Shown here: in pieces, positions 1-64,000 of the stretch | Layout of the letters: every line of letters begins with the position of its first letter | Numbering within the stretch: position 1 is the stretch's first letter | Assembly: GCA_944322815.1 (NCBI GenBank) | Contig: CALUQB010000007.1 | Span: 18,172-82,171 of the forward strand | Length of the DNA stretch: 64,000 nucleotides | Source: an uncultured Bacteroidales bacterium | Lineage (GTDB): Bacteria > Bacteroidota > Bacteroidia > Bacteroidales > UBA932 | Direction of reading: 5' to 3' | The notes under the pieces: generated by a model | Told to the model about the DNA's origin: nothing | Databases searched by the model: none | What the model saw: the letters and a program-made list of their open reading frames with translations, nothing else | Translations under genes and position numbers: made by a program

Positions 1-1
1 C

Positions 2-820
2 TACCGTCTGCAGCAGTGGCCGGGCAGCTTCATCTTCGATACCGGTATTTCGCACAACCTGAGCTATACGATCAGCCTGTCACGAACTTCCACTGACCAG
101 GCCATATATCCGCGTCAGGGTTCGGAATTCAGCCTGTCTCTGCAGCTGACTCCTCCGTATTCACTGTTCAGGAAAAAGAACAGGGGAGTGCTTGACGATA
201 ACGGAAATCCTACCGTGGCTTCATCGTGGAGGGATATCGACTATAATCTCCAGAGCTCGAAAGACAGATACAGATGGATAGAGTATCACAAGTGGTCTTT
301 CAAGGGTACTGTCTACACGAAGCTTGTGGGAGACCTGGTTCTGATGGCCAGGGCGCAGTTCGGATATCTTGGATATTACAACAGGAACTGGGGCTATTCT
401 CCGTTCGAAGGCTTCCTCGTGGGTGGTGACGGTATGTCCGGTTACAATACGTACGGACAGGAGGTCATAGCGTTGAGGGGATACGAGAACTATTCGCTGA
501 CCCCTTATTCGCTGACTCAGTACAGTTCTCAGGGAACTTACATGTCAGGTAATGTCTACGACAAGTTTACTGTCGAACTCCGTTATCCTGTGATCCTGCA
601 GCCTCAGTCTACGATTTTCGCTCTCGTCTTCCTCGAAGGCGGTAACTGCTGGTCCGATATCCGTGACTTCAACCCGTTCCAGATCAAGAGGTCAGCCGGT
701 GTCGGTGTCAGGGTATTCCTGCCGGTGGTCGGACTTCTTGGAGTTGACTGGGGATGGGGCTTTGACGATCCTGTAAACGGCGGCAGCCAGTTCCACTTCG
801 TGATAGGCCAGCAGTTCTGA
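2..820 (+). CDS. bamA: Outer membrane assembly factor BamA, C-terminal part (5' truncated)
   Basis: The reading frame is open from the left edge (first full codon at base 2), so only the last 272 residues of the protein are present. BamA is the central barrel of the BAM machine that folds beta-barrel proteins into the outer membrane; the POTRA domains lie outside the window. The visible part alternates short polar and aromatic beta-strands typical of an Omp85 barrel. It has the Gly/Tyr-rich loops of that family and ends in a terminal Phe (VIGQQF), the outer-membrane insertion signature. An internal GTG at 188 could look like a start, but the same frame continues upstream without a stop. A Skp-type chaperone follows about 110 bases downstream, which is the usual bamA-skp order and supports the call. 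Another Omp85 protein is the only real alternative. Confidence 0.85.
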   Translation, partial: YRLQQWPGSFIFDTGISHNLSYTISLSRTSTDQAIYPRQGSEFSLSLQLTPPYSLFRKKNRGVLDDNGNPTVASSWRDIDYNLQSSKDRYRWIEYHKWSFKGTVYTKLVGDLVLMARAQFGYLGYYNRNWGYSPFEGFLVGGDGMSGYNTYGQEVIALRGYENYSLTPYSLTQYSSQGTYMSGNVYDKFTVELRYPVILQPQSTIFALVFLEGGNCWSDIRDFNPFQIKRSAGVGVRVFLPVVGLLGVDWGWGFDDPVNGGSQFHFVIGQQF

Positions 821-928
821 TATTGTGCGGTTAGGAGAAAAATTGCTATATTAGTAGCTTGTATTGGGGCAGGATGTATTCCTGTGTATGACAATATTTT
901 GAAATAGAATGAAATAACCATATTTGAA

Positions 929-1495
929 ATGAAAAAAATCCTTTTGATCGCAGCGGCTGCATCCATGTTCAGCCTGGCTGCAACGGCACAGACCAAATTC
1001 GCTCATGTAAATTTCGGTGAACTCGTGCAGCTTATGCCTGAAGCTGACTCTGCCATGGTTCAGCTCGAAGCTGCAAATAATGAAGCTCAGGAGACCTACA
1101 ACAGCATGGTATCCGAATTCCAGTCAAAATATGACCAGTTTGAGCAGAAACAGGCTTCATGGACTCCTGCAGTAAGGGAAAGCAAGCAGAAAGAGCTTAT
1201 GGATATCCAGACCAGGGTACAGGAATTCCAGCAGGCTATCCAGCAGGATATGAGCCAGCTGCAGAATACTCTGATGGCCCCTATCTATCAGAAGGCTCAG
1301 GAAGTGGTGACCAATCTGGCCAAGGAAAAAGGCGTCATCTACGTATATGATTCTTCGACTCTGCTCTATGTGGACGATGCGCAGAGCATAGACCTGACTC
1401 CTGAAGCCCGTACAGCCTTGAATATTCCGGCTGACAAGACTATCGAGTCCGTGATGGCTGCCCGTCAGGCTGCAGCCGCTGCCGCACAGCAGTAG
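929..1495 (+). CDS. skp: Skp/OmpH-family periplasmic chaperone
   Basis: A 188-residue protein whose family carries unfolded outer-membrane proteins across the periplasm to BAM. Residues 1 to about 20 form a Sec signal peptide (MKKILLIAAAASMFSLAATA, then QTK). Residues 40-115 are Gln/Glu/Lys-rich and helical, matching the long coiled-coil tentacles of Skp. The C-terminal region ends in an Ala/Gln run (AARQAAAAAAQQ). The ATG at 929 gives a complete signal peptide, so the start is secure. It follows bamA by 108 bases, and a strong intrinsic terminator comes straight after the stop. The usual length for the family is 160-190 residues. The Ala-rich tail is a mild peculiarity. Confidence 0.88.
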   Translation: MKKILLIAAAASMFSLAATAQTKFAHVNFGELVQLMPEADSAMVQLEAANNEAQETYNSMVSEFQSKYDQFEQKQASWTPAVRESKQKELMDIQTRVQEFQQAIQQDMSQLQNTLMAPIYQKAQEVVTNLAKEKGVIYVYDSSTLLYVDDAQSIDLTPEARTALNIPADKTIESVMAARQAAAAAAQQ

Positions 1496-1526
1496 TCTGC
1501 AGAAGCTAACTTCTCGAAAAATATTT

Positions 1527-1568
1527 GAAACCGGCCCGAAAGCACTTCGGGTCGGTTTCTTCTTTTTG
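1527..1568 (+). terminator. Intrinsic terminator after skp
   Basis: A 14-bp stem (GAAACCGGCCCGAA against TTCGGGTCGGTTTC, with one G-U pair) encloses a 5-base loop and is followed by a T-rich run. It closes the bamA-skp transcript and separates it from korA. Confidence 0.88.
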
Positions 1569-1601
1569 TCATGGAAGTGTCACAGCATTTGAAAAATTTT
1601 T

Positions 1602-1609
1602 TAAATTTG
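1602..1609 (+). promoter_or_regulatory. Putative -7 element for korAB
   Basis: TAAATTTG matches the Bacteroidetes -7 consensus TAnnTTTG exactly, about 65 bases upstream of the korA ATG and just past the skp terminator. No well-spaced -33 element was found, so this rests on the -7 motif and its position. Confidence 0.5.
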
Positions 1610-1673
1610 TGTGTTTTGTGAAAAAACACTGACCATAAAACGGACTTGGATTATTAACTTAAAGAATGAAAAG

Positions 1674-3509
1674 ATGGAACACAAAGTAATTGACGTCGAA
1701 GATGTAGTCATCCGCTTCGCAGGTGATTCCGGTGACGGCATGCAGCTGACCGGCTCACTCTTTGCGAACATGTCTGCCATCTACGGAAACGAACTCTCCA
1801 CTTTCCCTGACTTTCCTGCAGAGATCAGGGCTCCCCACGGGACAGTTTCCGGCGTTTCCGGTTTTCAGGTACATTTCGGTTCAGGCCATGTCACTACTCC
1901 TGGAGATTTTTGCGACATGCTGGTGGCCATGAACCCGGCAGCGTTGAAATCTAATGCCAGGTGGCTTAAACGCACGGCACTTGTGCTTATAGACGAAGAC
2001 ACTTTCGATGAGGAAGGTATCAGAAAAGCCGGCTTCAGTACGATGGACCCTGTGACGGAACTCAAGATAGAAGACCGGACCATCATCGTCTCGCCTATCA
2101 CTACGCTTACCGAAGAAAGTCTGAAAGACAGCGGACTTGACCAGAAGACTGTCCACAAATGCAAGAACATGTTCACACTTGGCATGGCCTCCTATATTTA
2201 CAACCGGCCTGTCGAGCACATATATGATTATCTGGAAAGAAAGTTCGGAAAAAAACATCCGGAACTCATAGCCCCTAACAGGAAAGTCCTGAACGACGGC
2301 TACAACTATGCTTCGAACATACAGGCTATCGCCAATACCTACACTGTCGTTCCGGCCAATATGAAAAAAGGGCTGTACCGCAATATTACGGGAAACCAGG
2401 CGGTCGCCTGGGGCTTCATCGCCGCCTCCGAGAAATCGGGCAGACCTCTTTTCTGCGGTTCCTATCCCATCACTCCGGCTACCGGCATTCTGGAAGAACT
2501 CGCCGTCCATAAGTATCTGGGCGTGAAAACCGTACAGGCGGAAGACGAGATCGCCGGAGTCTGCACTGCCATAGGCGCGGCCTATGCAGGAGATCTGGCA
2601 GTGACCACCACTTCCGGTCCCGGCCTTTCCCTCAAGTCGGAAGCACTCGGACTGGCGGTGATGACGGAGCTGCCGCTTGTCGTGGTGGATGTGCAGCGTG
2701 CCGGTCCTTCGACAGGCATTCCGACCAAGACCGAACAGACGGATCTGGCTCAGGTCCTGTACGGCAGAAACGGCGAATGCCCTATGGTCGTGATCGCCGC
2801 ACATTCTCCTGCAAACTGTTTCGATGCGGCTTTCATGTCTGCAAAGATAGCTTTGGAGCACATGATGCCTGTAGCCCTTCTTTCCGAGGGCTTCCTCGGG
2901 AACGGTTCGGAGCCGTGGCTCATACCGTCCATGAAAGATTACCCTGAAATCAGGCCGCCGTATGCCACGGAGGCGGATATCCCGTTCAAGCCGTTTGTCC
3001 GTGACGAAAAGACTTATGTCCGCAAGTGGGCTTTCCCGGGTCAGAAGGGGTTCGAGCACAGGGTAGGCGGACTGGAAAAGTCCCCTCAGGGAGTACTTTC
3101 TTCAGATCCTGCAAACCATGAACTCATGGTCAGAAACAGGGCGGAAAAAGTAGCCAGGATAGCTGATATCATACCTCCGCTTGAGGTCGACGGTCCGTCA
3201 CAGGGCGAACTTCTCGTCGTCGGCTGGGGCGGAACATACGGCCACATACTTTCAGCCGTACATGAGGTGCGTAAATCAGGCGGGACAGTCAGCCAGGTGC
3301 ATTTCGACTATATCAACCCTCTTCCGAAGAATACCGGCGATGTCCTTTCGGGCTTCCGCAAGATTCTGGTCTGCGAGCTGAACCGCGGCCAGTTTGCCGA
3401 CTGGCTCAGGGCCAGGTATCCGGGGCATGACTATATCCAGTGCAACAAGGTCCAGGGACAGCCGTTCCTGGTCCAGGAGATAGTGGATGCCATAGAAAAG
3501 GCTTTGTAG
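1674..3509 (+). CDS. korA: 2-oxoglutarate:ferredoxin oxidoreductase, fused gamma-alpha subunit
   Basis: A 611-residue subunit of a 2-oxoacid:ferredoxin oxidoreductase, which with KorB converts 2-oxoglutarate and CoA to succinyl-CoA and CO2 while reducing ferredoxin (reversible). Residues 1-200 are the gamma domain, with FAGDSGDGMQ near residue 15. The rest is the alpha (pyrimidine-binding) subunit, with GNQAVAWGF and CGSYPITPATGI. The fusion is usual in Bacteroidetes KorA. The ATG at 1674 is chosen because family homology begins there; the frame is open to a GTG at 1611, but that lies against the -7 element. korB follows after 19 bases and gdhA after that, which favours 2-oxoglutarate over pyruvate as substrate. 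The substrate remains an inference from context. Confidence 0.87.
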   Translation: MEHKVIDVEDVVIRFAGDSGDGMQLTGSLFANMSAIYGNELSTFPDFPAEIRAPHGTVSGVSGFQVHFGSGHVTTPGDFCDMLVAMNPAALKSNARWLKRTALVLIDEDTFDEEGIRKAGFSTMDPVTELKIEDRTIIVSPITTLTEESLKDSGLDQKTVHKCKNMFTLGMASYIYNRPVEHIYDYLERKFGKKHPELIAPNRKVLNDGYNYASNIQAIANTYTVVPANMKKGLYRNITGNQAVAWGFIAASEKSGRPLFCGSYPITPATGILEELAVHKYLGVKTVQAEDEIAGVCTAIGAAYAGDLAVTTTSGPGLSLKSEALGLAVMTELPLVVVDVQRAGPSTGIPTKTEQTDLAQVLYGRNGECPMVVIAAHSPANCFDAAFMSAKIALEHMMPVALLSEGFLGNGSEPWLIPSMKDYPEIRPPYATEADIPFKPFVRDEKTYVRKWAFPGQKGFEHRVGGLEKSPQGVLSSDPANHELMVRNRAEKVARIADIIPPLEVDGPSQGELLVVGWGGTYGHILSAVHEVRKSGGTVSQVHFDYINPLPKNTGDVLSGFRKILVCELNRGQFADWLRARYPGHDYIQCNKVQGQPFLVQEIVDAIEKAL

Positions 3510-3528
3510 AACCATTAAGACTATAATC

Positions 3529-4548
3529 ATGACTAAATATACATTTCAGGATTTCAAAAGCGACCAGGAGGTAAGATGGTGTCCTGGCTGCGGCGACCAT
3601 GCCGTTCTGGCTGCTCTCCAGAGGGTCATGCCGAAGGTCAGCGAGGCTCTCGGCTGCGAAAAGGAGGATTTTGTGGTGGTTTCAGGCATCGGGTGTTCGT
3701 CCCGCCTTCCGTATTATATGAATACTTACGGCTTTCACAGCATTCACGGGCGTGCGACAGCCATTGCCACCGGTATAAAGGTGGCAAATCCGAATCTTGT
3801 GGTCTGGCAGGCCTGCGGTGACGGAGATGCCCTCGCCATCGGCGGAAATCATTTCATCCATGCCATCAGAAGGAATGTGGACCTGAACATAATACTGTTC
3901 AACAACCAGATATACGGTCTTACCAAAGGCCAGTATTCCCCTACATCGAAGTTCGGTGCCGTCACCAAGACATCCCCGTACGGGACGGTAGAGTATCCGT
4001 TCAATCCGGGAAGTCTGGTTCTGGGATCAAAGGGTACTTTCTTCGCCAGAAGTCTGGACAGTGAACTGAAACTGAATGAGGAGATCATGTACGAGGCTGC
4101 ACTCCACAAGGGTACTTCCGTCATGGAGATGCTTACTAACTGCGTGATTTTCAATGATGGAGCGCATAAGGCCATATCCGACAGGGCGGAGCGTGCCGAA
4201 AGGACCATTGTCCTGAGACATGGTGAAAAGATGATATTCGGCAAAAACCGCGACAAGGGACTCGTCCTGGACGGTCTGAGACTGAAGGTCGTGACCATAG
4301 GGCAGGACGGCGTCACGGAGGATGACATCCTGACTCACGATGCCCACAGTGATAATATCGGTCTGCACACCATGTTGGCCGACATGAAATATCCTGATTA
4401 TCCGGTGGCGCTGGGTATCATCAGGAATGTGAAAGATTTTACCTATGATGAATCTGTTCATGCCCAGGTGGCTGATGTCACAGCGAAGTCCCGTATCAAA
4501 TGTATGGACGATCTGCTGCGGAGCGGCTCTGTCTGGGAAGTGAAATGA
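3529..4548 (+). CDS. korB: 2-oxoglutarate:ferredoxin oxidoreductase, beta subunit
   Basis: A 339-residue thiamine-diphosphate-binding partner of KorA. The N-terminal WCPGCGDHAVLAAL and GIGCSS carry Cys residues that, by family, help bind the Fe-S cluster. The TPP/Mg signature follows as GDGDALAIGGNHFIHA and then NNQIYGLTKGQYSP. The length is normal for a two-subunit KorAB (about 330-340 residues). It starts 19 bases after korA and is surely co-transcribed. No separate delta (ferredoxin-domain) subunit gene lies nearby, so electrons presumably pass to a free ferredoxin. A pyruvate or other 2-oxoacid specificity cannot be excluded from sequence alone. Confidence 0.87.
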   Translation: MTKYTFQDFKSDQEVRWCPGCGDHAVLAALQRVMPKVSEALGCEKEDFVVVSGIGCSSRLPYYMNTYGFHSIHGRATAIATGIKVANPNLVVWQACGDGDALAIGGNHFIHAIRRNVDLNIILFNNQIYGLTKGQYSPTSKFGAVTKTSPYGTVEYPFNPGSLVLGSKGTFFARSLDSELKLNEEIMYEAALHKGTSVMEMLTNCVIFNDGAHKAISDRAERAERTIVLRHGEKMIFGKNRDKGLVLDGLRLKVVTIGQDGVTEDDILTHDAHSDNIGLHTMLADMKYPDYPVALGIIRNVKDFTYDESVHAQVADVTAKSRIKCMDDLLRSGSVWEVK

Positions 4549-4579
4549 TGACAACCTGTTTTAAATAATCACATTTTTT

Positions 4580-5917
4580 ATGAACACATCAGAAATAATG
4601 GCCAGACTGAAGGTCAAGCATGCAAATGAAAAAGAGTATCTGCAGGCAGTGCAGGAGGTTCTCGAAACCATCGAGGATGTATATAACCAGCATCCGGAGT
4701 TCGAGGAGGCGAAGATTATCGAAAGGCTTGTGGAGCCTGACAGGATCTTCACTTTCAAGGTGACGTGGGTGGATGACAACGGTGAAATCCAGACCAATAC
4801 CGGTTACCGCGTGCAGTTCAACTCTGCCATCGGCCCATATAAGGGCGGGCTGCGTTTCCATCCTTCAGTGAATATTTCCATCCTCAAGTTCCTTGGATTC
4901 GAGCAGATATTCAAGAACGCACTTACGACCCTGCCTATGGGTGGCGGCAAAGGTGGTTCGGATTTCAACCCTAAAGGCAAATCGGATGCGGAAATCATGA
5001 GATTCTGCCAGGCTTTCATGCTTGAACTCTGGAGAAATATCGGTCCGGACACTGATGTGCCTGCCGGCGATGTAGGAGTGGGCGGCCGTGAAATCGGCTA
5101 TCTGTTCGGAATGTACAAGAAACTGGCCCGTGAACATACAGGAGTCCTTACAGGCAAGGGTATGACGTGGGGCGGTTCCCTGATCAGACCTGAAGCTACC
5201 GGTTTCGGTGCCGTATATTTCGTGCAGCACATGCTCCATCTCCAGGGAAAGGACATCAAGGGACAGAAGGTGGCCATTTCCGGTTTCGGCAACGTAGCCT
5301 GGGGGGCCGCCCTGAAAGCTACCCAGTTGGGTGCGCATGTCATAGCCATTTCAGGACCGGACGGTGTGATCCATAATCCTCAGGGCATGAATGACGAAAA
5401 GATAGCCTACATGCTGGAACTCCGCAGGTCGAACAATGATGTGGTGGCTCCGTTTGCAGAGAAGTTCCCGGATGCTACATTCATCCCAGGAAAGAAGGCA
5501 TGGAGCATCAAATGCGACATAGCCATGCCTTGCGCCTATCAGAACGAGCTGAACGGCGATGATGCCAAGGAGCTGATCGCCAACGGTACATGGTGCTGTG
5601 CCGAGGTTTCCAACATGGGATGTACCCCTGAAGCCATAGCGGAGTTCCAGAAAGCCCGTATCATGTTCGCTCCGGGCAAGGCCGTGAATGCAGGAGGCGT
5701 GGCTACTTCAGGTCTGGAAATGACCCAGAATGCCATGCATATCAGTTGGAGTGCGGAAGAGGTGGACAGGAAACTGCATGAAATCATGTCGAATATCCAT
5801 CATTCATGCGTCCGGTACGGTACACAGCCGGACGGCTATATCAACTATCTGAAAGGTGCGAACGTCGCCGGATTCATGAAGGTGGCTACCGCCATGCTTG
5901 AACAAGGTGTGATATAG
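4580..5917 (+). CDS. gdhA: NADP-type glutamate dehydrogenase
   Basis: A 445-residue hexameric-type glutamate dehydrogenase that interconverts glutamate with 2-oxoglutarate plus ammonium in the cytoplasm. Residues 60-200 hold the catalytic domain: GPYKGGLRFHPSVN, then PMGGGKGGSDFNPKGKSD with the active-site Lys residues. The central Rossmann fold has GFGNVAWGAA. The C-terminal AVNAGGVATSGLEMTQN is diagnostic of the approximately 445-residue bacterial class. NADP preference is inferred from that class, not read from a specificity residue. It lies 31 bases after korB and 3 bases before a carboxylate transporter. Glutamate can therefore be deaminated to 2-oxoglutarate and handed to KorAB, or the flow can reverse for ammonium assimilation. 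Confidence 0.92.
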   Translation: MNTSEIMARLKVKHANEKEYLQAVQEVLETIEDVYNQHPEFEEAKIIERLVEPDRIFTFKVTWVDDNGEIQTNTGYRVQFNSAIGPYKGGLRFHPSVNISILKFLGFEQIFKNALTTLPMGGGKGGSDFNPKGKSDAEIMRFCQAFMLELWRNIGPDTDVPAGDVGVGGREIGYLFGMYKKLAREHTGVLTGKGMTWGGSLIRPEATGFGAVYFVQHMLHLQGKDIKGQKVAISGFGNVAWGAALKATQLGAHVIAISGPDGVIHNPQGMNDEKIAYMLELRRSNNDVVAPFAEKFPDATFIPGKKAWSIKCDIAMPCAYQNELNGDDAKELIANGTWCCAEVSNMGCTPEAIAEFQKARIMFAPGKAVNAGGVATSGLEMTQNAMHISWSAEEVDRKLHEIMSNIHHSCVRYGTQPDGYINYLKGANVAGFMKVATAMLEQGVI

Positions 5918-5920
5918 GCC

Positions 5921-7366
5921 ATGCATTTGCTACATCCTTCTGAAAAATTCAATACCAAACGCTATCTTCTGCTCCCTCTGGTGATAGCCGTCACCTTTTT
6001 CCTTTGGCTCGTGCCGACGGATTTCTTCGGAATCGACGGTCTCACCGTAGTGGAGCAGAGGACCATAGCCATCTTCGTCTTCACCGCCCTGATGTGGATG
6101 TTTGAAATCATCCCTACCTGGACCACTTCCGTGCTGTCTATCGTGATCATGCTTCTGACCATATCCGACAGCAGCATCTGGTTCATGAAAGGCTCTGGAA
6201 TACCGGCGGAGATGGGGACGTTCGTGAGCTACAAGGCTCTGCTGGCGACTTTTGCCGATCCTGTGATCATGCTCTTCCTGGGCGGTTTCGTCCTGGCTAT
6301 CGCGACTACCAAGGTCGGTCTCGATGTCCAGCTGGCGAAGGCCATGCTGAAACCATTCGGAAAGAAGTCGGAGTTCGTCCTTCTGGGATTCCTGCTCGTT
6401 ATCGGCACTTTCTCCATGTTCATGAGCAACACTGCCACTGCGGCGATGATGCTTACTTTCCTCGCTCCGGTGCTGCGGATGCTGCCTCCTGACGGGAAGG
6501 GCCGCATAGGTCTGGCCCTCTCCATCCCGATAGCAGCGAATCTGGGAGGTATCGGCACGCCTATAGGCACCCCGCCGAATGCCATAGCCCTGGGCTATCT
6601 TAACGATTCCCTGCATATGGGTGTGGGTTTCGGCGAATGGATGCTGGTGATGGTACCGTATGTTCTGGTGATGCTCCTGATATCGTGGGGGCTCCTGCTT
6701 TTCTTCTTCCCGTTCAAGCAGAAAACCATTGAACTGAGAATCGAGAATACCCACAAGAAGACCTGGCAGACTTACGTGGTCTATATCACGTTTGCTGTCA
6801 CGATACTTCTGTGGATGCTTGACAGGGTGACGGGCATAAATTCCAATGTGGTGGCGATGATACCGGTAGGAGTCTTTGCCGTGACAGGCATTCTGACGAA
6901 GGATGACCTGAAGGAAATCAACTGGAGCGTTCTCTGGATGGTGGCAGGCGGTTTTGCCCTCGGTATCGCCCTGCAGAGTACGGGGCTGGCCGAACATCTG
7001 GTGAATTCCATTCCGTTCGGAGAGTGGCTGCCTCTGATAGTGGTACTGGTATCAGGATTTATCGGATATTTCATATCGAATTTCATTTCGAATACGGCTG
7101 CAGCGAATCTCCTGGTGCCTATCATGAGCGCGGTAGGTGTCGGTATGGGGGATTCTCTTCTGGCGGTAGGCGGGATGAAGACCCTGCTGGTAGGTGTGGC
7201 GCTGTCCACTTCCCTGGCCATGCTGTTCCCGATAAGTACCCCTCCGAATGCCCTGGCGCATTCTACAGGACTGGTCACGACGAAGGATATGGCGAAGGTC
7301 GGCATCCTGATCGGTGCCATTGGCTTTGCTTTGGGATATGCGATGTTGATTTTCATCGGTATTTGA
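5921..7366 (+). CDS. DASS/SLC13-family anion (di/tricarboxylate) transporter
   Basis: A 481-residue inner-membrane protein with about 11-13 hydrophobic segments. It has the two family repeats each carrying an SNT motif: MSNTATAAMML (near residue 170) and ISNTAAANLLVPI (near 390). These form the anion and Na+ sites of the DASS family, together with the following GTPIGTPPNAIALG and STPPNALAHS loops. Members import succinate, malate, citrate, 2-oxoglutarate or sulfate, usually with Na+. The gene begins 3 bases after gdhA and ends 2 bases before a barrel-protein gene, so the setting points to a C4/C5 carboxylate rather than sulfate. Substrate and direction are inferences. Confidence 0.82.
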   Translation: MHLLHPSEKFNTKRYLLLPLVIAVTFFLWLVPTDFFGIDGLTVVEQRTIAIFVFTALMWMFEIIPTWTTSVLSIVIMLLTISDSSIWFMKGSGIPAEMGTFVSYKALLATFADPVIMLFLGGFVLAIATTKVGLDVQLAKAMLKPFGKKSEFVLLGFLLVIGTFSMFMSNTATAAMMLTFLAPVLRMLPPDGKGRIGLALSIPIAANLGGIGTPIGTPPNAIALGYLNDSLHMGVGFGEWMLVMVPYVLVMLLISWGLLLFFFPFKQKTIELRIENTHKKTWQTYVVYITFAVTILLWMLDRVTGINSNVVAMIPVGVFAVTGILTKDDLKEINWSVLWMVAGGFALGIALQSTGLAEHLVNSIPFGEWLPLIVVLVSGFIGYFISNFISNTAAANLLVPIMSAVGVGMGDSLLAVGGMKTLLVGVALSTSLAMLFPISTPPNALAHSTGLVTTKDMAKVGILIGAIGFALGYAMLIFIGI

Positions 7367-7368
7367 AT

Positions 7369-8802
7369 ATGAGAAAAAAACTGATGTTACTGGCCGTCAT
7401 GGCCATCCTGCCGTTGGCTGTATCGGCGGAATCCCGGCAGAATGGAGACGGAGCCGTGAAAGAAGAGATGAAGAATCATTTCAAACTGTACGGTTTCGTG
7501 CGGAATTTCTTCGCATTCGATACCCGTGAAAGCAATGCGGGGACAGGGGATTTGTTCTATTATGTGCCGAAGGATGTCGCGATGAACGAAGACGGGTCTC
7601 AGGATCTGAATCAGCAGAGTTCTTTCAGGTTTCTGGCTCTGACTTCACGTGTCGGTCTGGATGTGTACGGGTATCAGATAGGACGTACCATGTTCGGGGC
7701 GAAAATCGAAACGGATTTTTATGCCGGACTTACGGGGACTCCGAAGATCAACGGTACGGCCCAGCTCCGCCTGCGGCAGGCATATATGACGATAGGCTGG
7801 AATGGTTTGAAAATGGGGCAGGAGAATACTGCTTCCGTGAATCTGAAATTGGGACAGGCCTGGCATCCGATGGCTGTGGACCAGCCTCATGTCCTGGCAC
7901 TGGAGACCGGAACCCCTTTCAATCCGTTCAGCCGTACCCCGCAGGTGCTCATGGACGCTTCATTGGGAGACCATTTTATCGTTTCAGGTGCCGCGATATG
8001 GCAGATGCAGTATCTTTCTACAGGTCCGAATGGTGCTTCGGCCGAGTATATCAAGTACGGATGCACTCCGGAGGCATACATTGGCCTGACCTACAAGACA
8101 GCCGGCGGTTTCCTCGCGAAGGCCGGGCTGGACATTCTGAGCATAAAACCACGCAGGATCGGGGAGAACAGCGATGCTGTGACTGTAAAGGTTTCCGACA
8201 GGATCACTACCATGAGCTATTACCTGTATATGCAGTACAGGAAGGGAAAATTCGAGGCAAAGGCGAAATCCGTGCTCAGTGAAGGCGGTGAGCATATGAA
8301 TCTGATGAGCGGATACGGAGTGTCATGGACCGGACAGGACCAGAGCGTGTATCATGACGGACATTGGGAGTATGTTCCATTGTATGCATCATCCACCTGG
8401 GCTTCAATATCTTACGGGAAGAAATGGCAGGTGATGCTGATGGGCGGTTATATAAAGAATCTCGGTACTCGGAATCCCTTGTACGGAAACACGGCTTCTT
8501 TCGTGACGGACAGGCATGATTCCAAAGGCGATCTGACGGATGCATCTCATGTGTATTTCAGCGGGAACGGTTCCTCGAATCTGAACGAGATGTGGCGTCT
8601 GGTGCCGACAGTGGCATATAATATGGGGAAATTCACCATAGCCCTCGAATGGAATATCACAAGTGCCCGATATGGCGACTATGTGGTGTTCGATGATGAG
8701 CCGGGAACGAAGTATGTATATGCCGCAACAGGCCTGGCTACGGACAATCTTCACTGGGTGACAAACCACCGTATCCAGATGATGGTGCGTTTCACTTTCT
8801 GA
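7369..8802 (+). CDS. Outer-membrane beta-barrel (porin-like) protein
   Basis: A 477-residue protein with a Sec signal peptide (MRKKLMLLAVMAILPLAVSA) followed by a mature chain of alternating amphipathic strands and no cytoplasmic-type domain. It ends in MMVRFTF, the C-terminal aromatic signature of outer-membrane barrels. The ATG at 7369 comes 2 bases after the transporter stop and gives a clean signal peptide. The frame is open further upstream, but that part lies inside the transporter gene. The protein resembles Bacteroidetes porin-like proteins of unknown substrate. Position directly after the DASS transporter suggests it supplies outer-membrane passage for the same carboxylate. That pairing is inferred. 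Confidence 0.7.
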   Translation: MRKKLMLLAVMAILPLAVSAESRQNGDGAVKEEMKNHFKLYGFVRNFFAFDTRESNAGTGDLFYYVPKDVAMNEDGSQDLNQQSSFRFLALTSRVGLDVYGYQIGRTMFGAKIETDFYAGLTGTPKINGTAQLRLRQAYMTIGWNGLKMGQENTASVNLKLGQAWHPMAVDQPHVLALETGTPFNPFSRTPQVLMDASLGDHFIVSGAAIWQMQYLSTGPNGASAEYIKYGCTPEAYIGLTYKTAGGFLAKAGLDILSIKPRRIGENSDAVTVKVSDRITTMSYYLYMQYRKGKFEAKAKSVLSEGGEHMNLMSGYGVSWTGQDQSVYHDGHWEYVPLYASSTWASISYGKKWQVMLMGGYIKNLGTRNPLYGNTASFVTDRHDSKGDLTDASHVYFSGNGSSNLNEMWRLVPTVAYNMGKFTIALEWNITSARYGDYVVFDDEPGTKYVYAATGLATDNLHWVTNHRIQMMVRFTF

Positions 8803-8841
8803 TCTCATAAACTGGTTTAAGTCAGATTTTTAGATAGAATC

Positions 8842-8872
8842 TTGCATTTTTTGTTTTTATTGTCTAACTTTC
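8842..8872 (+). promoter_or_regulatory. Promoter for the Hc1-like gene
   Basis: TTGC at 8842, a 19-base spacer, then TAACTTTC at 8865. This matches the Bacteroidetes -33/-7 layout with one mismatch in TAnnTTTG. It lies about 47 bases upstream of the ATG at 8919. Confidence 0.5.
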
Positions 8873-8918
8873 GCCATGTTATGAAACTAAAGTTTAACGG
8901 ATAAAATATTTAATCAAG

Positions 8919-9092
8919 ATGAAAGAGCTTGTAGAACAGATCAAGGCAGAGTATGAGGTGTTTGCAGCAAATGCTGATGCTCAGGTAGAGAAAGGCAACA
9001 AGGCAGCTGGAGCACGTGCTCGCAAGGCAGCCTTGAACATCATGAAGATGATGAAGGACTTCAGAAAAGTCTCTGTAGAGAGCGCCAAATAG
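8919..9092 (+). CDS. Histone H1-like Hc1-family DNA-binding protein
   Basis: A 57-residue basic, Lys/Ala-rich helical protein (MKELVEQIKAEYEVFAANAD at the start, then GNKAAGARARKAALNIMK). It matches the short Hc1/histone-H1-like proteins found throughout Bacteroidetes, which are thought to bind and compact DNA. The entire product is one helical hairpin without other domains. It stands alone, with its own promoter upstream and a terminator 23 bases after the stop, so it is a separate transcription unit. High expression would be normal for a nucleoid protein but cannot be read from the sequence. Confidence 0.82.
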   Translation: MKELVEQIKAEYEVFAANADAQVEKGNKAAGARARKAALNIMKMMKDFRKVSVESAK

Positions 9093-9115
9093 CTTTTCCT
9101 TTATAACGGAACATT

Positions 9116-9150
9116 AATGAGGTCGGCCAATGTGCCGGCCTCATTCTATT
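9116..9150 (+). terminator. Intrinsic terminator after the Hc1-like gene
   Basis: A 12-bp stem (AATGAGGTCGGC against GCCGGCCTCATT, one G-U pair) with a 6-base loop, followed by a T-containing tail. It separates the Hc1-like gene from copA. Confidence 0.75.
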
Positions 9151-9209
9151 CATGGAAGGGATACAGCCAGATTGTGCGCTCATGCCATCCGGTTGCAATT
9201 TTTTATTTC

Positions 9210-9217
9210 TATTTTTG
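9210..9217 (+). promoter_or_regulatory. Putative -7 element for copA
   Basis: TATTTTTG fits TAnnTTTG exactly, about 80 bases before the copA ATG and past the Hc1 terminator. No -33 element with good spacing was found. No obvious metal-regulator operator palindrome was recognised in the gap. Confidence 0.4.
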
Positions 9218-9298
9218 TCTCCGTTTCACGGACGCCAATGCGGATATGACGGGATATACCTCCGCAGGTACGGACGGACGTATTCAAATTCTATCAAG

Positions 9299-11794
9299 AT
9301 GGGCAAGACAGCGAAGGAAAATTTTCCGGTACTTGGAATGAGCTGCGCGGCATGTGCCGCAAGGGTGGAGAAGACGCTCGGCCGTCAGCCAGGCGTGGTC
9401 AGTGCAGCCGTAAATTATGCGGCGGCTACAGTCTCTGTAGAGTATCGCAGCGATGAATGTACTCCGGAATCCCTGCGTGATGCCGTGCGTGATGCAGGTT
9501 ATGACCTGATCATCGGACATTCGGGAAAGGAGGCTGAAAAAGCGGAGAAAATCAGGGATGCCAGGTATGTATCCCTGAAACGCAGGACAATATGGGCGGC
9601 GGTTCTGGCCGTACCGGTTTTGATTATCAGCATGTTCTTCACGGACGTGATACCTGGAGCCGGGTATATCCTGTGGGCGCTTTCCACTCCGGTGGTTTTC
9701 TGGTTGGGCCGCAGCTTCCATATCGGTGCCTGGAAACAGCTGAAACACGGAACGGCCAATATGGATACTCTCGTGGCTGGCAGTACCGGCATCGCCTATC
9801 TTTTCAGTGTATTCAATGTGCTTTTCCCGGACTTCTGGCTTTCGAGGGGCATTGAACCTCATGTGTATTTCGAAGCTTCGAGCGTGATCATAGCCTTTAT
9901 TCTTGCAGGGAGACTGATGGAAGAACGGGCGAAAGCCAATACATCCGGTGCGATAAGGAAGCTCATGGGACTCCAGCCTGAGACAGTCACCGTGATGGTT
10001 GACGGAAAGTCGGTTGAGATACCGGTTTCTGACGTCAAGGCCGGAGACATCGTGCTGGTCCGTCCCGGAGAAAGGATAGCTGCGGACGGGACAGTCACGG
10101 AAGGTTCGTCCTATGTGGATGAAAGCACGCTGAACGGAGAGCCGGTCCCGGCAGCCAAATCTGCCGGAGCGAAAGTCTTCGCCGGAACGATCAACGGAAA
10201 CGGCAGTTTCAGGTTCCGTGCCGACAAGGAGGTCACCGGGACCCTGCTTTCGAAGATCATCGCGATGGTACAGGATGCACAGGGCAGCAAGGCTCCGGTG
10301 CAGAAACTTGTGGACAGGATAGCTGCAGTCTTCGTACCTGCAATCATGGCCATTGCCTTGCTTTCTTTCATCTTGTGGATGCTGCTCGATCCTGTGGACG
10401 GCTTCACCCACGGTCTCCTCGCCATGGTCACGGTGCTGATCATAGCCTGCCCATGTGCTCTGGGACTGGCTACGCCTACGGCTATCATGGTCGGAATAGG
10501 CAAGGGAGCCGAAAGAGGTATCCTGATAAAGGATGCCGAGAGCCTGGAAGTGGCCCGAAAAGTGGATACTGTGGTCCTGGACAAGACCGGAACCCTGACT
10601 GAAGGCAAGCCTCGCGTGACGGATTTCCTGTGGGCAGGTGACATGGCGGCTGATGATTCCCGACAAGCTATGGAAGACATATTGTACAGCCTGGAGAAAA
10701 CTTCCGGACACCCTTTGGCGGAAGCTATGGTGAAATATCTGCATGGCAGCAGGGAAGTGGAGCTATCCGGTTTTGAGAGTATCACGGGAGCAGGAGTCAG
10801 AGGCTATGCCGGCGGCAGGATGTACTTGGCCGGAAACAGAAGCCTTATGGAAAAAGGAAACATCGCCATCGATCCTGTCTTGTCGGCAAAGGCCGCCGGA
10901 CTGGAATCATCCGCACATACGGTGATCTGGTTTTCCGACAGTCACCGGACACTCGCGATAGCCGCTGTTACGGACAGTGTGAAACCTTCCTCGGCAGATG
11001 CGGTGGCCTCTCTTCAGAAGCAGGGGATCGAGGTCTGGATGCTTACCGGAGACAATGCACAGACTGCCGCTGCAGTGGCTTCCATGACAGGTATCCGGCA
11101 TTTCAAGGCCGGCATACTGCCTCAGGACAAGGCCGGATTCATAAAGGAACTGCAGGGAGCAGGGCACAAGGTCGCTATGGTCGGTGACGGAATCAATGAC
11201 AGCGCTGCCCTGGCGCAGGCGGATCTGGGCATAGCCATGGGGAGTGGAAGCGACATAGCCATGGATGTGGCGAAGATGACTGTCATTTCTTCAGACCTTT
11301 CGAAAATTCCGGAAGCCATACAGCTGTCCGTACTGACTGTAAGGACGATACGGCAGAATCTCTTCTGGGCCTTCATATATAATATGATAAGTGTTCCTGT
11401 AGCAGCCGGAGTGCTTTACCCTCTGAACGGATTTCTGTTGAACCCGATGATCGCCGGGGCTGCCATGGCTTTCAGCAGCGTCAGCGTGGTCACGAACAGT
11501 TTGCGTTTGAAAAACAGGAAAATCGGAAATCCGGCGGATGCGGGACAGAAGAATGATAACTGTAATAAGGAGATTAAGATCATGAAAAAGAATTTCAAAG
11601 TGGATGGCATGATGTGCAATCATTGCCGCATGCATGTGGAAAAAGCCCTCAATGCTCTTGAAGGCGTCAGGGCTACTGTGACTCTGGAGCCTCCCGTAGC
11701 CGAAGTCGAGTTCACCGGAGACAGGGTCTATACTTTGGCGGAGCTTCAGAAACAGGTGACTGAAGAAGCCGGAGACTATACATTGAGTGAGTGA
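9299..11794 (+). CDS. copA: Cu+-exporting P1B-type ATPase with a C-terminal HMA domain
   Basis: An 831-residue copper-transporting ATPase. An N-terminal metal-binding (HMA) domain has GMSCAACAARVEK (Cys16, Cys19). The transmembrane core carries the CPC motif (Cys384, Cys386). The P-domain has DKTGTLTEG with the phosphorylated Asp428, and MVGDGINDSAALAQAD follows. Unusually, a second HMA domain follows the last membrane helices in the same frame: it begins near Met762 and has GMMCNHC (Cys773, Cys776). It resembles a free CopZ-type chaperone joined by a polar linker. The ATG at 9299 is preferred; the frame is open upstream, but that part overlaps the Hc1 terminator. A MATE exporter follows. Metal identity (Cu+/Ag+) is inferred from CPC. 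Confidence 0.88.
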   Translation: MGKTAKENFPVLGMSCAACAARVEKTLGRQPGVVSAAVNYAAATVSVEYRSDECTPESLRDAVRDAGYDLIIGHSGKEAEKAEKIRDARYVSLKRRTIWAAVLAVPVLIISMFFTDVIPGAGYILWALSTPVVFWLGRSFHIGAWKQLKHGTANMDTLVAGSTGIAYLFSVFNVLFPDFWLSRGIEPHVYFEASSVIIAFILAGRLMEERAKANTSGAIRKLMGLQPETVTVMVDGKSVEIPVSDVKAGDIVLVRPGERIAADGTVTEGSSYVDESTLNGEPVPAAKSAGAKVFAGTINGNGSFRFRADKEVTGTLLSKIIAMVQDAQGSKAPVQKLVDRIAAVFVPAIMAIALLSFILWMLLDPVDGFTHGLLAMVTVLIIACPCALGLATPTAIMVGIGKGAERGILIKDAESLEVARKVDTVVLDKTGTLTEGKPRVTDFLWAGDMAADDSRQAMEDILYSLEKTSGHPLAEAMVKYLHGSREVELSGFESITGAGVRGYAGGRMYLAGNRSLMEKGNIAIDPVLSAKAAGLESSAHTVIWFSDSHRTLAIAAVTDSVKPSSADAVASLQKQGIEVWMLTGDNAQTAAAVASMTGIRHFKAGILPQDKAGFIKELQGAGHKVAMVGDGINDSAALAQADLGIAMGSGSDIAMDVAKMTVISSDLSKIPEAIQLSVLTVRTIRQNLFWAFIYNMISVPVAAGVLYPLNGFLLNPMIAGAAMAFSSVSVVTNSLRLKNRKIGNPADAGQKNDNCNKEIKIMKKNFKVDGMMCNHCRMHVEKALNALEGVRATVTLEPPVAEVEFTGDRVYTLAELQKQVTEEAGDYTLSE
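11567..11584 (+). promoter_or_regulatory. Possible internal ribosome binding site and start inside copA
   Basis: AAGGAG at 11567-11572 sits 9 bases before an in-frame ATG at 11582, exactly at the beginning of the C-terminal HMA domain. Initiation here would release a 70-residue CopZ-like copper chaperone in addition to the full ATPase. This is a pattern observation; use of the site is unproven. Confidence 0.35.
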
Positions 11795-11807
11795 ATATCA
11801 CTTTTAT

Positions 11808-13217
11808 ATGAAATTATCCGGACAGAATGACCTGCTGAAGATGGTGCAGGACGGCAAGCCGATGACTCTCGGCCAGCAGCTCAGGCTGACCGTGGAGCTC
11901 AGTATCCCTGCTATCATCTCGCAGATTTCCTCCATCCTCATGCAGTTCATAGATGCATCCATGGTAGGAAGTCTGGGTGCGGGACCTTCTGCATCCATAG
12001 GCCTGGTGTCCACCACCACATGGCTTTTTGCCGGTATGTCCGTGGCTTGTGCCACAGGATTCTATGTCCAGGTTTCGCATCTGTTGGGTTCGAAAGATAC
12101 TGCAAATGCCAGAAACGTACTGCGGCAGTCCCTGGTGATGAGCCTGATTTTCAGTCTGGCAGTCTGTATTATAGGCTGTGCGATCAGCGGTCCGCTACCG
12201 CGCTGGCTTGGCGGAGAGGAAGCTATACGTCACGATGCATCGATGTATTTCCTGATATTCATCCTCTCCCTGCCGGCCCTTCAGCTGAACATGCTGGCCA
12301 GCGGTATGCTCCGTAGCAGCGGAAACATGGTCACTCCGAGTCTTCTGAATGTGCTTATGTGCCTTCTGGATGTGGTATTCAATTATTTCCTGATATTTCC
12401 GTCCAGAACAGTGACATTTTTGGGGCTTGACTTCTTTGTTCCCGGTGCAGGGTTTGGCGTGACAGGAGCAGCCCTCGGTACTGCGCTGGCCTCCGTGACG
12501 GTTGCGGCCATGCTTCTTCATTCGCTCTGCGTCAAGTCTCCGGAACTGAATCTGGTGCAGGAGAAAGGGACTTTCCGTCCTACCTGGCAATGTTTCAGGA
12601 ATGCCATCGGCATTGCCTTGCCGATGGGATGCGAAAGGGTGATCATGTGCGGGGCGCAGATCATGTCCACCGTCATCATTGCCCCTCTGGGCACCATAGC
12701 CATTGCCGCGAACTCGTTCGCGATCACGGTGGAAAGCCTCTGTTACATGCCGGGACACGGTGTGTCGAATGCGGCTACGACTCTGGTAGGTCAGAGCATC
12801 GGGGCCGGACGGCGGGATCTGACCTGGCGGTTCGCGCATATTTCAGTCCTCATGGGCATAGCCGTCATGACTGTCATGGGTGTGGTCATGTATGTGACGG
12901 CTCCGGTCATGATGGGGATTATGACCCCTGATGGGGCCGTACAGGAGCTGGGAGCGAAGATTCTGAGAATAGAGGCCTTTGCGGAGCCTATGTATGCGGC
13001 ATCGATTGTGGTATACGGAGTATTCGTCGGGGTGGGTGATACTCTCGTGCCGAGCATCATGAATCTCGGCAGCATCTGGGCTGTCAGACTGACGCTGGCT
13101 GCCCTCCTTGCCCCGAAATTCGGGCTTCAGGGTGTATGGATCGCCATGTGTGTCGAGCTTTGTTTCCGCGGAATCATCTTTCTTATCCGTCTGTACAGGA
13201 AGAAATGGCTGAAATGA
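11808..13217 (+). CDS. MATE-family multidrug/toxic compound exporter
   Basis: A 469-residue inner-membrane protein with about 12 hydrophobic helices arranged as two similar halves, typical of MATE transporters that expel cationic drugs or metabolites using Na+ or H+ gradients. It opens with LRLTVELSIPAIISQIS and the family-type MQFIDASMVGSLG. The second half repeats this pattern (IGIALPMGCERVIMCGAQ, then VSNAATTLVGQSIGAGRR). The ATG at 11808 lies 13 bases after the copA stop. A GTG at 11787 overlapping copA is possible but gives a polar N-terminus not needed by the family. It is probably co-transcribed with copA. The substrate is unknown. Confidence 0.85.
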   Translation: MKLSGQNDLLKMVQDGKPMTLGQQLRLTVELSIPAIISQISSILMQFIDASMVGSLGAGPSASIGLVSTTTWLFAGMSVACATGFYVQVSHLLGSKDTANARNVLRQSLVMSLIFSLAVCIIGCAISGPLPRWLGGEEAIRHDASMYFLIFILSLPALQLNMLASGMLRSSGNMVTPSLLNVLMCLLDVVFNYFLIFPSRTVTFLGLDFFVPGAGFGVTGAALGTALASVTVAAMLLHSLCVKSPELNLVQEKGTFRPTWQCFRNAIGIALPMGCERVIMCGAQIMSTVIIAPLGTIAIAANSFAITVESLCYMPGHGVSNAATTLVGQSIGAGRRDLTWRFAHISVLMGIAVMTVMGVVMYVTAPVMMGIMTPDGAVQELGAKILRIEAFAEPMYAASIVVYGVFVGVGDTLVPSIMNLGSIWAVRLTLAALLAPKFGLQGVWIAMCVELCFRGIIFLIRLYRKKWLK

Positions 13218-13240
13218 CTCATAGTGCCGTACCTTTTTAG

Positions 13241-13248
13241 TATCTTTG
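13241..13248 (+). promoter_or_regulatory. -7 element for the PqqD/ABC/HprK/peptidase cassette
   Basis: TATCTTTG matches TAnnTTTG exactly and lies 24 bases after the MATE stop and 40 bases before the PqqD-like ATG. It gives the four-gene cassette its own transcription start. The -33 region is weak. Confidence 0.55.
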
Positions 13249-13287
13249 TATGATTTTAACATTGAAACTCAGAAATCATTTCAGATT

Positions 13288-13554
13288 ATGAAAATTTCCG
13301 GAAAATACAAGGTACGCGAGATGGCCGGCCAGCATGTGGTGATCATCCAGGGCAGGAACGGTGAAGACATGACCAGGATAATATCCCTGAACGGGACCTC
13401 GCTTTTTCTGTGGAATGAGTTGAAAGACCGGGACTTTGATGTGGAGGATGTGAAATCTGCCCTCATGTCGGAGTATGGCATAGACGATGCCCGCGCATCC
13501 CGTGATGCCGAGGCCTGGTGCAGGCAGCTGGAAGACTGCAAACTGCTGGCGTAG
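13288..13554 (+). CDS. PqqD-like peptide-recognition (RRE-type) protein
   Basis: An 88-residue protein with the PqqD fold pattern: a beta-strand N-terminus (KYKVREMAGQHVVII), a turn (TRIISLNGTSLFLWNELK) and a helical C-terminal half (DVEDVKSALMSEYGIDDAR). PqqD-family proteins bind the leader of ribosomally made peptides and present it to modifying enzymes; LNGTSLFLWN is the most characteristic segment. The ATG at 13288 is preferred because the upstream in-frame extension reaches into the -7 element. It is the first gene of a four-gene unit, 10 bases before an ABC exporter. No precursor peptide, lasso cyclase or radical SAM maturase is adjacent, so the client is unknown. Confidence 0.78.
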   Translation: MKISGKYKVREMAGQHVVIIQGRNGEDMTRIISLNGTSLFLWNELKDRDFDVEDVKSALMSEYGIDDARASRDAEAWCRQLEDCKLLA

Positions 13555-13564
13555 CTTCTGCCCG

Positions 13565-15268
13565 ATGAAATTCAGGGACATATTATCCGTTCTGCCGGAC
13601 AAATACCGGAAAAAAGGGGTTCTGGTAGCCGTATCCCTCTTTTTCAGGGCTGTACTCGATTTCGCCGGAGTGGTCGTGTTCATTCCTGTCCTGGCCAGGG
13701 TGCTTGAACAGGACGGGGATATCATGTCTGTCCTGCCGGTAGCCGGTGCCGCCATGGCTTTCATCCTGGTCAAAAGTCTCCTGGTCATCTGGCTCACAAG
13801 GTATCGCAGCCGTTATGTCTATTCTCTGTACGGTACGCTGGCGGATATGCTGCTGAGGAACTTCATGAAGAAAGGCCTCCTGTTCATCAGGCAGTCGAAC
13901 AGCGTGGACCTGGCGAACAAGGTGAATGCCGTGACGATGACTTTCACATCCGGTGTCATCCTTTCCCTGCTGAACATCCTGTCGTCCGCCATACTCCTGA
14001 TCATTATCCTGGCAGCGCTTTTCATGTATGAGCCGCTGCCTACTCTGGCTCTGGTCCTGGTGATCGGTCCCTTCATGTTCTTCTATTCCTTTTTCGTCAG
14101 GAACAAGGTCAAAAGACTCGGGGAAACAGAGAACCATGCACGGCGTGATCAGGCCCGGACCGTTTTCGAACTCTTCAGAGGATATCCTGAATATTGTATA
14201 AACGGTGCCGTCGAGCACCAGATGGGCCTTTTCCATGGAGGTATCGACAAAGTGTCGGAAGTGAGAATCAGGACCGAGTCCTATTCTGCGGCATCTTCCG
14301 GATTCATGGAAATCACCGTGATGCTGTCGGTCATTCTGCTCATGCTTCTGTCCATGTCGTCATCTTGGGGAATGTCCATGACGTTCGGTATTTTTGCCCT
14401 GGCAGCCATGAAAATCCTGCCGTCGGTGCGTTCCATTGTAGCAGGCTGGCAGGCTGTCCAGTCTTCCCGGTACAGTGTGGATGTCCTGAAGGAAATCCTG
14501 TCTCAGGAAAATGAGGATGCCCTTCGGGCAATGCCCGTGTCATCCGGCCGTTCCGGATACCGGACAGGAAATGCAGTGCATCCGCCGGACTTTTCCCGTG
14601 CCATATCGCTGAGGTCTGTTTCGTTCCGCTATGCTCCGGAGGCTCCTGAGCTGTTCCGGAATTTCAGCATGGAGATCGGAAAAGGAGAATACGTAGGTAT
14701 CAAGGGGCATTCAGGAGCGGGGAAGACGACACTGTTCCATTTGCTGATGGGCTTTTACTTCCCACAGAGCGGAGCCTTGTATGTGGATGACGAGAAGATC
14801 ACTCCTGACAATGCCGGCGAGTGGCAGTCCATGCTGGGCTATGTCCCTCAGGATGTTTTTCTGATAAACGGTACATTTGTCGAGAATATAGCCTTGGGCC
14901 AGTCACCTGACAGGGCGGACAGGCGGAAGATAGAGCATATCCTTGCAAAAGTAGGACTGCTGGACTGGATTTCATCATTGCCTCATGGCATGGATACCAG
15001 ACTGGCGGAGGCAGGGAATTCTGTATCAGGCGGACAGAAGCAGAGGATCGGGATCGCCAGGGCCTTGTACAAGGGGGCCTCGGTGCTCTTTTTCGATGAA
15101 GCTACGTCTTCAGTGGATGTGGAGGCTGAAGGCGAGATAAACAGGTTTGTCGCGGGATTGTCCCGTGAGGATGATTCTCTGACAGTCATCGTCATCGCGC
15201 ACAGACGGGAAACTCTCGCTTCCTGTTCCCGTATCATCGATCTGGACCGGATAATGAAGACAAGGTGA
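13565..15268 (+). CDS. ABC exporter, fused permease-ATPase
   Basis: A 567-residue half-transporter. Residues 1-310 hold a six-helix exporter-type membrane domain. The ATPase follows: Walker A GHSGAGKTT near residue 380, signature SVSGGQKQR near 480, and Walker B SVLFFDEATSSVD near 505. It should act as a homodimer and export a peptide or lipid-linked substrate. It has no N-terminal C39 peptidase, so leader removal, if any, must be done elsewhere, plausibly by the S24/S26 peptidase two genes downstream. It starts 10 bases after the PqqD-like gene, indicating co-translation. Family membership is secure; the substrate is inferred from context only. Confidence 0.88.
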   Translation: MKFRDILSVLPDKYRKKGVLVAVSLFFRAVLDFAGVVVFIPVLARVLEQDGDIMSVLPVAGAAMAFILVKSLLVIWLTRYRSRYVYSLYGTLADMLLRNFMKKGLLFIRQSNSVDLANKVNAVTMTFTSGVILSLLNILSSAILLIIILAALFMYEPLPTLALVLVIGPFMFFYSFFVRNKVKRLGETENHARRDQARTVFELFRGYPEYCINGAVEHQMGLFHGGIDKVSEVRIRTESYSAASSGFMEITVMLSVILLMLLSMSSSWGMSMTFGIFALAAMKILPSVRSIVAGWQAVQSSRYSVDVLKEILSQENEDALRAMPVSSGRSGYRTGNAVHPPDFSRAISLRSVSFRYAPEAPELFRNFSMEIGKGEYVGIKGHSGAGKTTLFHLLMGFYFPQSGALYVDDEKITPDNAGEWQSMLGYVPQDVFLINGTFVENIALGQSPDRADRRKIEHILAKVGLLDWISSLPHGMDTRLAEAGNSVSGGQKQRIGIARALYKGASVLFFDEATSSVDVEAEGEINRFVAGLSREDDSLTVIVIAHRRETLASCSRIIDLDRIMKTR

Positions 15269-15321
15269 ACTCCGATGAATGATTTTCCGACTGACGTCAT
15301 GAACTGATAATATGACATAAT

Positions 15322-16209
15322 ATGGATGAAAGAAGAATATCGGTTGCGGACTTTTGTTTCGCGGTGACAGGACCTTCCTATCTGCACTATATCGACAGAT
15401 CGGGGGCATTTGCTGATTTCATGACTGAACAAGAGCCTGATTTTCATGTCAGATCCGTCCTGGACGAGACACAGGTACTCGGTTCGCACGAATATCGTGA
15501 GCGCGGGATATGTTATGAGATCAGTTTCGAGGGCATTGACTGCTCTTACGGGAAGGCCGGGAATGACATATATTTCGACATGAGATCACCTGACGGGAAG
15601 TCTGTGCTGGTCCTGCTGTGGACTCCGGGATCATCGGAAGTCAGGAGCACTGCCGGAAAGTATCCTCCATCCATGGTGAGGTTCGGATTGTGGATGGCTT
15701 TCAATATGCTGTGCATTACGCGAAAATGTGCAGCGGTGCACAGTTCTGTAAATGTATGCGACGGGGTGGCTGCCATGTTCCTCGGAGAGTCAGGAACAGG
15801 GAAAAGCACTCATACCAGGCTTCTCAGGGAAAGGTATCCTGAAATGTTCCTGCTGAATGACGACAGTCCGTTCGTCAGGGTTTACGATGACGGCAGGGTG
15901 TTCGTCTACGGTTCGCCGTGGAGTGGCAAGACTCCGTGTTACAGACAGGAAAAGTATCCGCTGAAGGCCATGGTCAGGCTCAGTCAGGCTCCGTACAACA
16001 GAATCGCTCTTCTGCCTGCGTTGCAGGCTATCGGTGCCTTGCTTCCTTCGGCTCCCCCTGCATTCAATTACGTGGACGAGACTTCTGACATGGTCTGCGA
16101 TTTCATTTCGGAAGCTGTGTCGGCGGCTTCATTCTATCATTTGGAATGTCTTCCTGATACTGCCGCTGCGGAACTGACATATAATACAGTTTTCAGAGAT
16201 GGAAGATAA
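15322..16209 (+). CDS. HPr-kinase-like P-loop protein
   Basis: A 295-residue protein whose C-terminal half resembles the HprK/PEPCK-type kinase fold. It has AVHSS around His140, a P-loop GESGTGKST at 155-163, an acidic LLNDDSP at 178-183 and the loop GSPWSGKTP at 198-205. The first 120 residues are a variable beta-rich domain with no name I recognise. Relatives occur beside PqqD-like proteins in lasso-peptide and related RiPP loci, where some phosphorylate the peptide. Classical HprK needs an HPr partner, which is not present here. The stop overlaps the next gene by 11 bases. Kinase activity is an inference. Confidence 0.7.
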   Translation: MDERRISVADFCFAVTGPSYLHYIDRSGAFADFMTEQEPDFHVRSVLDETQVLGSHEYRERGICYEISFEGIDCSYGKAGNDIYFDMRSPDGKSVLVLLWTPGSSEVRSTAGKYPPSMVRFGLWMAFNMLCITRKCAAVHSSVNVCDGVAAMFLGESGTGKSTHTRLLRERYPEMFLLNDDSPFVRVYDDGRVFVYGSPWSGKTPCYRQEKYPLKAMVRLSQAPYNRIALLPALQAIGALLPSAPPAFNYVDETSDMVCDFISEAVSAASFYHLECLPDTAAAELTYNTVFRDGR

Positions 16210-16681
16210 GGAAAGGACAGGGACGATAGTCGTTCCGAATGACGTGTTTTTCGCGCATGTATGCGAAAGTCTGGCTGGAGGCCTGTCCGTGACTTTTACT
16301 GTGAAAGGGTACAGCATGTTCCCGTTCCTGCGTAATGAAAAGGACAGAGTCTGTCTGAAACCTTCCGATGGTAACGGATTGCAGACAGGGGATGTGATAC
16401 TGTTCAGATATCACGGAAGATACATTCTCCACAGAATATATTCAGTGGAGAAGACACATGACGGATGTCCGCTCTATAAGACCATGGGGGACGGGAATGT
16501 GAAAGGGACGGAACATGCGCGTCCCGAAGATATCGCAGGGGTGATGGTGAAAAGGATGACTCCGGAAGGGAAAGTATGGGACTGCAGTTCCGGAACATGG
16601 AAGAGCTTTTCTTCGCTGTGGCGCAGGCTGCTTCCTGTCAGGAGGCTATTGCTGGCGGTCTTCAGACGTATTCTCCGTTGA
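16199..16681 (+). CDS. S24/S26-family peptidase with a Ser-His dyad
   Basis: A 160-residue small signal-peptidase-like protein. VKGYSMFPFLRN holds the likely nucleophile Ser39. The general base is not Lys: the equivalent strand reads YILHRIYSV with His78, as in ER/SipW-type signal peptidases. TMGDGN near residue 95 matches the family's GDN box. No strong N-terminal membrane anchor is seen, but the basic, aliphatic C-terminus (RRLLPVRRLLLAVFRRILR) could bind membrane as an amphipathic helix. It is translationally coupled to the kinase-like gene (11-base overlap) and overlaps pth convergently by 36 bases. It likely processes the cassette's unknown substrate. Confidence 0.72.
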   Translation: MEDKERTGTIVVPNDVFFAHVCESLAGGLSVTFTVKGYSMFPFLRNEKDRVCLKPSDGNGLQTGDVILFRYHGRYILHRIYSVEKTHDGCPLYKTMGDGNVKGTEHARPEDIAGVMVKRMTPEGKVWDCSSGTWKSFSSLWRRLLPVRRLLLAVFRRILR

Positions 16682-17269
16682 CGGCTTTACGTCGGCAGGT
16701 TTCGGTTTCGTGTTGAATGTGTTCATGGCCCTGTCCGGACCTACTGTGGCGAAAGCCTTGATGCCTGCGATGACTCTTTCGCATATTTCCGGCATCTGTT
16801 TTCTCTCGTCTTCGCTCAGTTCCCCGAGTACGAAATCTATCTGACCGCCGCGGCTGAAATTGTTGCCTATGCCGACACGGATCCGGGCATATTCCTGGCT
16901 GCCCAGCATTTCCGTAATGTTCGTCAGTCCGTTGTGCCCTCCGGCGCTGCCGTTCTTCCGCATGCGGAGTGTGCCGAACGGGAGATTCAGGTCATCCGAA
17001 ATGATGATGATATGGTCCAGAGGAAGTTTCAGTTCATTCATCCAGTACCTGACGGCTTTCCCGCTCAGGTTCATGTATGTGGACGGTTTGAGAAGGGTGA
17101 ACTTGCGTCCCTTGAATGATATTTCCGCCGTACTTCCGTATCTTCCAGACTGGAAAACAGTATTGGATGCCTGAACCCAGGCATCCAATACCATAAAACC
17201 CATGTTGTGTCTGGTATTTGAATATTCTGCGCCGATGTTTCCCAATCCGGCTACCAGAAAGTTCTCCAT
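16646..17269 (-). CDS. pth: Peptidyl-tRNA hydrolase
   Basis: A 207-residue cytoplasmic enzyme that frees tRNA from peptidyl-tRNAs that drop off ribosomes. The N-terminus MENFLVAGLGNIGAEYSNTR contains the GLGN and Y..TRHN signatures with the catalytic His in NTRHNMGFM. Further motifs are KPSTYMNLSG and DDLNLPFGTLRMRKNGSAGG. After about residue 187 a polar tail (KPKPADVKPSTENTS) extends beyond the usual 185-190 residues and looks disordered. It is the second gene of a ctc-pth pair, 20 bases after ctc. Its 3' end overlaps the convergent S24/S26 peptidase gene. Confidence 0.95.
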   Translation of the reverse strand: MENFLVAGLGNIGAEYSNTRHNMGFMVLDAWVQASNTVFQSGRYGSTAEISFKGRKFTLLKPSTYMNLSGKAVRYWMNELKLPLDHIIIISDDLNLPFGTLRMRKNGSAGGHNGLTNITEMLGSQEYARIRVGIGNNFSRGGQIDFVLGELSEDERKQMPEICERVIAGIKAFATVGPDRAMNTFNTKPKPADVKPSTENTSEDRQQ

Positions 17270-17289
17270 ATACCTCCGGCTTCAGTCAA

Positions 17290-17862
17290 TTAAGCGTTCT
17301 GCGCCTGTGCTGTAGCACGGGTAGCCCTAACCGAGCAGATGATGGTACCCTTAGGCGATACTATGTTGATGTTGTCATAGTGGAGGTCGCCTGCCACGAT
17401 CTGCTTGCCGATCATCAGGTGTGTGGTATCCACTTCGAGACTGTCAGGCAGATTCTCTATGAGAGCGCTGACGCGGAGCTTGCGGGAAGAAACCAGAAGC
17501 TTGCCGCCGAGCTTGACACCCTCTGAGTGACCGGTGATCACTACAGGTACGTCTATCACTACCGGCTTGTCATCGGAGATGGCGAGGAAGTCCACATGAA
17601 GAGCTTCGTCGGTAACAGGATGCCACTGCACTTCGTGAAGCACGGCCTTGAACTTCTTTCCATCGTTGAGCTCGAGTTCCACGATGTAGGAATTAGGAGT
17701 GTGGGTAAGTGCTTTCAGATCTTTGGCCGATACCGTGAAGAGCACGTTCTCGATGCCTGAACCGTAAATGTTGCAAGGTACGAGTCCCTGCTTGCGGATG
17801 CTTTTTACTGTGGCCTTGTTGCCTGCCTCGCGGACAACGCCTTTCAATTCAATGTGTTTCAT
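17290..17862 (-). CDS. rplY: Ribosomal protein bL25, long Ctc form
   Basis: A 190-residue 5S-rRNA-binding protein. The N-terminal L25 domain (about residues 1-90) begins ELKGVVREAGNKATVKSIRK and continues VPCNIYG. The C-terminal TL5/Ctc beta domain has FLAISDDKPVVIDVPVVI. It ends in an Ala/Gln-rich tail. The length fits the two-domain Ctc form rather than the short enteric L25. It is followed by pth after 20 bases, an arrangement common across bacteria. Its promoter region encodes two compact hairpins in the leader, described separately. Confidence 0.94.
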   Translation of the reverse strand: MKHIELKGVVREAGNKATVKSIRKQGLVPCNIYGSGIENVLFTVSAKDLKALTHTPNSYIVELELNDGKKFKAVLHEVQWHPVTDEALHVDFLAISDDKPVVIDVPVVITGHSEGVKLGGKLLVSSRKLRVSALIENLPDSLEVDTTHLMIGKQIVAGDLHYDNINIVSPKGTIICSVRATRATAQAQNA

Positions 17863-17890
17863 GTCCTTAAATTTGAAAATGTGTTACTCA

Positions 17891-17904
17891 GTCCGTTGCC
17901 GGAC
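17891..17904 (-). promoter_or_regulatory. GNRA-capped hairpin in the rplY leader
   Basis: Read on the minus strand, GTCCG-GCAA-CGGAC forms a perfect 5-bp stem with a GNRA tetraloop, about 29 bases upstream of the rplY start. Together with the next hairpin it makes a structured r-protein leader that may serve regulation. Confidence 0.45.
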
Positions 17905-17915
17905 CCCATTGCACC

Positions 17916-17933
17916 AAAAGCCCTTCGGCTTTT
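17916..17933 (-). promoter_or_regulatory. Hairpin at the 5' end of the rplY transcript
   Basis: On the minus strand, AAAAGCC-GAAG-GGCTTTT is a perfect 7-bp stem that would lie at the very start of the message given the -7 element at 17942-17949. No long U-run follows, so it is unlikely to be a terminator. Confidence 0.45.
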
Positions 17934-17941
17934 AGGGGCTG

Positions 17942-17949
17942 CAAATATA
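17942..17949 (-). promoter_or_regulatory. -7 element for rplY-pth
   Basis: TATATTTG on the minus strand (plus strand CAAATATA) fits TAnnTTTG exactly and continues as GCAGCCCCTAA. The same continuation is found at the rpmB promoter. Start of transcription is expected near 17936. Confidence 0.65.
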
Positions 17950-17951
17950 AG

Positions 17952-17990
17952 AAAAAAACCGATATCAAAGCTTTTGATGCCGGTTTTTTT
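17952..17990 (-). terminator. Terminator after the clostripain-like gene
   Basis: An imperfect 12-bp stem (ACCG and ATCAAA paired with TTTGAT and CGGT around a 2-base internal mismatch) is flanked by T-runs on both strands, so it can work in either direction. It lies between the C11 peptidase stop at 18026 and the rplY promoter. Confidence 0.65.
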
Positions 17991-18025
17991 GTATTTTCCT
18001 GCCTTTCAGACTTGTGCGGCTTCCG

Positions 18026-19306
18026 TCAGTCGGAGATCCATCCGGTCGCCTGATTCCATTTGAAGCCTTTGTAATAACTGTTCAAATACTCCTGTATCGA
18101 GCCGGATACGGAGTTCGGCAGATACATGCTCAGACCGCAGTATGTGTCTATCTTATGGTTGATAAAGTACTCTGTGTGGTTCTTGTACAGGACGCAGTCG
18201 TCCAGTACGGCATCCACTTCGGCCATTTCGTCTTCGGATGATACCTGGGCGAGTATGTCGCGGAGATCGTAGAAATAGCGTGACTGGTAGTTAAGACTCT
18301 GGACCTGTGACAACTGTATTTCCGGAAGCAGATCGGCATGGCTGTCGAATATGTCTGCACAGACATTTGCGAGAGGGTCGAGCTTGCCGCAGTCCACTAC
18401 CGAGATGAGGGCCGACCTGTACTGTCCGCTCTGCGAATTGTAGTGATCGAAATAGTCTTCTGCCACTCCGATCAGGTTTGAAGGGCTCTCATCCAGCAGC
18501 CGGCTGATGATATTCGTATATACCATGCCGTCAGCCAGGATTTCTTCGGAAGAAAATACCAGGTATCCGCACTTGTCCTTCAGTTCGTATGCTATCTCTA
18601 TCCCTCCGGTCAGGCAGGCATCGAAGACGATATAGTGGAGTCTGAAAGGAATGGCTGCAGCGAAGTCCATGGCATCCATCTCGTTTTTTGTATATGCATC
18701 CTGTCCTATGCTTCTTTCGGGTTTCCCAGCCGAAGATGTGCCGTCATCGGAAGATGCGGAGTATGTCGTAAGCGAGAAGTTGGGCGGAAGCCACCCTGTG
18801 GAGTGGGATGAGAATATCATTCCGTATTCACTTGCCGGGAAATATTTCCTCACGTATTCCAGTACCTCCGTCAGGGTCTTTGTGTCGACTGCCCTGGTTT
18901 CTTCGGGCCATGTCCTTACAGTATCCCTCACTGTCTTTCCGTCCCTGTTCCTGAACAGGCGGATCAGGCAAGGGGGATTGTCCGTACGGTAGTCATAGTC
19001 GGATACGGAGTGATGTGCGAATACCAGCAGATTGTCGCTATATCCGAAATTGTCGGGAAGATAATTTTCGCAGATGTCGTCTATGTCATCGCGTAAGGCC
19101 GACGACAGGTTGTTGTACCCGGCCGAGTATACGAGCAGCGTCCTTTTTGCGTTTTCCGATGGCTGTCTGGTCGCAGGACTTCCGTGATTGTTCCAGAACC
19201 TTCTCTGGTAGGCAAAGTCCGGATCCAGGCCGTCTCCGCATGAGGTTGTTGTCAGGATGACAGCCAATACGGATGATATTATCGCTATGGTATTCCTTGT
19301 TTTCAT
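18026..19306 (-). CDS. Clostripain-like (C11) cysteine peptidase lipoprotein
   Basis: A 426-residue protein with a lipoprotein signal (LTTTSC, lipid-modified Cys23), so it is exported and membrane-anchored. The C11 catalytic pair is visible: His168 in IFSSHSTGW and Cys231 in VFDACLTGG. The segments between them (YSAGYNNLS, then EVLEYVRKYFPASEYGM) are typical of clostripain-like peptidases of gut Bacteroidales, which cleave after basic residues and are often activated by self-cleavage. It is divergent from a DPP III lipoprotein across a 181-base shared control region. The host or self substrate is unknown. Confidence 0.85.
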   Translation of the reverse strand: MKTRNTIAIISSVLAVILTTTSCGDGLDPDFAYQRRFWNNHGSPATRQPSENAKRTLLVYSAGYNNLSSALRDDIDDICENYLPDNFGYSDNLLVFAHHSVSDYDYRTDNPPCLIRLFRNRDGKTVRDTVRTWPEETRAVDTKTLTEVLEYVRKYFPASEYGMIFSSHSTGWLPPNFSLTTYSASSDDGTSSAGKPERSIGQDAYTKNEMDAMDFAAAIPFRLHYIVFDACLTGGIEIAYELKDKCGYLVFSSEEILADGMVYTNIISRLLDESPSNLIGVAEDYFDHYNSQSGQYRSALISVVDCGKLDPLANVCADIFDSHADLLPEIQLSQVQSLNYQSRYFYDLRDILAQVSSEDEMAEVDAVLDDCVLYKNHTEYFINHKIDTYCGLSMYLPNSVSGSIQEYLNSYYKGFKWNQATGWISD

Positions 19307-19361
19307 CTTAATGATTGTTTTCCTTCCGGCGGAAAGTGAATCCCGGTCCCCGGAAGTTTTG

Positions 19362-19369
19362 CAAAACTA
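19362..19369 (-). promoter_or_regulatory. -7 element for the C11 peptidase gene
   Basis: Minus-strand TAGTTTTG (plus strand CAAAACTA) fits TAnnTTTG and continues with CA. A TTTC lies 21 bases upstream on the same strand. It is back-to-back with the DPP III promoter. Confidence 0.55.
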
Positions 19370-19400
19370 CGTAAATTTTCCGAAAGTTTTGAAATTTTAT

Positions 19401-19408
19401 TACTTTTG
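19401..19408 (+). promoter_or_regulatory. -7 element for the DPP III gene
   Basis: TACTTTTG fits TAnnTTTG and is followed by CA. A TTTC sits 20 bases upstream. The start would lie about 75 bases before the ATG at 19488. Confidence 0.6.
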
Positions 19409-19487
19409 CAGGATGGGCATATTCTTGTGTCAGACAAGATATGGCCCGGCACCGGAACAATGAAATTGTTAATATTATTAATGGAAA

Positions 19488-21494
19488 ATGAGTAAGGTAA
19501 GACAAATGATGGCAATGATGGGAACGGCAGCCATGCTGGCATCCTGCGGAGACGGAGGGCAGAAACCTCAGGGGGATTTCAAATACCTGATAGACGAATT
19601 CGCTGATCTCAAGATCATGCGGTATCAGATCCCGGGATGGGACGAGCTTTCCCTCAGACAGAAAGAGTACGTGTACCACCTCGGAGAAGCCGCCAAATAC
19701 GGCCGGGATATCATCTGGATGCAGAACTGTGAAGTGAACCTTCCTATCAGGAAGGCAGTCGAGACTGTCATAGACAAATATGAAGGGGACAGGGACAGCA
19801 AGGACTATCAGGATTTCCTGGTTTATGCGAAAAGGCTTTTCTTCAGCAACGGCATTCATCATCATTATGCGGAAGACAAATTCTTCCCAGACTGTTCCCG
19901 GGAATATTTCAGGTCCCTGCTGGAATCCACAGGCCAGGCAGATGATGCAGACATGCTTCTGGACTGGATATACAACCCGGACGTTTTCCCTCAGCGCAAA
20001 TCCATGGACAAGTCCGGAGATATCGTGGCTGAATCAGCCGTGAATTTCTATGACAATGTCACACGTGCCGAAGTGGAGAAATTCTACGCGGACATGGCAG
20101 ATCCGGATGACCCGCAGCCGATATCATACGGTCTGAACAGCAAACTGGTGAAAGGGGACGACGGGGTGATCCGCGAAGAAGTCTACAGGATAGGCGGACT
20201 TTACGGGCCTGCACTCGAAAAGATTGTCGCGGAACTCGGGAAAGCCAGGGCTTTCGCGGAGAACGCGACACAGGAGAAATACATAGACCTGCTCATGGAG
20301 TATTACCGCACAGGTGATCTGAAACTCTGGGATGCATACAATATCGAATGGGTGAACGACACTCTCGGTACCGTAGATTTCGTGAACGGTTTCGTGGAGG
20401 ACTACAATGATCCGCTCGGCAGGAAAGCCACTTGGGAAGGTCTGGTGAACATCAAGGACCATGCAGCTTCGGCCAGGACTGAAATCATCAGCGAAAACGC
20501 CCAGTGGTTCGAGGATCATTCTCCGGTGGACAGCAGATTCAAGAAACCGGTCGTGAAGGGAGTGTCCGCCAAGGTGATAGACGCCACCACTCTGGCAGGA
20601 GACTGCTATCCGTCCACTCCGATAGGAATCAATCTCCCTAATGCCGACTGGATCAGGCGGGACTACGGATCGAAATCCGTCACTATCGCGAACATCACCC
20701 ACGCTTATGATCTGGCAGCACAGGAATCGCCTAACAGTACCCTGAAAGAGTTCGCATGGTCGGAAGAGGAAGTGGCCGCAGCGAAGAAATACCTTACTCT
20801 CACCGATGAAATCCATACGGATCTTCACGAATGTCTTGGACATGGCTCTGGCCAGCTTCTCCCGGGGACTTCAGCCAATGCTCTCGGAGAGTACAGTTCC
20901 ACTCTCGAGGAGACACGTGCCGACCTGTTCGGACTTTATTATATCGCCGACCCGAAACTCGTGGAACTCGGTATCCTTCCGGATTCCGAGGCATGGAAGC
21001 CGCAGTATTCGAACTATATCAGGAACGGTCTGATGGTGCAGTTCACCCGTGTCGAGCTTGGAAAGAAGAATACGGAGGCACACATGCAGAACCGCAAGCT
21101 TATCGCCGAGTGGTGTTACGAGGCAGGGCAGGCTGACAATGTGATAGAAAAGAAAGTCCGTGACGGCAAGACTTATTTCGTCGTAAATGACTATGACGCG
21201 CTGCGCGGCCTGTTCGGAAAGCTTCTGGCGGAAGTCCAGAGGATCAAGTCGGAAGGTGACTATGAAGCAGGGAAGGCTCTGGTGGAGAAATATGCCGTCA
21301 ATATCGATCCTGAACTCCACAAGGAAGTGCTCGAAAGGTATAAGGCCCTGAATCTCAAGCCATACGGCGGATTCGTGAACCCTGAAATCATTCCGGTGGA
21401 AAAGAACGGCAAGATAGTGGACTACAGGGTGGAATATCCTACGGACTATCTGGGCCAGATGATGGAATACGGCAGGAAATATTCGACGCTCTGA
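19488..21494 (+). CDS. Dipeptidyl peptidase III (M49) lipoprotein
   Basis: A 668-residue zinc metallopeptidase that removes dipeptides from the N-termini of short peptides. The M49 zinc motif appears as HECLGH (His447, Glu448, His452). The third ligand is the Glu of EETRADL near 474. The N-terminus is short, hydrophobic and ends in LASC (Cys20), a lipobox, so it is likely exported and lipid-anchored rather than cytoplasmic like animal DPP III. The C-terminal LKPYGGFVNPEI is also typical. xerD begins 1 base after its stop. It is divergent from the C11 peptidase, suggesting joint use of peptides. Confidence 0.92.
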   Translation: MSKVRQMMAMMGTAAMLASCGDGGQKPQGDFKYLIDEFADLKIMRYQIPGWDELSLRQKEYVYHLGEAAKYGRDIIWMQNCEVNLPIRKAVETVIDKYEGDRDSKDYQDFLVYAKRLFFSNGIHHHYAEDKFFPDCSREYFRSLLESTGQADDADMLLDWIYNPDVFPQRKSMDKSGDIVAESAVNFYDNVTRAEVEKFYADMADPDDPQPISYGLNSKLVKGDDGVIREEVYRIGGLYGPALEKIVAELGKARAFAENATQEKYIDLLMEYYRTGDLKLWDAYNIEWVNDTLGTVDFVNGFVEDYNDPLGRKATWEGLVNIKDHAASARTEIISENAQWFEDHSPVDSRFKKPVVKGVSAKVIDATTLAGDCYPSTPIGINLPNADWIRRDYGSKSVTIANITHAYDLAAQESPNSTLKEFAWSEEEVAAAKKYLTLTDEIHTDLHECLGHGSGQLLPGTSANALGEYSSTLEETRADLFGLYYIADPKLVELGILPDSEAWKPQYSNYIRNGLMVQFTRVELGKKNTEAHMQNRKLIAEWCYEAGQADNVIEKKVRDGKTYFVVNDYDALRGLFGKLLAEVQRIKSEGDYEAGKALVEKYAVNIDPELHKEVLERYKALNLKPYGGFVNPEIIPVEKNGKIVDYRVEYPTDYLGQMMEYGRKYSTL

Positions 21495-21495
21495 T

Positions 21496-22377
21496 ATGCT
21501 GTCACCGCGGCAGATAATCCCGGAGTACGGTTCTTATCTGAGGATAGAGAGGTCCATGTCGGAAAACACGGTATCGTCTTATGTTTCCGACCTGTCGCTT
21601 TTCTTCGACCATGCCGGAAAGGCTCCTGAAGAAATCTCTGCCGATGACATAGTGGCATATTTCAGTGACCGTCGGTCAATATCCAAAAGAACGCAGGCGC
21701 GCATATTGAGCGCCTTGCGTTCTTTTTTCAATTATCTGATACTGGAAGGCTATATCACCGACAATCCGTGCGATCGGGTCGATGCTCCCAAGACAGGCCG
21801 CAGACTCCCGGGAGTGCTTTCTGTCGATGAGATAAACGCAATGATCTCCTCGGTGGTTACCTCTTCATGGACAGGACTGAGGGACAGGGCCTTGCTGGAG
21901 GTGATGTACGGTTGCGGACTCAGGGTATCGGAGGCCGTGACTCTGAAGATATCGGATATTTTCTTCAGGGAAGGTTTCGTGCGCATCATCGGAAAGGGTG
22001 ACAAGCAAAGGCTGGTCCCGCTTGGAGACATGGCATCTGAGGCTCTGGAGAGTTATCTGCAGGCCAGGCCTGAGCCTGATGACCCGAATAATTCGGATTA
22101 TGTATTTCTGAATGTCCGAGGAAGCAGGCTGTCCCGAGTCTCGGCTTTCAATCTGGTGAAAAGCGCCGCCATGGCTGCAGGGATAACGAAGACTATCTCG
22201 CCGCATTCACTCAGGCATTCGTTCGCTACCCATCTGATAGCCAACGGTGCGGATTTGAGGGCGGTGCAGGAGATGCTCGGCCATGAAAGCATACTGACTA
22301 CGGAGATTTATACGCACATAGATCCGGCCACATGGCAGGCTGTCATACTCAGATACCATCCCCGCTCTCATGATTGA
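21496..22377 (+). CDS. xerD: Tyrosine recombinase XerD-type
   Basis: A 293-residue site-specific recombinase of the type that, with XerC, resolves chromosome dimers at dif. The N-terminal SAM-like domain (residues 1-90) is followed by the catalytic domain: Arg143 in GCGLRVSEA, His237 and Arg240 in HSLRHSFATH, His263 in LGHESILTTE and the nucleophile Tyr272. The C-terminus is standard. It lies 1 base downstream of the DPP III gene and overlaps the convergent sulP by 10 bases. No mobile-element genes surround it, which supports the housekeeping Xer role over an integrase. XerD rather than XerC is a judgement from overall similarity. Confidence 0.87.
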   Translation: MLSPRQIIPEYGSYLRIERSMSENTVSSYVSDLSLFFDHAGKAPEEISADDIVAYFSDRRSISKRTQARILSALRSFFNYLILEGYITDNPCDRVDAPKTGRRLPGVLSVDEINAMISSVVTSSWTGLRDRALLEVMYGCGLRVSEAVTLKISDIFFREGFVRIIGKGDKQRLVPLGDMASEALESYLQARPEPDDPNNSDYVFLNVRGSRLSRVSAFNLVKSAAMAAGITKTISPHSLRHSFATHLIANGADLRAVQEMLGHESILTTEIYTHIDPATWQAVILRYHPRSHD

Positions 22378-24077
22378 GAGCCGATATATTCGTTGGCTTT
22401 GGCCAGAGCCGGAATGATATGAGGGAAAATATAATCTGTCCCTATTTCCGTGTCCAGCCCGAACTTGTGCAATGTAGCTCTGACTTGAGGATTTACTCCT
22501 GACAGAATGACGCGGATGCCTCTTTTTTCTGTTCTCTGACAGAAATTCCGCAGGTTTCTGATTCCGGTAGAATCCATAAACGAGACTTTTCTCATTCTGA
22601 CAATCCTGACTTTTATCCCGCTTTTCCGGCCTTCCTCAAGTTCTTCGAGCCTGCTTGCCAGTCCGAAGAAGAAAGGGCCGTCAATCTCGTAGACTTCCAC
22701 TCCTGAAGGAATATCGAGAAATTCAGTGTCATCTGTCCTGACAGTTTCTTCATCTTCCGTGGCGGCGATATGATCATCATCCAGCACTTTGATGGATGAA
22801 GTTTCCATGACACGTTTTACAAACAGCACTACCGCGAGCAGGACACCCACCTCTATGGCCACAGTCAGGTCTACGAGGACTGTCAGGAAAAATGTGATAA
22901 GAAGTACTGCCACATCAGACCTGTCTGCCTTGAGCAGATAACGGAAAGTGCGCCACTCGCTCATGTTGTACGCCACTACGACAAGGATTGCCGCAAGGCA
23001 GGAAAGCGGAACGTATATTACATAGGGCATAAGGAAGAGATAGATCAGCAGAAGCACTGCCGCATGCACGATGCCTGTTACCGGGGACTTCCCGCCGTTG
23101 TTTATGCCGGCCATGGTTCTGGCGAGGGCTCCGGTCGCAGGAATACCGCCGAACAGCGGTGCTATGATATTGGCTATGCCTTGTCCTATCAGTTCCGTAT
23201 TGGAGTCATGCCTATGTCCTGTCACGCCATCGGCTACCATGGCTGCAAGCAATGATTCGACAGCGCAGAGTATCGCTATCGTAAAGGCCGGTGACACCAG
23301 TTCCTTTATTGTATCATAATCGAATTGCGGAGCCGTGGGCTTTGGCAGAGGAAGTCCCTCCGCGAGTTCAGGAAATTTTGAGCCGATGGTCGCGAATTCC
23401 ATTCCCGCGAATCTGCCCAGAAGAAGCGATGCGGCGGTAGCCAGGACAAGGGCGATGAGGGAGCCTGGGATCTTTTTGTTGAATTTTCCCCAGAATATTA
23501 TCACCAGCAGGCAGCACAGGCTCATGACGGTCTCCGCCGGATCGGCTGACCCGATATTGGTTATGTAACATGTCCATTCAGGTATGAACCCGGAAGGTAC
23601 CTGTACATCAAGTCCTATGAAATCCTTTATCTGTGTGGAAAATATTGTCAGGGCTATTCCGCTGGTGAACCCGACGACGATAGGATATGGTATGAACTTG
23701 AAAATGGCTCCCATACGGCACAGTCCCATCACTGCCAGTATCACCCCGGCCATGATGGTGGCTATGATCAGTCCCTGCATCCCGTATTGGGCGACTATGC
23801 CGGACACTATGACGATGAATGCTCCGGTCGGGCCTCCGATAAGATACCTTGAGCCTCCGAACATTGAAACGAGAAATCCCGCTACTATGGCTGTTATAAG
23901 CCCCTGCTGCGGTGAAACTCCGCTTGCGATACCGAAAGCTATCGCCAGCGGCAAGGCTATTATGCCGACAATCACGCCGGCCGCAAGATCAGAAGCGAAT
24001 ATCGACCGGCTATATCGTCCTTTTTTGAAAAGGGTGAAAAATTTAGGCCGGAAAGTTTTTCCAAGATCAAATTCCAT
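22368..24077 (-). CDS. SulP/SLC26-family anion permease with STAS domain
   Basis: A 569-residue inner-membrane transporter. After an N-terminal segment (FDLGKTFRPKFFTLFKKG), SulP helices begin with SDLAAGVIVGIIALPLAIAF, a family hallmark. About 12 membrane segments end near residue 430. The C-terminal cytoplasmic STAS domain covers about 455-560 (VEVYEIDGPFFFGLASRLEE, then FMDSTGIRNLRNF). Family members carry sulfate, bicarbonate or dicarboxylates. The ATG at 24077 is chosen over one at 24191 because the latter lies inside the upstream tdk gene. It follows tdk by 31 bases, so the two may be co-transcribed. The substrate is unknown. Confidence 0.87.
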   Translation of the reverse strand: MEFDLGKTFRPKFFTLFKKGRYSRSIFASDLAAGVIVGIIALPLAIAFGIASGVSPQQGLITAIVAGFLVSMFGGSRYLIGGPTGAFIVIVSGIVAQYGMQGLIIATIMAGVILAVMGLCRMGAIFKFIPYPIVVGFTSGIALTIFSTQIKDFIGLDVQVPSGFIPEWTCYITNIGSADPAETVMSLCCLLVIIFWGKFNKKIPGSLIALVLATAASLLLGRFAGMEFATIGSKFPELAEGLPLPKPTAPQFDYDTIKELVSPAFTIAILCAVESLLAAMVADGVTGHRHDSNTELIGQGIANIIAPLFGGIPATGALARTMAGINNGGKSPVTGIVHAAVLLLIYLFLMPYVIYVPLSCLAAILVVVAYNMSEWRTFRYLLKADRSDVAVLLITFFLTVLVDLTVAIEVGVLLAVVLFVKRVMETSSIKVLDDDHIAATEDEETVRTDDTEFLDIPSGVEVYEIDGPFFFGLASRLEELEEGRKSGIKVRIVRMRKVSFMDSTGIRNLRNFCQRTEKRGIRVILSGVNPQVRATLHKFGLDTEIGTDYIFPHIIPALAKANEYIGSQS

Positions 24078-24108
24078 ATCGTATTTATCGTATTTTCTGA
24101 AAAAAGTT

Positions 24109-24696
24109 TCAGTTATCCGTACTGTCGGAGTCTTTCCTGACAGCTTCGTTGTAGCAGTGTCTGCAGAGTGGCTCATATACGTCCTTTTCACCGAGAACCA
24201 CCAGATCCCCGTTCTTTGAAAGACGGTGCGAGTTGTTGGCAGGGCTTCCGCACTTCACGCAGATGGCATGTACTTTCTGTACGTCTTCCGCGACGGCCAT
24301 CAGTGCCGGCATCGGTCCGAACGGCATACCTGCAAAATCAGTATCCAGTCCTGCTATTATCACCCTGATGCCCCTGTTCGCCAGAGTCTGGGCCACTTCC
24401 ACAATGGTGTCGTCGAAGAACTGCGCTTCATCTATTCCTACCACATCCACATCGCTGGATAGCAGCAGCATGCTGGCAGGCGTGTCTATCGGGGTCGACG
24501 GAATACTGTGGAAATCATGCGAAACTACCTGGTCATCGGAATATCTGACATCGATGGCCGGTTTGTAGATTTCCACTTTCTGGTTGGCAAACTGTGCCCG
24601 TTTGAGCCTTCTTATGAGCTCTTCCGTCTTTCCTGAAAACATGGAACCGCAGATCACCTCGATGGAGCCTGCTTTTTTTACACATTCTGAAAACAT
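24109..24696 (-). CDS. tdk: Thymidine kinase
   Basis: A 195-residue type II thymidine kinase that phosphorylates thymidine with ATP in the salvage pathway. Key features are the P-loop [14 protein letters not shown] near residue 14, DEAQFFDD with the catalytic Glu, and two zinc-ribbon Cys pairs (CVKCGSPA and CRHCYNE). The ATG at 24696 is chosen because a perfect -7 element at 24723-24730 would start the transcript downstream of an alternative ATG at 24735. The leader is then about 20 bases. Its promoter overlaps that of the divergent rsmI. Confidence 0.93.
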
Positions 24697-24701
24697 TTCA
24701 C

Positions 24702-24709
24702 TAAATTTG
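24702..24709 (+). promoter_or_regulatory. -7 element for rsmI
   Basis: TAAATTTG followed by CA fits TAnnTTTGCA. The start is expected near 24715, about 30 bases before the rsmI ATG. It lies inside the region transcribed from the opposing tdk promoter. Confidence 0.55.
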
Positions 24710-24722
24710 CATTTCGGGGATG

Positions 24723-24730
24723 CAAAGATA
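24723..24730 (-). promoter_or_regulatory. -7 element for tdk
   Basis: Minus-strand TATCTTTG followed by CA fits TAnnTTTGCA exactly, with TTTC 19 bases further upstream on that strand. The start is expected near 24717, facing the rsmI promoter. Confidence 0.65.
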
Positions 24731-24744
24731 GACAAATTTTACTC

Positions 24745-25491
24745 ATGGGGAAACTTTATATAGTCCCGACTCCGGTCGGAAATCTGGAAGACATGACTTT
24801 CAGGGCGGTGAATGTCCTGAAATCCGTGGATCTGATCCTGGCGGAAGACACCAGGACCAGTTCGGTCCTGCTCAGGCATTACGATATCCACGGACGGCTG
24901 GAGTCTCATCATAAGTTCAACGAGCACAAGACAGTGGCCGTCATCAGGGAGAGGATTCTCGCAGGGATGAACGTGGCTCTGATCAGCGATGCAGGCACTC
25001 CGGGGATTTCCGATCCGGGTTTTCTGCTTGTCAGGACTTGCGTGGAGGAAGGTATAGAAGTGGAGACACTCCCCGGGGCTACAGCATTCGTTCCTGCTCT
25101 GGTCAGTTCGGGTTTTCCGTGCGACCGTTTCTGCTTCGAGGGCTTCCTGCCTGTGAAGAAAGGGCGGCAGTCCAGGCTTTCGGAACTTTCCACGGAGCAC
25201 AGGACCATGATATTCTACGAATCGCCTTACCGTCTGGTGAAGACGCTTGAGCAGTTTGCGGAGTATTTCGGGGCGGAACGCGGCTGTTCTGTAGCCAGGG
25301 AAATATCGAAGAAATTCGAAGAGCACAGGCGCGGGACATTGGAAGATGTGGCCCAATGGTATTCCGCACATGAGCCGAAAGGCGAAATAGTCATCATAGT
25401 GGAGGGGACTCCTGAAAAGGAGAAAGTGAAGGAGAAGAAAAAATGGAAAACGGAAGAAGAGACTCCGGAAGAGAAGAACGGAAAGGTCTGA
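24745..25491 (+). CDS. rsmI: 16S rRNA (cytidine1402-2'-O)-methyltransferase
   Basis: A 248-residue SAM-dependent methyltransferase of the tetrapyrrole-methylase fold that methylates C1402 at the ribosomal P-site. Motifs are LYIVPTPVGNLEDMTFRA at the N-terminus, LAEDTRTSSVLLRHY, ALISDAGTPGISDPG and LPGATAFVPALVSSGFP; all are standard RsmI. After the fold the chain ends in a Lys/Glu-rich tail (KEKVKEKKKWKTEEETPEEK) that is longer than usual. The reason is that the next gene starts within it: the downstream ORF overlaps by 49 bases. Confidence 0.94.
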   Translation: MGKLYIVPTPVGNLEDMTFRAVNVLKSVDLILAEDTRTSSVLLRHYDIHGRLESHHKFNEHKTVAVIRERILAGMNVALISDAGTPGISDPGFLLVRTCVEEGIEVETLPGATAFVPALVSSGFPCDRFCFEGFLPVKKGRQSRLSELSTEHRTMIFYESPYRLVKTLEQFAEYFGAERGCSVAREISKKFEEHRRGTLEDVAQWYSAHEPKGEIVIIVEGTPEKEKVKEKKKWKTEEETPEEKNGKV

Positions 25492-26387
25492 AATCATCAT
25501 TCGCGGCAGGAGTCGCCGCACTCGTGTTTCTGGTCATAGGCTATCAGTCGGCACTTTTCATACACAAGGCTTCGGTACTGAAGATTCTGGAGAACAAGGA
25601 CGCTCCGGATACCGTCTTCGTGATAGACAGGGAACTGGCGGAAAGCATACTGCTGCCGCTTCCTGCCGACAGGCTCGAAACCATGCGCAAGACCAGGCAT
25701 GGAAGAGAGGTCTATATGGTGAAAAAGGAATCGTCACATTCCCGGCAGGTCAAGGCTGTCCGGGAAAAGGCTGCCCCGAAAAGCGTGGAGAATTTCAGGT
25801 TTGATCCGAACACGGTCGCGGTTCCTGATCTTGTAAGGCTCGGTTTCACCGAACGTCAGGCAGTCTCCATAGACAATTACAGGAAAAAAGGAGGAATTTT
25901 CAGGCGCAAGTCGGATTTTGCGAAGTCCTTTGTCGTGGCGGACTCTGTCTATGCCCGTCTGGAGCCGTACATCGATATCCCGTTGCTTGATCTGAATCTG
26001 GCTGATTCGGCGGCGTTTGACCGTCTTCCCGGGATAGGAGGTTATTTTGCGGCGAAGATGGTGGAGTTCCGCCGGCAGCTCGGAGGTTCATATTCCAGCA
26101 AGGAGCAGCTTATGGATATCCGGCGTTTCGACCGGGAGAAGTTCGATGCCCTTTCGGATCTGGTTGTCGTCTCTGACGACAATGTCAGACCTTATCCTTT
26201 ATGGACTTTGCCTGCCGATTCCCTTAAACAGCATCCGTACATAGGTTCATATGCCGCACGGGGGATTGTAATCTACCGGGAAAACAATCCACGGTCGGAG
26301 TGGACTGTGGAAGGGCTAGCGGAGGCCGGTGTCCTCAAACCGGAAATGGCAGCGAAGCTTTCACGCTGCCGTATCCTGTCTCCGTAG
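25443..26387 (+). CDS. Membrane-anchored helix-hairpin-helix (ComEA-like) protein
   Basis: A 314-residue protein with one N-terminal membrane segment (VAALVFLVIGYQSALFI, residues 25-45) and three helix-hairpin-helix regions facing outward. They are around residues 115-170 (DLVRLGFTERQAVSID), 185-240 (LNLADSAAFDRLPGIGGYFA) and 255-305. The central one is the clearest ComEA/competence-type HhH. Bacteroidetes proteins of this type are thought to bind DNA at the membrane, possibly for uptake or repair, but this is not established. It overlaps rsmI by 49 bases and so is translated from the same message. No comEC is in the window. Confidence 0.72.
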   Translation: MENGRRDSGREERKGLKSSFAAGVAALVFLVIGYQSALFIHKASVLKILENKDAPDTVFVIDRELAESILLPLPADRLETMRKTRHGREVYMVKKESSHSRQVKAVREKAAPKSVENFRFDPNTVAVPDLVRLGFTERQAVSIDNYRKKGGIFRRKSDFAKSFVVADSVYARLEPYIDIPLLDLNLADSAAFDRLPGIGGYFAAKMVEFRRQLGGSYSSKEQLMDIRRFDREKFDALSDLVVVSDDNVRPYPLWTLPADSLKQHPYIGSYAARGIVIYRENNPRSEWTVEGLAEAGVLKPEMAAKLSRCRILSP

Positions 26388-26416
26388 CTGTCTTGCTGTC
26401 ATTCGTGGAATGGATA

Positions 26417-26493
26417 TTTGCGGATGGTGTTGCCCGGACTGTTGACTCCCGGAAGGGAGTTGTATTTTCTGTCCGGGCAACACCACCCGCAAA
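26417..26493. repeat. Long imperfect palindrome with inner hairpin
   Basis: Arms of 22 bases (21 of 22 paired; the core is GGTGTTGCCCGGA against TCCGGGCAACACC) enclose a 33-base centre that itself holds ACTCCC-GGAA-GGGAGT. It fills the gap between the convergent HhH and aldehyde dehydrogenase genes. A bidirectional terminator is the likeliest role, although neither strand has a strong U-run after the stem. Confidence 0.7.
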
Positions 26494-26497
26494 ACTA

Positions 26498-27883
26498 TCA
26501 TTTCAAGAACCTTTTGATCAGTTTCTCCTTGGTCGCCGAATACGGCTGATACCTCATCGGAAGATCAAGCCAGAACGGCTTGTCCACGATGCTCTTCAGG
26601 TGAGAAAAAGTTTCGAATCCGAAACGGCCGTGATACTGTCCCATGCCGCTTTCTCCCACTCCTCCGAACGGGAGTGACTCCGAGGCCAGGTGAATGATCG
26701 TGTCGTTCACGCATCCTCCTCCGAAATGCAGACCCGAAAGGAAAAACTCTTTCTGCTTCCTGTCTTTCGTGAACAGATATGCCGCCAAAGGTCTTGGATG
26801 GTTCTCGACATAGCGGATGACCTCTTCAGGTTCCTTGTATGTCAGTACCGGCATCAGCGGTCCGAAAATTTCTTCCTGCATGATCCTGACATTGTCACAG
26901 TCCTTGTCCGATATGTTTCCGAGCCGGAAAACCGCCGGGGATATCTTCATCCTTTCTTCGTCAGTGAAACCACCGAATATGCATTTTCCTCTGATTTCCT
27001 CCATCATACTGCACAGACGGTCGAAATGTTTCCGGTTTATGATTTTTCCATAGTCGGGATTTGCCAGCTGGTCGAGTCCGTACATCCCGAGGATTTCCCT
27101 TTTGCAGTTTTCCAGGAAACTGTCCACGATGCTTTCGTGGACAATGACGTAGTCCGGAGCTACGCAGGTCTGCCCGCAGTTGAGGTATTTCCCGAATACT
27201 GTCCGGGCAGCGGATACTCTGACATCTGCCGACGGCGTGATTATCACAGGGCTTTTCCCACCCAGTTCGAGGGTGACCGGGGTGAGATGGCGCGATGCCT
27301 TTTCCATCACCAGCCGTCCTACGGTCTTGCTACCGGTGAAAAAGATATAGTCGAATTTCTGTTCCAGCAGGTCAGAATTCACATCGCGTCCTCCTTCCAC
27401 TACTGCGGCTTCTTCTTCGGTGAAGACAGCGTTGACCAGTTTTTTGACTGCCGCCGATGTGGCAGGGGAGTAGGCGCTCGGCTTCAGAATGACCGTATTC
27501 CCGGCTGCAATGGCACTGACCAGAGGTGACATGCAGAGCAGGAAAGGGTAGTTCCACGGACTCATGATCAGGACATTGCCGTAAGGCTCATGGATGATCC
27601 TGCTGCAGGCAGGGAATTGTGAAAGCGGGGTTCTGACCCGGCGAGGCCTGCTCCATCTTTTCAGATTCCGTATGGCGCAGGACAGTTCAGACAAGGTCAT
27701 TCCGATTTCCGTCATGTAGGCTTCGGTCCGGCTTTTTCCCAGGTCTTGCGCCAGGGCAGCCGATATTTCTTCTTCCCCGGACATTATTTCTTGCCTGAGC
27801 TTTTCCAGCCTTTCAAGTCTCCTGTTTACGGAAAGAGTCCCTCCTGACCGGAAGAACTCTCTCTGTCTTTCCAAAATTTCCAT
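26498..27883 (-). CDS. Aldehyde dehydrogenase, class 3 type
   Basis: A 461-residue NAD(P)-dependent enzyme oxidising aldehydes to acids. The order and spacing match the ALDH3 group: MSPWNYPFLL with Asn111, ILKPSAYSP, FTGSKTVGR, LELGGKSP with the general base Glu206, GQTCVAPDY with the nucleophile Cys240, and the C-terminal EEIFGPLMP and LPFGGVGESGMGQYHG. There is no signal peptide; it is cytoplasmic. Aliphatic or aromatic aldehydes are typical substrates of the group. It stands alone, with an AT-rich, repeat-bounded region upstream, so its native promoter may have been altered. No clear TAnnTTTG was found in front of it. Confidence 0.88.
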   Translation of the reverse strand: MEILERQREFFRSGGTLSVNRRLERLEKLRQEIMSGEEEISAALAQDLGKSRTEAYMTEIGMTLSELSCAIRNLKRWSRPRRVRTPLSQFPACSRIIHEPYGNVLIMSPWNYPFLLCMSPLVSAIAAGNTVILKPSAYSPATSAAVKKLVNAVFTEEEAAVVEGGRDVNSDLLEQKFDYIFFTGSKTVGRLVMEKASRHLTPVTLELGGKSPVIITPSADVRVSAARTVFGKYLNCGQTCVAPDYVIVHESIVDSFLENCKREILGMYGLDQLANPDYGKIINRKHFDRLCSMMEEIRGKCIFGGFTDEERMKISPAVFRLGNISDKDCDNVRIMQEEIFGPLMPVLTYKEPEEVIRYVENHPRPLAAYLFTKDRKQKEFFLSGLHFGGGCVNDTIIHLASESLPFGGVGESGMGQYHGRFGFETFSHLKSIVDKPFWLDLPMRYQPYSATKEKLIKRFLK

Positions 27884-27901
27884 ATCGAATCCTTTCTGTT
27901 T

Positions 27902-27922
27902 TATCGGTGTGGAATTTATTTC
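27902..27922. repeat. Left boundary repeat of the AlbA_2 islet
   Basis: A 21-base end beginning TATCGGTGTGGAATTT. It is matched in inverted orientation at 30168-30188 (19 of 21 positions). Its last 17 bases (GGTGTGGAATTTATTTC) recur as a perfect direct repeat at 30130-30146. It lies 18 bases upstream of the aldehyde dehydrogenase start. Confidence 0.75.
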
Positions 27923-28133
27923 AGATTATGAACGATTTTATATAATTGTTTGGAGAATAAATATTTAACCGAGTATCTGAAAATAATGGTAACGATTTAC
28001 TGTCAAATAACACTTTATGCAAAAGTAGTCAAAATCTACATCCGGGCAAAACCATTGGCTATTTTTAGTCGTAATTAGTCGTAATTAGTCGTAATTAGTC
28101 GTAATTCGACATATTTGGTTGGAAAGTATCGAT
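27923..28133. other. AT-rich non-coding segment of the islet
   Basis: No reading frame of note and no recognised RNA. Apart from the four-copy 10-bp tandem repeat at 28065-28104 it is simply AT-rich, in contrast with the roughly 50% GC genes on either side. No confident promoter for the aldehyde dehydrogenase was found here. Confidence 0.5.
28065..28104. repeat. Tandem repeat, 4 x TTAGTCGTAA
   Basis: Four exact head-to-tail copies of the 10-bp unit TTAGTCGTAA, ending 29 bases after (downstream of) the AlbA_2 gene stop codon. Ten-base units put each copy on the same face of the helix, as for a protein-binding array. Slippage expansion is an equally simple explanation. Confidence 0.9.
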
Positions 28134-29810
28134 TTATGACTTAGCATACCACATCCTGCCTTTAAGAATAATTATCCCTGCTTCTTTCATTTCCACAAGA
28201 ATGTTCCCGACCATTCGTTCCTGCTGTTCCGGAGTCTTGGTTTTAGGAAGCACATCTTTGAGATAGTCAAATATCGCATCTCGCTTGGTTCCTGCCGAAC
28301 CAGCATTTTGAAGATACTGCAAAATCATTTGTTGGAGTTTACCTTTATCCAGTCCTCTGGTGCGAGTATAATCTGGCAACTGTTTTGTCTTTTTAGCTAT
28401 ATCAAGGGATATGCTATATTCAGAAACAGTCCCTTCTAAAAGTCCTCTATTCAATAAGTCTATCACATTCGCTTCAGAAATTCGACGTCCTTTTTGTACT
28501 GAGTCCAAAAGAATACAATCCTCCAATGTCAATGTGTTGTTTTCCTTGAGTAGCTGTGTGTATTTTTCATTGATAGTATTTCCATATATTGTCACACCAA
28601 CCTCTTTATTCAATACATCTATTTCGTAATCCGGCATCGGGAAATGGCGACGCCTTTGTTCATTGAACATCTTTTTAATGCCACGGCTTACGGTGTCTAT
28701 CATGTTGAAATTCACCATTGCACGACAAAGACACTCATTTCGGAAATGACGTTGAGGCCCTTTGGTTTCCAAAGCCTTTTGCAAAGTGCCAGGAATAAAA
28801 CTACCTCCATTTGCATAGTAAAGCCATCCCGGATTTTCTACAAAATTGATACGTTGCTGTAAAGTATAATCCTGATGTGCAATGGCATTATGCAGTGCCT
28901 CACGAATAGTGTAGTCGTCATATTGCTTCATTGTTTCCGGGAATAGTGTTCCTCCTGGCAATTCCCTCATTGTCAGATTGTGTATTTTGCTCAAGATTTT
29001 GTCAACTGTGAGAATAAATGGAGCAGTGAAATGTTCATAATCTATGACATTTTGGAATTCATCCCGTAAAGTCCATGTGACTTCAACTACAGCAGGACGA
29101 AGTTTAAGTACAGAAACAGGTTTACCCAACAGAATAATGGCTGCACGAGTCAGTTTTCCATCTGTCATTATTCCACTATTGGAAAGAAAATCTTCCACTG
29201 TCCATGTGTCAATTTCCTCAGAAGAAATATTGGAAGAATGTACCTTTTTGAACATAATACGAGCTTTTGCTACAGCCAATTCATCCAAATCCGCTATTGT
29301 CGCATTAGGAACAATTTCTGCGGACCAATCTTTGGCTTCAAAGACAGGTTCTTCCAGAATAACGGCAAGCCGTTCTTGTGTCATCTCTACCAATGAATCT
29401 TCGACACGCTGCCACGCTTTTTTATGAGCATAAACTGGACGTCGAGATAAATGTTTTGGAATATGGATTATCCAAACCGTCTTATGTGTATCCTCTGTAG
29501 TATATTCGTCGATACTCAATCCTTCGGAAGAAAGATTGGTACAATGCTCTATCAGTTTCCATACAGCAGATTGGGCATTCAAATTAAATTTGGATAAATC
29601 TGTCCCAACAATTGCCAGTGTTTTATCCTGCACTCCGATAACAAGATGACCTCCCTCCATATTGGCTATGGCGGATACATATGAAATTACATCATTTTTT
29701 TCATCTCCGGCAAAGGAATTCTTGAGATTTTTCATCTCTTTCCACTCACAGCGTGCATTCTCTTGCGGAAACTCACGGAGTAAATATTTTTGAAGTTCTT
29801 TTGCTGTCAT
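28134..29810 (-). CDS. AlbA_2/Schlafen-domain ATP-binding protein
   Basis: A 558-residue protein. The N-terminal AlbA_2 (Schlafen-like) domain covers about residues 10-130: NARCEWKEMKNLKNSF, then YVSAIANMEGGHLVIGV. A central region is followed by an HATPase_c_4-type segment near 300-370 (TIREALHNAIAHQDY, then NGGSFIPGTL). The C-terminal 150 residues look like winged-helix DNA-binding modules. Relatives are annotated as putative transcriptional regulators or ATP-dependent RecG-like proteins; some lie in defence islands. Codon use is AT-rich and unlike all neighbours, and the gene sits between repeat ends, so it is probably acquired. A precise function cannot be assigned. Confidence 0.78.
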   Translation of the reverse strand: MTAKELQKYLLREFPQENARCEWKEMKNLKNSFAGDEKNDVISYVSAIANMEGGHLVIGVQDKTLAIVGTDLSKFNLNAQSAVWKLIEHCTNLSSEGLSIDEYTTEDTHKTVWIIHIPKHLSRRPVYAHKKAWQRVEDSLVEMTQERLAVILEEPVFEAKDWSAEIVPNATIADLDELAVAKARIMFKKVHSSNISSEEIDTWTVEDFLSNSGIMTDGKLTRAAIILLGKPVSVLKLRPAVVEVTWTLRDEFQNVIDYEHFTAPFILTVDKILSKIHNLTMRELPGGTLFPETMKQYDDYTIREALHNAIAHQDYTLQQRINFVENPGWLYYANGGSFIPGTLQKALETKGPQRHFRNECLCRAMVNFNMIDTVSRGIKKMFNEQRRRHFPMPDYEIDVLNKEVGVTIYGNTINEKYTQLLKENNTLTLEDCILLDSVQKGRRISEANVIDLLNRGLLEGTVSEYSISLDIAKKTKQLPDYTRTRGLDKGKLQQMILQYLQNAGSAGTKRDAIFDYLKDVLPKTKTPEQQERMVGNILVEMKEAGIIILKGRMWYAKS

Positions 29811-30129
29811 AATTAATGAGATTTAATTTTTGACCAAATGTTTAGTCCTAAATTAAAAATCCCCAAAATCCGCCTAAACCACCAATTATCTGAATCTTTT
29901 TCGTATTTTCCCGGGCTGTAAAATTAACTTATCGAGAATTGTCGAAAGCTATGATAAATTATGTATATTGTTGAAATATGGTAACTTAGGATGTATGATC
30001 GTCCATACCCACGTAAACCGTTCATGAGAATGTTTTGTGGACATTCGAAAGTAAGCAGCATCGTATACGTGGAAGAGATTTACCGGCCCGATCATTCACG
30101 ATCTGTATAAGCAAAGGTATTGTATGATA
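29811..30129. other. AT-rich intergenic region upstream of the AlbA_2 gene
   Basis: No open frame over 40 codons and no tRNA-like fold. It should contain the AlbA_2 gene promoter, but no exact TAnnTTTG on the minus strand was found. A weak 10-base inverted pair (30009-30018 and 30063-30072, 9 of 10) is the only internal structure seen. Confidence 0.4.
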
Positions 30130-30146
30130 GGTGTGGAATTTATTTC
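30130..30146. repeat. 17-bp direct repeat copy at the right side of the islet
   Basis: GGTGTGGAATTTATTTC, identical to 27906-27922. It also forms the left arm of the large hairpin that ends at 30184. Confidence 0.8.
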
Positions 30147-30184
30147 CGGCACTGTTTTTTCTGTGCCGGAAAAAATTCCACACC
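30130..30184 (-). terminator. Large hairpin downstream of trpS
   Basis: Arms of 23 and 22 bases (GGTGTGGAATTT and CCGGCAC paired with GTGCCGG and AATTCCACACC, one bulged base) with a T-rich 10-base loop. It begins 13 bases past the trpS stop and probably ends the recA-trpS message. It doubles as the right boundary of the islet. Confidence 0.65.
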
Positions 30185-30188
30185 GATA
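30168..30188. repeat. Right boundary (inverted) repeat of the islet
   Basis: Inverted copy of 27902-27922 with 19 of 21 positions identical; the shared core is TATCGGTGTGGAATTT when read on the minus strand. It lies 9 bases from the trpS stop codon. Confidence 0.7.
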
Positions 30189-30196
30189 TTACATCC

Positions 30197-31186
30197 TCAG
30201 AAAGATTTGAAACCCACTGCCTTTCTCACCTGAGAAAGCGTAGCCGCAGCACTCTCCCTGGCTCTCTCACGACCTGAAGCCACCACCTTGGACAGATAAG
30301 CATCATCATTGTATATGGCATCAATCCTATCCCTGATAGGCAGGGTCATCTTGCAGATATCTGCCGCCAGCTGCTTCTTCAAATCTCCGTATCTGATGCT
30401 GCAGTCATTCCATTTTTCTGTGAAATAGTCCACTGTAGACTGGTCCGATACGAGTTTCAGCAGGGTAAACAGATTCCCTATCACCTCTGGCATAGGCGAA
30501 TCCGGCTCTGCAGGACCAGAATCCGTCACGGCCTTCATCACTTTCTTCGTGATGGTCTTTTCGTCATCGTAGAGGTAAATGCCGTTCCCGTTGCTCTTTC
30601 CCATCTTTCCGCTGCCGTCCAGTCCGGGCACTTTCACCGCCCCTCCGCTGAATACGAGATTCCGCGGCTCCGGAAAGACTTCTTCCCCGTACATGTTGTT
30701 GAACCTGCGGGCGAAAACCCTGGCCAGCTCCAGATGCTGCTCCTGATCCTTCCCTACAGGTACCCACTGTGCCCTGTGTACCAGAATGTCCGAAGCCATC
30801 AGCACCGGGTAGGTAAGCAGGCCTGCATTTACGTTGTTCGGATTCTGGCGTACCTTTTCCTTGAAAGTGACCGTCCTTTCCAGTTCTCCGACATATGCTA
30901 TCATATTGAGGAGTACATACAGTTCGCTTATTTCCGGCACATCGCTCTGGATGTATATGGCCGATTTCTCGGGATCGAGTCCTGCAGCCAGATATTCTGC
31001 CAGAATGGTCTTCACGCTCGCATGGAAATCATCCGGATGAGGATGGGTCGTGAGCGAATGAAGGTCTGCGATGAAGAAGAAGCATTTGTATTCGTCCTGT
31101 ATCCTGACGAAGTTTCTCAACGCACCGAAATAGTTTCCAAGATGAAGATGCCCTGTCGAGCGTATTCCGCTTAATACTGTATCCAT
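30197..31186 (-). CDS. trpS: Tryptophanyl-tRNA synthetase
   Basis: A 329-residue class I aminoacyl-tRNA synthetase that charges tRNA-Trp. The HIGH-type motif is STGHLHLGNYFGAL near residue 11 and the KMSKS-type motif is GKMGKSNGN near 192. The FFIADLHSLT segment is typical of TrpRS. The length is normal (325-335 residues). It starts 4 bases after the recA stop, so recA and trpS form one transcription unit. A large hairpin follows the stop. Confidence 0.95.
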   Translation of the reverse strand: MDTVLSGIRSTGHLHLGNYFGALRNFVRIQDEYKCFFFIADLHSLTTHPHPDDFHASVKTILAEYLAAGLDPEKSAIYIQSDVPEISELYVLLNMIAYVGELERTVTFKEKVRQNPNNVNAGLLTYPVLMASDILVHRAQWVPVGKDQEQHLELARVFARRFNNMYGEEVFPEPRNLVFSGGAVKVPGLDGSGKMGKSNGNGIYLYDDEKTITKKVMKAVTDSGPAEPDSPMPEVIGNLFTLLKLVSDQSTVDYFTEKWNDCSIRYGDLKKQLAADICKMTLPIRDRIDAIYNDDAYLSKVVASGRERARESAAATLSQVRKAVGFKSF

Positions 31187-31190
31187 TTCC

Positions 31191-32222
31191 CTAGTCCTTT
31201 ATGTTAGCCATCGCTTCCCTGATCTTTCCTTCTATCTCTTCGCTCAACTCCACATTGTCGGTGAGAAGCTGTTTGACCGCTTCGCGACCCTGTGCCAGCC
31301 GGGTGTCATTATAGCTGAACCATGATCCGCTCTTCTTGATGATGTCGAATTCCACACCGAGATCTATGATCTCCCCGATATGCGAGATGCCTTCTCCGAA
31401 GACAATGTCGAATTCCGCCTTCTTGAAAGGAGGGGCCAGCTTGTTCTTCACGATCTTCACCCTGGTCCTGTTTCCGAGAGCTTCTTCTCCGTCTTTGATC
31501 TGGGTAGTGCGGCGCACGTCCACACGTACCGAGGCGTAGAATTTCAGTGCGTTTCCTCCTGTGGTGGTCTCCGGGTTTCCGAACATCACGCCGATCTTGT
31601 CGCGCAGCTGGTTGATGAATATGCAGCAGGTATTCGTCTTGCTGATATTGGCGGTAAGTTTCCTGAGCGCCTGGCTCATCAGCCTGGCCTGGAGCCCCAT
31701 CTTCGAGTCACCCATCTCTCCTTCTATCTCGGCCTTAGGGGTCAGTGCGGCCACGGAGTCTATGACGATGATGTCTATGGCACCGGAGCGGATCAGGTTG
31801 TCCGCTATCTCCAGGGCCTGCTCTCCGTTGTCCGGCTGGGATATGAGCAGGGTTTCCAGGTTTACGCCGAGATTCTTCGCGTAGGTCCTGTCGAAAGCGT
31901 GTTCCGCATCTATGATAGCTGCTATGCCTCCCTGTTTCTGTGCCTGAGCTATCGCGTGGATCGCCAGTGTGGTCTTTCCGCTCGATTCAGGCCCGAAGAT
32001 TTCTATTACACGTCCGCGCGGATATCCGCCGATGCCCAATGCATGGTCGAGGGCAATTGAGCCGCTCGGGATTACTGACACTTCCCATTTAGGCTGGTCT
32101 TCCCCCATCTTCATGATCGCACCTTTCCCGTAATCTTTCTCGATCTTGTCGATAGTAGCCTGCAGTGCTTTCAGCTTCGCTGCGCTCACATCGACATTTT
32201 CCTTTTCAACTTCTTTAGCCAT
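31191..32222 (-). CDS. recA: DNA recombination/repair protein RecA
   Basis: A 343-residue ATP-dependent strand-exchange protein for homologous recombination and SOS signalling. Walker A is [29 protein letters not shown] and the L2-loop-type [20 protein letters not shown] are all standard RecA. The ATG at 32222 ([10 protein letters not shown]) is preferred over one at 32243, giving the family's usual N-terminus and a leader of about 50 bases from a perfect -7 element. No LexA-box-like palindrome was recognised in the leader. It is the first gene of the recA-trpS unit. Confidence 0.97.
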
Positions 32223-32279
32223 AAATGTCTGTTTTATTTTCATTTTCCGGCTCCGGACTTTCCGGCAGCCATAATTTTA

Positions 32280-32312
32280 CAAAGATACAAAAAATATTAT
32301 GAGGAAGACCAA
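32280..32312 (-). promoter_or_regulatory. Promoter for recA-trpS
   Basis: On the minus strand, TTGG, a 21-base spacer, then TATCTTTG (plus positions 32280-32287), which fits TAnnTTTG exactly. It lies about 58 bases before the recA ATG and just after the upstream hydrolase gene. Confidence 0.65.
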
Positions 32313-32320
32313 AAAGGGTA

Positions 32321-33550
32321 CTATATTGTTCCCCATAAACCCATGTACCTGAGCATGAATTCGACACCGCCCAGGACGTGTCCTGACAGGGTCAGGTCGG
32401 TCAGGGTGGACGAACTCCAGGAGTTGTGTGCGTTTACCGCATTGGAATAAGGCACGAAGTCGTCTTGAGGGGAATGGTACAGGTATACAGGAACTTGCGG
32501 CGGTACGGACGAGTATATCAATGAATTTTTCCGAAGCGCACCGACGATGGCGATGACATCGGCGTTCCCGTTGAACTCAGGTCCGGCAAAGAAATCCTGG
32601 TGTATCACCTTGGTGATGTCGCTGCCTAATGCATCGTGCCATTCGGAAAGCGGCCGCGAAGAGAACATTCCGTTCAGGCCGTTTTCAATGACTTCCGGAG
32701 CATACAGGTTCTCGTCGCTGACTTTAAGCTGTTCTCCGTATGCCATGCCGCGGATCAGATACGGGGCATATCCTGTTTGCGAGTACGGCACGGGGCCATC
32801 CTGACCGGACAGGAAGGTCTGCAGAATACTTTCCAGGTCGTACGGACCTCCTCCGGCGTATACCGCCCTGACACTTCCGGCCAGTCCGCGCCTGTCCAGT
32901 TCAAACAATGTGGCCATGGAGGCTTGTCCCCCTTGCGAGTAGCCTACCAGTTCTATGTCATCGTCGGTTTCCGTGACCGATTTCCGCTGCAGGTATTCCC
33001 TCGCCGCTTCAATCATGTCTGCGCAGGCGGTGCCTGTCAGCCTGTCGTGCAGATACGGATGCATGCGGTCCGGTGTCTGGCTGGACCCATATCCGATGTA
33101 GTCGGCCATGACTATGACATGTCCGCGGACGACGGGCAGCATTTCGTAGTAGAAAATCTGTTCCGAAGGGGCGTCTTCCATGTCGAGTGTCCCGTGCTGG
33201 ATACTTGTCAGGTGGTCGTATGAGGTGGTTCCGTGCGGCATGGCTATGACTCCGGAAGCTGTTATCGGATTTCCGTCCACGCCGGTGGTGGAATATTCGA
33301 TGGCGGCAACATCCACATCGCACATCAGCAGAGAGATGAGTTCTGCAGGCAGACTGATGCCCTGGCTGGTAATGAAGTCGGCTGTCATTTCAGCCAGTTC
33401 TTCCTTTTCGAAACTGGTTTCCGAGAGTATGCCGGTCAGTCTTCCGGTTTTTGCAGGAATTTCATCCAAAGGGATTTCTTCGTGGTCACATGCTGCTGCC
33501 AGAAGCAGGAACAGCAGGACCGTCAGTTTGCTTGCAATATGCCTGTTCAT
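32321..33550 (-). CDS. Secreted alpha/beta hydrolase (lipase/esterase-like) lipoprotein
   Basis: A 409-residue protein starting with a lipoprotein signal (SKLTVLLFLLLAAAC, lipid Cys21). The nucleophile elbow is GYSQGGQAS near residue 200. An oxyanion-type HGT motif precedes it (IQHGTLDME), and the late YHSPQDDFVPYSNA and SGHVLGG provide the likely acidic and His residues. The overall pattern fits secretory-lipase/alpha-beta hydrolase families of about 400 residues. The ATG at 33550 is chosen for the clean signal; the frame is open to 33607. It is divergent from rlmN by about 90 bases. The ester substrate is unknown. Confidence 0.78.
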   Translation of the reverse strand: MNRHIASKLTVLLFLLLAAACDHEEIPLDEIPAKTGRLTGILSETSFEKEELAEMTADFITSQGISLPAELISLLMCDVDVAAIEYSTTGVDGNPITASGVIAMPHGTTSYDHLTSIQHGTLDMEDAPSEQIFYYEMLPVVRGHVIVMADYIGYGSSQTPDRMHPYLHDRLTGTACADMIEAAREYLQRKSVTETDDDIELVGYSQGGQASMATLFELDRRGLAGSVRAVYAGGGPYDLESILQTFLSGQDGPVPYSQTGYAPYLIRGMAYGEQLKVSDENLYAPEVIENGLNGMFSSRPLSEWHDALGSDITKVIHQDFFAGPEFNGNADVIAIVGALRKNSLIYSSVPPQVPVYLYHSPQDDFVPYSNAVNAHNSWSSSTLTDLTLSGHVLGGVEFMLRYMGLWGTI

Positions 33551-33614
33551 TTTTCCGTTTGTTTTATCTGTTCGCCGGTTGGTCAAAATCGCTGTAAAAT
33601 TAATCATTTATTCT

Positions 33615-33622
33615 TACATTTG
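33615..33622 (+). promoter_or_regulatory. -7 element for rlmN
   Basis: TACATTTG followed by CA fits TAnnTTTGCA. The start would lie only about 12 bases before the rlmN ATG at 33640, giving a very short leader. Confidence 0.6.
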
Positions 33623-33639
33623 CAGGAATATATTTGCGG

Positions 33640-34722
33640 ATGGATATGAAGATCAGATTGCTTGGAAAGACTCCGGAAGAATTGAAAAGAATAGCAGCAG
33701 GGGTAGGTCTGCCGGCCTATACCGGCGGTCAGATGGCCCGGTGGATGTACCGGAAAAAGGTACGTTCGATAGAGGAGATGACTGATATTCCGAAGGCAGG
33801 CAGGGAAAAGCTTTCGGAAAAATACGAAGTCGGGGTGATTCAGTACACCGACCTTCAGATTTCCAGGGACGGTACCAGAAAATATCTTTTTCCTGTCAGA
33901 TGTTCCAGAAAGGAAGGTTTCGCCCTCGCTGATGATTGTCTGGTGGAGGAAGATTCCCTGGAGTCAGGTGCGGTGGAAGCCGTGATGATTCCAGATGATG
34001 ACAGGGCGACCCTGTGCGTCTCTTCCCAGTCAGGATGCCGGATGGGGTGCAAGTTCTGCATGACAGGACGGCAGGGATTCCACGGGCATCTGTCGGTAGC
34101 GGATATCCTGTCCCAGTTTCTGGCCGTGAAAGAGTCGGACCGTCTCACGAATGCCGTATTCATGGGAATGGGGGAGCCTCTGGACAATTATGAAAATGTC
34201 ATGCGTGTCATCGAAGTCCTTACGGCGGAGTGGGGATTCGGCTGGAGTCCGAAAAGAATCACGCTTTCGACCATAGGGGTGCTTCCTGCCCTGAAAAGAT
34301 ATCTGGAAGAGAGCCGCTGCCATCTTGCCGTCAGTCTTCACGACCCTTTCCCGGAAGAGCGTTTCACGATCATGCCCGTAGAGAAAGCATTCGATATCAG
34401 GGATATACTGGAACTAGTCAGACGATATGACTTTACCGGACAGAGAAGGGTGAGTTTCGAATATACGATGTTTGCCGGGTTCAATGATTCGTTGCGCCAT
34501 GCGGATGCCCTGAGCCGTCTGCTCAAGGGACTGGAGTGCCGGGTGAATCTCATCAGGTTCCACAAGATTCCGGATTTCCCGTATGACTGTCCTTCAGATG
34601 CCGTCATCAGAAGATTCCAGGAACGTCTCGGCGAAAACGGAATATTGGCTACAGTCAGGGCCTCCAGAGGAGAAGACATACTCGCTGCCTGCGGAATGCT
34701 GGCAGGCAAACACAAGGAATGA
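33640..34722 (+). CDS. rlmN: 23S rRNA (adenine2503-C2)/tRNA methyltransferase RlmN
   Basis: A 360-residue radical SAM enzyme that methylates A2503 of 23S rRNA and A37 of some tRNAs. The Fe-S cluster Cys residues are Cys133, Cys137 and Cys140 in GCRMGCKFCMTGRQG. The auxiliary catalytic Cys126 lies 7 residues before the cluster, and the methyl-carrying Cys351 is in AACGMLAGKH at the C-terminus. AVFMGMGEPLDNYENV is the family GEP motif. The ATG at 33640 follows a -7 element closely; a second ATG at 33646 is possible. The gene overlaps the patatin gene by 4 bases (ATGA). Confidence 0.95.
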   Translation: MDMKIRLLGKTPEELKRIAAGVGLPAYTGGQMARWMYRKKVRSIEEMTDIPKAGREKLSEKYEVGVIQYTDLQISRDGTRKYLFPVRCSRKEGFALADDCLVEEDSLESGAVEAVMIPDDDRATLCVSSQSGCRMGCKFCMTGRQGFHGHLSVADILSQFLAVKESDRLTNAVFMGMGEPLDNYENVMRVIEVLTAEWGFGWSPKRITLSTIGVLPALKRYLEESRCHLAVSLHDPFPEERFTIMPVEKAFDIRDILELVRRYDFTGQRRVSFEYTMFAGFNDSLRHADALSRLLKGLECRVNLIRFHKIPDFPYDCPSDAVIRRFQERLGENGILATVRASRGEDILAACGMLAGKHKE

Positions 34723-37193
34723 ACATGAGTCTGAAAATATTGGTGATAACAGTGCTGTCGGCGATATCGGCATTGTCCGTAGCGGCAGCGCAGGACACCC
34801 GTACATGGCCGGTACAGGAGGGTGACAGGAAGGATATTGTCAGGAATCTGACAGCCAGACCTTATCCTCTGACCGGGGCTGATTCCGTTTCTATCGTCAG
34901 GGTCAGGGCCAGAATGGACAGCATACGGCAGAGCAGGCCTGCAGTAGCACTCGTGCTTAGCGGCGGCGGAGCCAAGGGTGCGGCCCAGATAGGGGTCCTG
35001 AAGTATCTGGAATCCATCGATATGCCGATAGACATGGTGCTTGGAACCAGTATGGGCGGACTGATAGGCGGTATCTATGCTCTGGGGTACACTGCAGACC
35101 AGATAGATTCCATCATCAGGACTGTGGACTGGACCATGGCCATGAGCGATGCGGTTCCGAGGGAATACATCTCTTATTCCGAGTCCAAGTACAGGGAAAG
35201 ATATGTCCTGTCCATACCGTTTTACTATGATACGGACTACTACAAGTCTCTTCTGGAGGATGAGATGAGGTATGTGGACACGAAAAGGCATGAGGAGCTT
35301 ATCAGCCTGGGGGCCGACGCCGGAAAACCGCAGGATATGATCAAGAACAACCTTCTCGGCAGTCTTCCGTCAGGCTATATTTTCGGGCAGAATGTCTACA
35401 ACCTGATAAACGGCCTTTCCGTAGGCTACCAGGACAGTATCAATTTCTCGTCGCTTCCGATTCCTTTCGTCTGCGTGGCTACCGAGATGGTCAGCGGTAC
35501 GGCCAAATACTGGCACAGCGGATATTTTTCCACGGCGATGCGTTCTACCATGTCGATTCCGGGTGTGTTCGCTCCGGTGAAGGTAGACGGGATGGTGCTG
35601 GTAGACGGAGGCATGAGGGACAACTATCCTACGGCTATGGCCAGGGCGCTGGGCGCTGACATCGTGATCGGAGTGGAGGTCTCGACAGACAGGAAACAGT
35701 ACAACGAAATAAACAACATCGGGGATATCATCAGCCAGGGAATAGACATGCTCGGCCGGTCCGTCTATGAGCAGAACATGACCCTGGCCGACATAAACAT
35801 CCATCCTCATCTGCCGGAATACGACATGATGAGTTTCGATGCGGAAAGCATAGACCGGATAATTCATGAGGGCTATGTGGCCGCATACAGGAACGAAGCG
35901 AAGCTGTCGGCTATAAAGGCCAGGGTCGGCGCTGATTCTCTCGTACTGCACAATGCGAAAGCCATCGATCTGAACATGAGGCCTGTAGTGGTGTCGGAAG
36001 TCGATATCAGGGGTGTGGGTGACCGGGAGAAAGCCATCCTGATGCGCCGGATAGACATACAGCCCGGAGATACTGTCAGCCGGTCTGAGGTGGAGCATGT
36101 AGTCGCAGGGATTTTCGGAACGCAGTGCTATGACTACGTGACTTATGAAATGGAAGGTGATTCGGAACCGTTCAGGCTGGTTCTGAACTGCAAGCCCGGT
36201 CCTGTTCATCAGCTTGGCGTGGGCCTGAGACTGGATTCGGAAGAACTGGTTTCCGTGCTGCTCAATGTCGGGCTCAACGCCCACAGACTCCAGGGGTCGA
36301 AATATGATTTTACAGGAAGGATAAGCGTGAATCCGTATTTCAGGTTCCATTACTCCTATGATTCACCCAAGACTCCGACCTTGAACGCTACGGCGTCTGT
36401 CAGGTGGACAGACCTGAATTTCCTGAGTTTCCTCGATTATTCTCCTGCCAGGTTCAACCTCAGTTACCTGAATGTCAGACAGGAGTTCTACCTCTCGAAC
36501 ATGAAATGGTCGATGTTCGACGTGAAGGCCGGAATCAGGAACGACTATTTCAATGTCCGTTCCGCCATGTCGGAAGGCAGCGTTTTCGGAGATTATGACC
36601 TGGACCAGCTCAGAAATGACTATGTGTCGCTTTTCCTGGACGCGGACAGCGACAATTTCGATGACGGGTATTTCCCGTCGCACGGGTATTCCGTAGGTCT
36701 TTCCTATTCCTGGACTTTTGCCGGTTTTCCATACAGGTTCAACAACTTCCACGCTGTCCGTCTGGATGGCAAGGTGGTGGTTCCCGGAGGCGATGTCTTC
36801 GCTTTCATTCCGTCAGTGAATTTTCGCTTCCTTTTCGGCAGCGATGTCCCTCTGGCTTATGTCAACGCCATGGGAGGCAGCATACCGGGAAGATATATCG
36901 ACCAGCAGATGCCTTTCATAGGAGTGAACAACGTTTCAGCCATGAGGAATATCCTGACCGTATTCCGGACCGACTACCGTTTCAGGCTTGCCAGAAACCA
37001 TTATCTTACGGGAATCCTGAACTATGCAAGGGACTGCGATGATTTTTCCACTTATACGAAGGGGCCTGGCTTTTTCGGTGCCGGCCTGGAATATTCGTTC
37101 GATTCCATTTTGGGGCCGTTATCGGCCAATATCCACTGGTCGAGTCTGACCAGGAAGGTCGGTTTTTACATCAATATAGGTTACTGGTTCTGA
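34719..37193 (+). CDS. Patatin-like phospholipase fused to an outer-membrane barrel
   Basis: An 824-residue exported protein with a signal peptide (VITVLSAISALSVAAA). The patatin domain (about 65-310) has the oxyanion loop LSGGGAKGAAQIG, the nucleophile Ser111 in GTSMGGLIGG and the Asp296 partner in DGGMRDNYPT. A single POTRA-like domain (about 425-490, VSEVDIRGVG) precedes a C-terminal Omp85-type barrel ending in NIGYWF. This is the PlpD/type Vd arrangement. The family is thought to place a lipase at the cell surface. It is translationally coupled to rlmN and followed by recX after 2 bases. Whether the lipase is released is unknown. Confidence 0.88.
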   Translation: MNMSLKILVITVLSAISALSVAAAQDTRTWPVQEGDRKDIVRNLTARPYPLTGADSVSIVRVRARMDSIRQSRPAVALVLSGGGAKGAAQIGVLKYLESIDMPIDMVLGTSMGGLIGGIYALGYTADQIDSIIRTVDWTMAMSDAVPREYISYSESKYRERYVLSIPFYYDTDYYKSLLEDEMRYVDTKRHEELISLGADAGKPQDMIKNNLLGSLPSGYIFGQNVYNLINGLSVGYQDSINFSSLPIPFVCVATEMVSGTAKYWHSGYFSTAMRSTMSIPGVFAPVKVDGMVLVDGGMRDNYPTAMARALGADIVIGVEVSTDRKQYNEINNIGDIISQGIDMLGRSVYEQNMTLADINIHPHLPEYDMMSFDAESIDRIIHEGYVAAYRNEAKLSAIKARVGADSLVLHNAKAIDLNMRPVVVSEVDIRGVGDREKAILMRRIDIQPGDTVSRSEVEHVVAGIFGTQCYDYVTYEMEGDSEPFRLVLNCKPGPVHQLGVGLRLDSEELVSVLLNVGLNAHRLQGSKYDFTGRISVNPYFRFHYSYDSPKTPTLNATASVRWTDLNFLSFLDYSPARFNLSYLNVRQEFYLSNMKWSMFDVKAGIRNDYFNVRSAMSEGSVFGDYDLDQLRNDYVSLFLDADSDNFDDGYFPSHGYSVGLSYSWTFAGFPYRFNNFHAVRLDGKVVVPGGDVFAFIPSVNFRFLFGSDVPLAYVNAMGGSIPGRYIDQQMPFIGVNNVSAMRNILTVFRTDYRFRLARNHYLTGILNYARDCDDFSTYTKGPGFFGAGLEYSFDSILGPLSANIHWSSLTRKVGFYINIGYWF

Positions 37194-37195
37194 TT

Positions 37196-37693
37196 ATGGA
37201 TGAAAAAGGCAGGATATTGCTTGGAAGGATGATGGCCTTGTGTTCGAAGAGAGAGTATTGCGAGGCGGACATCAGGTCCAGACTTTCGAAAGCGGTGAAA
37301 GATGACATGGAGATTGCCGCGGATGCGGCCTCATGGGCGCAGGAAGCGGACGAAATCATTGATTTGCTGAAAAAGGAAAAGTTTATCGATGATTTCCGCT
37401 ATGCGAAGGCTTATGCGAGGGACAAGTCGGCGATATCGGGTTGGGGGAGAGTGAAGATCCGGCACGGCCTGGCTGCCAGAGGCGTGTCGAAGGAAGCTGT
37501 CGCGGAAGCACTCTCGGAAATGGAAGGAAATCCGGGAATGGCACGGCTGGAGAAGGCGTTGCGGTCGAAGGCCGGAGCTCTGAAGGATGACCCGCAGTGC
37601 AGGTACAAGCTTCTGCGTTTCGCTCTGGGTCGAGGTTATGAATACGGGGAAATCAGAGGTCTGGTGGATGACGTGCTGAAAAAAACTGAATAG
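37196..37693 (+). CDS. recX: Regulatory protein RecX
   Basis: A 165-residue helical protein of the RecX family, which modulates RecA filaments. It shows the three-helix tandem pattern, with LKKEKFIDDFRYAKAYARDK as the clearest conserved block and then GWGRVKIRHGLAARGVSKEA. It starts 2 bases after the patatin-barrel gene and is likely co-translated. recA itself is about 4 kb away on the opposite strand, so they are not an operon. The length is normal. Confidence 0.88.
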   Translation: MDEKGRILLGRMMALCSKREYCEADIRSRLSKAVKDDMEIAADAASWAQEADEIIDLLKKEKFIDDFRYAKAYARDKSAISGWGRVKIRHGLAARGVSKEAVAEALSEMEGNPGMARLEKALRSKAGALKDDPQCRYKLLRFALGRGYEYGEIRGLVDDVLKKTE

Positions 37694-37702
37694 AAAAATT
37701 TC

Positions 37703-39697
37703 ATGGATATGACAAGATACAGGAAACTTGCCGTGGAGGAGATCTCCAGGCTCGAAGCGAGGATGTGTACTGCAGCAGACTGGAATGATGTGGAGGTGGC
37801 TGACGGTTTTTCTACGGAATACGTGTATTGCACCAGGTTTTCGGGGAAAGTGAGACTTGGCCGTTTCGCGAAGGAATTCGAGATGCCGGGAGGAATCAGA
37901 AAACATTCCGGGCTGTATCACGCCACATTGCATAATGTGACGGTGGGGGATGACTGCTATATAGAAAACGTGAAGAATTACATAGCTAATTATGAAATAG
38001 GGCACGACTGTTTCATAGAGAACGTGGATATCATCTTCGTGGACGGTCCTACCAGCTTCGGAAACGGTGTGGAGGTCTCTGTCCTGAATGAGACCGGCGG
38101 ACGGGAAGTGATGATCCATGACCATCTTTCCGCGCATCAGGCGTATTTCATGGCACTGTACAGGCACCGTCCGGATCTGATAATCGCTCTGAAGGATATC
38201 GTGGCAGGGTATGTGGAGTCCGTGACATCGGATGTGGGTCTGATCGCCCCGCATGTGACTATCGTGGATGCCGGCTATATCAAGAACGTGAAGATAGGGG
38301 AGTACTGCAAGATCGAAGGCACGGGACGGCTGAAAAACGGCAGCATAAACAGCAACATCCATGCGCCTGTCCACGTGGGGGTGGGGGTCATAGCGGATGA
38401 CTTCATCATCTGCAGCGGGTCTTCCGTGGAGGACCGTTCCACTATCTCCAGATGCTTTATCGGCCAGTCCTGCCATATCGGCTATACTTATTCGGCATCG
38501 GATTCGCTTTTCTTCTGCAACTGCCACGGTGACAACGGAGAAGCCTGCGCCATCTTCGCAGGGCCGTTCACAGTGACGCATCACAAGTCCACGCTCCTGA
38601 TTGCCGGCATGTTCTCGTTCATGAATGCCGGTTCCGGTTCGAACCAGAGCAACCACATGTACAAGCTGGGTCCTATCCATCAGGGAATAATGGAGCGTGG
38701 GGCGAAGACAGCCTCGGATTCGTACCTGTTGTGGCCGGCTAAGGTGGGGGCTTTTTCCCTCGTGATGGGGCGGCATGTCTCGCATCAGGATACTTCCGAT
38801 CTTCCGTTTTCGTATCTGATCGAGCAGCAGAACACTTCATATATTTTCCCAGGAGTGAATCTGCGTAGTGTCGGTACGATCAGGGATGCCCAGAAATGGC
38901 CGAAACGCGACGGCCGTACCGATCCGGACAAACTCGAGTGCATAAACTACAATCTTCTGAGTCCCTATACTATCCAGAAGATGTTCAATGCGGTAGCCAT
39001 ATTGAAGGATCTGGTCCGTGTCTCCGGAGAGACTTCCGACACGTATTCCTACCAGAGTGCGAAGATCCGGAATTCGTCTCTGCACAAGGGGCTCCGCTTT
39101 TACGATCTGGCCATAAACAAGTTTCTCGGGAACTCCCTGATCAAAAGGCTGGAGACCGTGCCTGACGGCAATATTGACGCGATCCGCGCCAGACTTCGTC
39201 CGGATACCCCTGTCGGCCGGGGCCAATGGGTGGATATTTCCGGCCTGATAGCCCCAAAGTCGGAAATCGATGCCCTGATAGAGGATATCGAAGCCGGAAA
39301 TCTGACCGATGTCAGGGAAATCAACGCCAGATTCGCCGACATACATTCATATTATTATACATACGAATGGACCTGGGCGTACGACAGAATCATGGAGTAT
39401 TACGGTCTCGATCCGGAAAAAATCACCGTGGATGACATAATAAGGATCGCCGAAAAGTGGAAGGAGTCCGTGGTGACGCTGGACAAGATGGTGTATGAAG
39501 ATGCCAGGAAAGAATTTTCGCTTTCGTCCATGACCGGTTTCGGAGCTGACGGGGACAGCGACCAGAGGACCCGCGATTTCGAGGAAGTACGTGGTGGCCT
39601 GTTCGACTCCAATACTTTCGTAAAGGCTGTCCTGGAGCATATCAGGGTCAAATCAGCCCTCGGTGACGAATTTCTTTCGAGGATGAAAAGCAGGTAA
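37703..39697 (+). CDS. DUF4954 family protein
   Basis: A 664-residue protein without a signal peptide, matching a large family found mainly in Bacteroidetes and spirochaetes whose function is unknown. The middle part (about 70-300) has repeating hydrophobic hexapeptide-like stretches (VGDDCYIENVKNYIANYEIG and similar), suggesting a left-handed beta-helix as in acyl/nucleotidyl transferases. The C-terminal 200 residues are helical. Such a fold often belongs to sugar-nucleotide enzymes, but no active-site residues could be named. It starts 9 bases after recX and faces the glycosyltransferase gene convergently 44 bases beyond its end. Confidence 0.78.
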   Translation: MDMTRYRKLAVEEISRLEARMCTAADWNDVEVADGFSTEYVYCTRFSGKVRLGRFAKEFEMPGGIRKHSGLYHATLHNVTVGDDCYIENVKNYIANYEIGHDCFIENVDIIFVDGPTSFGNGVEVSVLNETGGREVMIHDHLSAHQAYFMALYRHRPDLIIALKDIVAGYVESVTSDVGLIAPHVTIVDAGYIKNVKIGEYCKIEGTGRLKNGSINSNIHAPVHVGVGVIADDFIICSGSSVEDRSTISRCFIGQSCHIGYTYSASDSLFFCNCHGDNGEACAIFAGPFTVTHHKSTLLIAGMFSFMNAGSGSNQSNHMYKLGPIHQGIMERGAKTASDSYLLWPAKVGAFSLVMGRHVSHQDTSDLPFSYLIEQQNTSYIFPGVNLRSVGTIRDAQKWPKRDGRTDPDKLECINYNLLSPYTIQKMFNAVAILKDLVRVSGETSDTYSYQSAKIRNSSLHKGLRFYDLAINKFLGNSLIKRLETVPDGNIDAIRARLRPDTPVGRGQWVDISGLIAPKSEIDALIEDIEAGNLTDVREINARFADIHSYYYTYEWTWAYDRIMEYYGLDPEKITVDDIIRIAEKWKESVVTLDKMVYEDARKEFSLSSMTGFGADGDSDQRTRDFEEVRGGLFDSNTFVKAVLEHIRVKSALGDEFLSRMKSR

Positions 39698-39741
39698 TAT
39701 CCTTTTGGATTTTGACTGAAAAGGGTACTTTCCGCGTTGGA

Positions 39742-40713
39742 TTATATCCGGTCCTTGATATTGTAGTGGTTCCTGTCGGAACTGCTTCGTGAAATCATTT
39801 CAGCGATAAAGCCGGAGAGGAACAGCTGGATGCCGACTATCAGCGCCACCAGGGCGAGGTAGAACAGAGGCTGTTCTGTTACCGGACGGAATCTCAGACC
39901 GTGGGCCTGTGATATGAGTTTGTCAATGATCAGCCAGATGGCTATGACGCCTCCTGCCATGAATGTCAGAGTCCCTGTCAGTCCGAAGAAGTGCATGGGC
40001 TTTTTTCCGAATGTACTGAGGAACCACAGTGAAAGAAGATCGAGAAATCCGTTTATGAACCGGTTCAGTCCGAATTTGCTTTTCCCGTATTTCCTTTTCT
40101 GGTGGTGGACAGGCTTTTCCGTGATCTTGTCGAAGCCTGCGTTTTTCGCCAGGTACGGTATGTAACGGTGCATCTCACCGTAAACTTCGATATTCTTCAC
40201 CACTTCGTTCCTGTAGGCCTTGAGTCCGCAGTTCATGTCGTGAAGTTTCAGCCCGGTGATCAGGCGTGCCGTGGCATTGTACAGTTTTGAAGGAAGATTC
40301 TTCGTGAGCTTGTTGTCCTGACGGTGCTGTTTCCATCCGGACACTATGTCATATCCCTGGCCGGTGACCATGGCATACATTTCCGGAATTTCTTCCGGGG
40401 AGTCCTGCAGGTCTGCGTCCATAGTCACGACCACACGTCCGGTGGCGGCTTCGAAGCCGCAATAGAGGGCCGCTGACTTTCCGTAGTTTCTCCGGAATGA
40501 AATGCCTCTGATGTTCCGGTTCCTTTTCGCCAGCTCCTGTATCGTTTCCCATGAGCCGTCCCTGCTCCCGTCATCCACCATGATCAGTTCGTATTCGTAG
40601 TTTTCCCTCTCCATGACTCTTTCTATCCAGGAAACGAGTTCAGGCAATGATTCCGCCTCGTTGTACAGGGAGACTACTATGGACAGGTCCTTAGGATAAT
40701 TGCTGTTATTCAT
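39742..40713 (-). CDS. GT2-family glycosyltransferase, DPM1/GtrB type
   Basis: A 323-residue polyprenyl-phosphate glycosyltransferase. The N-terminal GT-A domain has SIVVSLYNEAESLPELVSWI, MVDDGSRDGSWE and the metal-binding VVTMDADLQDSPEEIPEM. KAYRNEVVKNIEVYGEMHRY is typical of the DPM1/GtrB subgroup. Two C-terminal membrane segments (about 235-310) anchor it. It transfers a sugar from a nucleotide donor to undecaprenyl phosphate, usually for cell-surface glycans. It overlaps the upstream DUF4199 gene by 8 bases and shares its promoter. Confidence 0.88.
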   Translation of the reverse strand: MNNSNYPKDLSIVVSLYNEAESLPELVSWIERVMERENYEYELIMVDDGSRDGSWETIQELAKRNRNIRGISFRRNYGKSAALYCGFEAATGRVVVTMDADLQDSPEEIPEMYAMVTGQGYDIVSGWKQHRQDNKLTKNLPSKLYNATARLITGLKLHDMNCGLKAYRNEVVKNIEVYGEMHRYIPYLAKNAGFDKITEKPVHHQKRKYGKSKFGLNRFINGFLDLLSLWFLSTFGKKPMHFFGLTGTLTFMAGGVIAIWLIIDKLISQAHGLRFRPVTEQPLFYLALVALIVGIQLFLSGFIAEMISRSSSDRNHYNIKDRI

Positions 40714-41281
40714 GGCTGCTGTCGGTTGTCGTGTGGTTCATGAAATTTGTGAACGGATCCTTTTTGGGAACGGATATGGACAGGATGGATGCCAGTATGA
40801 CACCGTAGATCCAGCTGTATATCCATGTGGAGAAAAACATTATCTGAGGATACCAGTCCTCTATGGTTTTGAGTGCCGATCTGGTGTTTTCGTCAAGCTG
40901 CTGTCCGTAAAGCTGGTAGTACAGGTCCATCTGGCGGTCTACCGTCTCCGGAGATATGAACAGTACGTCGAACAGCATCGCGGCTGCGAAAATGAGGCTG
41001 GAAGTCAGGGCCAGAAGCCGGCCGTACCTGGCCGTATCCCTGTTGTCCACACCTTCGAACTGTCTGGTGAGCCTTTCCATCAGGAACCGCATGATCCAGA
41101 TGCAGCCTCCGAACTGGAGAAGCCAGATGATTCCGTTCAGGACGGCAGTGCCTGCGGTAGGGATTCCTGCCCCGGCCACTATTTGAGCCAGAATGCGGCA
41201 TGCTGCCGTGAACAGGCCGAGAACCAGTCCGTTTTTTGCAGCCTTGTTCCACAATATTTTTCGAGAATCTGTGATGTTCAT
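40706..41281 (-). CDS. DUF4199 membrane protein
   Basis: A 191-residue protein with four predicted membrane segments: residues 17-40 (GLVLGLFTAACRILAQIVAG), 45-66, 88-110 and 150-175. Between the third and fourth lies the DUF4199 soluble loop (VDRQMDLYYQLYGQQLDENT). The family is common in Bacteroidetes, often directly beside this type of glycosyltransferase, and has no known function. It is the first gene of a two-gene unit (8-base overlap) and diverges from thrS. Confidence 0.82.
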   Translation of the reverse strand: MNITDSRKILWNKAAKNGLVLGLFTAACRILAQIVAGAGIPTAGTAVLNGIIWLLQFGGCIWIMRFLMERLTRQFEGVDNRDTARYGRLLALTSSLIFAAAMLFDVLFISPETVDRQMDLYYQLYGQQLDENTRSALKTIEDWYPQIMFFSTWIYSWIYGVILASILSISVPKKDPFTNFMNHTTTDSSHE

Positions 41282-41303
41282 AATAATTCAACTTGTGACA
41301 GCG

Positions 41304-41311
41304 CAAAGATA
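41304..41311 (-). promoter_or_regulatory. -7 element for the DUF4199-glycosyltransferase pair
   Basis: Minus-strand TATCTTTG (plus strand CAAAGATA) fits TAnnTTTG exactly. The start would be near 41298, about 17 bases before the ATG. It is back-to-back with the thrS promoter, only 12 bases away. Confidence 0.6.
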
Positions 41312-41323
41312 AAAAAAATATTG

Positions 41324-41331
41324 TACCTTTG
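41324..41331 (+). promoter_or_regulatory. -7 element for thrS
   Basis: TACCTTTG followed by CA fits TAnnTTTGCA exactly. The start is expected near 41337, leaving a 30-base leader, too short for a T-box or long attenuator. Confidence 0.65.
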
Positions 41332-41366
41332 CAGTCTTGTTGTTTAACACAAAGGTAGATTTAATT

Positions 41367-43325
41367 ATGATTGACGTTACATTTCCTGATGGCAGCGTGA
41401 AAACTTTCGATGAGGGGATCACTGCATATCAAATCGCACAGGGCATCAGTCCCAAACTTGCGGCGGAGGTACTCGCTGCGGCTGTAAAATTTGAGGATGA
41501 TGCTGCAGGAAACACATCCATATATGACCTTGACCGTCCTTTGGACAGGAATTGTTCAGTCCGACTTCTCAAATGGGATGATGATGAAGGGAAACATGTA
41601 TTCTGGCATTCTTCCTCCCATCTGATGGCTGCCGCTCTCGAAAGCTTGTATCCGGGAGTGAAATTCGGTATCGGTCCGGCTATCGAGAACGGTTTCTATT
41701 ACGATGTCGATCTGGGAGATGTCCAGATTACTGAAGCCGACCTGAAAGCGGTGGAAGACAAGATGCTGGAACTGGCCCGTACCAAAGAACATTTCGTCCG
41801 CAGGGAAGTGCCCAAGGCCGAAGCTCTGGAAACGTTCCGGGAAAAGGGTGACGAATATAAGTGCGAACTTATAGGCGAACTGGAAGACGGTACCATATCT
41901 TTCTATACCAACGGAGATTTTACCGACCTGTGCCGCGGTCCTCATCTTAGAGATACTTCCGTGATCAAGGCGGTCAAGCTTACATCCATCGCCGGCGCAT
42001 ACTGGAGAGGTGACGAAAACCGCAAGATGCTTACGAGAATCTACGGTATCACGTTCCCTAAGAAATCCATGCTGGATGACTATCTCGCCATGCTCGAGGA
42101 GGCGAAGAAGAGAGATCACAGGAAGATCGGAAAGGAAATGGAGCTCTTTACTTTTTCTTCCCGTGTAGGACAAGGCCTGCCGATGTGGCTGCCGAAGGGT
42201 GCGGATCTCCGCGAAAGACTTGAGAACTTCCTGAAGAAGGTGCAGAAGTCATACGGTTATCTGCCTGTCATCACGCCTCATATAGGAAACAAGGATCTGT
42301 ATGTGACATCAGGCCACTATGCCAAGTACGGAAAGGATTCTTTCCAGCCTATCCATACTCCGCAGGAAGGGGAGGAATTCCTGCTCAAGCCGATGAACTG
42401 CCCTCATCATTGCGAAATATACAGGTCCAAGCCGAGATCTTACAAGGATCTGCCTCTGAGATTTGCCGAGTTCGGTACGGTATACCGCTACGAGCAGAGC
42501 GGCGAGCTCCACGGACTTACGAGAGTGCGTGGCTTCACACAGGATGACGCCCATCTCTTCTGCCGTCCAGACCAGCTGAAAGAGGAGTTCTGTAAGGTCA
42601 TCGACATCATTCTCTATGTGTTCAAGACCCTGCATTTCGATGAGTATATAGCTCAGGTTTCATTGCGTGACCTGAATCATAAGGAGAAGTATATAGGCAC
42701 TGACGAAAACTGGGAAAAGGCCGAGCAGGCTATCATAGATGCCGCAGCCGAAAAGGGTCTCAAGACCATAGTCGTTCCCGGCGAGGCTGCTTTCTACGGA
42801 CCGAAACTCGATTTCATGGTGAAAGACGCTCTGGGGAGAAAGTGGCAGCTTGGAACCATTCAGGTGGACTATAATCTTCCGGAGAGGTTCGAGCTCGAAT
42901 ATACCGGCAGTGACGGAAAGAAGCACAGGCCGGTGATGATTCACAGGGCTCCGTTCGGTTCGCTTGAAAGATTCGTGGCCGTACTCCTCGAACATACCGC
43001 CGGAAAACTTCCTCTGTGGCTGACCCCTGACCAGGTCAATATCCTGCCAGTCAGTGAAAAATTCTCGGATTATGCAAAAAAAGTTTGCGATTTGATGAAT
43101 AATTCCGATATTCGCGCCTCAATTGACGACAGGAACGAAACCATAGGAAAGAGAATAAGGGAAAGCGAGTTGCAGAGGATTCCGTTCCTGGTCATCGTAG
43201 GAGAGAAGGAGATGGAGAACGGCACTGTTTCGGTCAGGAGGCAGGGCGGAAAGGATGAAGGCTCGATGAAAGTCGGGGATTTCATCGCACTTGTAAGGAA
43301 AGAGGTCGAAGACATGTTGTCTTAG
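41367..43325 (+). CDS. thrS: Threonyl-tRNA synthetase
   Basis: A 652-residue class II synthetase charging tRNA-Thr. Domains in order: TGS (1-65, [14 protein letters not shown]), the editing N2 domain (70-230, with [11 protein letters not shown] and the CRGPHLRDT metal site), the catalytic core (245-540, with [28 protein letters not shown] and [16 protein letters not shown]) and the anticodon-binding domain (540-645). The ATG at 41367 gives the normal TGS N-terminus; an in-frame start at 41337 would coincide with the transcription start. infC follows after 49 bases, the classic thrS-infC-rpmI-rplT order. Confidence 0.97.
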
Positions 43326-43360
43326 ACGGCTCTATATTGTGTTGATTATTAACTTAATTT

Positions 43361-43377
43361 AGGAGGATTTTTTTATC
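43361..43377 (+). promoter_or_regulatory. Strong Shine-Dalgarno and AUC start of infC
   Basis: AGGAGG at 43361-43366, 8 bases, then ATC at 43375. The frame is closed by TAG at 43360 and holds no ATG, GTG or TTG until TTG at 43498, so ATC is the only reasonable full-length start. Confidence 0.8.
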
Positions 43378-44001
43378 GCAGCACCATTTAAACCATCTGC
43401 GCCGAAATTTTCAGGACCCAGACCGAACAATGCAGGTCCTCAGGGTGCAGGTCGTCCTTCAGGAAACGGTCAGAGACCGAGGAAGGATGAAGACGGATTG
43501 AGAATTAATGAAGAGATCACCGCTCCCAGGGTGCGACTTGTCGGTGACAATGTGCCCGAGCAGGGGATAATTTCTACATCTGAGGCCTTGAAGAAGGCGG
43601 AAGAGCTTGGACTTGACCTGGTTGAAATCACTGCTAAAGTAGATCCTCCTGTGTGTAAGATCATAGACTACCAGAAGTATCTGTACCAGCAGAAGAAGAG
43701 AGCCAAGGAAATGAAGGCGAATTCTACGAAGGTAGTCATAAAGGAAATCAGGTTCGGGCCGAATACCGATGAACATGATTTCCAGTTCAAACTGAAACAT
43801 GCGATAGGCTTCCTTCAGGAAGGCTCGAAAGTCAAGGCTTCGGTCTTTTTCAAGGGTAGGGCCATTCTTTACGTGGATCAGGGAGAAAAACTTCTGCTCA
43901 GGTTCGCCCTGGAACTGGAAGAGTATGGACGTGCGGAACAGATGCCTAAGCTGGAAGGCAAGAGGATGATGATGATGATCGCACCGATAAAGAAAAAATA
44001 G
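43375..44001 (+). CDS. infC: Translation initiation factor IF-3 (AUC start codon)
   Basis: A 208-residue factor that keeps 30S subunits free and checks start-codon pairing. The N-domain begins around [20 protein letters not shown] and the C-domain around [19 protein letters not shown]. Ahead of the family core lies a 40-residue Pro/Gly-rich tail ([20 protein letters not shown] and on), as in other Bacteroidetes. The start codon is ATC with a strong SD; IF-3 rejects such codons, so it can limit its own synthesis, as known for the E. coli AUU start. Starting at TTG 43498 would lose only the tail but has no SD. Confidence 0.92.
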
Positions 44002-44048
44002 TCCGGACAGTCCGGAACTATATATTATTAACAGTAAAAAGTTTAACT

Positions 44049-44243
44049 ATGTCAAAGACAAAGACCAACTCCGGTGCAAAAAAGCGTTTCAAGCTTACCG
44101 GAACGGGAAAACTGAAGAGAAAACACGCTTACAAGAGCCACATTCTCACAAAGAAGACCAAGAAGCAGAAGAGAAATTTGACTCATTTCGCTGTCGTTAC
44201 CAGCGCTGACGAAAAGAGAGTCAAAGCTTTATTGGGAATGTAA
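44049..44243 (+). CDS. rpmI: Ribosomal protein bL35
   Basis: A 64-residue basic large-subunit protein. [20 protein letters not shown], then [14 protein letters not shown] is the L35 signature. It follows infC by 47 bases. The gap holds a small TCCGGA-CAG-TCCGGA stem immediately after the infC stop, which may be part of a regulatory or processing site. It belongs to the infC-rpmI-rplT unit, in which L20 represses expression in many bacteria. Confidence 0.97.
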
Positions 44244-44321
44244 TTATCAATTTATGTCAAACTTGGAATGCAGTAGAAAAGCTCCTTTGAAGGACACTGC
44301 CTCCATAAAACAGTTAAATTT

Positions 44322-44666
44322 ATGCCAAGATCGGTTAATTCAGTTGCCTCAAGGGCACGCCGCAAGAAAATCCTTAAGAAGACCCGCGGTTATTTCCTTT
44401 CCAGAAAGAATGTCTGGACGGTAGCAAAGAACACCTATGAGAAAGGACTCACTTATGCTTACCGTGACCGTAAGACCAAGAAACGTAATTTCCGTGCACT
44501 CTGGATCCAGAGAATCAATGCCGCTGCACGTCAGTATGGCATGACTTACTCCCAGTTCATGGGCAAGCTCGGAAAACAGAACATCGGTCTGAACCGCAAA
44601 GTGCTTGCAGACCTTGCTATGAATAATCCTCAAGCGTTTGAGGCTATTGTCAATTCTGTAAAATAG
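44322..44666 (+). CDS. rplT: Ribosomal protein bL20
   Basis: A 114-residue rRNA-binding assembly protein of the large subunit. [20 protein letters not shown] at the N-terminus, [20 protein letters not shown] in the globular part and [17 protein letters not shown] at the end are all L20 hallmarks. It follows rpmI by 78 bases, longer than usual; the spacer has no SD. In other bacteria L20 represses its own operon. lepB begins 8 bases after the stop. Confidence 0.97.
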
Positions 44667-44674
44667 TTCTTTGA

Positions 44675-46021
44675 ATGGGCTGGAAGGAATTTTACCATAA
44701 CAGGTGGGCGAGGTTCGGTTTCTGGGCTTTGCTGTATCTATTATGGGTGATCTGGCTCGGAAACTATTGGTGGCTCCTTGGCCTTGCAGTGATTTTCGAT
44801 CTCCATATCACCAGGAAGGTGAAATGGGCGTTCTGGAAAAAGACTTACAAGGAAGGAGAGAAGCACAGCGCCGTCAATGAATGGCTTGATGCCATCATCT
44901 TTGCGGTGATAGTGGTTACGTTCATCAATATTTTCTTCTTCCAGGCGTTCAAGATTCCTTCGTCATCGATGGAAAGTTCCCTTATGACAGGTGATCATCT
45001 TTTCGTCAGCAAACTGACATACGGGCCGAGAATCCCGCAGACTCCGCTGACTATCCCGTTCACCCACAACGTCATTTTCGGAAAGGAGTCATATTCGACG
45101 CTGATCCAGAGTGACTACAGGAGACTGAAAGGTTTCCGTGAGGTGCGGAGAGGTGACTATGTCGTGTTCGGCTTTCCGAACGGGGATACGGTACTGACCA
45201 AGTTTCCTGCTGAAGATTACTATGCCATGTGCAGGACCATAGGACGTGAGAACGTCATTTCGTATTACGGTCCTGTGAAAGTCCGTCCTATGGACAAGAA
45301 AGACCATTACGTGAAACGCTGTGTCGCCGTTCATGGCGATACGCTCGAAATCCGCAACGGACTTGTCTATGTGAATTCAGAACCCCTGGAGGTGTATCCC
45401 GGAGTGCAGAATTCCTACAGCGTAGTGACTGACGGGCAGAGGATAAATCCTGTGAATCTGGAGGCTCTCGGTCTCAATACCGCGGAACTGTGGTATGACA
45501 GCCAGCTGCCCGGCTATCCATACATGCCGCTGACGGCAGAGCGTCTGGAGAAAGTAAGGCAGTACCCGAATGTCGTATCCGTGGAACCGAATATCGATGT
45601 TTATCCTCCTGATGATCCGGATTCCTATCTGACCATCTTCCCTTTCTCAGAGGATTACAAGTGGACAAGAGACAACTTCGGTCCTCTCTGGATTCCTGAA
45701 AAAGGAGCGACGGTAGGTCTGGATTCCCTGACGCTTCCCCTGTACGAAAGGATAATTACCGCGTATGAAGGGAACACGTTGGAGGTGGATAAGGACGGAA
45801 AGATTTTCATCAACGGTGATGAAGCCCGGAACTATACTTTCAAGCAGGACTATTTTTTCATGATGGGCGACAACAGGCACAATTCCCTTGATTCGAGATA
45901 CTGGGGTTTTGTTCCGGAAGATCACATAGTGGGGAAACCGGTAGTGATATGGCTGTCGACCGACAGGAACAAGTCCTTTCCGAAAAACATCAGGTGGAGC
46001 AGATTCCTTAAATTCGTCTGA
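44675..46021 (+). CDS. lepB: Signal peptidase I
   Basis: A 448-residue inner-membrane protease that removes signal peptides from exported proteins. Two N-terminal membrane stretches (about 15-45) and a third segment (71-92) lead to box B, FKIPSSSMESSLM, with the nucleophile Ser98. The general base is Lys214 in HYVKRCVAVHGDTLEI, and box E is MMGDNRHNSLDSRYWG near 405. The chain is longer than the roughly 320-residue enteric form because of an insertion between about 225 and 370, usual for Bacteroidales. It is coupled to rplT (8-base gap). Confidence 0.93.
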   Translation: MGWKEFYHNRWARFGFWALLYLLWVIWLGNYWWLLGLAVIFDLHITRKVKWAFWKKTYKEGEKHSAVNEWLDAIIFAVIVVTFINIFFFQAFKIPSSSMESSLMTGDHLFVSKLTYGPRIPQTPLTIPFTHNVIFGKESYSTLIQSDYRRLKGFREVRRGDYVVFGFPNGDTVLTKFPAEDYYAMCRTIGRENVISYYGPVKVRPMDKKDHYVKRCVAVHGDTLEIRNGLVYVNSEPLEVYPGVQNSYSVVTDGQRINPVNLEALGLNTAELWYDSQLPGYPYMPLTAERLEKVRQYPNVVSVEPNIDVYPPDDPDSYLTIFPFSEDYKWTRDNFGPLWIPEKGATVGLDSLTLPLYERIITAYEGNTLEVDKDGKIFINGDEARNYTFKQDYFFMMGDNRHNSLDSRYWGFVPEDHIVGKPVVIWLSTDRNKSFPKNIRWSRFLKFV

Positions 46022-46025
46022 ATGC

Positions 46026-46056
46026 TTGTAATTTAGATTTTTTTTAGCGATATTTG
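46026..46056 (+). promoter_or_regulatory. Promoter for rpmB-rpmG-DUF4295
   Basis: TTGT at 46026, a 19-base spacer, then GATATTTG at 46049 (one mismatch to TAnnTTTG). It continues GCAGCCCCTAA, sharing 17 identical bases with the rplY promoter/leader (ATATTTGCAGCCCCTAA). Confidence 0.6.
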
Positions 46057-46094
46057 CAGCCCCTAATTTTTGAAAATTATAAAAGTTATATACA

Positions 46095-46337
46095 ATGGCA
46101 AAGGTTTGTCAAGTTACAGGTAGAAAGAGAATGGTCGGAAACAATGTTTCCCATTCCAAGAAGCGCACTAAGCGTATTTTTGCTATCAATCTGAAAACCA
46201 AGAAATTCTGGTCAGAGGAAGAGCAGAGGTTCATCACATTGAAAGTTTCATGCAAGGGCATGAAAGACATCGCGAAGAACGGTTTGGATGCAACCGTAAA
46301 GGCTGCACAGAAGAAGGGATATATTAACATTGTTTAA
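46095..46337 (+). CDS. rpmB: Ribosomal protein bL28
   Basis: An 80-residue large-subunit protein. MAKVCQVTGRKRMVGNNVSH and the later TKRIFAINLKTKKFW are diagnostic. It starts a short operon with rpmG (11-base gap) and a DUF4295 gene, all basic ribosome-related proteins. Its promoter shares an initial transcribed sequence with that of rplY. Confidence 0.97.
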   Translation: MAKVCQVTGRKRMVGNNVSHSKKRTKRIFAINLKTKKFWSEEEQRFITLKVSCKGMKDIAKNGLDATVKAAQKKGYINIV

Positions 46338-46348
46338 TTCCGTGAGTT

Positions 46349-46537
46349 ATGGCAAAGAAAGCAAAAGGTAACAGAGTGCAGGTAATTTTGGAGTGCACTG
46401 AACAGAGAGAAAGCGGTGTACCTGGCATGTCAAGATACATCACGACCAAGAATAAGAAGAACACAACTCAGCGTCTGGAGCGTATGAAATATAATCCATA
46501 CCTGAAGAAAGTAACCCTTCATCGCGAGATCAAATAA
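46349..46537 (+). CDS. rpmG: Ribosomal protein bL33, zinc-free form
   Basis: A 62-residue large-subunit protein: [15 protein letters not shown] near the start and [20 protein letters not shown] at the end match L33. Only one Cys is present (in LECTEQ), so the four-Cys zinc knuckle is absent (C-minus type, zinc-independent). It lies between rpmB and the DUF4295 gene with 11 and 16-base gaps. Confidence 0.96.
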
Positions 46538-46539
46538 TC

Positions 46540-46546
46540 GGGAGGA
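46540..46546 (+). promoter_or_regulatory. Shine-Dalgarno of the DUF4295 gene
   Basis: GGGAGGA lies 7 bases before the ATG at 46554. This is a strong SD in a phylum whose ribosomes mostly ignore it. Confidence 0.6.
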
Positions 46547-46553
46547 TTGATTT

Positions 46554-46712
46554 ATGGCAAAGAAAGCAGTCGCAACCTTCAGTGCCAAGTCAGGCGCTAA
46601 GACCATGGTAAAATGCATCCGCATGGACAAGTCTTCAAAGACTGGTGCATATATCTTCAACGAGCAGCTTGTGGAAGCTGACAAAGTCAAGGATTTCTTC
46701 GCTAAGAAATAA
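46554..46712 (+). CDS. DUF4295 small basic protein, probable ribosome-associated
   Basis: A 52-residue Lys-rich protein (MAKKAVATFSAKSGAKTMVK, then IRMDKSSKTGAYIFNEQLVE, ending VKDFFAKK). It is a Bacteroidetes-restricted family that almost always follows rpmB and rpmG. Size, charge and context point to a lineage-specific ribosomal protein; I cannot confirm this from sequence. It has a strong SD, unlike rpmB and rpmG. A clear terminator follows 19 bases after the stop and closes the operon. Confidence 0.88.
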   Translation: MAKKAVATFSAKSGAKTMVKCIRMDKSSKTGAYIFNEQLVEADKVKDFFAKK

Positions 46713-46731
46713 CATTGATATATCATATTGG

Positions 46732-46762
46732 AAGAGCCGGCCGGAAACGACCGGCTCTTTTT
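46732..46762 (+). terminator. Intrinsic terminator after the DUF4295 gene
   Basis: AAGAGCCGG pairs with CCGGCTCTT over 9 bp, with a 10-base loop, and runs into TTTTT. It ends the rpmB-rpmG-DUF4295 unit. Confidence 0.88.
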
Positions 46763-46782
46763 GTCTTCTTTTCCTTTCAATA

Positions 46783-46814
46783 TTTCGGTTTCTCGTCAAT
46801 TTTCCGTACCTTTG
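46783..46814 (+). promoter_or_regulatory. Promoter for ftsY
   Basis: TTTC at 46783, a 20-base spacer, then TACCTTTG at 46807, an exact TAnnTTTG. The start is expected about 27 bases before the ftsY ATG. Confidence 0.65.
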
Positions 46815-46846
46815 AAAGTTTGTTACCGGATTATAACGTACTTCAT

Positions 46847-47785
46847 ATGGGTATTTTTGATAAGGGTGTCCAGAAGACCAAACGCAATTTTTTCGAGAAG
46901 ATTTCCCGCGCTGTGATGGGAAAGTCCAAAGTGGATGATGATACTCTCGACGCTATAGAGGAGGCGTTGATCGCCACGGATATGGGAGTCGATACGACTT
47001 TGAAGATCATAGACAATCTGGAAGACCGCGTCCAGAGGGACAAATTCGTTTCTTTTGACGAACTGGTCGGCATGCTTCATGACGAGATAGCGAAACTGTT
47101 GAACGTGACGGAAGACGAGACTGCAGATGATGCTGTCGTTCCTTTCGATTTTTCGAAAAAACCTTATGTCATCATGGTGGTGGGCGTAAACGGAGTCGGC
47201 AAGACTACCACGATAGGGAAGCTGGCAGCCAAACTCAAGGCTCAGGGAAAGAAAGTCATAGTAGGCGCTGCGGATACATTCCGGGCTGCAGCCGTGGACC
47301 AGCTCACGATATGGGCCGAACGTGCCGGTGTGGATATCGTAAAGCAGAATATGGGATCGGATCCGGCCTCCGTGGCTTATGATACGGTGAAATCCGCAGT
47401 GGCCAGAAATGCCGATGTGGTCCTGATCGATACGGCGGGACGCCTTCACAACAGGGTGGATCTGATGAATGAACTGACCAAGATCAGAAACGTGATGCGA
47501 AAGGTCATTCCCGATGCTCCGCATGAAGTCTTGCTCGTACTTGACGGTTCCACGGGACAGAACGCTTTCCAGCAGGCTAAGGAGTTTTCCAAGGCTACGG
47601 AGGTCACTGCCCTGGCTGTTACCAAACTGGACGGTACGGCAAAAGGCGGTGTGGTGATAGGTATTGTGGATCAGTTCAGGATACCGGTGAAGTTCGTCGG
47701 TATCGGAGAAGGAGTCGATGACCTGAAAGTGTTCGACAAGAGGGAATTCGTGAATTCCCTGTTTTCCAAGGAAGATTTGAAATAA
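46847..47785 (+). CDS. ftsY: Signal recognition particle receptor FtsY
   Basis: A 312-residue GTPase that docks SRP-bound ribosomes at the membrane. The N-domain (1-90) is followed by the G-domain: [20 protein letters not shown], then [25 protein letters not shown] and [10 protein letters not shown]. It is the short form without the acidic A-domain, as in other Bacteroidetes. The ATG at 46847 follows the -7 element; the frame is open upstream across the terminator, which rules out the longer start. pheT follows after 18 bases. Confidence 0.96.
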
Positions 47786-47803
47786 AGTAAAATAATCTAT
47801 ATC

Positions 47804-50293
47804 ATGAAGGTATCTTATAATTGGCTAAAGGATTATCTCAAATGCGATCTTAATCCGGCGGAAATCGCGGAAGCACTGACTTCCATAGGTTTGGAAGTGG
47901 ATGCTGTAGAGGAAGTGGAGCAGATTCCCGGAGGACTGGCCGGGGTGATAGTAGCGGAAGTGGTGGAGTGCTGTGATCATCCGGATTCCGATCATCTGCA
48001 TATAACGAAAGTGAATACAGGTTCAGGGGAACTTCTGCAGGTAGTCTGCGGAGCTCCGAATGTGGCAGCTGGGCAGAAAGTGCTTCTGGCCACGGTAGGA
48101 ACTGTGCTCGGTGAAAATTTCAAGATCAAGAAATCGAAAATCCGCGGAGTGGAATCGTTCGGAATGATATGTGCGGAAGACGAACTCGGTATCGGTACAT
48201 CGCATGAAGGAATCATGGTTCTCGACCCTTCGGCAGTGCCTGGTACTCCTGCAAAGGATTATCTGAAACTCGAAAGCGATTCAGTCATCGAGATAGGCCT
48301 TACCGCCAACAGAGTGGATGCCGCATCACATATCGGCGTAGCCCGCGACCTGTATGCATATCTCAAACTGAACAACATACCATGCTCGCTGGAGATTCCG
48401 GATGTATCCGCATTCCGAGAAGGTCCTGAGGGGACATGCACTTCGTCCGATGAAATCAACGGGGCCATCACCATAGATGTCCAGGCGCCTGACGGGGCAC
48501 CGCGCTATACCGGGACTACAATTAAGGATGTAAGGATCGCCCCTTCACCGGAGTGGCTGCAGAAAAAACTTCTCTCCATCGGTCTCCGGCCGATAAACAA
48601 CGTCGTCGATATCACGAATTTCGTCCTGATGGAAATAGGCCAGCCTCTTCATGCCTTCGATGCCGGCATGATCAAGGGAAACAAGGTCATAGTCCGCAGG
48701 GCAACCGAGGGTGAGAAGTTCATCACACTCGACGGAGTGGAGAGGTCGCTTTCAGCCAATGACCTCATGATAGCCGATATCGAGAAACCGATGTGTCTGG
48801 CCGGTGTCTTCGGAGGCGAGAAGTCAGGTGTCACGGAGACTACGGAAAATATATTTCTCGAAAGTGCGTATTTCAACCCGGTGTCTATCAGAAAAAGTGC
48901 GAAACGCCACGGTCTCAGTACGGACGCTTCATTCCGCTATGAAAGGGGAGCCGACCCTCTCGTCTGCGAATGGGCTGCAAAACGTGCCGCCCTGCTCATC
49001 TGTGAACTTGCCGGAGGGCATATTGTGGGCAAGATGCAGGAGTTCTATACTGTGAAGATAGAGAAGAAGGTCATAGACCTGGATTACGACAGGATAGAAG
49101 CGTTCACAGGAAAGAAAATAGGTCATGACGTGATAGAAACCATTCTGGAAAACCTTCAGTACGAGTTTATTTCACGCGAGTATGCAGCTGACGGCACTGT
49201 AAGGGGGGCAAAGGTGGCCGCTCCGTCTTATATGGTGGACGTGTACAGGGAATGCGATGTGGTCGAGGAGATTCTGCGTATCTACGGCTATAACAATATC
49301 GAGCTTCCGTCAAATGTCAGGATGTCCGTGAATACTTCCGCGAAGCCGGAGCCTGAACAGGTCCGCAATGCGGTCTCTGACTATCTGGCGGCGAACGGTT
49401 TCAATGAGATCATGAACAACTCCCTCACGAAATCGGATTACTATGCGAAGCTCAAGACCTTCCCGGAGGAAAAATGTGTCAGAATCCTGAACCCGTTGAG
49501 CTCGGACCTCAATGTCCTCAGACAGACTCTCATTCTCAGCGGACTGGAGGTCGTGGCATATAATATAAACCGTCAGGAAAACAATCTCAGGCTTTTCGAG
49601 TACGGTTCGGTGTATTCTTTCGAACCTGGAACCGACGGGCTGACTCTGGACAGCTATCATGAAAGTACGGCTTTCTCCATGTTCCTTTCCGGTCCGGGAG
49701 AAAAATCATGGAGGACAGGCCAGTCCAAAGCCGACTATTTTGAACTGAAAGGCCATCTTGAACAGTTGTTCAGACGCTTCGGAGGTAATATTTACAATAT
49801 GGAATACACTCCGGCTCCTGCAGACATTTTCTCTGAGGGACTGGTTTACACCCTGCCTGGCAGCAAGCGTCCTCTGGCAGTCATGGGAACCATAGCCCCT
49901 GCCCGCCTGAAACAGTTCGGTATCAAGCAGCCTGTATATGCTGCGGAAATCTCATGGCCGGAGCTTTATGAACTTGTGAAGAGAGACAGGATCAGATATA
50001 CGGAGATGCCGAAGTATCCTGAAGTCAGGAGAGACCTGGCGCTTCTGCTCGACGAGTCTGTCACATACTCAGACCTTTACAAGTGTGCATTCAAGACCGG
50101 AAAGAAACTTCTCAAGAGCGTTTCGCTGTTCGATGTCTACAGAGGGGACAAGATCCCTGAAAACAAGAAGCAGTATGCCTTGAGTTTCGTTCTTCAGGAT
50201 ACGGAAAAGACACTTACTGACAAGGATACGGAAAATATCATGTCCAGATTCATGACTGTCTTTTCGAAAGAGTTCGGTGCCGTCTTGAGATAG
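47804..50293 (+). CDS. pheT: Phenylalanyl-tRNA synthetase beta subunit
   Basis: An 829-residue beta chain of the alpha2-beta2 enzyme. Domains: an N-terminal tRNA-binding/OB region (about 40-150, CCDHPDSDHLHITKVNTGSG), the B3/B4 editing core (about 215-400), B5 (about 410-480), the catalytic-like core (490-720, with VVEEILRIYGYNNIELP at its start) and the C-terminal ferredoxin-fold anticodon-binding domain (735-829, TEMPKYPEVRRDLALLLDES). pheS is not adjacent, which is normal for Bacteroidetes. It is followed by a lipoprotein gene after 7 bases. Confidence 0.96.
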   Translation: MKVSYNWLKDYLKCDLNPAEIAEALTSIGLEVDAVEEVEQIPGGLAGVIVAEVVECCDHPDSDHLHITKVNTGSGELLQVVCGAPNVAAGQKVLLATVGTVLGENFKIKKSKIRGVESFGMICAEDELGIGTSHEGIMVLDPSAVPGTPAKDYLKLESDSVIEIGLTANRVDAASHIGVARDLYAYLKLNNIPCSLEIPDVSAFREGPEGTCTSSDEINGAITIDVQAPDGAPRYTGTTIKDVRIAPSPEWLQKKLLSIGLRPINNVVDITNFVLMEIGQPLHAFDAGMIKGNKVIVRRATEGEKFITLDGVERSLSANDLMIADIEKPMCLAGVFGGEKSGVTETTENIFLESAYFNPVSIRKSAKRHGLSTDASFRYERGADPLVCEWAAKRAALLICELAGGHIVGKMQEFYTVKIEKKVIDLDYDRIEAFTGKKIGHDVIETILENLQYEFISREYAADGTVRGAKVAAPSYMVDVYRECDVVEEILRIYGYNNIELPSNVRMSVNTSAKPEPEQVRNAVSDYLAANGFNEIMNNSLTKSDYYAKLKTFPEEKCVRILNPLSSDLNVLRQTLILSGLEVVAYNINRQENNLRLFEYGSVYSFEPGTDGLTLDSYHESTAFSMFLSGPGEKSWRTGQSKADYFELKGHLEQLFRRFGGNIYNMEYTPAPADIFSEGLVYTLPGSKRPLAVMGTIAPARLKQFGIKQPVYAAEISWPELYELVKRDRIRYTEMPKYPEVRRDLALLLDESVTYSDLYKCAFKTGKKLLKSVSLFDVYRGDKIPENKKQYALSFVLQDTEKTLTDKDTENIMSRFMTVFSKEFGAVLR

Positions 50294-50300
50294 TTTCCGT

Positions 50301-50954
50301 ATGAAGCCCCGGACATTATTAATCATGCTCGCCGCTCTCCTCTGTGCATTTTCGTGCGGAGGGGACGGCAGGGTCATCCCCAGGAAGAAGATGTCCGAGA
50401 TATATGCGGACATGTTCGTGGCTGATCAGTGGATAAGTCAGAACTACCGGGCTTCCAGAGTGGCCGATACTACCATGGTATATCAGACTATATTCGAGAA
50501 GTACGGCTATGATTCGACCGACTATCGCAAGAGCGTGGACCATTATATCCAGGATCCTGACCGTTTTGCCAGAATATTGAGACGGACAGTCCTTGTTCTG
50601 GAAGACAGGATGGCAGAACAGAGAATCGAACTCAGAAAGCTCCGTTCTCTGGAAGCGGCAAAACCTGATATCACTTTCGAGTTCGATTTCGACCGGATAT
50701 GGCTATTCGAAAACGGTCATCCGCGTCTGGCTTCCAGGGACAGTCTGGACTATTTTACAGGGCGTCAGGAATATTTCATTCTGGATTTGAAACCTCTTGC
50801 CGACCCTGAAGAAGTGTCGGGCCCGGAAATTTATTTCCCGCAGGATTCGCTTATCACGCCGGATCCGGTCACTGATACCCTGGCCGCAGGTGATACATTG
50901 TCCGCCGGTGATTCGGTCGCGGTCGGTGATACGGCCGGGAGACAGGTCCGGTAA
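50301..50954 (+). CDS. DUF4296 lipoprotein with C-terminal repeats
   Basis: A 217-residue lipoprotein (signal ending CAFSC, lipid Cys19). Residues 25-125 match DUF4296, a Bacteroidetes family of helical lipoproteins with unknown function (MSEIYADMFVADQWI, then YGYDSTDYRKSVDHYIQDPD). The C-terminal 40 residues repeat a short acidic unit (DTLAAGDTLSAGDSVAVGDT), probably a flexible tail. It lies 7 bases after pheT and 25 before the amidohydrolase gene. No partner can be named. Confidence 0.78.
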   Translation: MKPRTLLIMLAALLCAFSCGGDGRVIPRKKMSEIYADMFVADQWISQNYRASRVADTTMVYQTIFEKYGYDSTDYRKSVDHYIQDPDRFARILRRTVLVLEDRMAEQRIELRKLRSLEAAKPDITFEFDFDRIWLFENGHPRLASRDSLDYFTGRQEYFILDLKPLADPEEVSGPEIYFPQDSLITPDPVTDTLAAGDTLSAGDSVAVGDTAGRQVR

Positions 50955-50979
50955 AACATGATGTAAGAGAAAAACAAGG

Positions 50980-52167
50980 ATGAACAGAACAGCAGCCGAT
51001 TTCATTTATACCGGACTTTCGGATGAACCTATCCGGAACGGGTTTGTGGAATATACAGATGAAGGAACAGTCACTGCCATCGGCGAGTGTCAGGACCTGG
51101 CATCGGAGACGGATTTCCGTCCGGGTGCCATCATGCCCGGCTTCGTGAATTCGCATTGCCATCTGGAACTTTCGCATCTGAGAGGAAAGTTCACGAAAGG
51201 CAGCGGCATGTCCGGTTTCATAAACCAGATAAACGAATTGCGGGATTTCACTACGGTGGAAAACAAGAAGGCAGAGGCCGCCAGATGGATGGATATCCTC
51301 TGGAAACAGGGTGTATCCGCCATGGCTGATATCAGCAACTGTGATGACACCTTTGCCCTGAAATCACGCAGTCCGCTCTATACCAGGACATTCCTCGAAG
51401 TATTCGGAACAGAGCCTCAGGACTGCGGATCTGTCATCGACGGAGTGAGAAAACTCTCGGAGGAAGCCGCCTCGTCCGGTATTGATGCGGCACCCACTCC
51501 CCATGCCTGCTATACGATGAGTCCGGAACTCGTGACTGCGGCCTCTGCGGAAGGTCTCGCTGCCGGGTATCTCTCTTATCATTCCGAAGAAAGCCAGGAA
51601 GAGGAGGATCTTCTGATTTCAGGAACAGGTGCCCTTGCGGACAATTATCACGGCCGTCACCTGAGTACTCCTCCTGTCACGGGAAAGCCGTCCCTGATGT
51701 ATTTCGTCGACAGGCTTCTGAAGGTCCACGAACCTCCTTTCTACGAACACATACTGCTGGTCCACAATGTTTGCCTGACTCAGGAAGCTCTGGACTATGC
51801 TCTCGGTTATTTGAAAAATGTCTGGTGGACAGTGTGCCCGTTGTCCAATATATTCATACACAACGCCCTGCCTCCGATCCCGCTTATGAGGAAGAACGGG
51901 CTCAGGATTACGGTAGGTACCGATTCCCTGTCCAGCAACGATACTCTGGACATGGTGAAAGAGATGTTCTGTCTCCAGGAAGCTTTTCCTGAGGTCCCGA
52001 CAGGGGAGATAGTACGCTGGGCTTCCTACAACGGTGCGGACTTCCTGTCCAAAACCGCTGTTCTTGGTTCGATAGAGCCTGGAAAGGCTCCAGGTCTCGT
52101 ATGGGTGAAGAATATGGATGCAGATGCGAGGCTGACTTCCGCCAGTGCATCGGAGAGAATAATCTGA
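50980..52167 (+). CDS. Amidohydrolase family metal-dependent deaminase-like protein
   Basis: A 395-residue TIM-barrel hydrolase. Metal ligands fit the amidohydrolase order: MPGFVNSHCHLELSH (HxH), THACYTMSP-like PTPHACYTMSP, SYHSEES, LVHNVCL and the Asp of VGTDSLSSNDTLDM. This is the MtaD/SsnA/guanine-deaminase-like branch that deaminates purine-type or related heterocycles. A short N-terminal beta domain is present. It lies 25 bases after the DUF4296 gene and 9 bases before a radical SAM gene. The exact substrate is not inferable. Confidence 0.77.
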   Translation: MNRTAADFIYTGLSDEPIRNGFVEYTDEGTVTAIGECQDLASETDFRPGAIMPGFVNSHCHLELSHLRGKFTKGSGMSGFINQINELRDFTTVENKKAEAARWMDILWKQGVSAMADISNCDDTFALKSRSPLYTRTFLEVFGTEPQDCGSVIDGVRKLSEEAASSGIDAAPTPHACYTMSPELVTAASAEGLAAGYLSYHSEESQEEEDLLISGTGALADNYHGRHLSTPPVTGKPSLMYFVDRLLKVHEPPFYEHILLVHNVCLTQEALDYALGYLKNVWWTVCPLSNIFIHNALPPIPLMRKNGLRITVGTDSLSSNDTLDMVKEMFCLQEAFPEVPTGEIVRWASYNGADFLSKTAVLGSIEPGKAPGLVWVKNMDADARLTSASASERII

Positions 52168-52176
52168 CAGACCGCC

Positions 52177-52935
52177 ATGCTTAGATTCCACAACATAGTA
52201 TTCGGGCCGATACATAGCCGCAGGCTCGGCTCTTCTTTGGGTATAAACCTGCTTCCGGAGAACGGCAAACTCTGTAATTTCGACTGCATATATTGCGAAT
52301 GCGGCTGGAACAGGGACGGTCGCGGAGATACGCTCATGCCGTCTGCAGATGAAGTCGTCCATGCTCTGGAAACCAAACTGCAGGAATGTGCGGAGCAGGG
52401 GATACCTGTTGATTCCATCACATTCTCAGGTCATGGCGAGCCGACCCTGAATCCTCATTTTCCCGAAATCATTGCGCAGACGGTGAGTCTGCGCGACAGA
52501 TATTACCCTCAGGCGAAAGTCTCGGTGCTGACGAATGCCACGATGGTGAACCGTCCTGAGATTTTCGATGCGCTGAAAAAGGCGGACAATCCGATAATGA
52601 AGCTGGATGCTTCCACTTATGATGGAGTGGCTCTGGTGAACAGGCCGTCCGGCAGCTATGATATAGAGGCCGTTATCAGCGGCCTCTCCAGATTCGACGG
52701 AGATTTCGTGCTGCAGACCATGTTCCTGAAGTCCCCAGGGTTCGATACGGCGTCAGACGGCAATCTTCCCGGCTGGATGGATATTGTGCGCAGACTGAAG
52801 CCGCGTGAGGTTATGGTGTATACTCTGGACAGGGAGACACCTGAGAAGGATCTGGAAAAATATACTGTGGAAGAGATGACTGCTCTGGTGCAGCCTCTGA
52901 TAGACGAAGGCTTTTTCGTCCAGATAAGGGGATAG
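52177..52935 (+). CDS. Radical SAM protein of unknown substrate
   Basis: A 252-residue radical SAM enzyme. LCNFDCIYCECGWN supplies the CxxxCxxC cluster ligands (Cys29, Cys33, Cys36), and SFSGHGEPTLNPHF-like FSGHGEPTLNPHFPE is the SAM-binding GEP element. The N-terminal FGPIHSRRLGSSLGINLLP matches a widely distributed small family related to the wyosine/Elp3-like set. No auxiliary cluster or accessory domain is seen. It is embedded between the amidohydrolase gene and dtd with 9- and 14-base gaps. Role unknown; tRNA modification would fit the neighbours. Confidence 0.78.
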   Translation: MLRFHNIVFGPIHSRRLGSSLGINLLPENGKLCNFDCIYCECGWNRDGRGDTLMPSADEVVHALETKLQECAEQGIPVDSITFSGHGEPTLNPHFPEIIAQTVSLRDRYYPQAKVSVLTNATMVNRPEIFDALKKADNPIMKLDASTYDGVALVNRPSGSYDIEAVISGLSRFDGDFVLQTMFLKSPGFDTASDGNLPGWMDIVRRLKPREVMVYTLDRETPEKDLEKYTVEEMTALVQPLIDEGFFVQIRG

Positions 52936-52937
52936 TT

Positions 52938-52952
52938 GGAGGTAAAGGTATG
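52938..52952 (+). promoter_or_regulatory. Shine-Dalgarno of dtd
   Basis: GGAGG at 52938-52942, 7 bases before the ATG at 52950. It is one of the few canonical SD sequences in the window. Confidence 0.5.
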
Positions 52953-53405
52953 AGAACGGTAGTACAGCGGGTGAAGCATGCATCTGTATCTGTCCCGGCG
53001 GAGAATTACGAAGCCGGTATTGGCGCAGGCCTCATGATATTGGCGGCTTTCGAGGATTCGGATACAGATGCTGATCTGGAATGGATGGCTAAAAAGCTCT
53101 GCGCCTTGAGAATCTTCGATGATGCGGACGGAGTGATGAACCTGTCCGTAAGGGATACCGGAGGTGATATGTTATGCGTCAGCCAGTTCACGCTTTATGC
53201 TTCGACTGCCCGCGGCAACAGGCCCTCCTATATCAGGGCGGCGAAACCTGATGTGTCGGCACCTCTTTATCGGAAATTCTGTACTGTTCTCGAAGAATAT
53301 TTGGGAAAATCTGTCGGAAAAGGTATTTTTGGAGCTGATATGAAAGTCTCGCTTCTGAATGACGGGCCCGTGACCATAATAATTGATTCTAAAACCAAGG
53401 AGTGA
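52950..53405 (+). CDS. dtd: D-aminoacyl-tRNA deacylase
   Basis: A 151-residue chirality-proofreading enzyme that hydrolyses D-aminoacyl-tRNAs and Gly-tRNA-Ala. MRTVVQRVKHASVSV starts the protein. The active-site SQFTLYAS is the SQxT motif, and VSLLNDGPVTIIID is the cross-subunit cis-GP motif; both are clear. NRPSYIRAA is also typical. The length is normal. It follows the radical SAM gene by 14 bases and precedes deoC by 7 bases. Confidence 0.95.
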   Translation: MRTVVQRVKHASVSVPAENYEAGIGAGLMILAAFEDSDTDADLEWMAKKLCALRIFDDADGVMNLSVRDTGGDMLCVSQFTLYASTARGNRPSYIRAAKPDVSAPLYRKFCTVLEEYLGKSVGKGIFGADMKVSLLNDGPVTIIIDSKTKE

Positions 53406-53412
53406 CATATTT

Positions 53413-54306
53413 ATGACCGATTTATTGAAAAAATATGATTATGCCCCTGACAAGGTGGCTATAGACCATGCTTTGGAAATCATAGCTGGAAATGCGGACA
53501 GTGTCATGTCGCATGATGTACTGAAGGACTGTCTTTCGATGATAGATCTGACTTCCCTCAAGACAGAGGATACACCGGCATCCATTACGAAACTGGTGGA
53601 GAAGGTGAATGCTTTCCACGAGAGTTTCCCGGGATACTCACTTCCTGCTTCCATCTGCGTATATCCGAATTTCGCAGGTGTGGTGAAAGCCGCGAAGAAA
53701 TGTGACGACGTGCATGTGACAGTGGTGTCTGCCTGTTTTCCTTCATCCCAGAGTTTTCTGGAGGTGAAACTGAAGGAATGCGAAATGGCTGTGTGCAACG
53801 GTGCAGATGAGGTGGATATCGTTCTTTCACTGAGTGCCTTCCTGTCCGGTGATTATGAGGCTGCAGGAAATGAAATCAAGGCTGTTCGTCAGACCATAGA
53901 TGCTGCGGCTGCAGCGCAGGGACGCACGGTTACGCTGAAGGTGATTCTGGAGACAGGACTGCTTATCTCTCACGAGCTTATCGCGCAGGCGTCATTCCTG
54001 GCCATGGAGTCAGGTGCGGATTTCATCAAGACTTCTACGGGAAAGGTGAGTGTGAATGCCACGCCTGCCGCTGCATACGTGATGTGCCAGTGTATAGCGA
54101 AGTATTATGATAAGACTGGCAGGAAGGTCGGATTCAAGCCTGCAGGAGGCATTTCGACTTCGCTCGATGCTGTCTGCTATTATTCCATAGTTTCGACTCT
54201 TCTCGGCAAGGAATGGCTGGACAAGTCTCTCTTCCGTTTCGGTGTCAGCCGTCTGGCTAATACCGTCCTTTCCGACATCGAGCAGCGTACAGTGAACTAT
54301 TATTGA
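53413..54306 (+). CDS. deoC: Deoxyribose-phosphate aldolase
   Basis: A 297-residue class I aldolase that splits 2-deoxyribose 5-phosphate into glyceraldehyde 3-phosphate and acetaldehyde. The Schiff-base Lys lies in SGADFIKTSTGK, and the second functional Lys in GRKVGFKPAGGIST. CVYPNFAGVVKAA is also typical. At 297 residues it is of the longer type, with an N-terminal helical extension. The ATG at 53413 is 7 bases after dtd. A perfect terminator follows. It ends the thrS-side plus-strand gene run and is convergent with nuoN. Confidence 0.94.
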   Translation: MTDLLKKYDYAPDKVAIDHALEIIAGNADSVMSHDVLKDCLSMIDLTSLKTEDTPASITKLVEKVNAFHESFPGYSLPASICVYPNFAGVVKAAKKCDDVHVTVVSACFPSSQSFLEVKLKECEMAVCNGADEVDIVLSLSAFLSGDYEAAGNEIKAVRQTIDAAAAAQGRTVTLKVILETGLLISHELIAQASFLAMESGADFIKTSTGKVSVNATPAAAYVMCQCIAKYYDKTGRKVGFKPAGGISTSLDAVCYYSIVSTLLGKEWLDKSLFRFGVSRLANTVLSDIEQRTVNYY

Positions 54307-54350
54307 GTCCGGCTCAAAAGGGTGATTTCAATTTTCTGAAATTGATATGA

Positions 54351-54377
54351 AAAAAGCGGCCGTCAAGCCGCTTTTTC
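54351..54377. terminator. Bidirectional terminator between deoC and nuoN
   Basis: AAAAAGCGGC-CGTCAA-GCCGCTTTTT: a perfect 10-bp stem with A-run and T-run on opposite sides, so it works on either strand. It closes both the deoC unit and the nuo operon. Confidence 0.9.
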
Positions 54378-54423
54378 TCGTTATAATGATATTGTCATTG
54401 GCCGGGGACGGCCCATGATAAAA

Positions 54424-55857
54424 CTACATTCCGAAGGCGTAGAGATTGATCCCGTCGAAGACCGAACTTGCAAGTCCCAGAATCAGGATTCCGGCCAGGC
54501 AGAGCAGGAGACTCAGACGGGTGCTGTTGTCGCTGCGGAACGTTGCGATAGGGGAGTCGTTCGGCGTGATGAACATGGCCTTGATCACCAGCATGTAGTA
54601 GTACAGGGATATGATCGTGTTCAGCAGGGCTATGAAGACCAGCACATGGAAACCCTGCTCGAAAGCTGCAGCAAAGATGAAGAACTTCGAGAAGAACCCA
54701 GCGAAAGGTGGGATTCCTGCCAGAGAGAAAATGGCCAGCATCATCACAATCGCCAGTTTCGGATTCGTCTTGTAAAGTCCGTTGTAGTCTTCCATGTTCA
54801 CTTTCCCGTCACTGTTCTGCTCCACTGCGGTGATCACTCCGAATGCCGCGAGATTCGCCACCATGTACACAAGTACATAGTAGACGAGGGATGTCATTCC
54901 ATACGGAGTGCCGCTGATGACTGCCAGCATGATGTAGCCGGCCTGCGATATGGACGAGAATGCCAGGAACCTCTTCAGATTCTTCTGTCTGATGGCGAAA
55001 AGGTTGGCAACGGTTATACTCAGTACGATGACGATGTAGAGAAGTGTCTGCCAGTATTCCACCATAGGAGCGAACACCTTGATCAGCACTACCATCAGCG
55101 CGAATGCAGCCGCAGCCTTGGATACTACGGACAGGTATGATGTGACAGGAGTAGGCGCGCCTTCGTAGGTGTCGGCTGTCCAGAGATGGAACGGCACAAG
55201 GGATATCTTGAAGCCAAGACCGGTGAAGAAAAACACCATGGCCAGTATCTGCAATGCGCTGCCGTTGATCATAGGAACCATGTCTTCGAAGTAGAGGGTG
55301 CCTGTGGTTCCGTAAAAGAAGGAAATTCCGTAGAGCATCAGACCGCTGGCGAAAAGTGCGCTCAGGATGTACTTGGCTCCTGCCTCTGCCGAGTTGTGCT
55401 TGTACTTGTCGAAGGCTACGAGACATGACATCGGTACGGAAGCAAGCTCCAGTCCGATGAAGAACATCATGAAATGGCCGGCGCTGACCATGAAGTCCAT
55501 TCCCAGAAGAGTGGACAGGGTCAGGACATAGAACTCGCCCCTCTTGAATTCCGTATCAGGTTTCCTGAGCCAGGAATCGGACAGAAGGAAAACCAGAAGC
55601 GTGCCTATGGCAAGAACGCTTTTCACAATGCTGTAAATCGGGGCGTAAACGAACATCCCTCCGAAGATCGAAGCGTTTTCCTGCTGGTAAGGCCAGACTG
55701 TCCCTGCTATGAAGAGCAACATGAGGGTACACATTACCCCATGGAAGTATTTGCGGCCTCTGGCACCTGCTATGAGGTCATAAAGCAGGGCTGCGATGAT
55801 CACCCCTACCAGGGCGATCTCAGTGTACATGTAGGTCAATATTGTAGAGAAGTCCAT
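54424..55857 (-). CDS. nuoN: Complex I subunit N
   Basis: A 477-residue antiporter-like membrane subunit of NADH-quinone oxidoreductase with about 14 helices. The conserved core shows [20 protein letters not shown], then [20 protein letters not shown] and [20 protein letters not shown], with conserved Lys and His in proton channels. It is the last gene of the operon and ends 47 bases before a bidirectional terminator. It begins 1 base after the nuoM stop. Confidence 0.95.
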
Positions 55858-55858
55858 A

Positions 55859-57343
55859 TCAGTTCAAAATATGTGAGATTATCGGTAATACGCTTTCACT
55901 GATCATGTCGCTCATCCACAGCGGAGAGAGACCCAGTCCTGCGATGGCCACGATCAGTACGATGACTGCCAGACGTTCATCCCATGTGGCATCAGTGAGT
56001 TTCAGATGCTCCGGGTTCGTGCATGTACCGTAGAGGATTTTTCCTACAAGCCTCAGGATATAGACAGCGGTGATGACTATGGATGTGCAGGCTATGATGG
56101 TCACGACCCTGTGGAATGTATCGTTGACCATGAAGGCACCGTTGAATATGGTCATCTCAGCCACGAAACCGCTCAGTCCAGGAAGTCCGAGATTTGCCAG
56201 ACCTGCGATCACATAGCAGACAGACAGGAACGGCATGATTTTCATCAGACCGTTGAGTTCCCTGATGTCCCTGGTGTGTGTCCTGCCGTAGATCATACCT
56301 ATCAGGGCGAAGAAAAGGGCCGTCATAAGACCGTGGCTCAGCATCTGGAGGACTGCACCGGTGGCGGCAGTGGTGTTCATCATCAGTATGGCGAAAAGCA
56401 CCAGACCGCAGTGTGATACGGATGAATATGCATTGATATACTTGAGGTCAGTCTGCACGCAGGCTGAGAATGCTCCGTAAACCACGGATATGGTAGTGAG
56501 TATGATGAATATCCAGCTGAGTTCCTGTGCTGCTTCCGGCAGGAGATACATGGCAATGCGGAAGCATCCGTAGCCTCCCAGTTTCATCAGCACACCTGCA
56601 TGAAGCATGGATACTGCCGTAGGTGCTGAAGCATGACCGTCCGGGCTCCATGTGTGGAACGGGAACAAGGCTCCGAGCACTCCGAATCCGATGAAGACTA
56701 TCGGGAACCAGATTCTCTGCATTTCTACCGGTATATTGTGCAGGGCAGCTATTTCGTTGAGGTTCATGGTAGTCGCTCCGGAACCGAAATAGATACCCAG
56801 AATGCCTATCAGTATCAGTGCCGAACCGCCCATCAGCATCAGGGTCAGTTTCATGGCCGAATATTCTTTCCTGCCTGTACCCCATACGCCTATCAGCAGA
56901 TACATCGGGATGAGTGCGACTTCGTAGAACATGAACATGGTGAAAAGGTCCACGGAAATGAAGAATCCGAACACTCCCACGCTCAGAAGGCAGAACCACA
57001 TGAAGAATTCCTTCACTCCGTCCTTCATCTTCCATGAAGCGAAAGTGCCGGTAAAGACTATTATCGCTGAAAGCAGTATCATGGCGACTGAAATCCCGTC
57101 CACGCCTACGGCATATTCTATGTTCAGCGGCCTGTACCACATGAAACTGTCAGTCAGGAGCATTTCGGCAGTCTGTCCGTCAGCTCTCATTCCCAGGAAT
57201 ATGAACACCAGAGCTATGGCCAGGCCCAGCAGCAGGGAAGAGCCTGCCACCATGACGGCATGTATTTGCTTGGTGTTCCTGGATACCCACAGCCCGAGCA
57301 TCATCAGCAGGGGGACAGCAGGGAAAAGTGACAATATATTCAT
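55859..57343 (-). CDS. nuoM: Complex I subunit M
   Basis: A 494-residue antiporter-like membrane subunit with about 14 helices. Conserved patches are [37 protein letters not shown] with the functional Glu, [14 protein letters not shown]-like [14 protein letters not shown] and the Lys/His of [16 protein letters not shown]. It is located between nuoL (33 bases upstream) and nuoN (1 base). The length is typical (490-510 residues). Confidence 0.96.
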
Positions 57344-57376
57344 ATCTTGATGTCAGTTTAAGCGTTTCTATAATTA

Positions 57377-59266
57377 TCAGATCAGCAGGAGTATCACGGT
57401 AAGACCCAGTGCACCTCCGAGGAACCATATTCCGTATTTCTGCACGTTTCCGCTCTGCATCCCCTTGATGAGCCATGAGCATTGGTTGGAAAGCCATGCA
57501 AGCATGTTCATGAATCCGTCGACTACGTGTCTGTCGAACCATGCTATCGGAGTGGAAATGCATGCGAATATGATTCTGTGCGTGACGAACTGATAGATTT
57601 CATCTATGTAGAATCTGTGGTATGCAGCCTTGTGCAGACCGCTGAACTTCGCGGCGAGACCATCGGCAACCTTCCTGTCCTCCCTCAGATACATCCATGT
57701 AGCTATCGCAATGCCTGCGGCCGCCACGCAGAGACTGGTCGCCGCTACCGCCCAGTCAATGTGGATGTGATAGGCCTGACCGTTGCTGCTTACGAATTCT
57801 CCGAACGGAATCCATCCGGCAAACAGTGTCACGACTGCCAGGAAGATCAGAGGGATTGTCATGGTGAGCGGAGCCTCATGAGGCGTATGCTCTGCATGCA
57901 GTTCCTTGTTTTCCTTTCCCCAGAAAATGCAGTAGTAAAGCCTGAACATATAAAATGCAGTGAGGCCTGCGATGAATGTCATCACCCATCCCATAACCGG
58001 GCTGAAACCGAAACATGCAGCCAGGATTTCATCCTTGGAGAAGAAACCGCTCAGAGGCCAGATCCCTGCTATGGCCAGACATGCCACCAGGAACGTAATA
58101 TGGGTCACAGGCATGTATTTCCTGAGTCCGCCCATAGCCGACATTTCGTTCGAATGCACTGCATGTATGATGCAGCCGGCTCCCAGGAAGAGGAGAGCCT
58201 TGAACATGGCGTGCGTGAAAAGATGGAACATGGAAGCCATGTATCCGAGTCCTCCCTCGTGAGGGTCTGCCGATGTGCAGACGCCCAAAGACACGATCAT
58301 GAATCCTATTTGTGAGATGGTACTGAAAGCCAGCACCCTCTTGATGTCGCTCTGTACGCATGCCACCACTGCTGCATAAAGGGCCGTGAACGCACCGACG
58401 TATGCTGTGATGTGCAGGACTTCGGGAGCATATCCGATGAACAGCGGGAACATCCTCGCCACCAGGTAGACACCGGCGACGACCATGGTCGCAGCGTGTA
58501 TCAGTGCCGAAACCGGGGTAGGGCCTTCCATAGCGTCCGGAAGCCAGATATGCAGAGGGAACATGGCACTCTTTCCTGCACCTCCGATGAACATCAGACC
58601 GAGTGCTATCGGCAGGAATACCTTTGCCGAACCGATTACGGCAGAATCCGGCGTGAATGAGAATGAGCCGGTGTAGAACCCGTAGATCAATATGCCTATC
58701 AGGAAGCCAAGGTCGGCGAACCTGGTCACTATGAACGCCTTCTTTGATGCGGCTATAGCCTCTTTCTTCGTATAGTAGAAACCGATCAGAAGGTATGAGC
58801 TGACGCCCACAAGCTCCCAGAAGATATACATCTGGAAGATATTGGTCGCTACCACCAGTCCGAGCATGCTCATGGTGAACAGGGAAAGGAATGCGTAGTA
58901 TCTCTGGAATCCTCTCTCTCCCTTCATGTACCCGAAGGAATATATGTGGACCATGAATGAAACGGTGGAAATGACTACCAGCATCATCACGGATATCGGA
59001 TCCAGAAGGATGCCGAGATCTATGTGGAGATTACCTCCGAACGGGAGCCATTCGGCATTCCATGGTATCATGGTAGGGAAGAGCCCTTCGGCATTCCTGC
59101 CTCCTCCGAAATATGAGAAAGCTGTCCAGTAGCTGAGTGCGGCTACAATGCCTGTCACTACTGTTCCGAATGTGCCGGCTGCTCCGGGTTTGAGCCTGCT
59201 GTCAAGCAGGCCTATGAGCAAGAAGCTCAGAAATGGCAGCAAAAGTATCAGAATCGTATATTCCAT
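57377..59266 (-). CDS. nuoL: Complex I subunit L
   Basis: A 629-residue antiporter-like subunit, the distal proton-pumping unit, with about 15-16 helices and a long C-terminal lateral helix. Key conserved parts are FSFGYMKGERGFQRYYAF-like YSFGYMKGERGFQRYYAFL, FWELVGVSSYLLIGFYYTKK with the central Glu, and MFPLHIWLPDAMEGPTPVSA with the channel Lys/His residues. It follows nuoK by 16 bases. The length is normal for NuoL (610-650). Confidence 0.96.
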   Translation of the reverse strand: MEYTILILLLPFLSFLLIGLLDSRLKPGAAGTFGTVVTGIVAALSYWTAFSYFGGGRNAEGLFPTMIPWNAEWLPFGGNLHIDLGILLDPISVMMLVVISTVSFMVHIYSFGYMKGERGFQRYYAFLSLFTMSMLGLVVATNIFQMYIFWELVGVSSYLLIGFYYTKKEAIAASKKAFIVTRFADLGFLIGILIYGFYTGSFSFTPDSAVIGSAKVFLPIALGLMFIGGAGKSAMFPLHIWLPDAMEGPTPVSALIHAATMVVAGVYLVARMFPLFIGYAPEVLHITAYVGAFTALYAAVVACVQSDIKRVLAFSTISQIGFMIVSLGVCTSADPHEGGLGYMASMFHLFTHAMFKALLFLGAGCIIHAVHSNEMSAMGGLRKYMPVTHITFLVACLAIAGIWPLSGFFSKDEILAACFGFSPVMGWVMTFIAGLTAFYMFRLYYCIFWGKENKELHAEHTPHEAPLTMTIPLIFLAVVTLFAGWIPFGEFVSSNGQAYHIHIDWAVAATSLCVAAAGIAIATWMYLREDRKVADGLAAKFSGLHKAAYHRFYIDEIYQFVTHRIIFACISTPIAWFDRHVVDGFMNMLAWLSNQCSWLIKGMQSGNVQKYGIWFLGGALGLTVILLLI

Positions 59267-59282
59267 ATCATTCTCGTTGTTT

Positions 59283-59591
59283 TTACCACTTCAGCTTGTC
59301 CAGATTCCTGACCTGGATGTTGCGCAGGTTGCGGTAGATGTTTATGATGATGGCGATAGCCACTGCTGTCTCGGCCGCACTGATACCGATGGCGAAAAGG
59401 GAGAAGAAAAATCCCTCAAGCTGGCCGGGGAACAGAAAACGGTTGAACACTACGAAGTTGATGTCCACAGAGTTCAGTATCAGCTCCACTGCGATGAGCA
59501 TGGCCAGAAGATTCCTTCGTGTCAGGAATCCGTATATGCCTACGAACATCATGATGGTGGAGACGATCAGGTAATATTCCATATGTACCAT
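59283..59591 (-). CDS. nuoK: Complex I subunit K
   Basis: A 102-residue membrane subunit with three helices: YLIVSTIMMFVGIYGFL, NLLAMLIAVELILNSVDINF with the proton-channel Glu of helix 2, and AAETAVAIAIIINIYR with that of helix 3. The start at 59591 is set by a strong SD (AAGGAGGA, 6 bases before the ATG). An alternative ATG lies three codons inside. It overlaps neither neighbour (nuoJ 12 bases, nuoL 16 bases away). Confidence 0.95.
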   Translation of the reverse strand: MVHMEYYLIVSTIMMFVGIYGFLTRRNLLAMLIAVELILNSVDINFVVFNRFLFPGQLEGFFFSLFAIGISAAETAVAIAIIINIYRNLRNIQVRNLDKLKW

Positions 59592-59597
59592 AGAAAA

Positions 59598-59605
59598 TCC
59601 TCCTT
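59598..59605 (-). promoter_or_regulatory. Shine-Dalgarno of nuoK
   Basis: Minus-strand AAGGAGGA, 6 bases from the nuoK ATG. It lies within the nuoJ-nuoK gap and decides the start at 59591. Confidence 0.6.
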
Positions 59606-60113
59606 ATCTTTTTCTGGCTATCAGGATACCTCCTATGATGCAGGCGAGGAGCAGTACGCTTATCACCTCGAACGGAAGTACGTAACCATATTTTTCCGTG
59701 CTCATCAGAGCAAAACCTATTTCCTTTACTGGCAGTTCTCCATGCTCGAAGACCGGATTCAGGAACTTGTGCTTGAGCATGACGAACAAGCAGATGCCCA
59801 TCGCGGCGAGTGTCGCCACGAGTCCGGCGAAAAACTTGCTTTTCTTGAGCTTTTCCGCCTGGTCACCCTCGCTGGAAGTCAGGAGGATGGAGAAGACGTA
59901 GAGTACCGTAATACCTCCGGCATACACCAGAAGCTGTACTGCTCCGAGGAAGGAATAGTTCAGCTGGAAGTAAATGCCGGCTGTGCCTATCAGAACGAAA
60001 AGCAGATAAGTGGCTGCCCTGAGGATCCTTTTCGTGGAGACAGCCAGTATGGAGCTCACCACTATGAACACGGCGAGCACTGCAAATACTATCAAATCTA
60101 GAGTTATATTCAT
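59604..60113 (-). CDS. nuoJ: Complex I subunit J
   Basis: A 169-residue membrane subunit with five helices, e.g. LIVFAVLAVFIVVSSILAVS, AATYLLFVLIGTAGIYFQLN and GAVQLLVYAGGITVLYVFSI, the last being the helix with the pi-bulge in other NuoJ. The length is normal (160-185). It begins 2 bases after the nuoI stop. It forms part of the connection between the hydrophilic arm and the antiporter subunits. Confidence 0.94.
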   Translation of the reverse strand: MNITLDLIVFAVLAVFIVVSSILAVSTKRILRAATYLLFVLIGTAGIYFQLNYSFLGAVQLLVYAGGITVLYVFSILLTSSEGDQAEKLKKSKFFAGLVATLAAMGICLFVMLKHKFLNPVFEHGELPVKEIGFALMSTEKYGYVLPFEVISVLLLACIIGGILIARKR

Positions 60114-60115
60114 GG

Positions 60116-60556
60116 CTATTGCTTGTTCAGAGTCTTGATGAGTTTGCTTCTGGTGAATACGGCGTGCTCGAATGCGGTGGAGAATTCTATCGCATCATGC
60201 GGGCAGGCGTTGACGCAGAGATGGCAGAACATGCATGATCCCAGGTCGTATTCGTATTTTACCAGACGTTTTCTGGATTTTCCGGTTTCGGGATCAGTCA
60301 CCATTTCGGACGTTATCCTGATACTTCCGTTCGGACACGCCATCTGGCAGAGTCCGCAGGCGATGCATTTGTTGGCTCCGTTTTCATCCAACGGCATGGT
60401 AAGCTCACCGCAGAACCTGTCGTTCATTTTCAATGTGGCCCTGTTCTCGGGGTAGCACTCGGTAATCTTTTTCGTGAAGAACTCCCTGAATGTTACCTTC
60501 ATTCCGGTCAGAAGCGATCCAAGGGCCTTAAAAATACCTTTTATGTAATTTATCAT
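60116..60556 (-). CDS. nuoI: Complex I subunit I (two 4Fe-4S clusters)
   Basis: A 146-residue ferredoxin-like subunit binding clusters N6a and N6b. Both ligand sets are clear: CIACGLCQMACPNGSI and CMFCHLCVNACPHDAI. The ATG at 60556 lies 2 bases after nuoH and yields the usual N-terminal helix (MINYIKGIFKALGSLLTG). The frame is open upstream to 60637 within nuoH, but homology does not extend there. The C-terminus is short. In the EFG-less complex these clusters lie closest to the likely electron-entry face. Confidence 0.93.
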   Translation of the reverse strand: MINYIKGIFKALGSLLTGMKVTFREFFTKKITECYPENRATLKMNDRFCGELTMPLDENGANKCIACGLCQMACPNGSIRITSEMVTDPETGKSRKRLVKYEYDLGSCMFCHLCVNACPHDAIEFSTAFEHAVFTRSKLIKTLNKQ

Positions 60557-60558
60557 GG

Positions 60559-61635
60559 CTAAAAATGCAATTTGAATACGACAACAATGACCATAAGAAG
60601 CAGGTTCAGAAGTCCTATCGGTACCAGATATTTCCATTCAAGGGTAAGTATCTGGTCGATTCTGAGCCTTGGGAACGTCCATTTGATCCACATCAGCAGC
60701 CATACTATGAAGAAGGCTTTGGCAAAGAACCAGATGAAGCCCGGTATGGCGTCCATCACTGCGTTGAAACCGTCAAGTCCCGGAATGTGGAGCGGCATCC
60801 ATCCTCCGAGGAAAATCGTGGCGGCTATACTCGAAATGACGAAAAGATTCACGAATTCCGCTACGTAGAAAAGTCCGAAGTGCATTCCCGAATATTCGGT
60901 ATGGTATCCGGCAGTCAGCTCTGACTCTGCCTCAGGCAGGTCGAAAGGCCCCCTGTTCACTTCTGCGTTTCCAGCTATCAGGTAGATGACGAATGCTATC
61001 ACTGCAGGAATGTGCCCCTTGAAGATGAACCATCCGTCAGCCTGCCTCATCACTATTTCCGAAAACTGCATGGTATCTGTCAGGACAACAATAGTCAGAA
61101 TGGAGAGTCCCACTGAAAGTTCGTAGCTTATCATCTGGGCACCGCTTCGCATCGCACCGATGAGTGAGAACTTGCTGTTCGAACTCCATCCTGCGAGCAG
61201 GATGCCGATGATGCCTATGGAAGAGGCCGCCATGAAGAACAGTACCCCGACGTTAAAGTCCAGGATCTCAAGCCCGCGGCTGACAGGGATACATGCGAAT
61301 GCCGTCACCGATGCTATGATCACCAGATACGGGGCCAGGTCGTACAGCATCTTGTCCGAATGCCTGATGGTGATTATCTCCTTGGTCAGCATCTTGAACA
61401 CATCGCAGATGACCTGGATGCTTCCCCATGGTCCGACCCTGTTCGGTCCGAGACGGCACTGGAACGCGGCACAGACTTTCCTTTCCATGTATATCATGAT
61501 GATGGCTATGATCACATACAACAGCAGGAGACATATGCCCACGATGACGCACTCGATGAATATTGCCAGTGCTTCCGGCATCAGCGATGTCAGCTGCGTA
61601 TGGATCCAGTTTGTGATTATACCGAAATCAAACAT
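60559..61635 (-). CDS. nuoH: Complex I subunit H
   Basis: A 358-residue membrane subunit with about eight helices that helps form the quinone site and links it to the proton channels. It carries MERKVCAAFQCRLGPNRVGP (the classical ERKxxAxxQxRxGPN motif), RGPFDLPEAESELTAGYHTE and WIKWTFPRLRIDQIL. It starts 12 bases after nuoCD, with no nuoE, nuoF or nuoG between. The length is normal. Confidence 0.96.
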   Translation of the reverse strand: MFDFGIITNWIHTQLTSLMPEALAIFIECVIVGICLLLLYVIIAIIMIYMERKVCAAFQCRLGPNRVGPWGSIQVICDVFKMLTKEIITIRHSDKMLYDLAPYLVIIASVTAFACIPVSRGLEILDFNVGVLFFMAASSIGIIGILLAGWSSNSKFSLIGAMRSGAQMISYELSVGLSILTIVVLTDTMQFSEIVMRQADGWFIFKGHIPAVIAFVIYLIAGNAEVNRGPFDLPEAESELTAGYHTEYSGMHFGLFYVAEFVNLFVISSIAATIFLGGWMPLHIPGLDGFNAVMDAIPGFIWFFAKAFFIVWLLMWIKWTFPRLRIDQILTLEWKYLVPIGLLNLLLMVIVVVFKLHF

Positions 61636-61647
61636 ATTCTATACTTT

Positions 61648-63279
61648 TTATCTGTCAATATCAGGGATTACGTAGTCGAGGGTTCCTCCGATGGCTATCA
61701 GGTCCGCGATTTTCGCATTTCTGGAAATCGTGTCGACGCATGATACCAGAGGCAGGCCCGTAGAACGGAACTTCACTCTGTACGGGAACTTGTCTCCGTG
61801 GCTCTCGATAAATACGCCGAATTCGCCGCGGCTGCCTTCCACTGCCGAGTACCAGCATCCTTCGGGAAGCTTGATGACAGGTTTCACCTTCATCTGGTAT
61901 TCTCCTTCAGGAATATTGTCAATGAGCTGTTCAATGATCCGTAGACTTTCTTCTATTTCCTTTACTCTCACCATGTAACGTGAGAAGCAGTCCCCGTCGT
62001 GAAGGACTATTTCGTTGAAATCCACCCGGTCATAGACACCGTACGGATGTCTTTTCCTGACATCGCAGGCCCAGCCTGAAGCGCGTCCGGTACCTCCGGT
62101 GGCTCCGAATGATATCGCATCTTCGTGCGAAAGCACACCTGTGCCGATGAGCCTCTTCTCAGCTATTATGTTCCCGGTGAAAATGTCATGGTATTCTTTC
62201 ATCTTGGACCTCATGTAAGGTATGAACGCCTTGACATTTTTCACGAAATCAGGATGAATGTCTGCCTGGACTCCTCCGATGGTGTTGTATGTCTGGATGA
62301 GTCTGCCGCCGGTAGTCTGCTCCAGAATCTCCAGCACTTTTTCCCTGTCTCTGAATCCGAGGAAGAACACCTCCAGCGCACCCATATCCTGAGCCAGGCA
62401 GGAGATGAACAGAAGATGGGAGTCTATTCTCTGCAGCTCGTCCATGATGGTCCTGATGTATTGGATGCGGTCTGATACCTGCAGCCCCATGGCTTTCTCG
62501 ATGCACATGCAGAGTGCGTGTCTGTTCTGCATGGCTCCCAGATAGTCAAGCCTGTCGGTAAATCCTAAAGTCTGAGGATAAGTGCTTGTCTCACAGAGTT
62601 TTTCGATACCTCTGTGTATGTATCCGCAGTGAGGGTCTATCTTTTTGATGGTTTCACCCTCGAGTGATACGCAGAACCTGAGCACTCCATGTGTGGCAGG
62701 ATGCTGCGGTCCTATGTTGATCACATATTCTTCCTCGTTGAAAAGAGGCTGCCTTTTCAGGATATAGCTTCCGTCTTTCGTCAGTTCATAGCTTGGAGCG
62801 TCATCGTCAGCCAACTCGTTCTTCATGTTCAGAGGGTTGAGTGACTGGTCATAGTCCTTGCGCAGAGGATGCCCTTTCCAGTCATCTCTCAGGAAAAGTC
62901 TTCTGAGATCCGGATGCCCGATGAACTTGATGCCGAAAAAATCATAAGCTTCACGTTCGTTCAGGTTCGCACCTTTCCACAGATCATGTACTGACGGAAG
63001 ACTGGCATCGTCCCTGTTTCTGTCAGCCGTGGCAACGGTGATATTCTCACCGGTGTATGTGTTTTCGAGATGGTATATGCATCCGAGACCTTCTTCGCCC
63101 CAGTCCATGCCTGTCAGACTGCGCAGGAAATCGAATCCGCCTTCGTTTTTCAGGAATTCGGCAGCTTTCCGGAAATCCCCGGCCGGTATCCTGTAAAGAC
63201 CGTCTCCGAAGTCCGACCATACGGCGTTCAGGTCAGTCAATTTTGATTTTATGTCGATCTTTTTGTCCATATTCTTCAT
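61648..63279 (-). CDS. nuoCD: Complex I fused subunit CD
   Basis: A 543-residue fusion of the 30-kDa (NuoC, about 1-165) and 49-kDa (NuoD, about 180-543) hydrophilic subunits. NuoC shows DLWKGANLNEREAYDFFGI and HPDLRRLFLRDDW. NuoD shows NIGPQHPATHGVLRF with quinone-site His residues, PHCGYIHRGIEKL and, near the C-terminus, IGGTLDYVIPDIDR. NuoD does not carry the NiFe-binding Cys of hydrogenases. Fused CD is usual in Bacteroidetes. It follows nuoB by 79 bases. Confidence 0.95.
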   Translation of the reverse strand: MKNMDKKIDIKSKLTDLNAVWSDFGDGLYRIPAGDFRKAAEFLKNEGGFDFLRSLTGMDWGEEGLGCIYHLENTYTGENITVATADRNRDDASLPSVHDLWKGANLNEREAYDFFGIKFIGHPDLRRLFLRDDWKGHPLRKDYDQSLNPLNMKNELADDDAPSYELTKDGSYILKRQPLFNEEEYVINIGPQHPATHGVLRFCVSLEGETIKKIDPHCGYIHRGIEKLCETSTYPQTLGFTDRLDYLGAMQNRHALCMCIEKAMGLQVSDRIQYIRTIMDELQRIDSHLLFISCLAQDMGALEVFFLGFRDREKVLEILEQTTGGRLIQTYNTIGGVQADIHPDFVKNVKAFIPYMRSKMKEYHDIFTGNIIAEKRLIGTGVLSHEDAISFGATGGTGRASGWACDVRKRHPYGVYDRVDFNEIVLHDGDCFSRYMVRVKEIEESLRIIEQLIDNIPEGEYQMKVKPVIKLPEGCWYSAVEGSRGEFGVFIESHGDKFPYRVKFRSTGLPLVSCVDTISRNAKIADLIAIGGTLDYVIPDIDR

Positions 63280-63358
63280 ATTGGAGGGTGACTCAAAACG
63301 AGGGATTTCATTCAGCCGCCCTCAATGATAAACTTTTCTCAAAGCCTGTCCGCCGGAA

Positions 63359-64000
63359 CTATGCCAATCCGGACTCGTCGTATTCCTTGATATCTTCTAT
63401 GGTATTCGTATCTTCTCTCATACGCTTCTCATATTCCTTCTCGCTGATACCCTTGTTGAGTCCGCCGAGGAATTTCTGGGCCTTGACCTTGCGCTGCAAC
63501 TGCATCAGACCGTAGAGCATGGCTTCAGGTCTTGGCGGACATCCTGGAATATAGACATCCACAGGAATGATCTTGTCCACACCGTCCACTACATGGTATG
63601 ACTTTTTGAACGGGCCTCCGCTTATGGCGCATCCGCCTGTGGCGACAACGTATTTGGGATCAGCCATCTGGTCATACAGACGTTTGAGGACAGGGGCCAT
63701 CTTGTGCGTGATCGTACCTGCGACCATGATGAAGTCAGCCTGCCTTGGTGAAGAACGTGCTACCTCGAAACCGAAACGCGCGAAATCGTATCTGGCGGCA
63801 CCTATGGCCATGAACTCGATTCCGCAGCAGCTTGTGGCGAAGGTAAGCGGCCAGAGACTGTTGCTCCGGCCCCATTCTATCACGTCATCGAGACAGCCTA
63901 CTATCACGTTGGTCCCGTTTTCACGGAGTTCCTTCAGCATATCCTCGATATACTCGTTGTCGTTGAAATCCTCATATTTCATCGACTTGATGTTGACGTT
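63359..64000 (-). CDS. nuoB: Complex I subunit B (5' end probably outside the window)
   Basis: At least 207 residues of the PSST subunit holding cluster N2, the last Fe-S centre before quinone. The ligands are in [25 protein letters not shown] and [12 protein letters not shown]. An ATG at 63982 gives a complete-looking protein ([15 protein letters not shown]). The frame stays open to the right edge with codons reading NVNIKS, which resembles the start region of Bacteroides NuoB as I recall it. The true start may therefore lie beyond 64000. The C-terminal 40 residues form a charged tail longer than in E. coli. nuoA is expected just outside. Confidence 0.92.

What the first reader, a model, noticed from the sequence alone, without database searches (positions are those of the whole stretch)
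43361..43377. infC starts with AUC behind a strong Shine-Dalgarno
The only plausible full-length start of IF-3 is ATC at 43375; an in-frame stop at 43360 closes the frame and no ATG/GTG/TTG occurs for 41 codons. A perfect AGGAGG precedes it by 8 bases. E. coli infC uses AUU for self-limitation. The same logic appears here in a phylum that mostly does not use SD, suggesting that SD strength compensates for the poor codon.
Basis: partly seen in the sequence, partly recalled or inferred. Interest (0 to 1): 0.52.

Follow-up and report, generated by a model that had tools for sequence, protein, structure and literature searches.

The report
AUC-started IF3 gene with Shine-Dalgarno
In this Bacteroidales genome the gene for translation initiation factor 3 begins with the poor start codon AUC behind a strong ribosome-binding site, and comparison with relatives shows that the two features go together, which matters because ribosomes of this phylum are thought to ignore such sites.

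Summary
In detail: AGGAGG 43361-43366, eight bases, ATC 43375-43377, in-frame TAG 43360-43362, next canonical codon TTG 43498. ATC is very probably the start: the 41 codons before TTG evolve as protein and ATA/ATC-GCN sits at the same place in most relatives read. Noncanonical infC starts are known (E. coli, B. subtilis and Listeria AUU, Streptomyces AUC, S. aureus AUA), so the kind is not new. My searches found no mention of it for Bacteroidota. Called without looking at the SD, AUH-GCN starts in the window's order carry an SD in 87 of 94 genomes and AUG starts in 0 of 29, with 17 of 140 unassigned. On a concatenated tree with ten changes of codon, SD and codon change together in 9-10 of 10 independent pairs, never oppositely. 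It is not phylum-wide: AUA/AUC without SD stands in 16 of 17 AUH cases from other orders of the class and in 4 of 6 Alistipes records. IF3 self-limitation is inferred, not tested. The SD is six bases, not the extended type of rpsU in the same genome, so control through bS21-free ribosomes is only a possibility.

The parts
41367..43325 (+). thrS, threonyl-tRNA synthetase, upstream gene
   Evidence: Pfam tRNA-synt_2b, HGTP_anticodon, tRNA_SAD, TGS; ATG 41367 taken by me as start inside the ORF listed from TTG 41337
43360..43362 (+). in-frame TAG that closes the infC frame and overlaps the SD
   Evidence: an in-frame stop lies within five codons upstream in 60 of 89 AUH-GCN+SD loci of the order, own included
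43361..43366 (+). Shine-Dalgarno AGGAGG
   Evidence: duplex with the standard 16S tail -10.2 kcal/mol; conserved
43367..43374 (+). 8-base spacer
   Evidence: spacing 8 in 82 of 124 SD calls among the 210 loci
43375..43377 (+). ATC start codon of infC
   Evidence: ATC in 14 of the 17 same-genus relatives read, the other 3 having ATG; GCN follows in 128 of 153 AUH calls, the rule giving preference to GCN
43378..43500 (+). translated N-terminal extension of IF3
   Evidence: codon changes mostly synonymous (10 synonymous and 2 nonsynonymous against L232; pooled pS 0.55, pN 0.18)
43375..44001 (+). infC, translation initiation factor IF-3, 208 aa
   Evidence: Pfam IF3_N and IF3_C; TIGR00168 197.6 bits
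43498..43500 (+). first canonical codon (TTG), rival or additional start, directly before RINEEI
   Evidence: has a weak SD-like match (5 bases, spacing 8); rejected as the only start
44049..44243 (+). rpmI, ribosomal protein L35
   Evidence: Pfam
44322..44666 (+). rplT, ribosomal protein L20
   Evidence: Pfam

Best explanation
infC is translated from AUC 43375. The 30S subunit is held at the site by pairing of AGGAGG with the CCUCC of the 16S tail, and this makes up for the mismatch between AUC and the initiator tRNA anticodon. IF3 disfavours such mismatched starts, so IF3 most likely limits its own synthesis: much IF3, little initiation at AUC; little IF3, more. Shown here: the site, its conservation, that the extension evolves as coding sequence, and that in this order the SD is found with non-AUG and not with AUG starts. 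Inferred: that the SD works on these ribosomes at this codon, and the feedback.
For: In-frame stop overlapping the SD and no canonical codon for 41 codons. In 107 of 209 assessable infC frames no ATG/GTG/TTG exists between the upstream stop and the conserved RINEEI, so a noncanonical start is forced there. Extension under purifying selection. SD-blind calls in the order: AUH-GCN with SD 87 of 94, AUG with SD 0 of 29, 17 of 140 unassigned; duplex energy median -10.2 against -3.6 kcal/mol, p 9e-14, ignoring relatedness. Tree of IF3+L35+L20+ThrRS (129 of 140 rows with a call): 7 independent pairs on well-supported branches, SD going the same way in 5.8 on average, not differing in 1.2, never the other way, median p 0.031 (range 0.016-0.125); 10 pairs on all branches, 9-10 the same way, 0 opposite, p 0.002-0.004. 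Named records: 44 of 50 against 0 of 21, 9 of 80 unassigned. Published: IF3 autoregulates through a noncanonical infC start, ATT in E. coli and ATC in Streptomyces (passages of PMC5472188).
Against: In Prevotella bryantii, reporters did not respond to adding or removing an SD (passages of PMC3155529; their start codons are not stated in what I saw), and Bacteroidia ribosomes hide the anti-SD (PMC9976891). AUA/AUC starts without SD in 16 of 17 AUH cases from other orders of the class, in 4 of 6 Alistipes records and in 7 of 94 AUH cases of the order show that an SD is not indispensable. TTG 43498 has a 5-base SD-like match at spacing 8. No proteomics, ribosome profiling or IF3 titration was available.
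Confidence: 0.8

Rival explanations
1. Translation starts only at TTG 43498 and gives a short IF3 (MRINEE...).
For: It is the first canonical codon in frame, and 167 residues still cover nearly all of both IF3 domains. It has a 5-base SD-like match at spacing 8 in the own gene, and an SD-like match of 5 or more in 4 of 17 same-genus relatives. TTG stands at this place in 8 of 17 same-genus and 3 of 35 family relatives.
Against: The 41 codons before it evolve as coding sequence. The residue is Leu in all 17 same-genus relatives read but is written CTC, CTG or TTA in 9 of them, so TTG is not kept as a start. No canonical codon at all precedes RINEEI in 24 of 35 family and 5 of 17 genus members. 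The conserved SD would lie 131 bases away. As an additional internal start it is not excluded.
Confidence: 0.03
2. The SD+AUC site answers to ribosomes with an exposed anti-SD (short of bS21), as rpsU does in Flavobacterium, so IF3 supply is tied to bS21 as well as to IF3.
For: rpsU and rpsR of the same genome also bear SDs (AAAGGAGGTGATT and TAAGGAGG), and bS21 has Tyr at position 54 (my count on the sequence); in F. johnsoniae ribosomes lacking bS21 favour rpsU mRNA (PMC9976891).
Against: That regulation needs an extended SD; the infC SD is six bases, -10.2 against -20.4 kcal/mol for rpsU.
Confidence: 0.15
3. The AUC codon and SD serve only to set a fixed low output, perhaps coupled to thrS translation, without IF3 feedback.
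For: thrS ends 49 bases upstream, and in some AUG-type relatives the ATG directly follows or overlaps TAA/TAG (L243, L254, L257).
Against: A non-AUG codon is kept in infC in several phyla, which a merely weak start would not need; not excluded by my data.
Confidence: 0.12
4. Assembly error in a homopolymer (TTTTTTT) hides an ATG.
For: Seven T in a draft genome of 64 contigs.
Against: The same arrangement with different spacers stands in dozens of other assemblies.
Confidence: 0.01

Closest known systems
infC of E. coli, AUU start, IF3 autoregulation
   Same: IF3 gene, AUH start codon, infC-rpmI-rplT gene cluster (E. coli cluster: PMC10931766, passages; thrS before it in E. coli is recalled)
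   Different: Codon AUC here; host phylum hardly uses SDs; feedback not shown here
infC of Streptomyces (ATC) and Staphylococcus aureus (AUA with extended SD)
   Same: Same codon (Streptomyces) or an AUH codon with a strong SD (S. aureus)
   Different: S. aureus relies on extended SDs; here the SD is short, the genome is SD-poor, and the SD is absent in relatives with AUG
rpsU (and rpsR) of Bacteroidota with SD, bS21 autoregulation
   Same: Rare SD-bearing translation gene in an SD-poor genome; all three found in this genome
   Different: AUG start, and in rpsU an extended SD; infC has AUC and a six-base SD

Membership tests
infC with noncanonical, IF3-discriminated start (E. coli type) | gene encodes IF3 | tested here: met
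   Pfam IF3_N and IF3_C, TIGR00168 over cut-off
infC with noncanonical, IF3-discriminated start (E. coli type) | start codon is AUH, not AUG/GUG/UUG | tested here: met
   frame closed upstream, coding evolution of the extension, conserved AUH-GCN; by sequence only, not by proteomics
infC with noncanonical, IF3-discriminated start (E. coli type) | SD in front of the codon | tested here: met
   AGGAGG, spacing 8; 87 of 94 AUH-GCN loci in the order
infC with noncanonical, IF3-discriminated start (E. coli type) | translation falls as IF3 rises | not testable with these tools
   needs reporters and IF3 titration
bS21-gated SD genes of Bacteroidota (rpsU type) | extended SD | tested here: not met
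   six bases, -10.2 kcal/mol, against AAAGGAGGTGATT, -20.4, in own rpsU
bS21-gated SD genes of Bacteroidota (rpsU type) | more translation by ribosomes lacking bS21 | not testable with these tools
   needs bS21 depletion

The most novel reading that the evidence does not exclude
Bacteroidales ribosomes do read SDs in vivo where the start codon is poor, and infC senses two things at once: free IF3 through the AUH codon, and 30S subunits with an exposed anti-SD (short of bS21/bS18) through the SD, so IF3 supply follows the state of 30S assembly.
Probability: 0.15. Interest if true: 0.75.

Novelty: new variant of a known kind. Interest (0 to 1): 0.5.

Why it matters
Bacteroidota ribosomes keep the anti-SD but are held not to use it. 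A gene that has its SD with AUA/AUC and not with AUG, through about ten changes of codon on the tree (direction not resolved), says that selection sees SD pairing in these cells. That gives a clean natural test case for when a hidden anti-SD can be used. By inference, gene finders restricted to ATG/GTG/TTG would misplace the IF3 start in many genomes of this phylum. The SD-less AUA starts in other orders of the class are a second open question: how they are recognised at all.

Tried and rejected
A TTG 43498 start as the only start, a homopolymer error and chance were considered and rejected. A first association test that only asked for GGAGG anywhere in the 5' region was weak (order sample: 48 of 57 without ATG against 13 of 30 with ATG, p 1.5e-4; other orders of the class p 0.40; in the genus and family samples all, with or without ATG, hold GGAGG), I think because purine-rich coding sequence gives GGAGG by chance; I then used start-based calls. 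An IF3-only tree was too poorly resolved (one independent pair on well-supported branches; 7 of 9 the same way and 0 opposite on all branches), so I built the concatenated tree (a quick search with the mixture model switched off). The own genome holds no 16S rRNA match; 2 of 21 genomes do, and one of them, L313 of the same order, shows ...ACCTCCTTTCT. The duplex energies use the standard tail from recall. Rfam found nothing in the window. RNA folding around the site gave nothing that I use. In one search, 3 of the 14 chosen relatives fell out of my ORF filter (L014, L054, L196). My SD routine reports the first of equal matches, so L107 was counted as without SD although its second GGAGG stands at spacing 8; one search uses a routine without that fault.

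Full report
What is there. Bases 43360-43377 read TAG GAG GAT TTT TTT ATC in the infC frame. AGGAGG is 43361-43366, the spacer is eight bases, ATC is 43375-43377. The stop TAG overlaps the SD, so nothing upstream can be read into the protein. The first canonical codon is TTG 43498, 41 codons on, directly before the conserved RINEEI. The product has IF3_N and IF3_C, and the neighbours are thrS, rpmI and rplT.

Is ATC the start? Against the relatives, the 41 codons between ATC and TTG evolve as protein. With L232, whose core is 99% identical, there are 10 synonymous and 2 nonsynonymous changes. Pooled over 12 sequences pS is 0.55 and pN 0.18 (11 of 14 chosen relatives passed my ORF filter, which asks for AT[C/A]GC and so says nothing on the first codon itself). 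Inside the own infC, isoleucine is written ATC 5, ATA 5, ATT 3. Yet the first codon is ATC in 14 of the 17 same-genus relatives read, the other three having ATG. By contrast the Leu at the place of TTG 43498 is TTG in 8 and CTC, CTG or TTA in 9 of those 17. Against this, TTG 43498 has a 5-base SD-like match at spacing 8, and 4 of the 17 have a match of 5 or more there too, so an additional internal start is not excluded. In 107 of 209 assessable infC frames there is no ATG, GTG or TTG between the upstream stop and RINEEI (L129, cut by a contig end, is left out), so a noncanonical start is forced there.

Sampling. infC was found in 188 of 199 genomes of the family, 115 of 119 of the order and 156 of 158 of the phylum. 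I read 210 loci: the window's own, 17 of the genus, 35 of the family, 87 of the order (drawn nearly one per family), 35 of other orders of the class and 35 of other classes. Ninety are loci that the searches returned as best-scoring; 120 were picked by me from the printed rows. In addition I read the 80 named records that one search kept out of 431, which may overlap the unnamed ones. The titles there place the window among Bacteroidales records, some titled Candidatus Cryptobacteroides, Merdivivens and Cacconaster.

SD and start codon. I called the start without looking at the SD: the first in-frame ATG, or ATA/ATC/ATT followed by GCN, at least five codons before RINEEI. An SD means at least five contiguous matches to TAAGGAGGTGATT at spacing 5-9. 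In the order (window's genome, genus and family included) AUH starts carry an SD in 87 of 94 and ATG starts in 0 of 29; 17 of 140 are unassigned. The AUH codons are 61 ATA and 33 ATC, no ATT. In the nearly one-per-family order sample alone it is 42 of 47 against 0 of 25, with 15 of 87 unassigned. Median duplex energy with the standard 16S tail is -10.2 against -3.6 kcal/mol. In the named records it is 44 of 50 against 0 of 21, with 9 of 80 unassigned; 7 of those 9 show ATA or ATC with an SD but another second codon. These p-values ignore kinship. Therefore I built a tree from IF3, L35, L20 and the ThrRS tail (140 rows, 129 with a call). It needs 10 changes between AUG and AUH; such counts do not tell gain from loss. 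Of 7 independent pairs on well-supported branches the SD goes the same way in 5.8 on average and never the other way (median p 0.031, range 0.016-0.125); on all branches it is 9-10 of 10 (p 0.002-0.004). Within the window's genus three relatives (L197-L199) have ATG CCT without SD at the ATG, and all three show AGGAGA further up, which looks like a decayed SD.

Limits of the pattern. In other orders of the class AUA/AUC-GCA starts are found in 17 of 35, and 16 of these 17 have no SD (the rule said 17 of 17, L107 being a miscount); 13 of the 17 have no canonical codon at all before RINEEI. A further 8 of the 35 have ATG, and 10 are unassigned by the blind rule, 5 of these with TTG-GCN. The one record titled Flavobacteriales, L305, has ATC without SD. 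Of the six records titled Alistipes, four have ATC without SD and two were unassigned. In other classes AUH starts carry an SD in 8 of 19 by the rule, ATG starts in 0 of 4, with 11 unassigned, and the AUH duplex median is -6.5. So an SD is the usual partner of AUH in the window's order but not a condition for AUH everywhere.

Genome background. The first ATG of 292 long ORFs has an SD of 5 or more in 23 (mock 6) and of 6 or more in 8 (mock 1). In this SD-poor genome rpsU has AAAGGAGGTGATT, rpsR has TAAGGAGG and infC has AGGAGG. bS21 has Tyr at position 54 by my count, a residue that the F. johnsoniae paper names.

Mechanism. IF3 disfavours mismatched start codons, and in E. coli this makes it limit its own AUU start (PMC5472188, passages; PMC13009471, passages). 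The most likely working here is the same, with the SD anchoring the 30S subunit. The feedback is inferred. The new element is that SD pairing must count in Bacteroidales at this codon, although Prevotella reporters ignored SDs (PMC3155529, passages; their start codons are not given there), SDs are said to be unused in Bacteroidetes for de novo initiation and reinitiation (PMC6728339, passages), and Bacteroidia ribosomes hide the anti-SD (PMC9976891, passages and the first part of the Discussion). These fit if pairing matters only when the codon is poor. Control through bS21 is possible but less likely, since the rpsU type needs an extended SD.

Known or new. Noncanonical infC starts are in print: ATT in E. 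coli and ATC in Streptomyces, ATT in B. subtilis (PMC6097659, passages) and in Listeria (PMC13068326, passage), AUA with an extended SD in S. aureus. For Bacteroidota I found no mention in the listings, and the word infC does not occur in the main texts of PMC9976891, PMC8710568, PMC6847099, PMC10783764 and PMC3155529. Two papers that hold both infC and Bacteroidetes do not connect them in the passages; two others of that list (PMC4245954, PMC8779481) I did not open. Jha et al. 2021, a likely place, was not held. I therefore file it as a new variant of a known kind.

Noticed in passing
L211, about 1473-1496: Own rpsU has an extended SD (AAAAGGAGGTGATTAGACATG); bS21 has Tyr54 by my count.
   Followed up: partly
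L312, about 1430-1455: Own rpsR has an 8-base SD (TAAGGAGGAGCAATCATG).
   Followed up: partly
L095-L123 (other orders of the class): infC begins with AUA (AUC in L104) without SD in most AUH cases; the three bases before the codon are GCC or GTC in 13 of 17.
   Followed up: partly
L287, L289, L291, L300: Alistipes infC begins with ATC-GCA without an SD.
   Followed up: no
L015: A family member has CTG-GCA with SD at the place of the AUH codon.
   Followed up: no
L313, about 3010-3035: 16S tail reads GGAATACCTCCTTTCT where GGATCACCTCCTTTCT is usual (recalled).
   Followed up: no
L079, L084, L087, L088, L183: The genome searches report one TAA inside the infC match for these genomes; my reading of L079, L084, L087 and L088 gave an open frame of 186 codons, and the cause is not clear.
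   Followed up: no
L091, L105, L109, L114, L120: TTG-GCA/GCT stands at the start of infC in 5 of 35 class-level relatives, where others have AUA-GCA.
   Followed up: no
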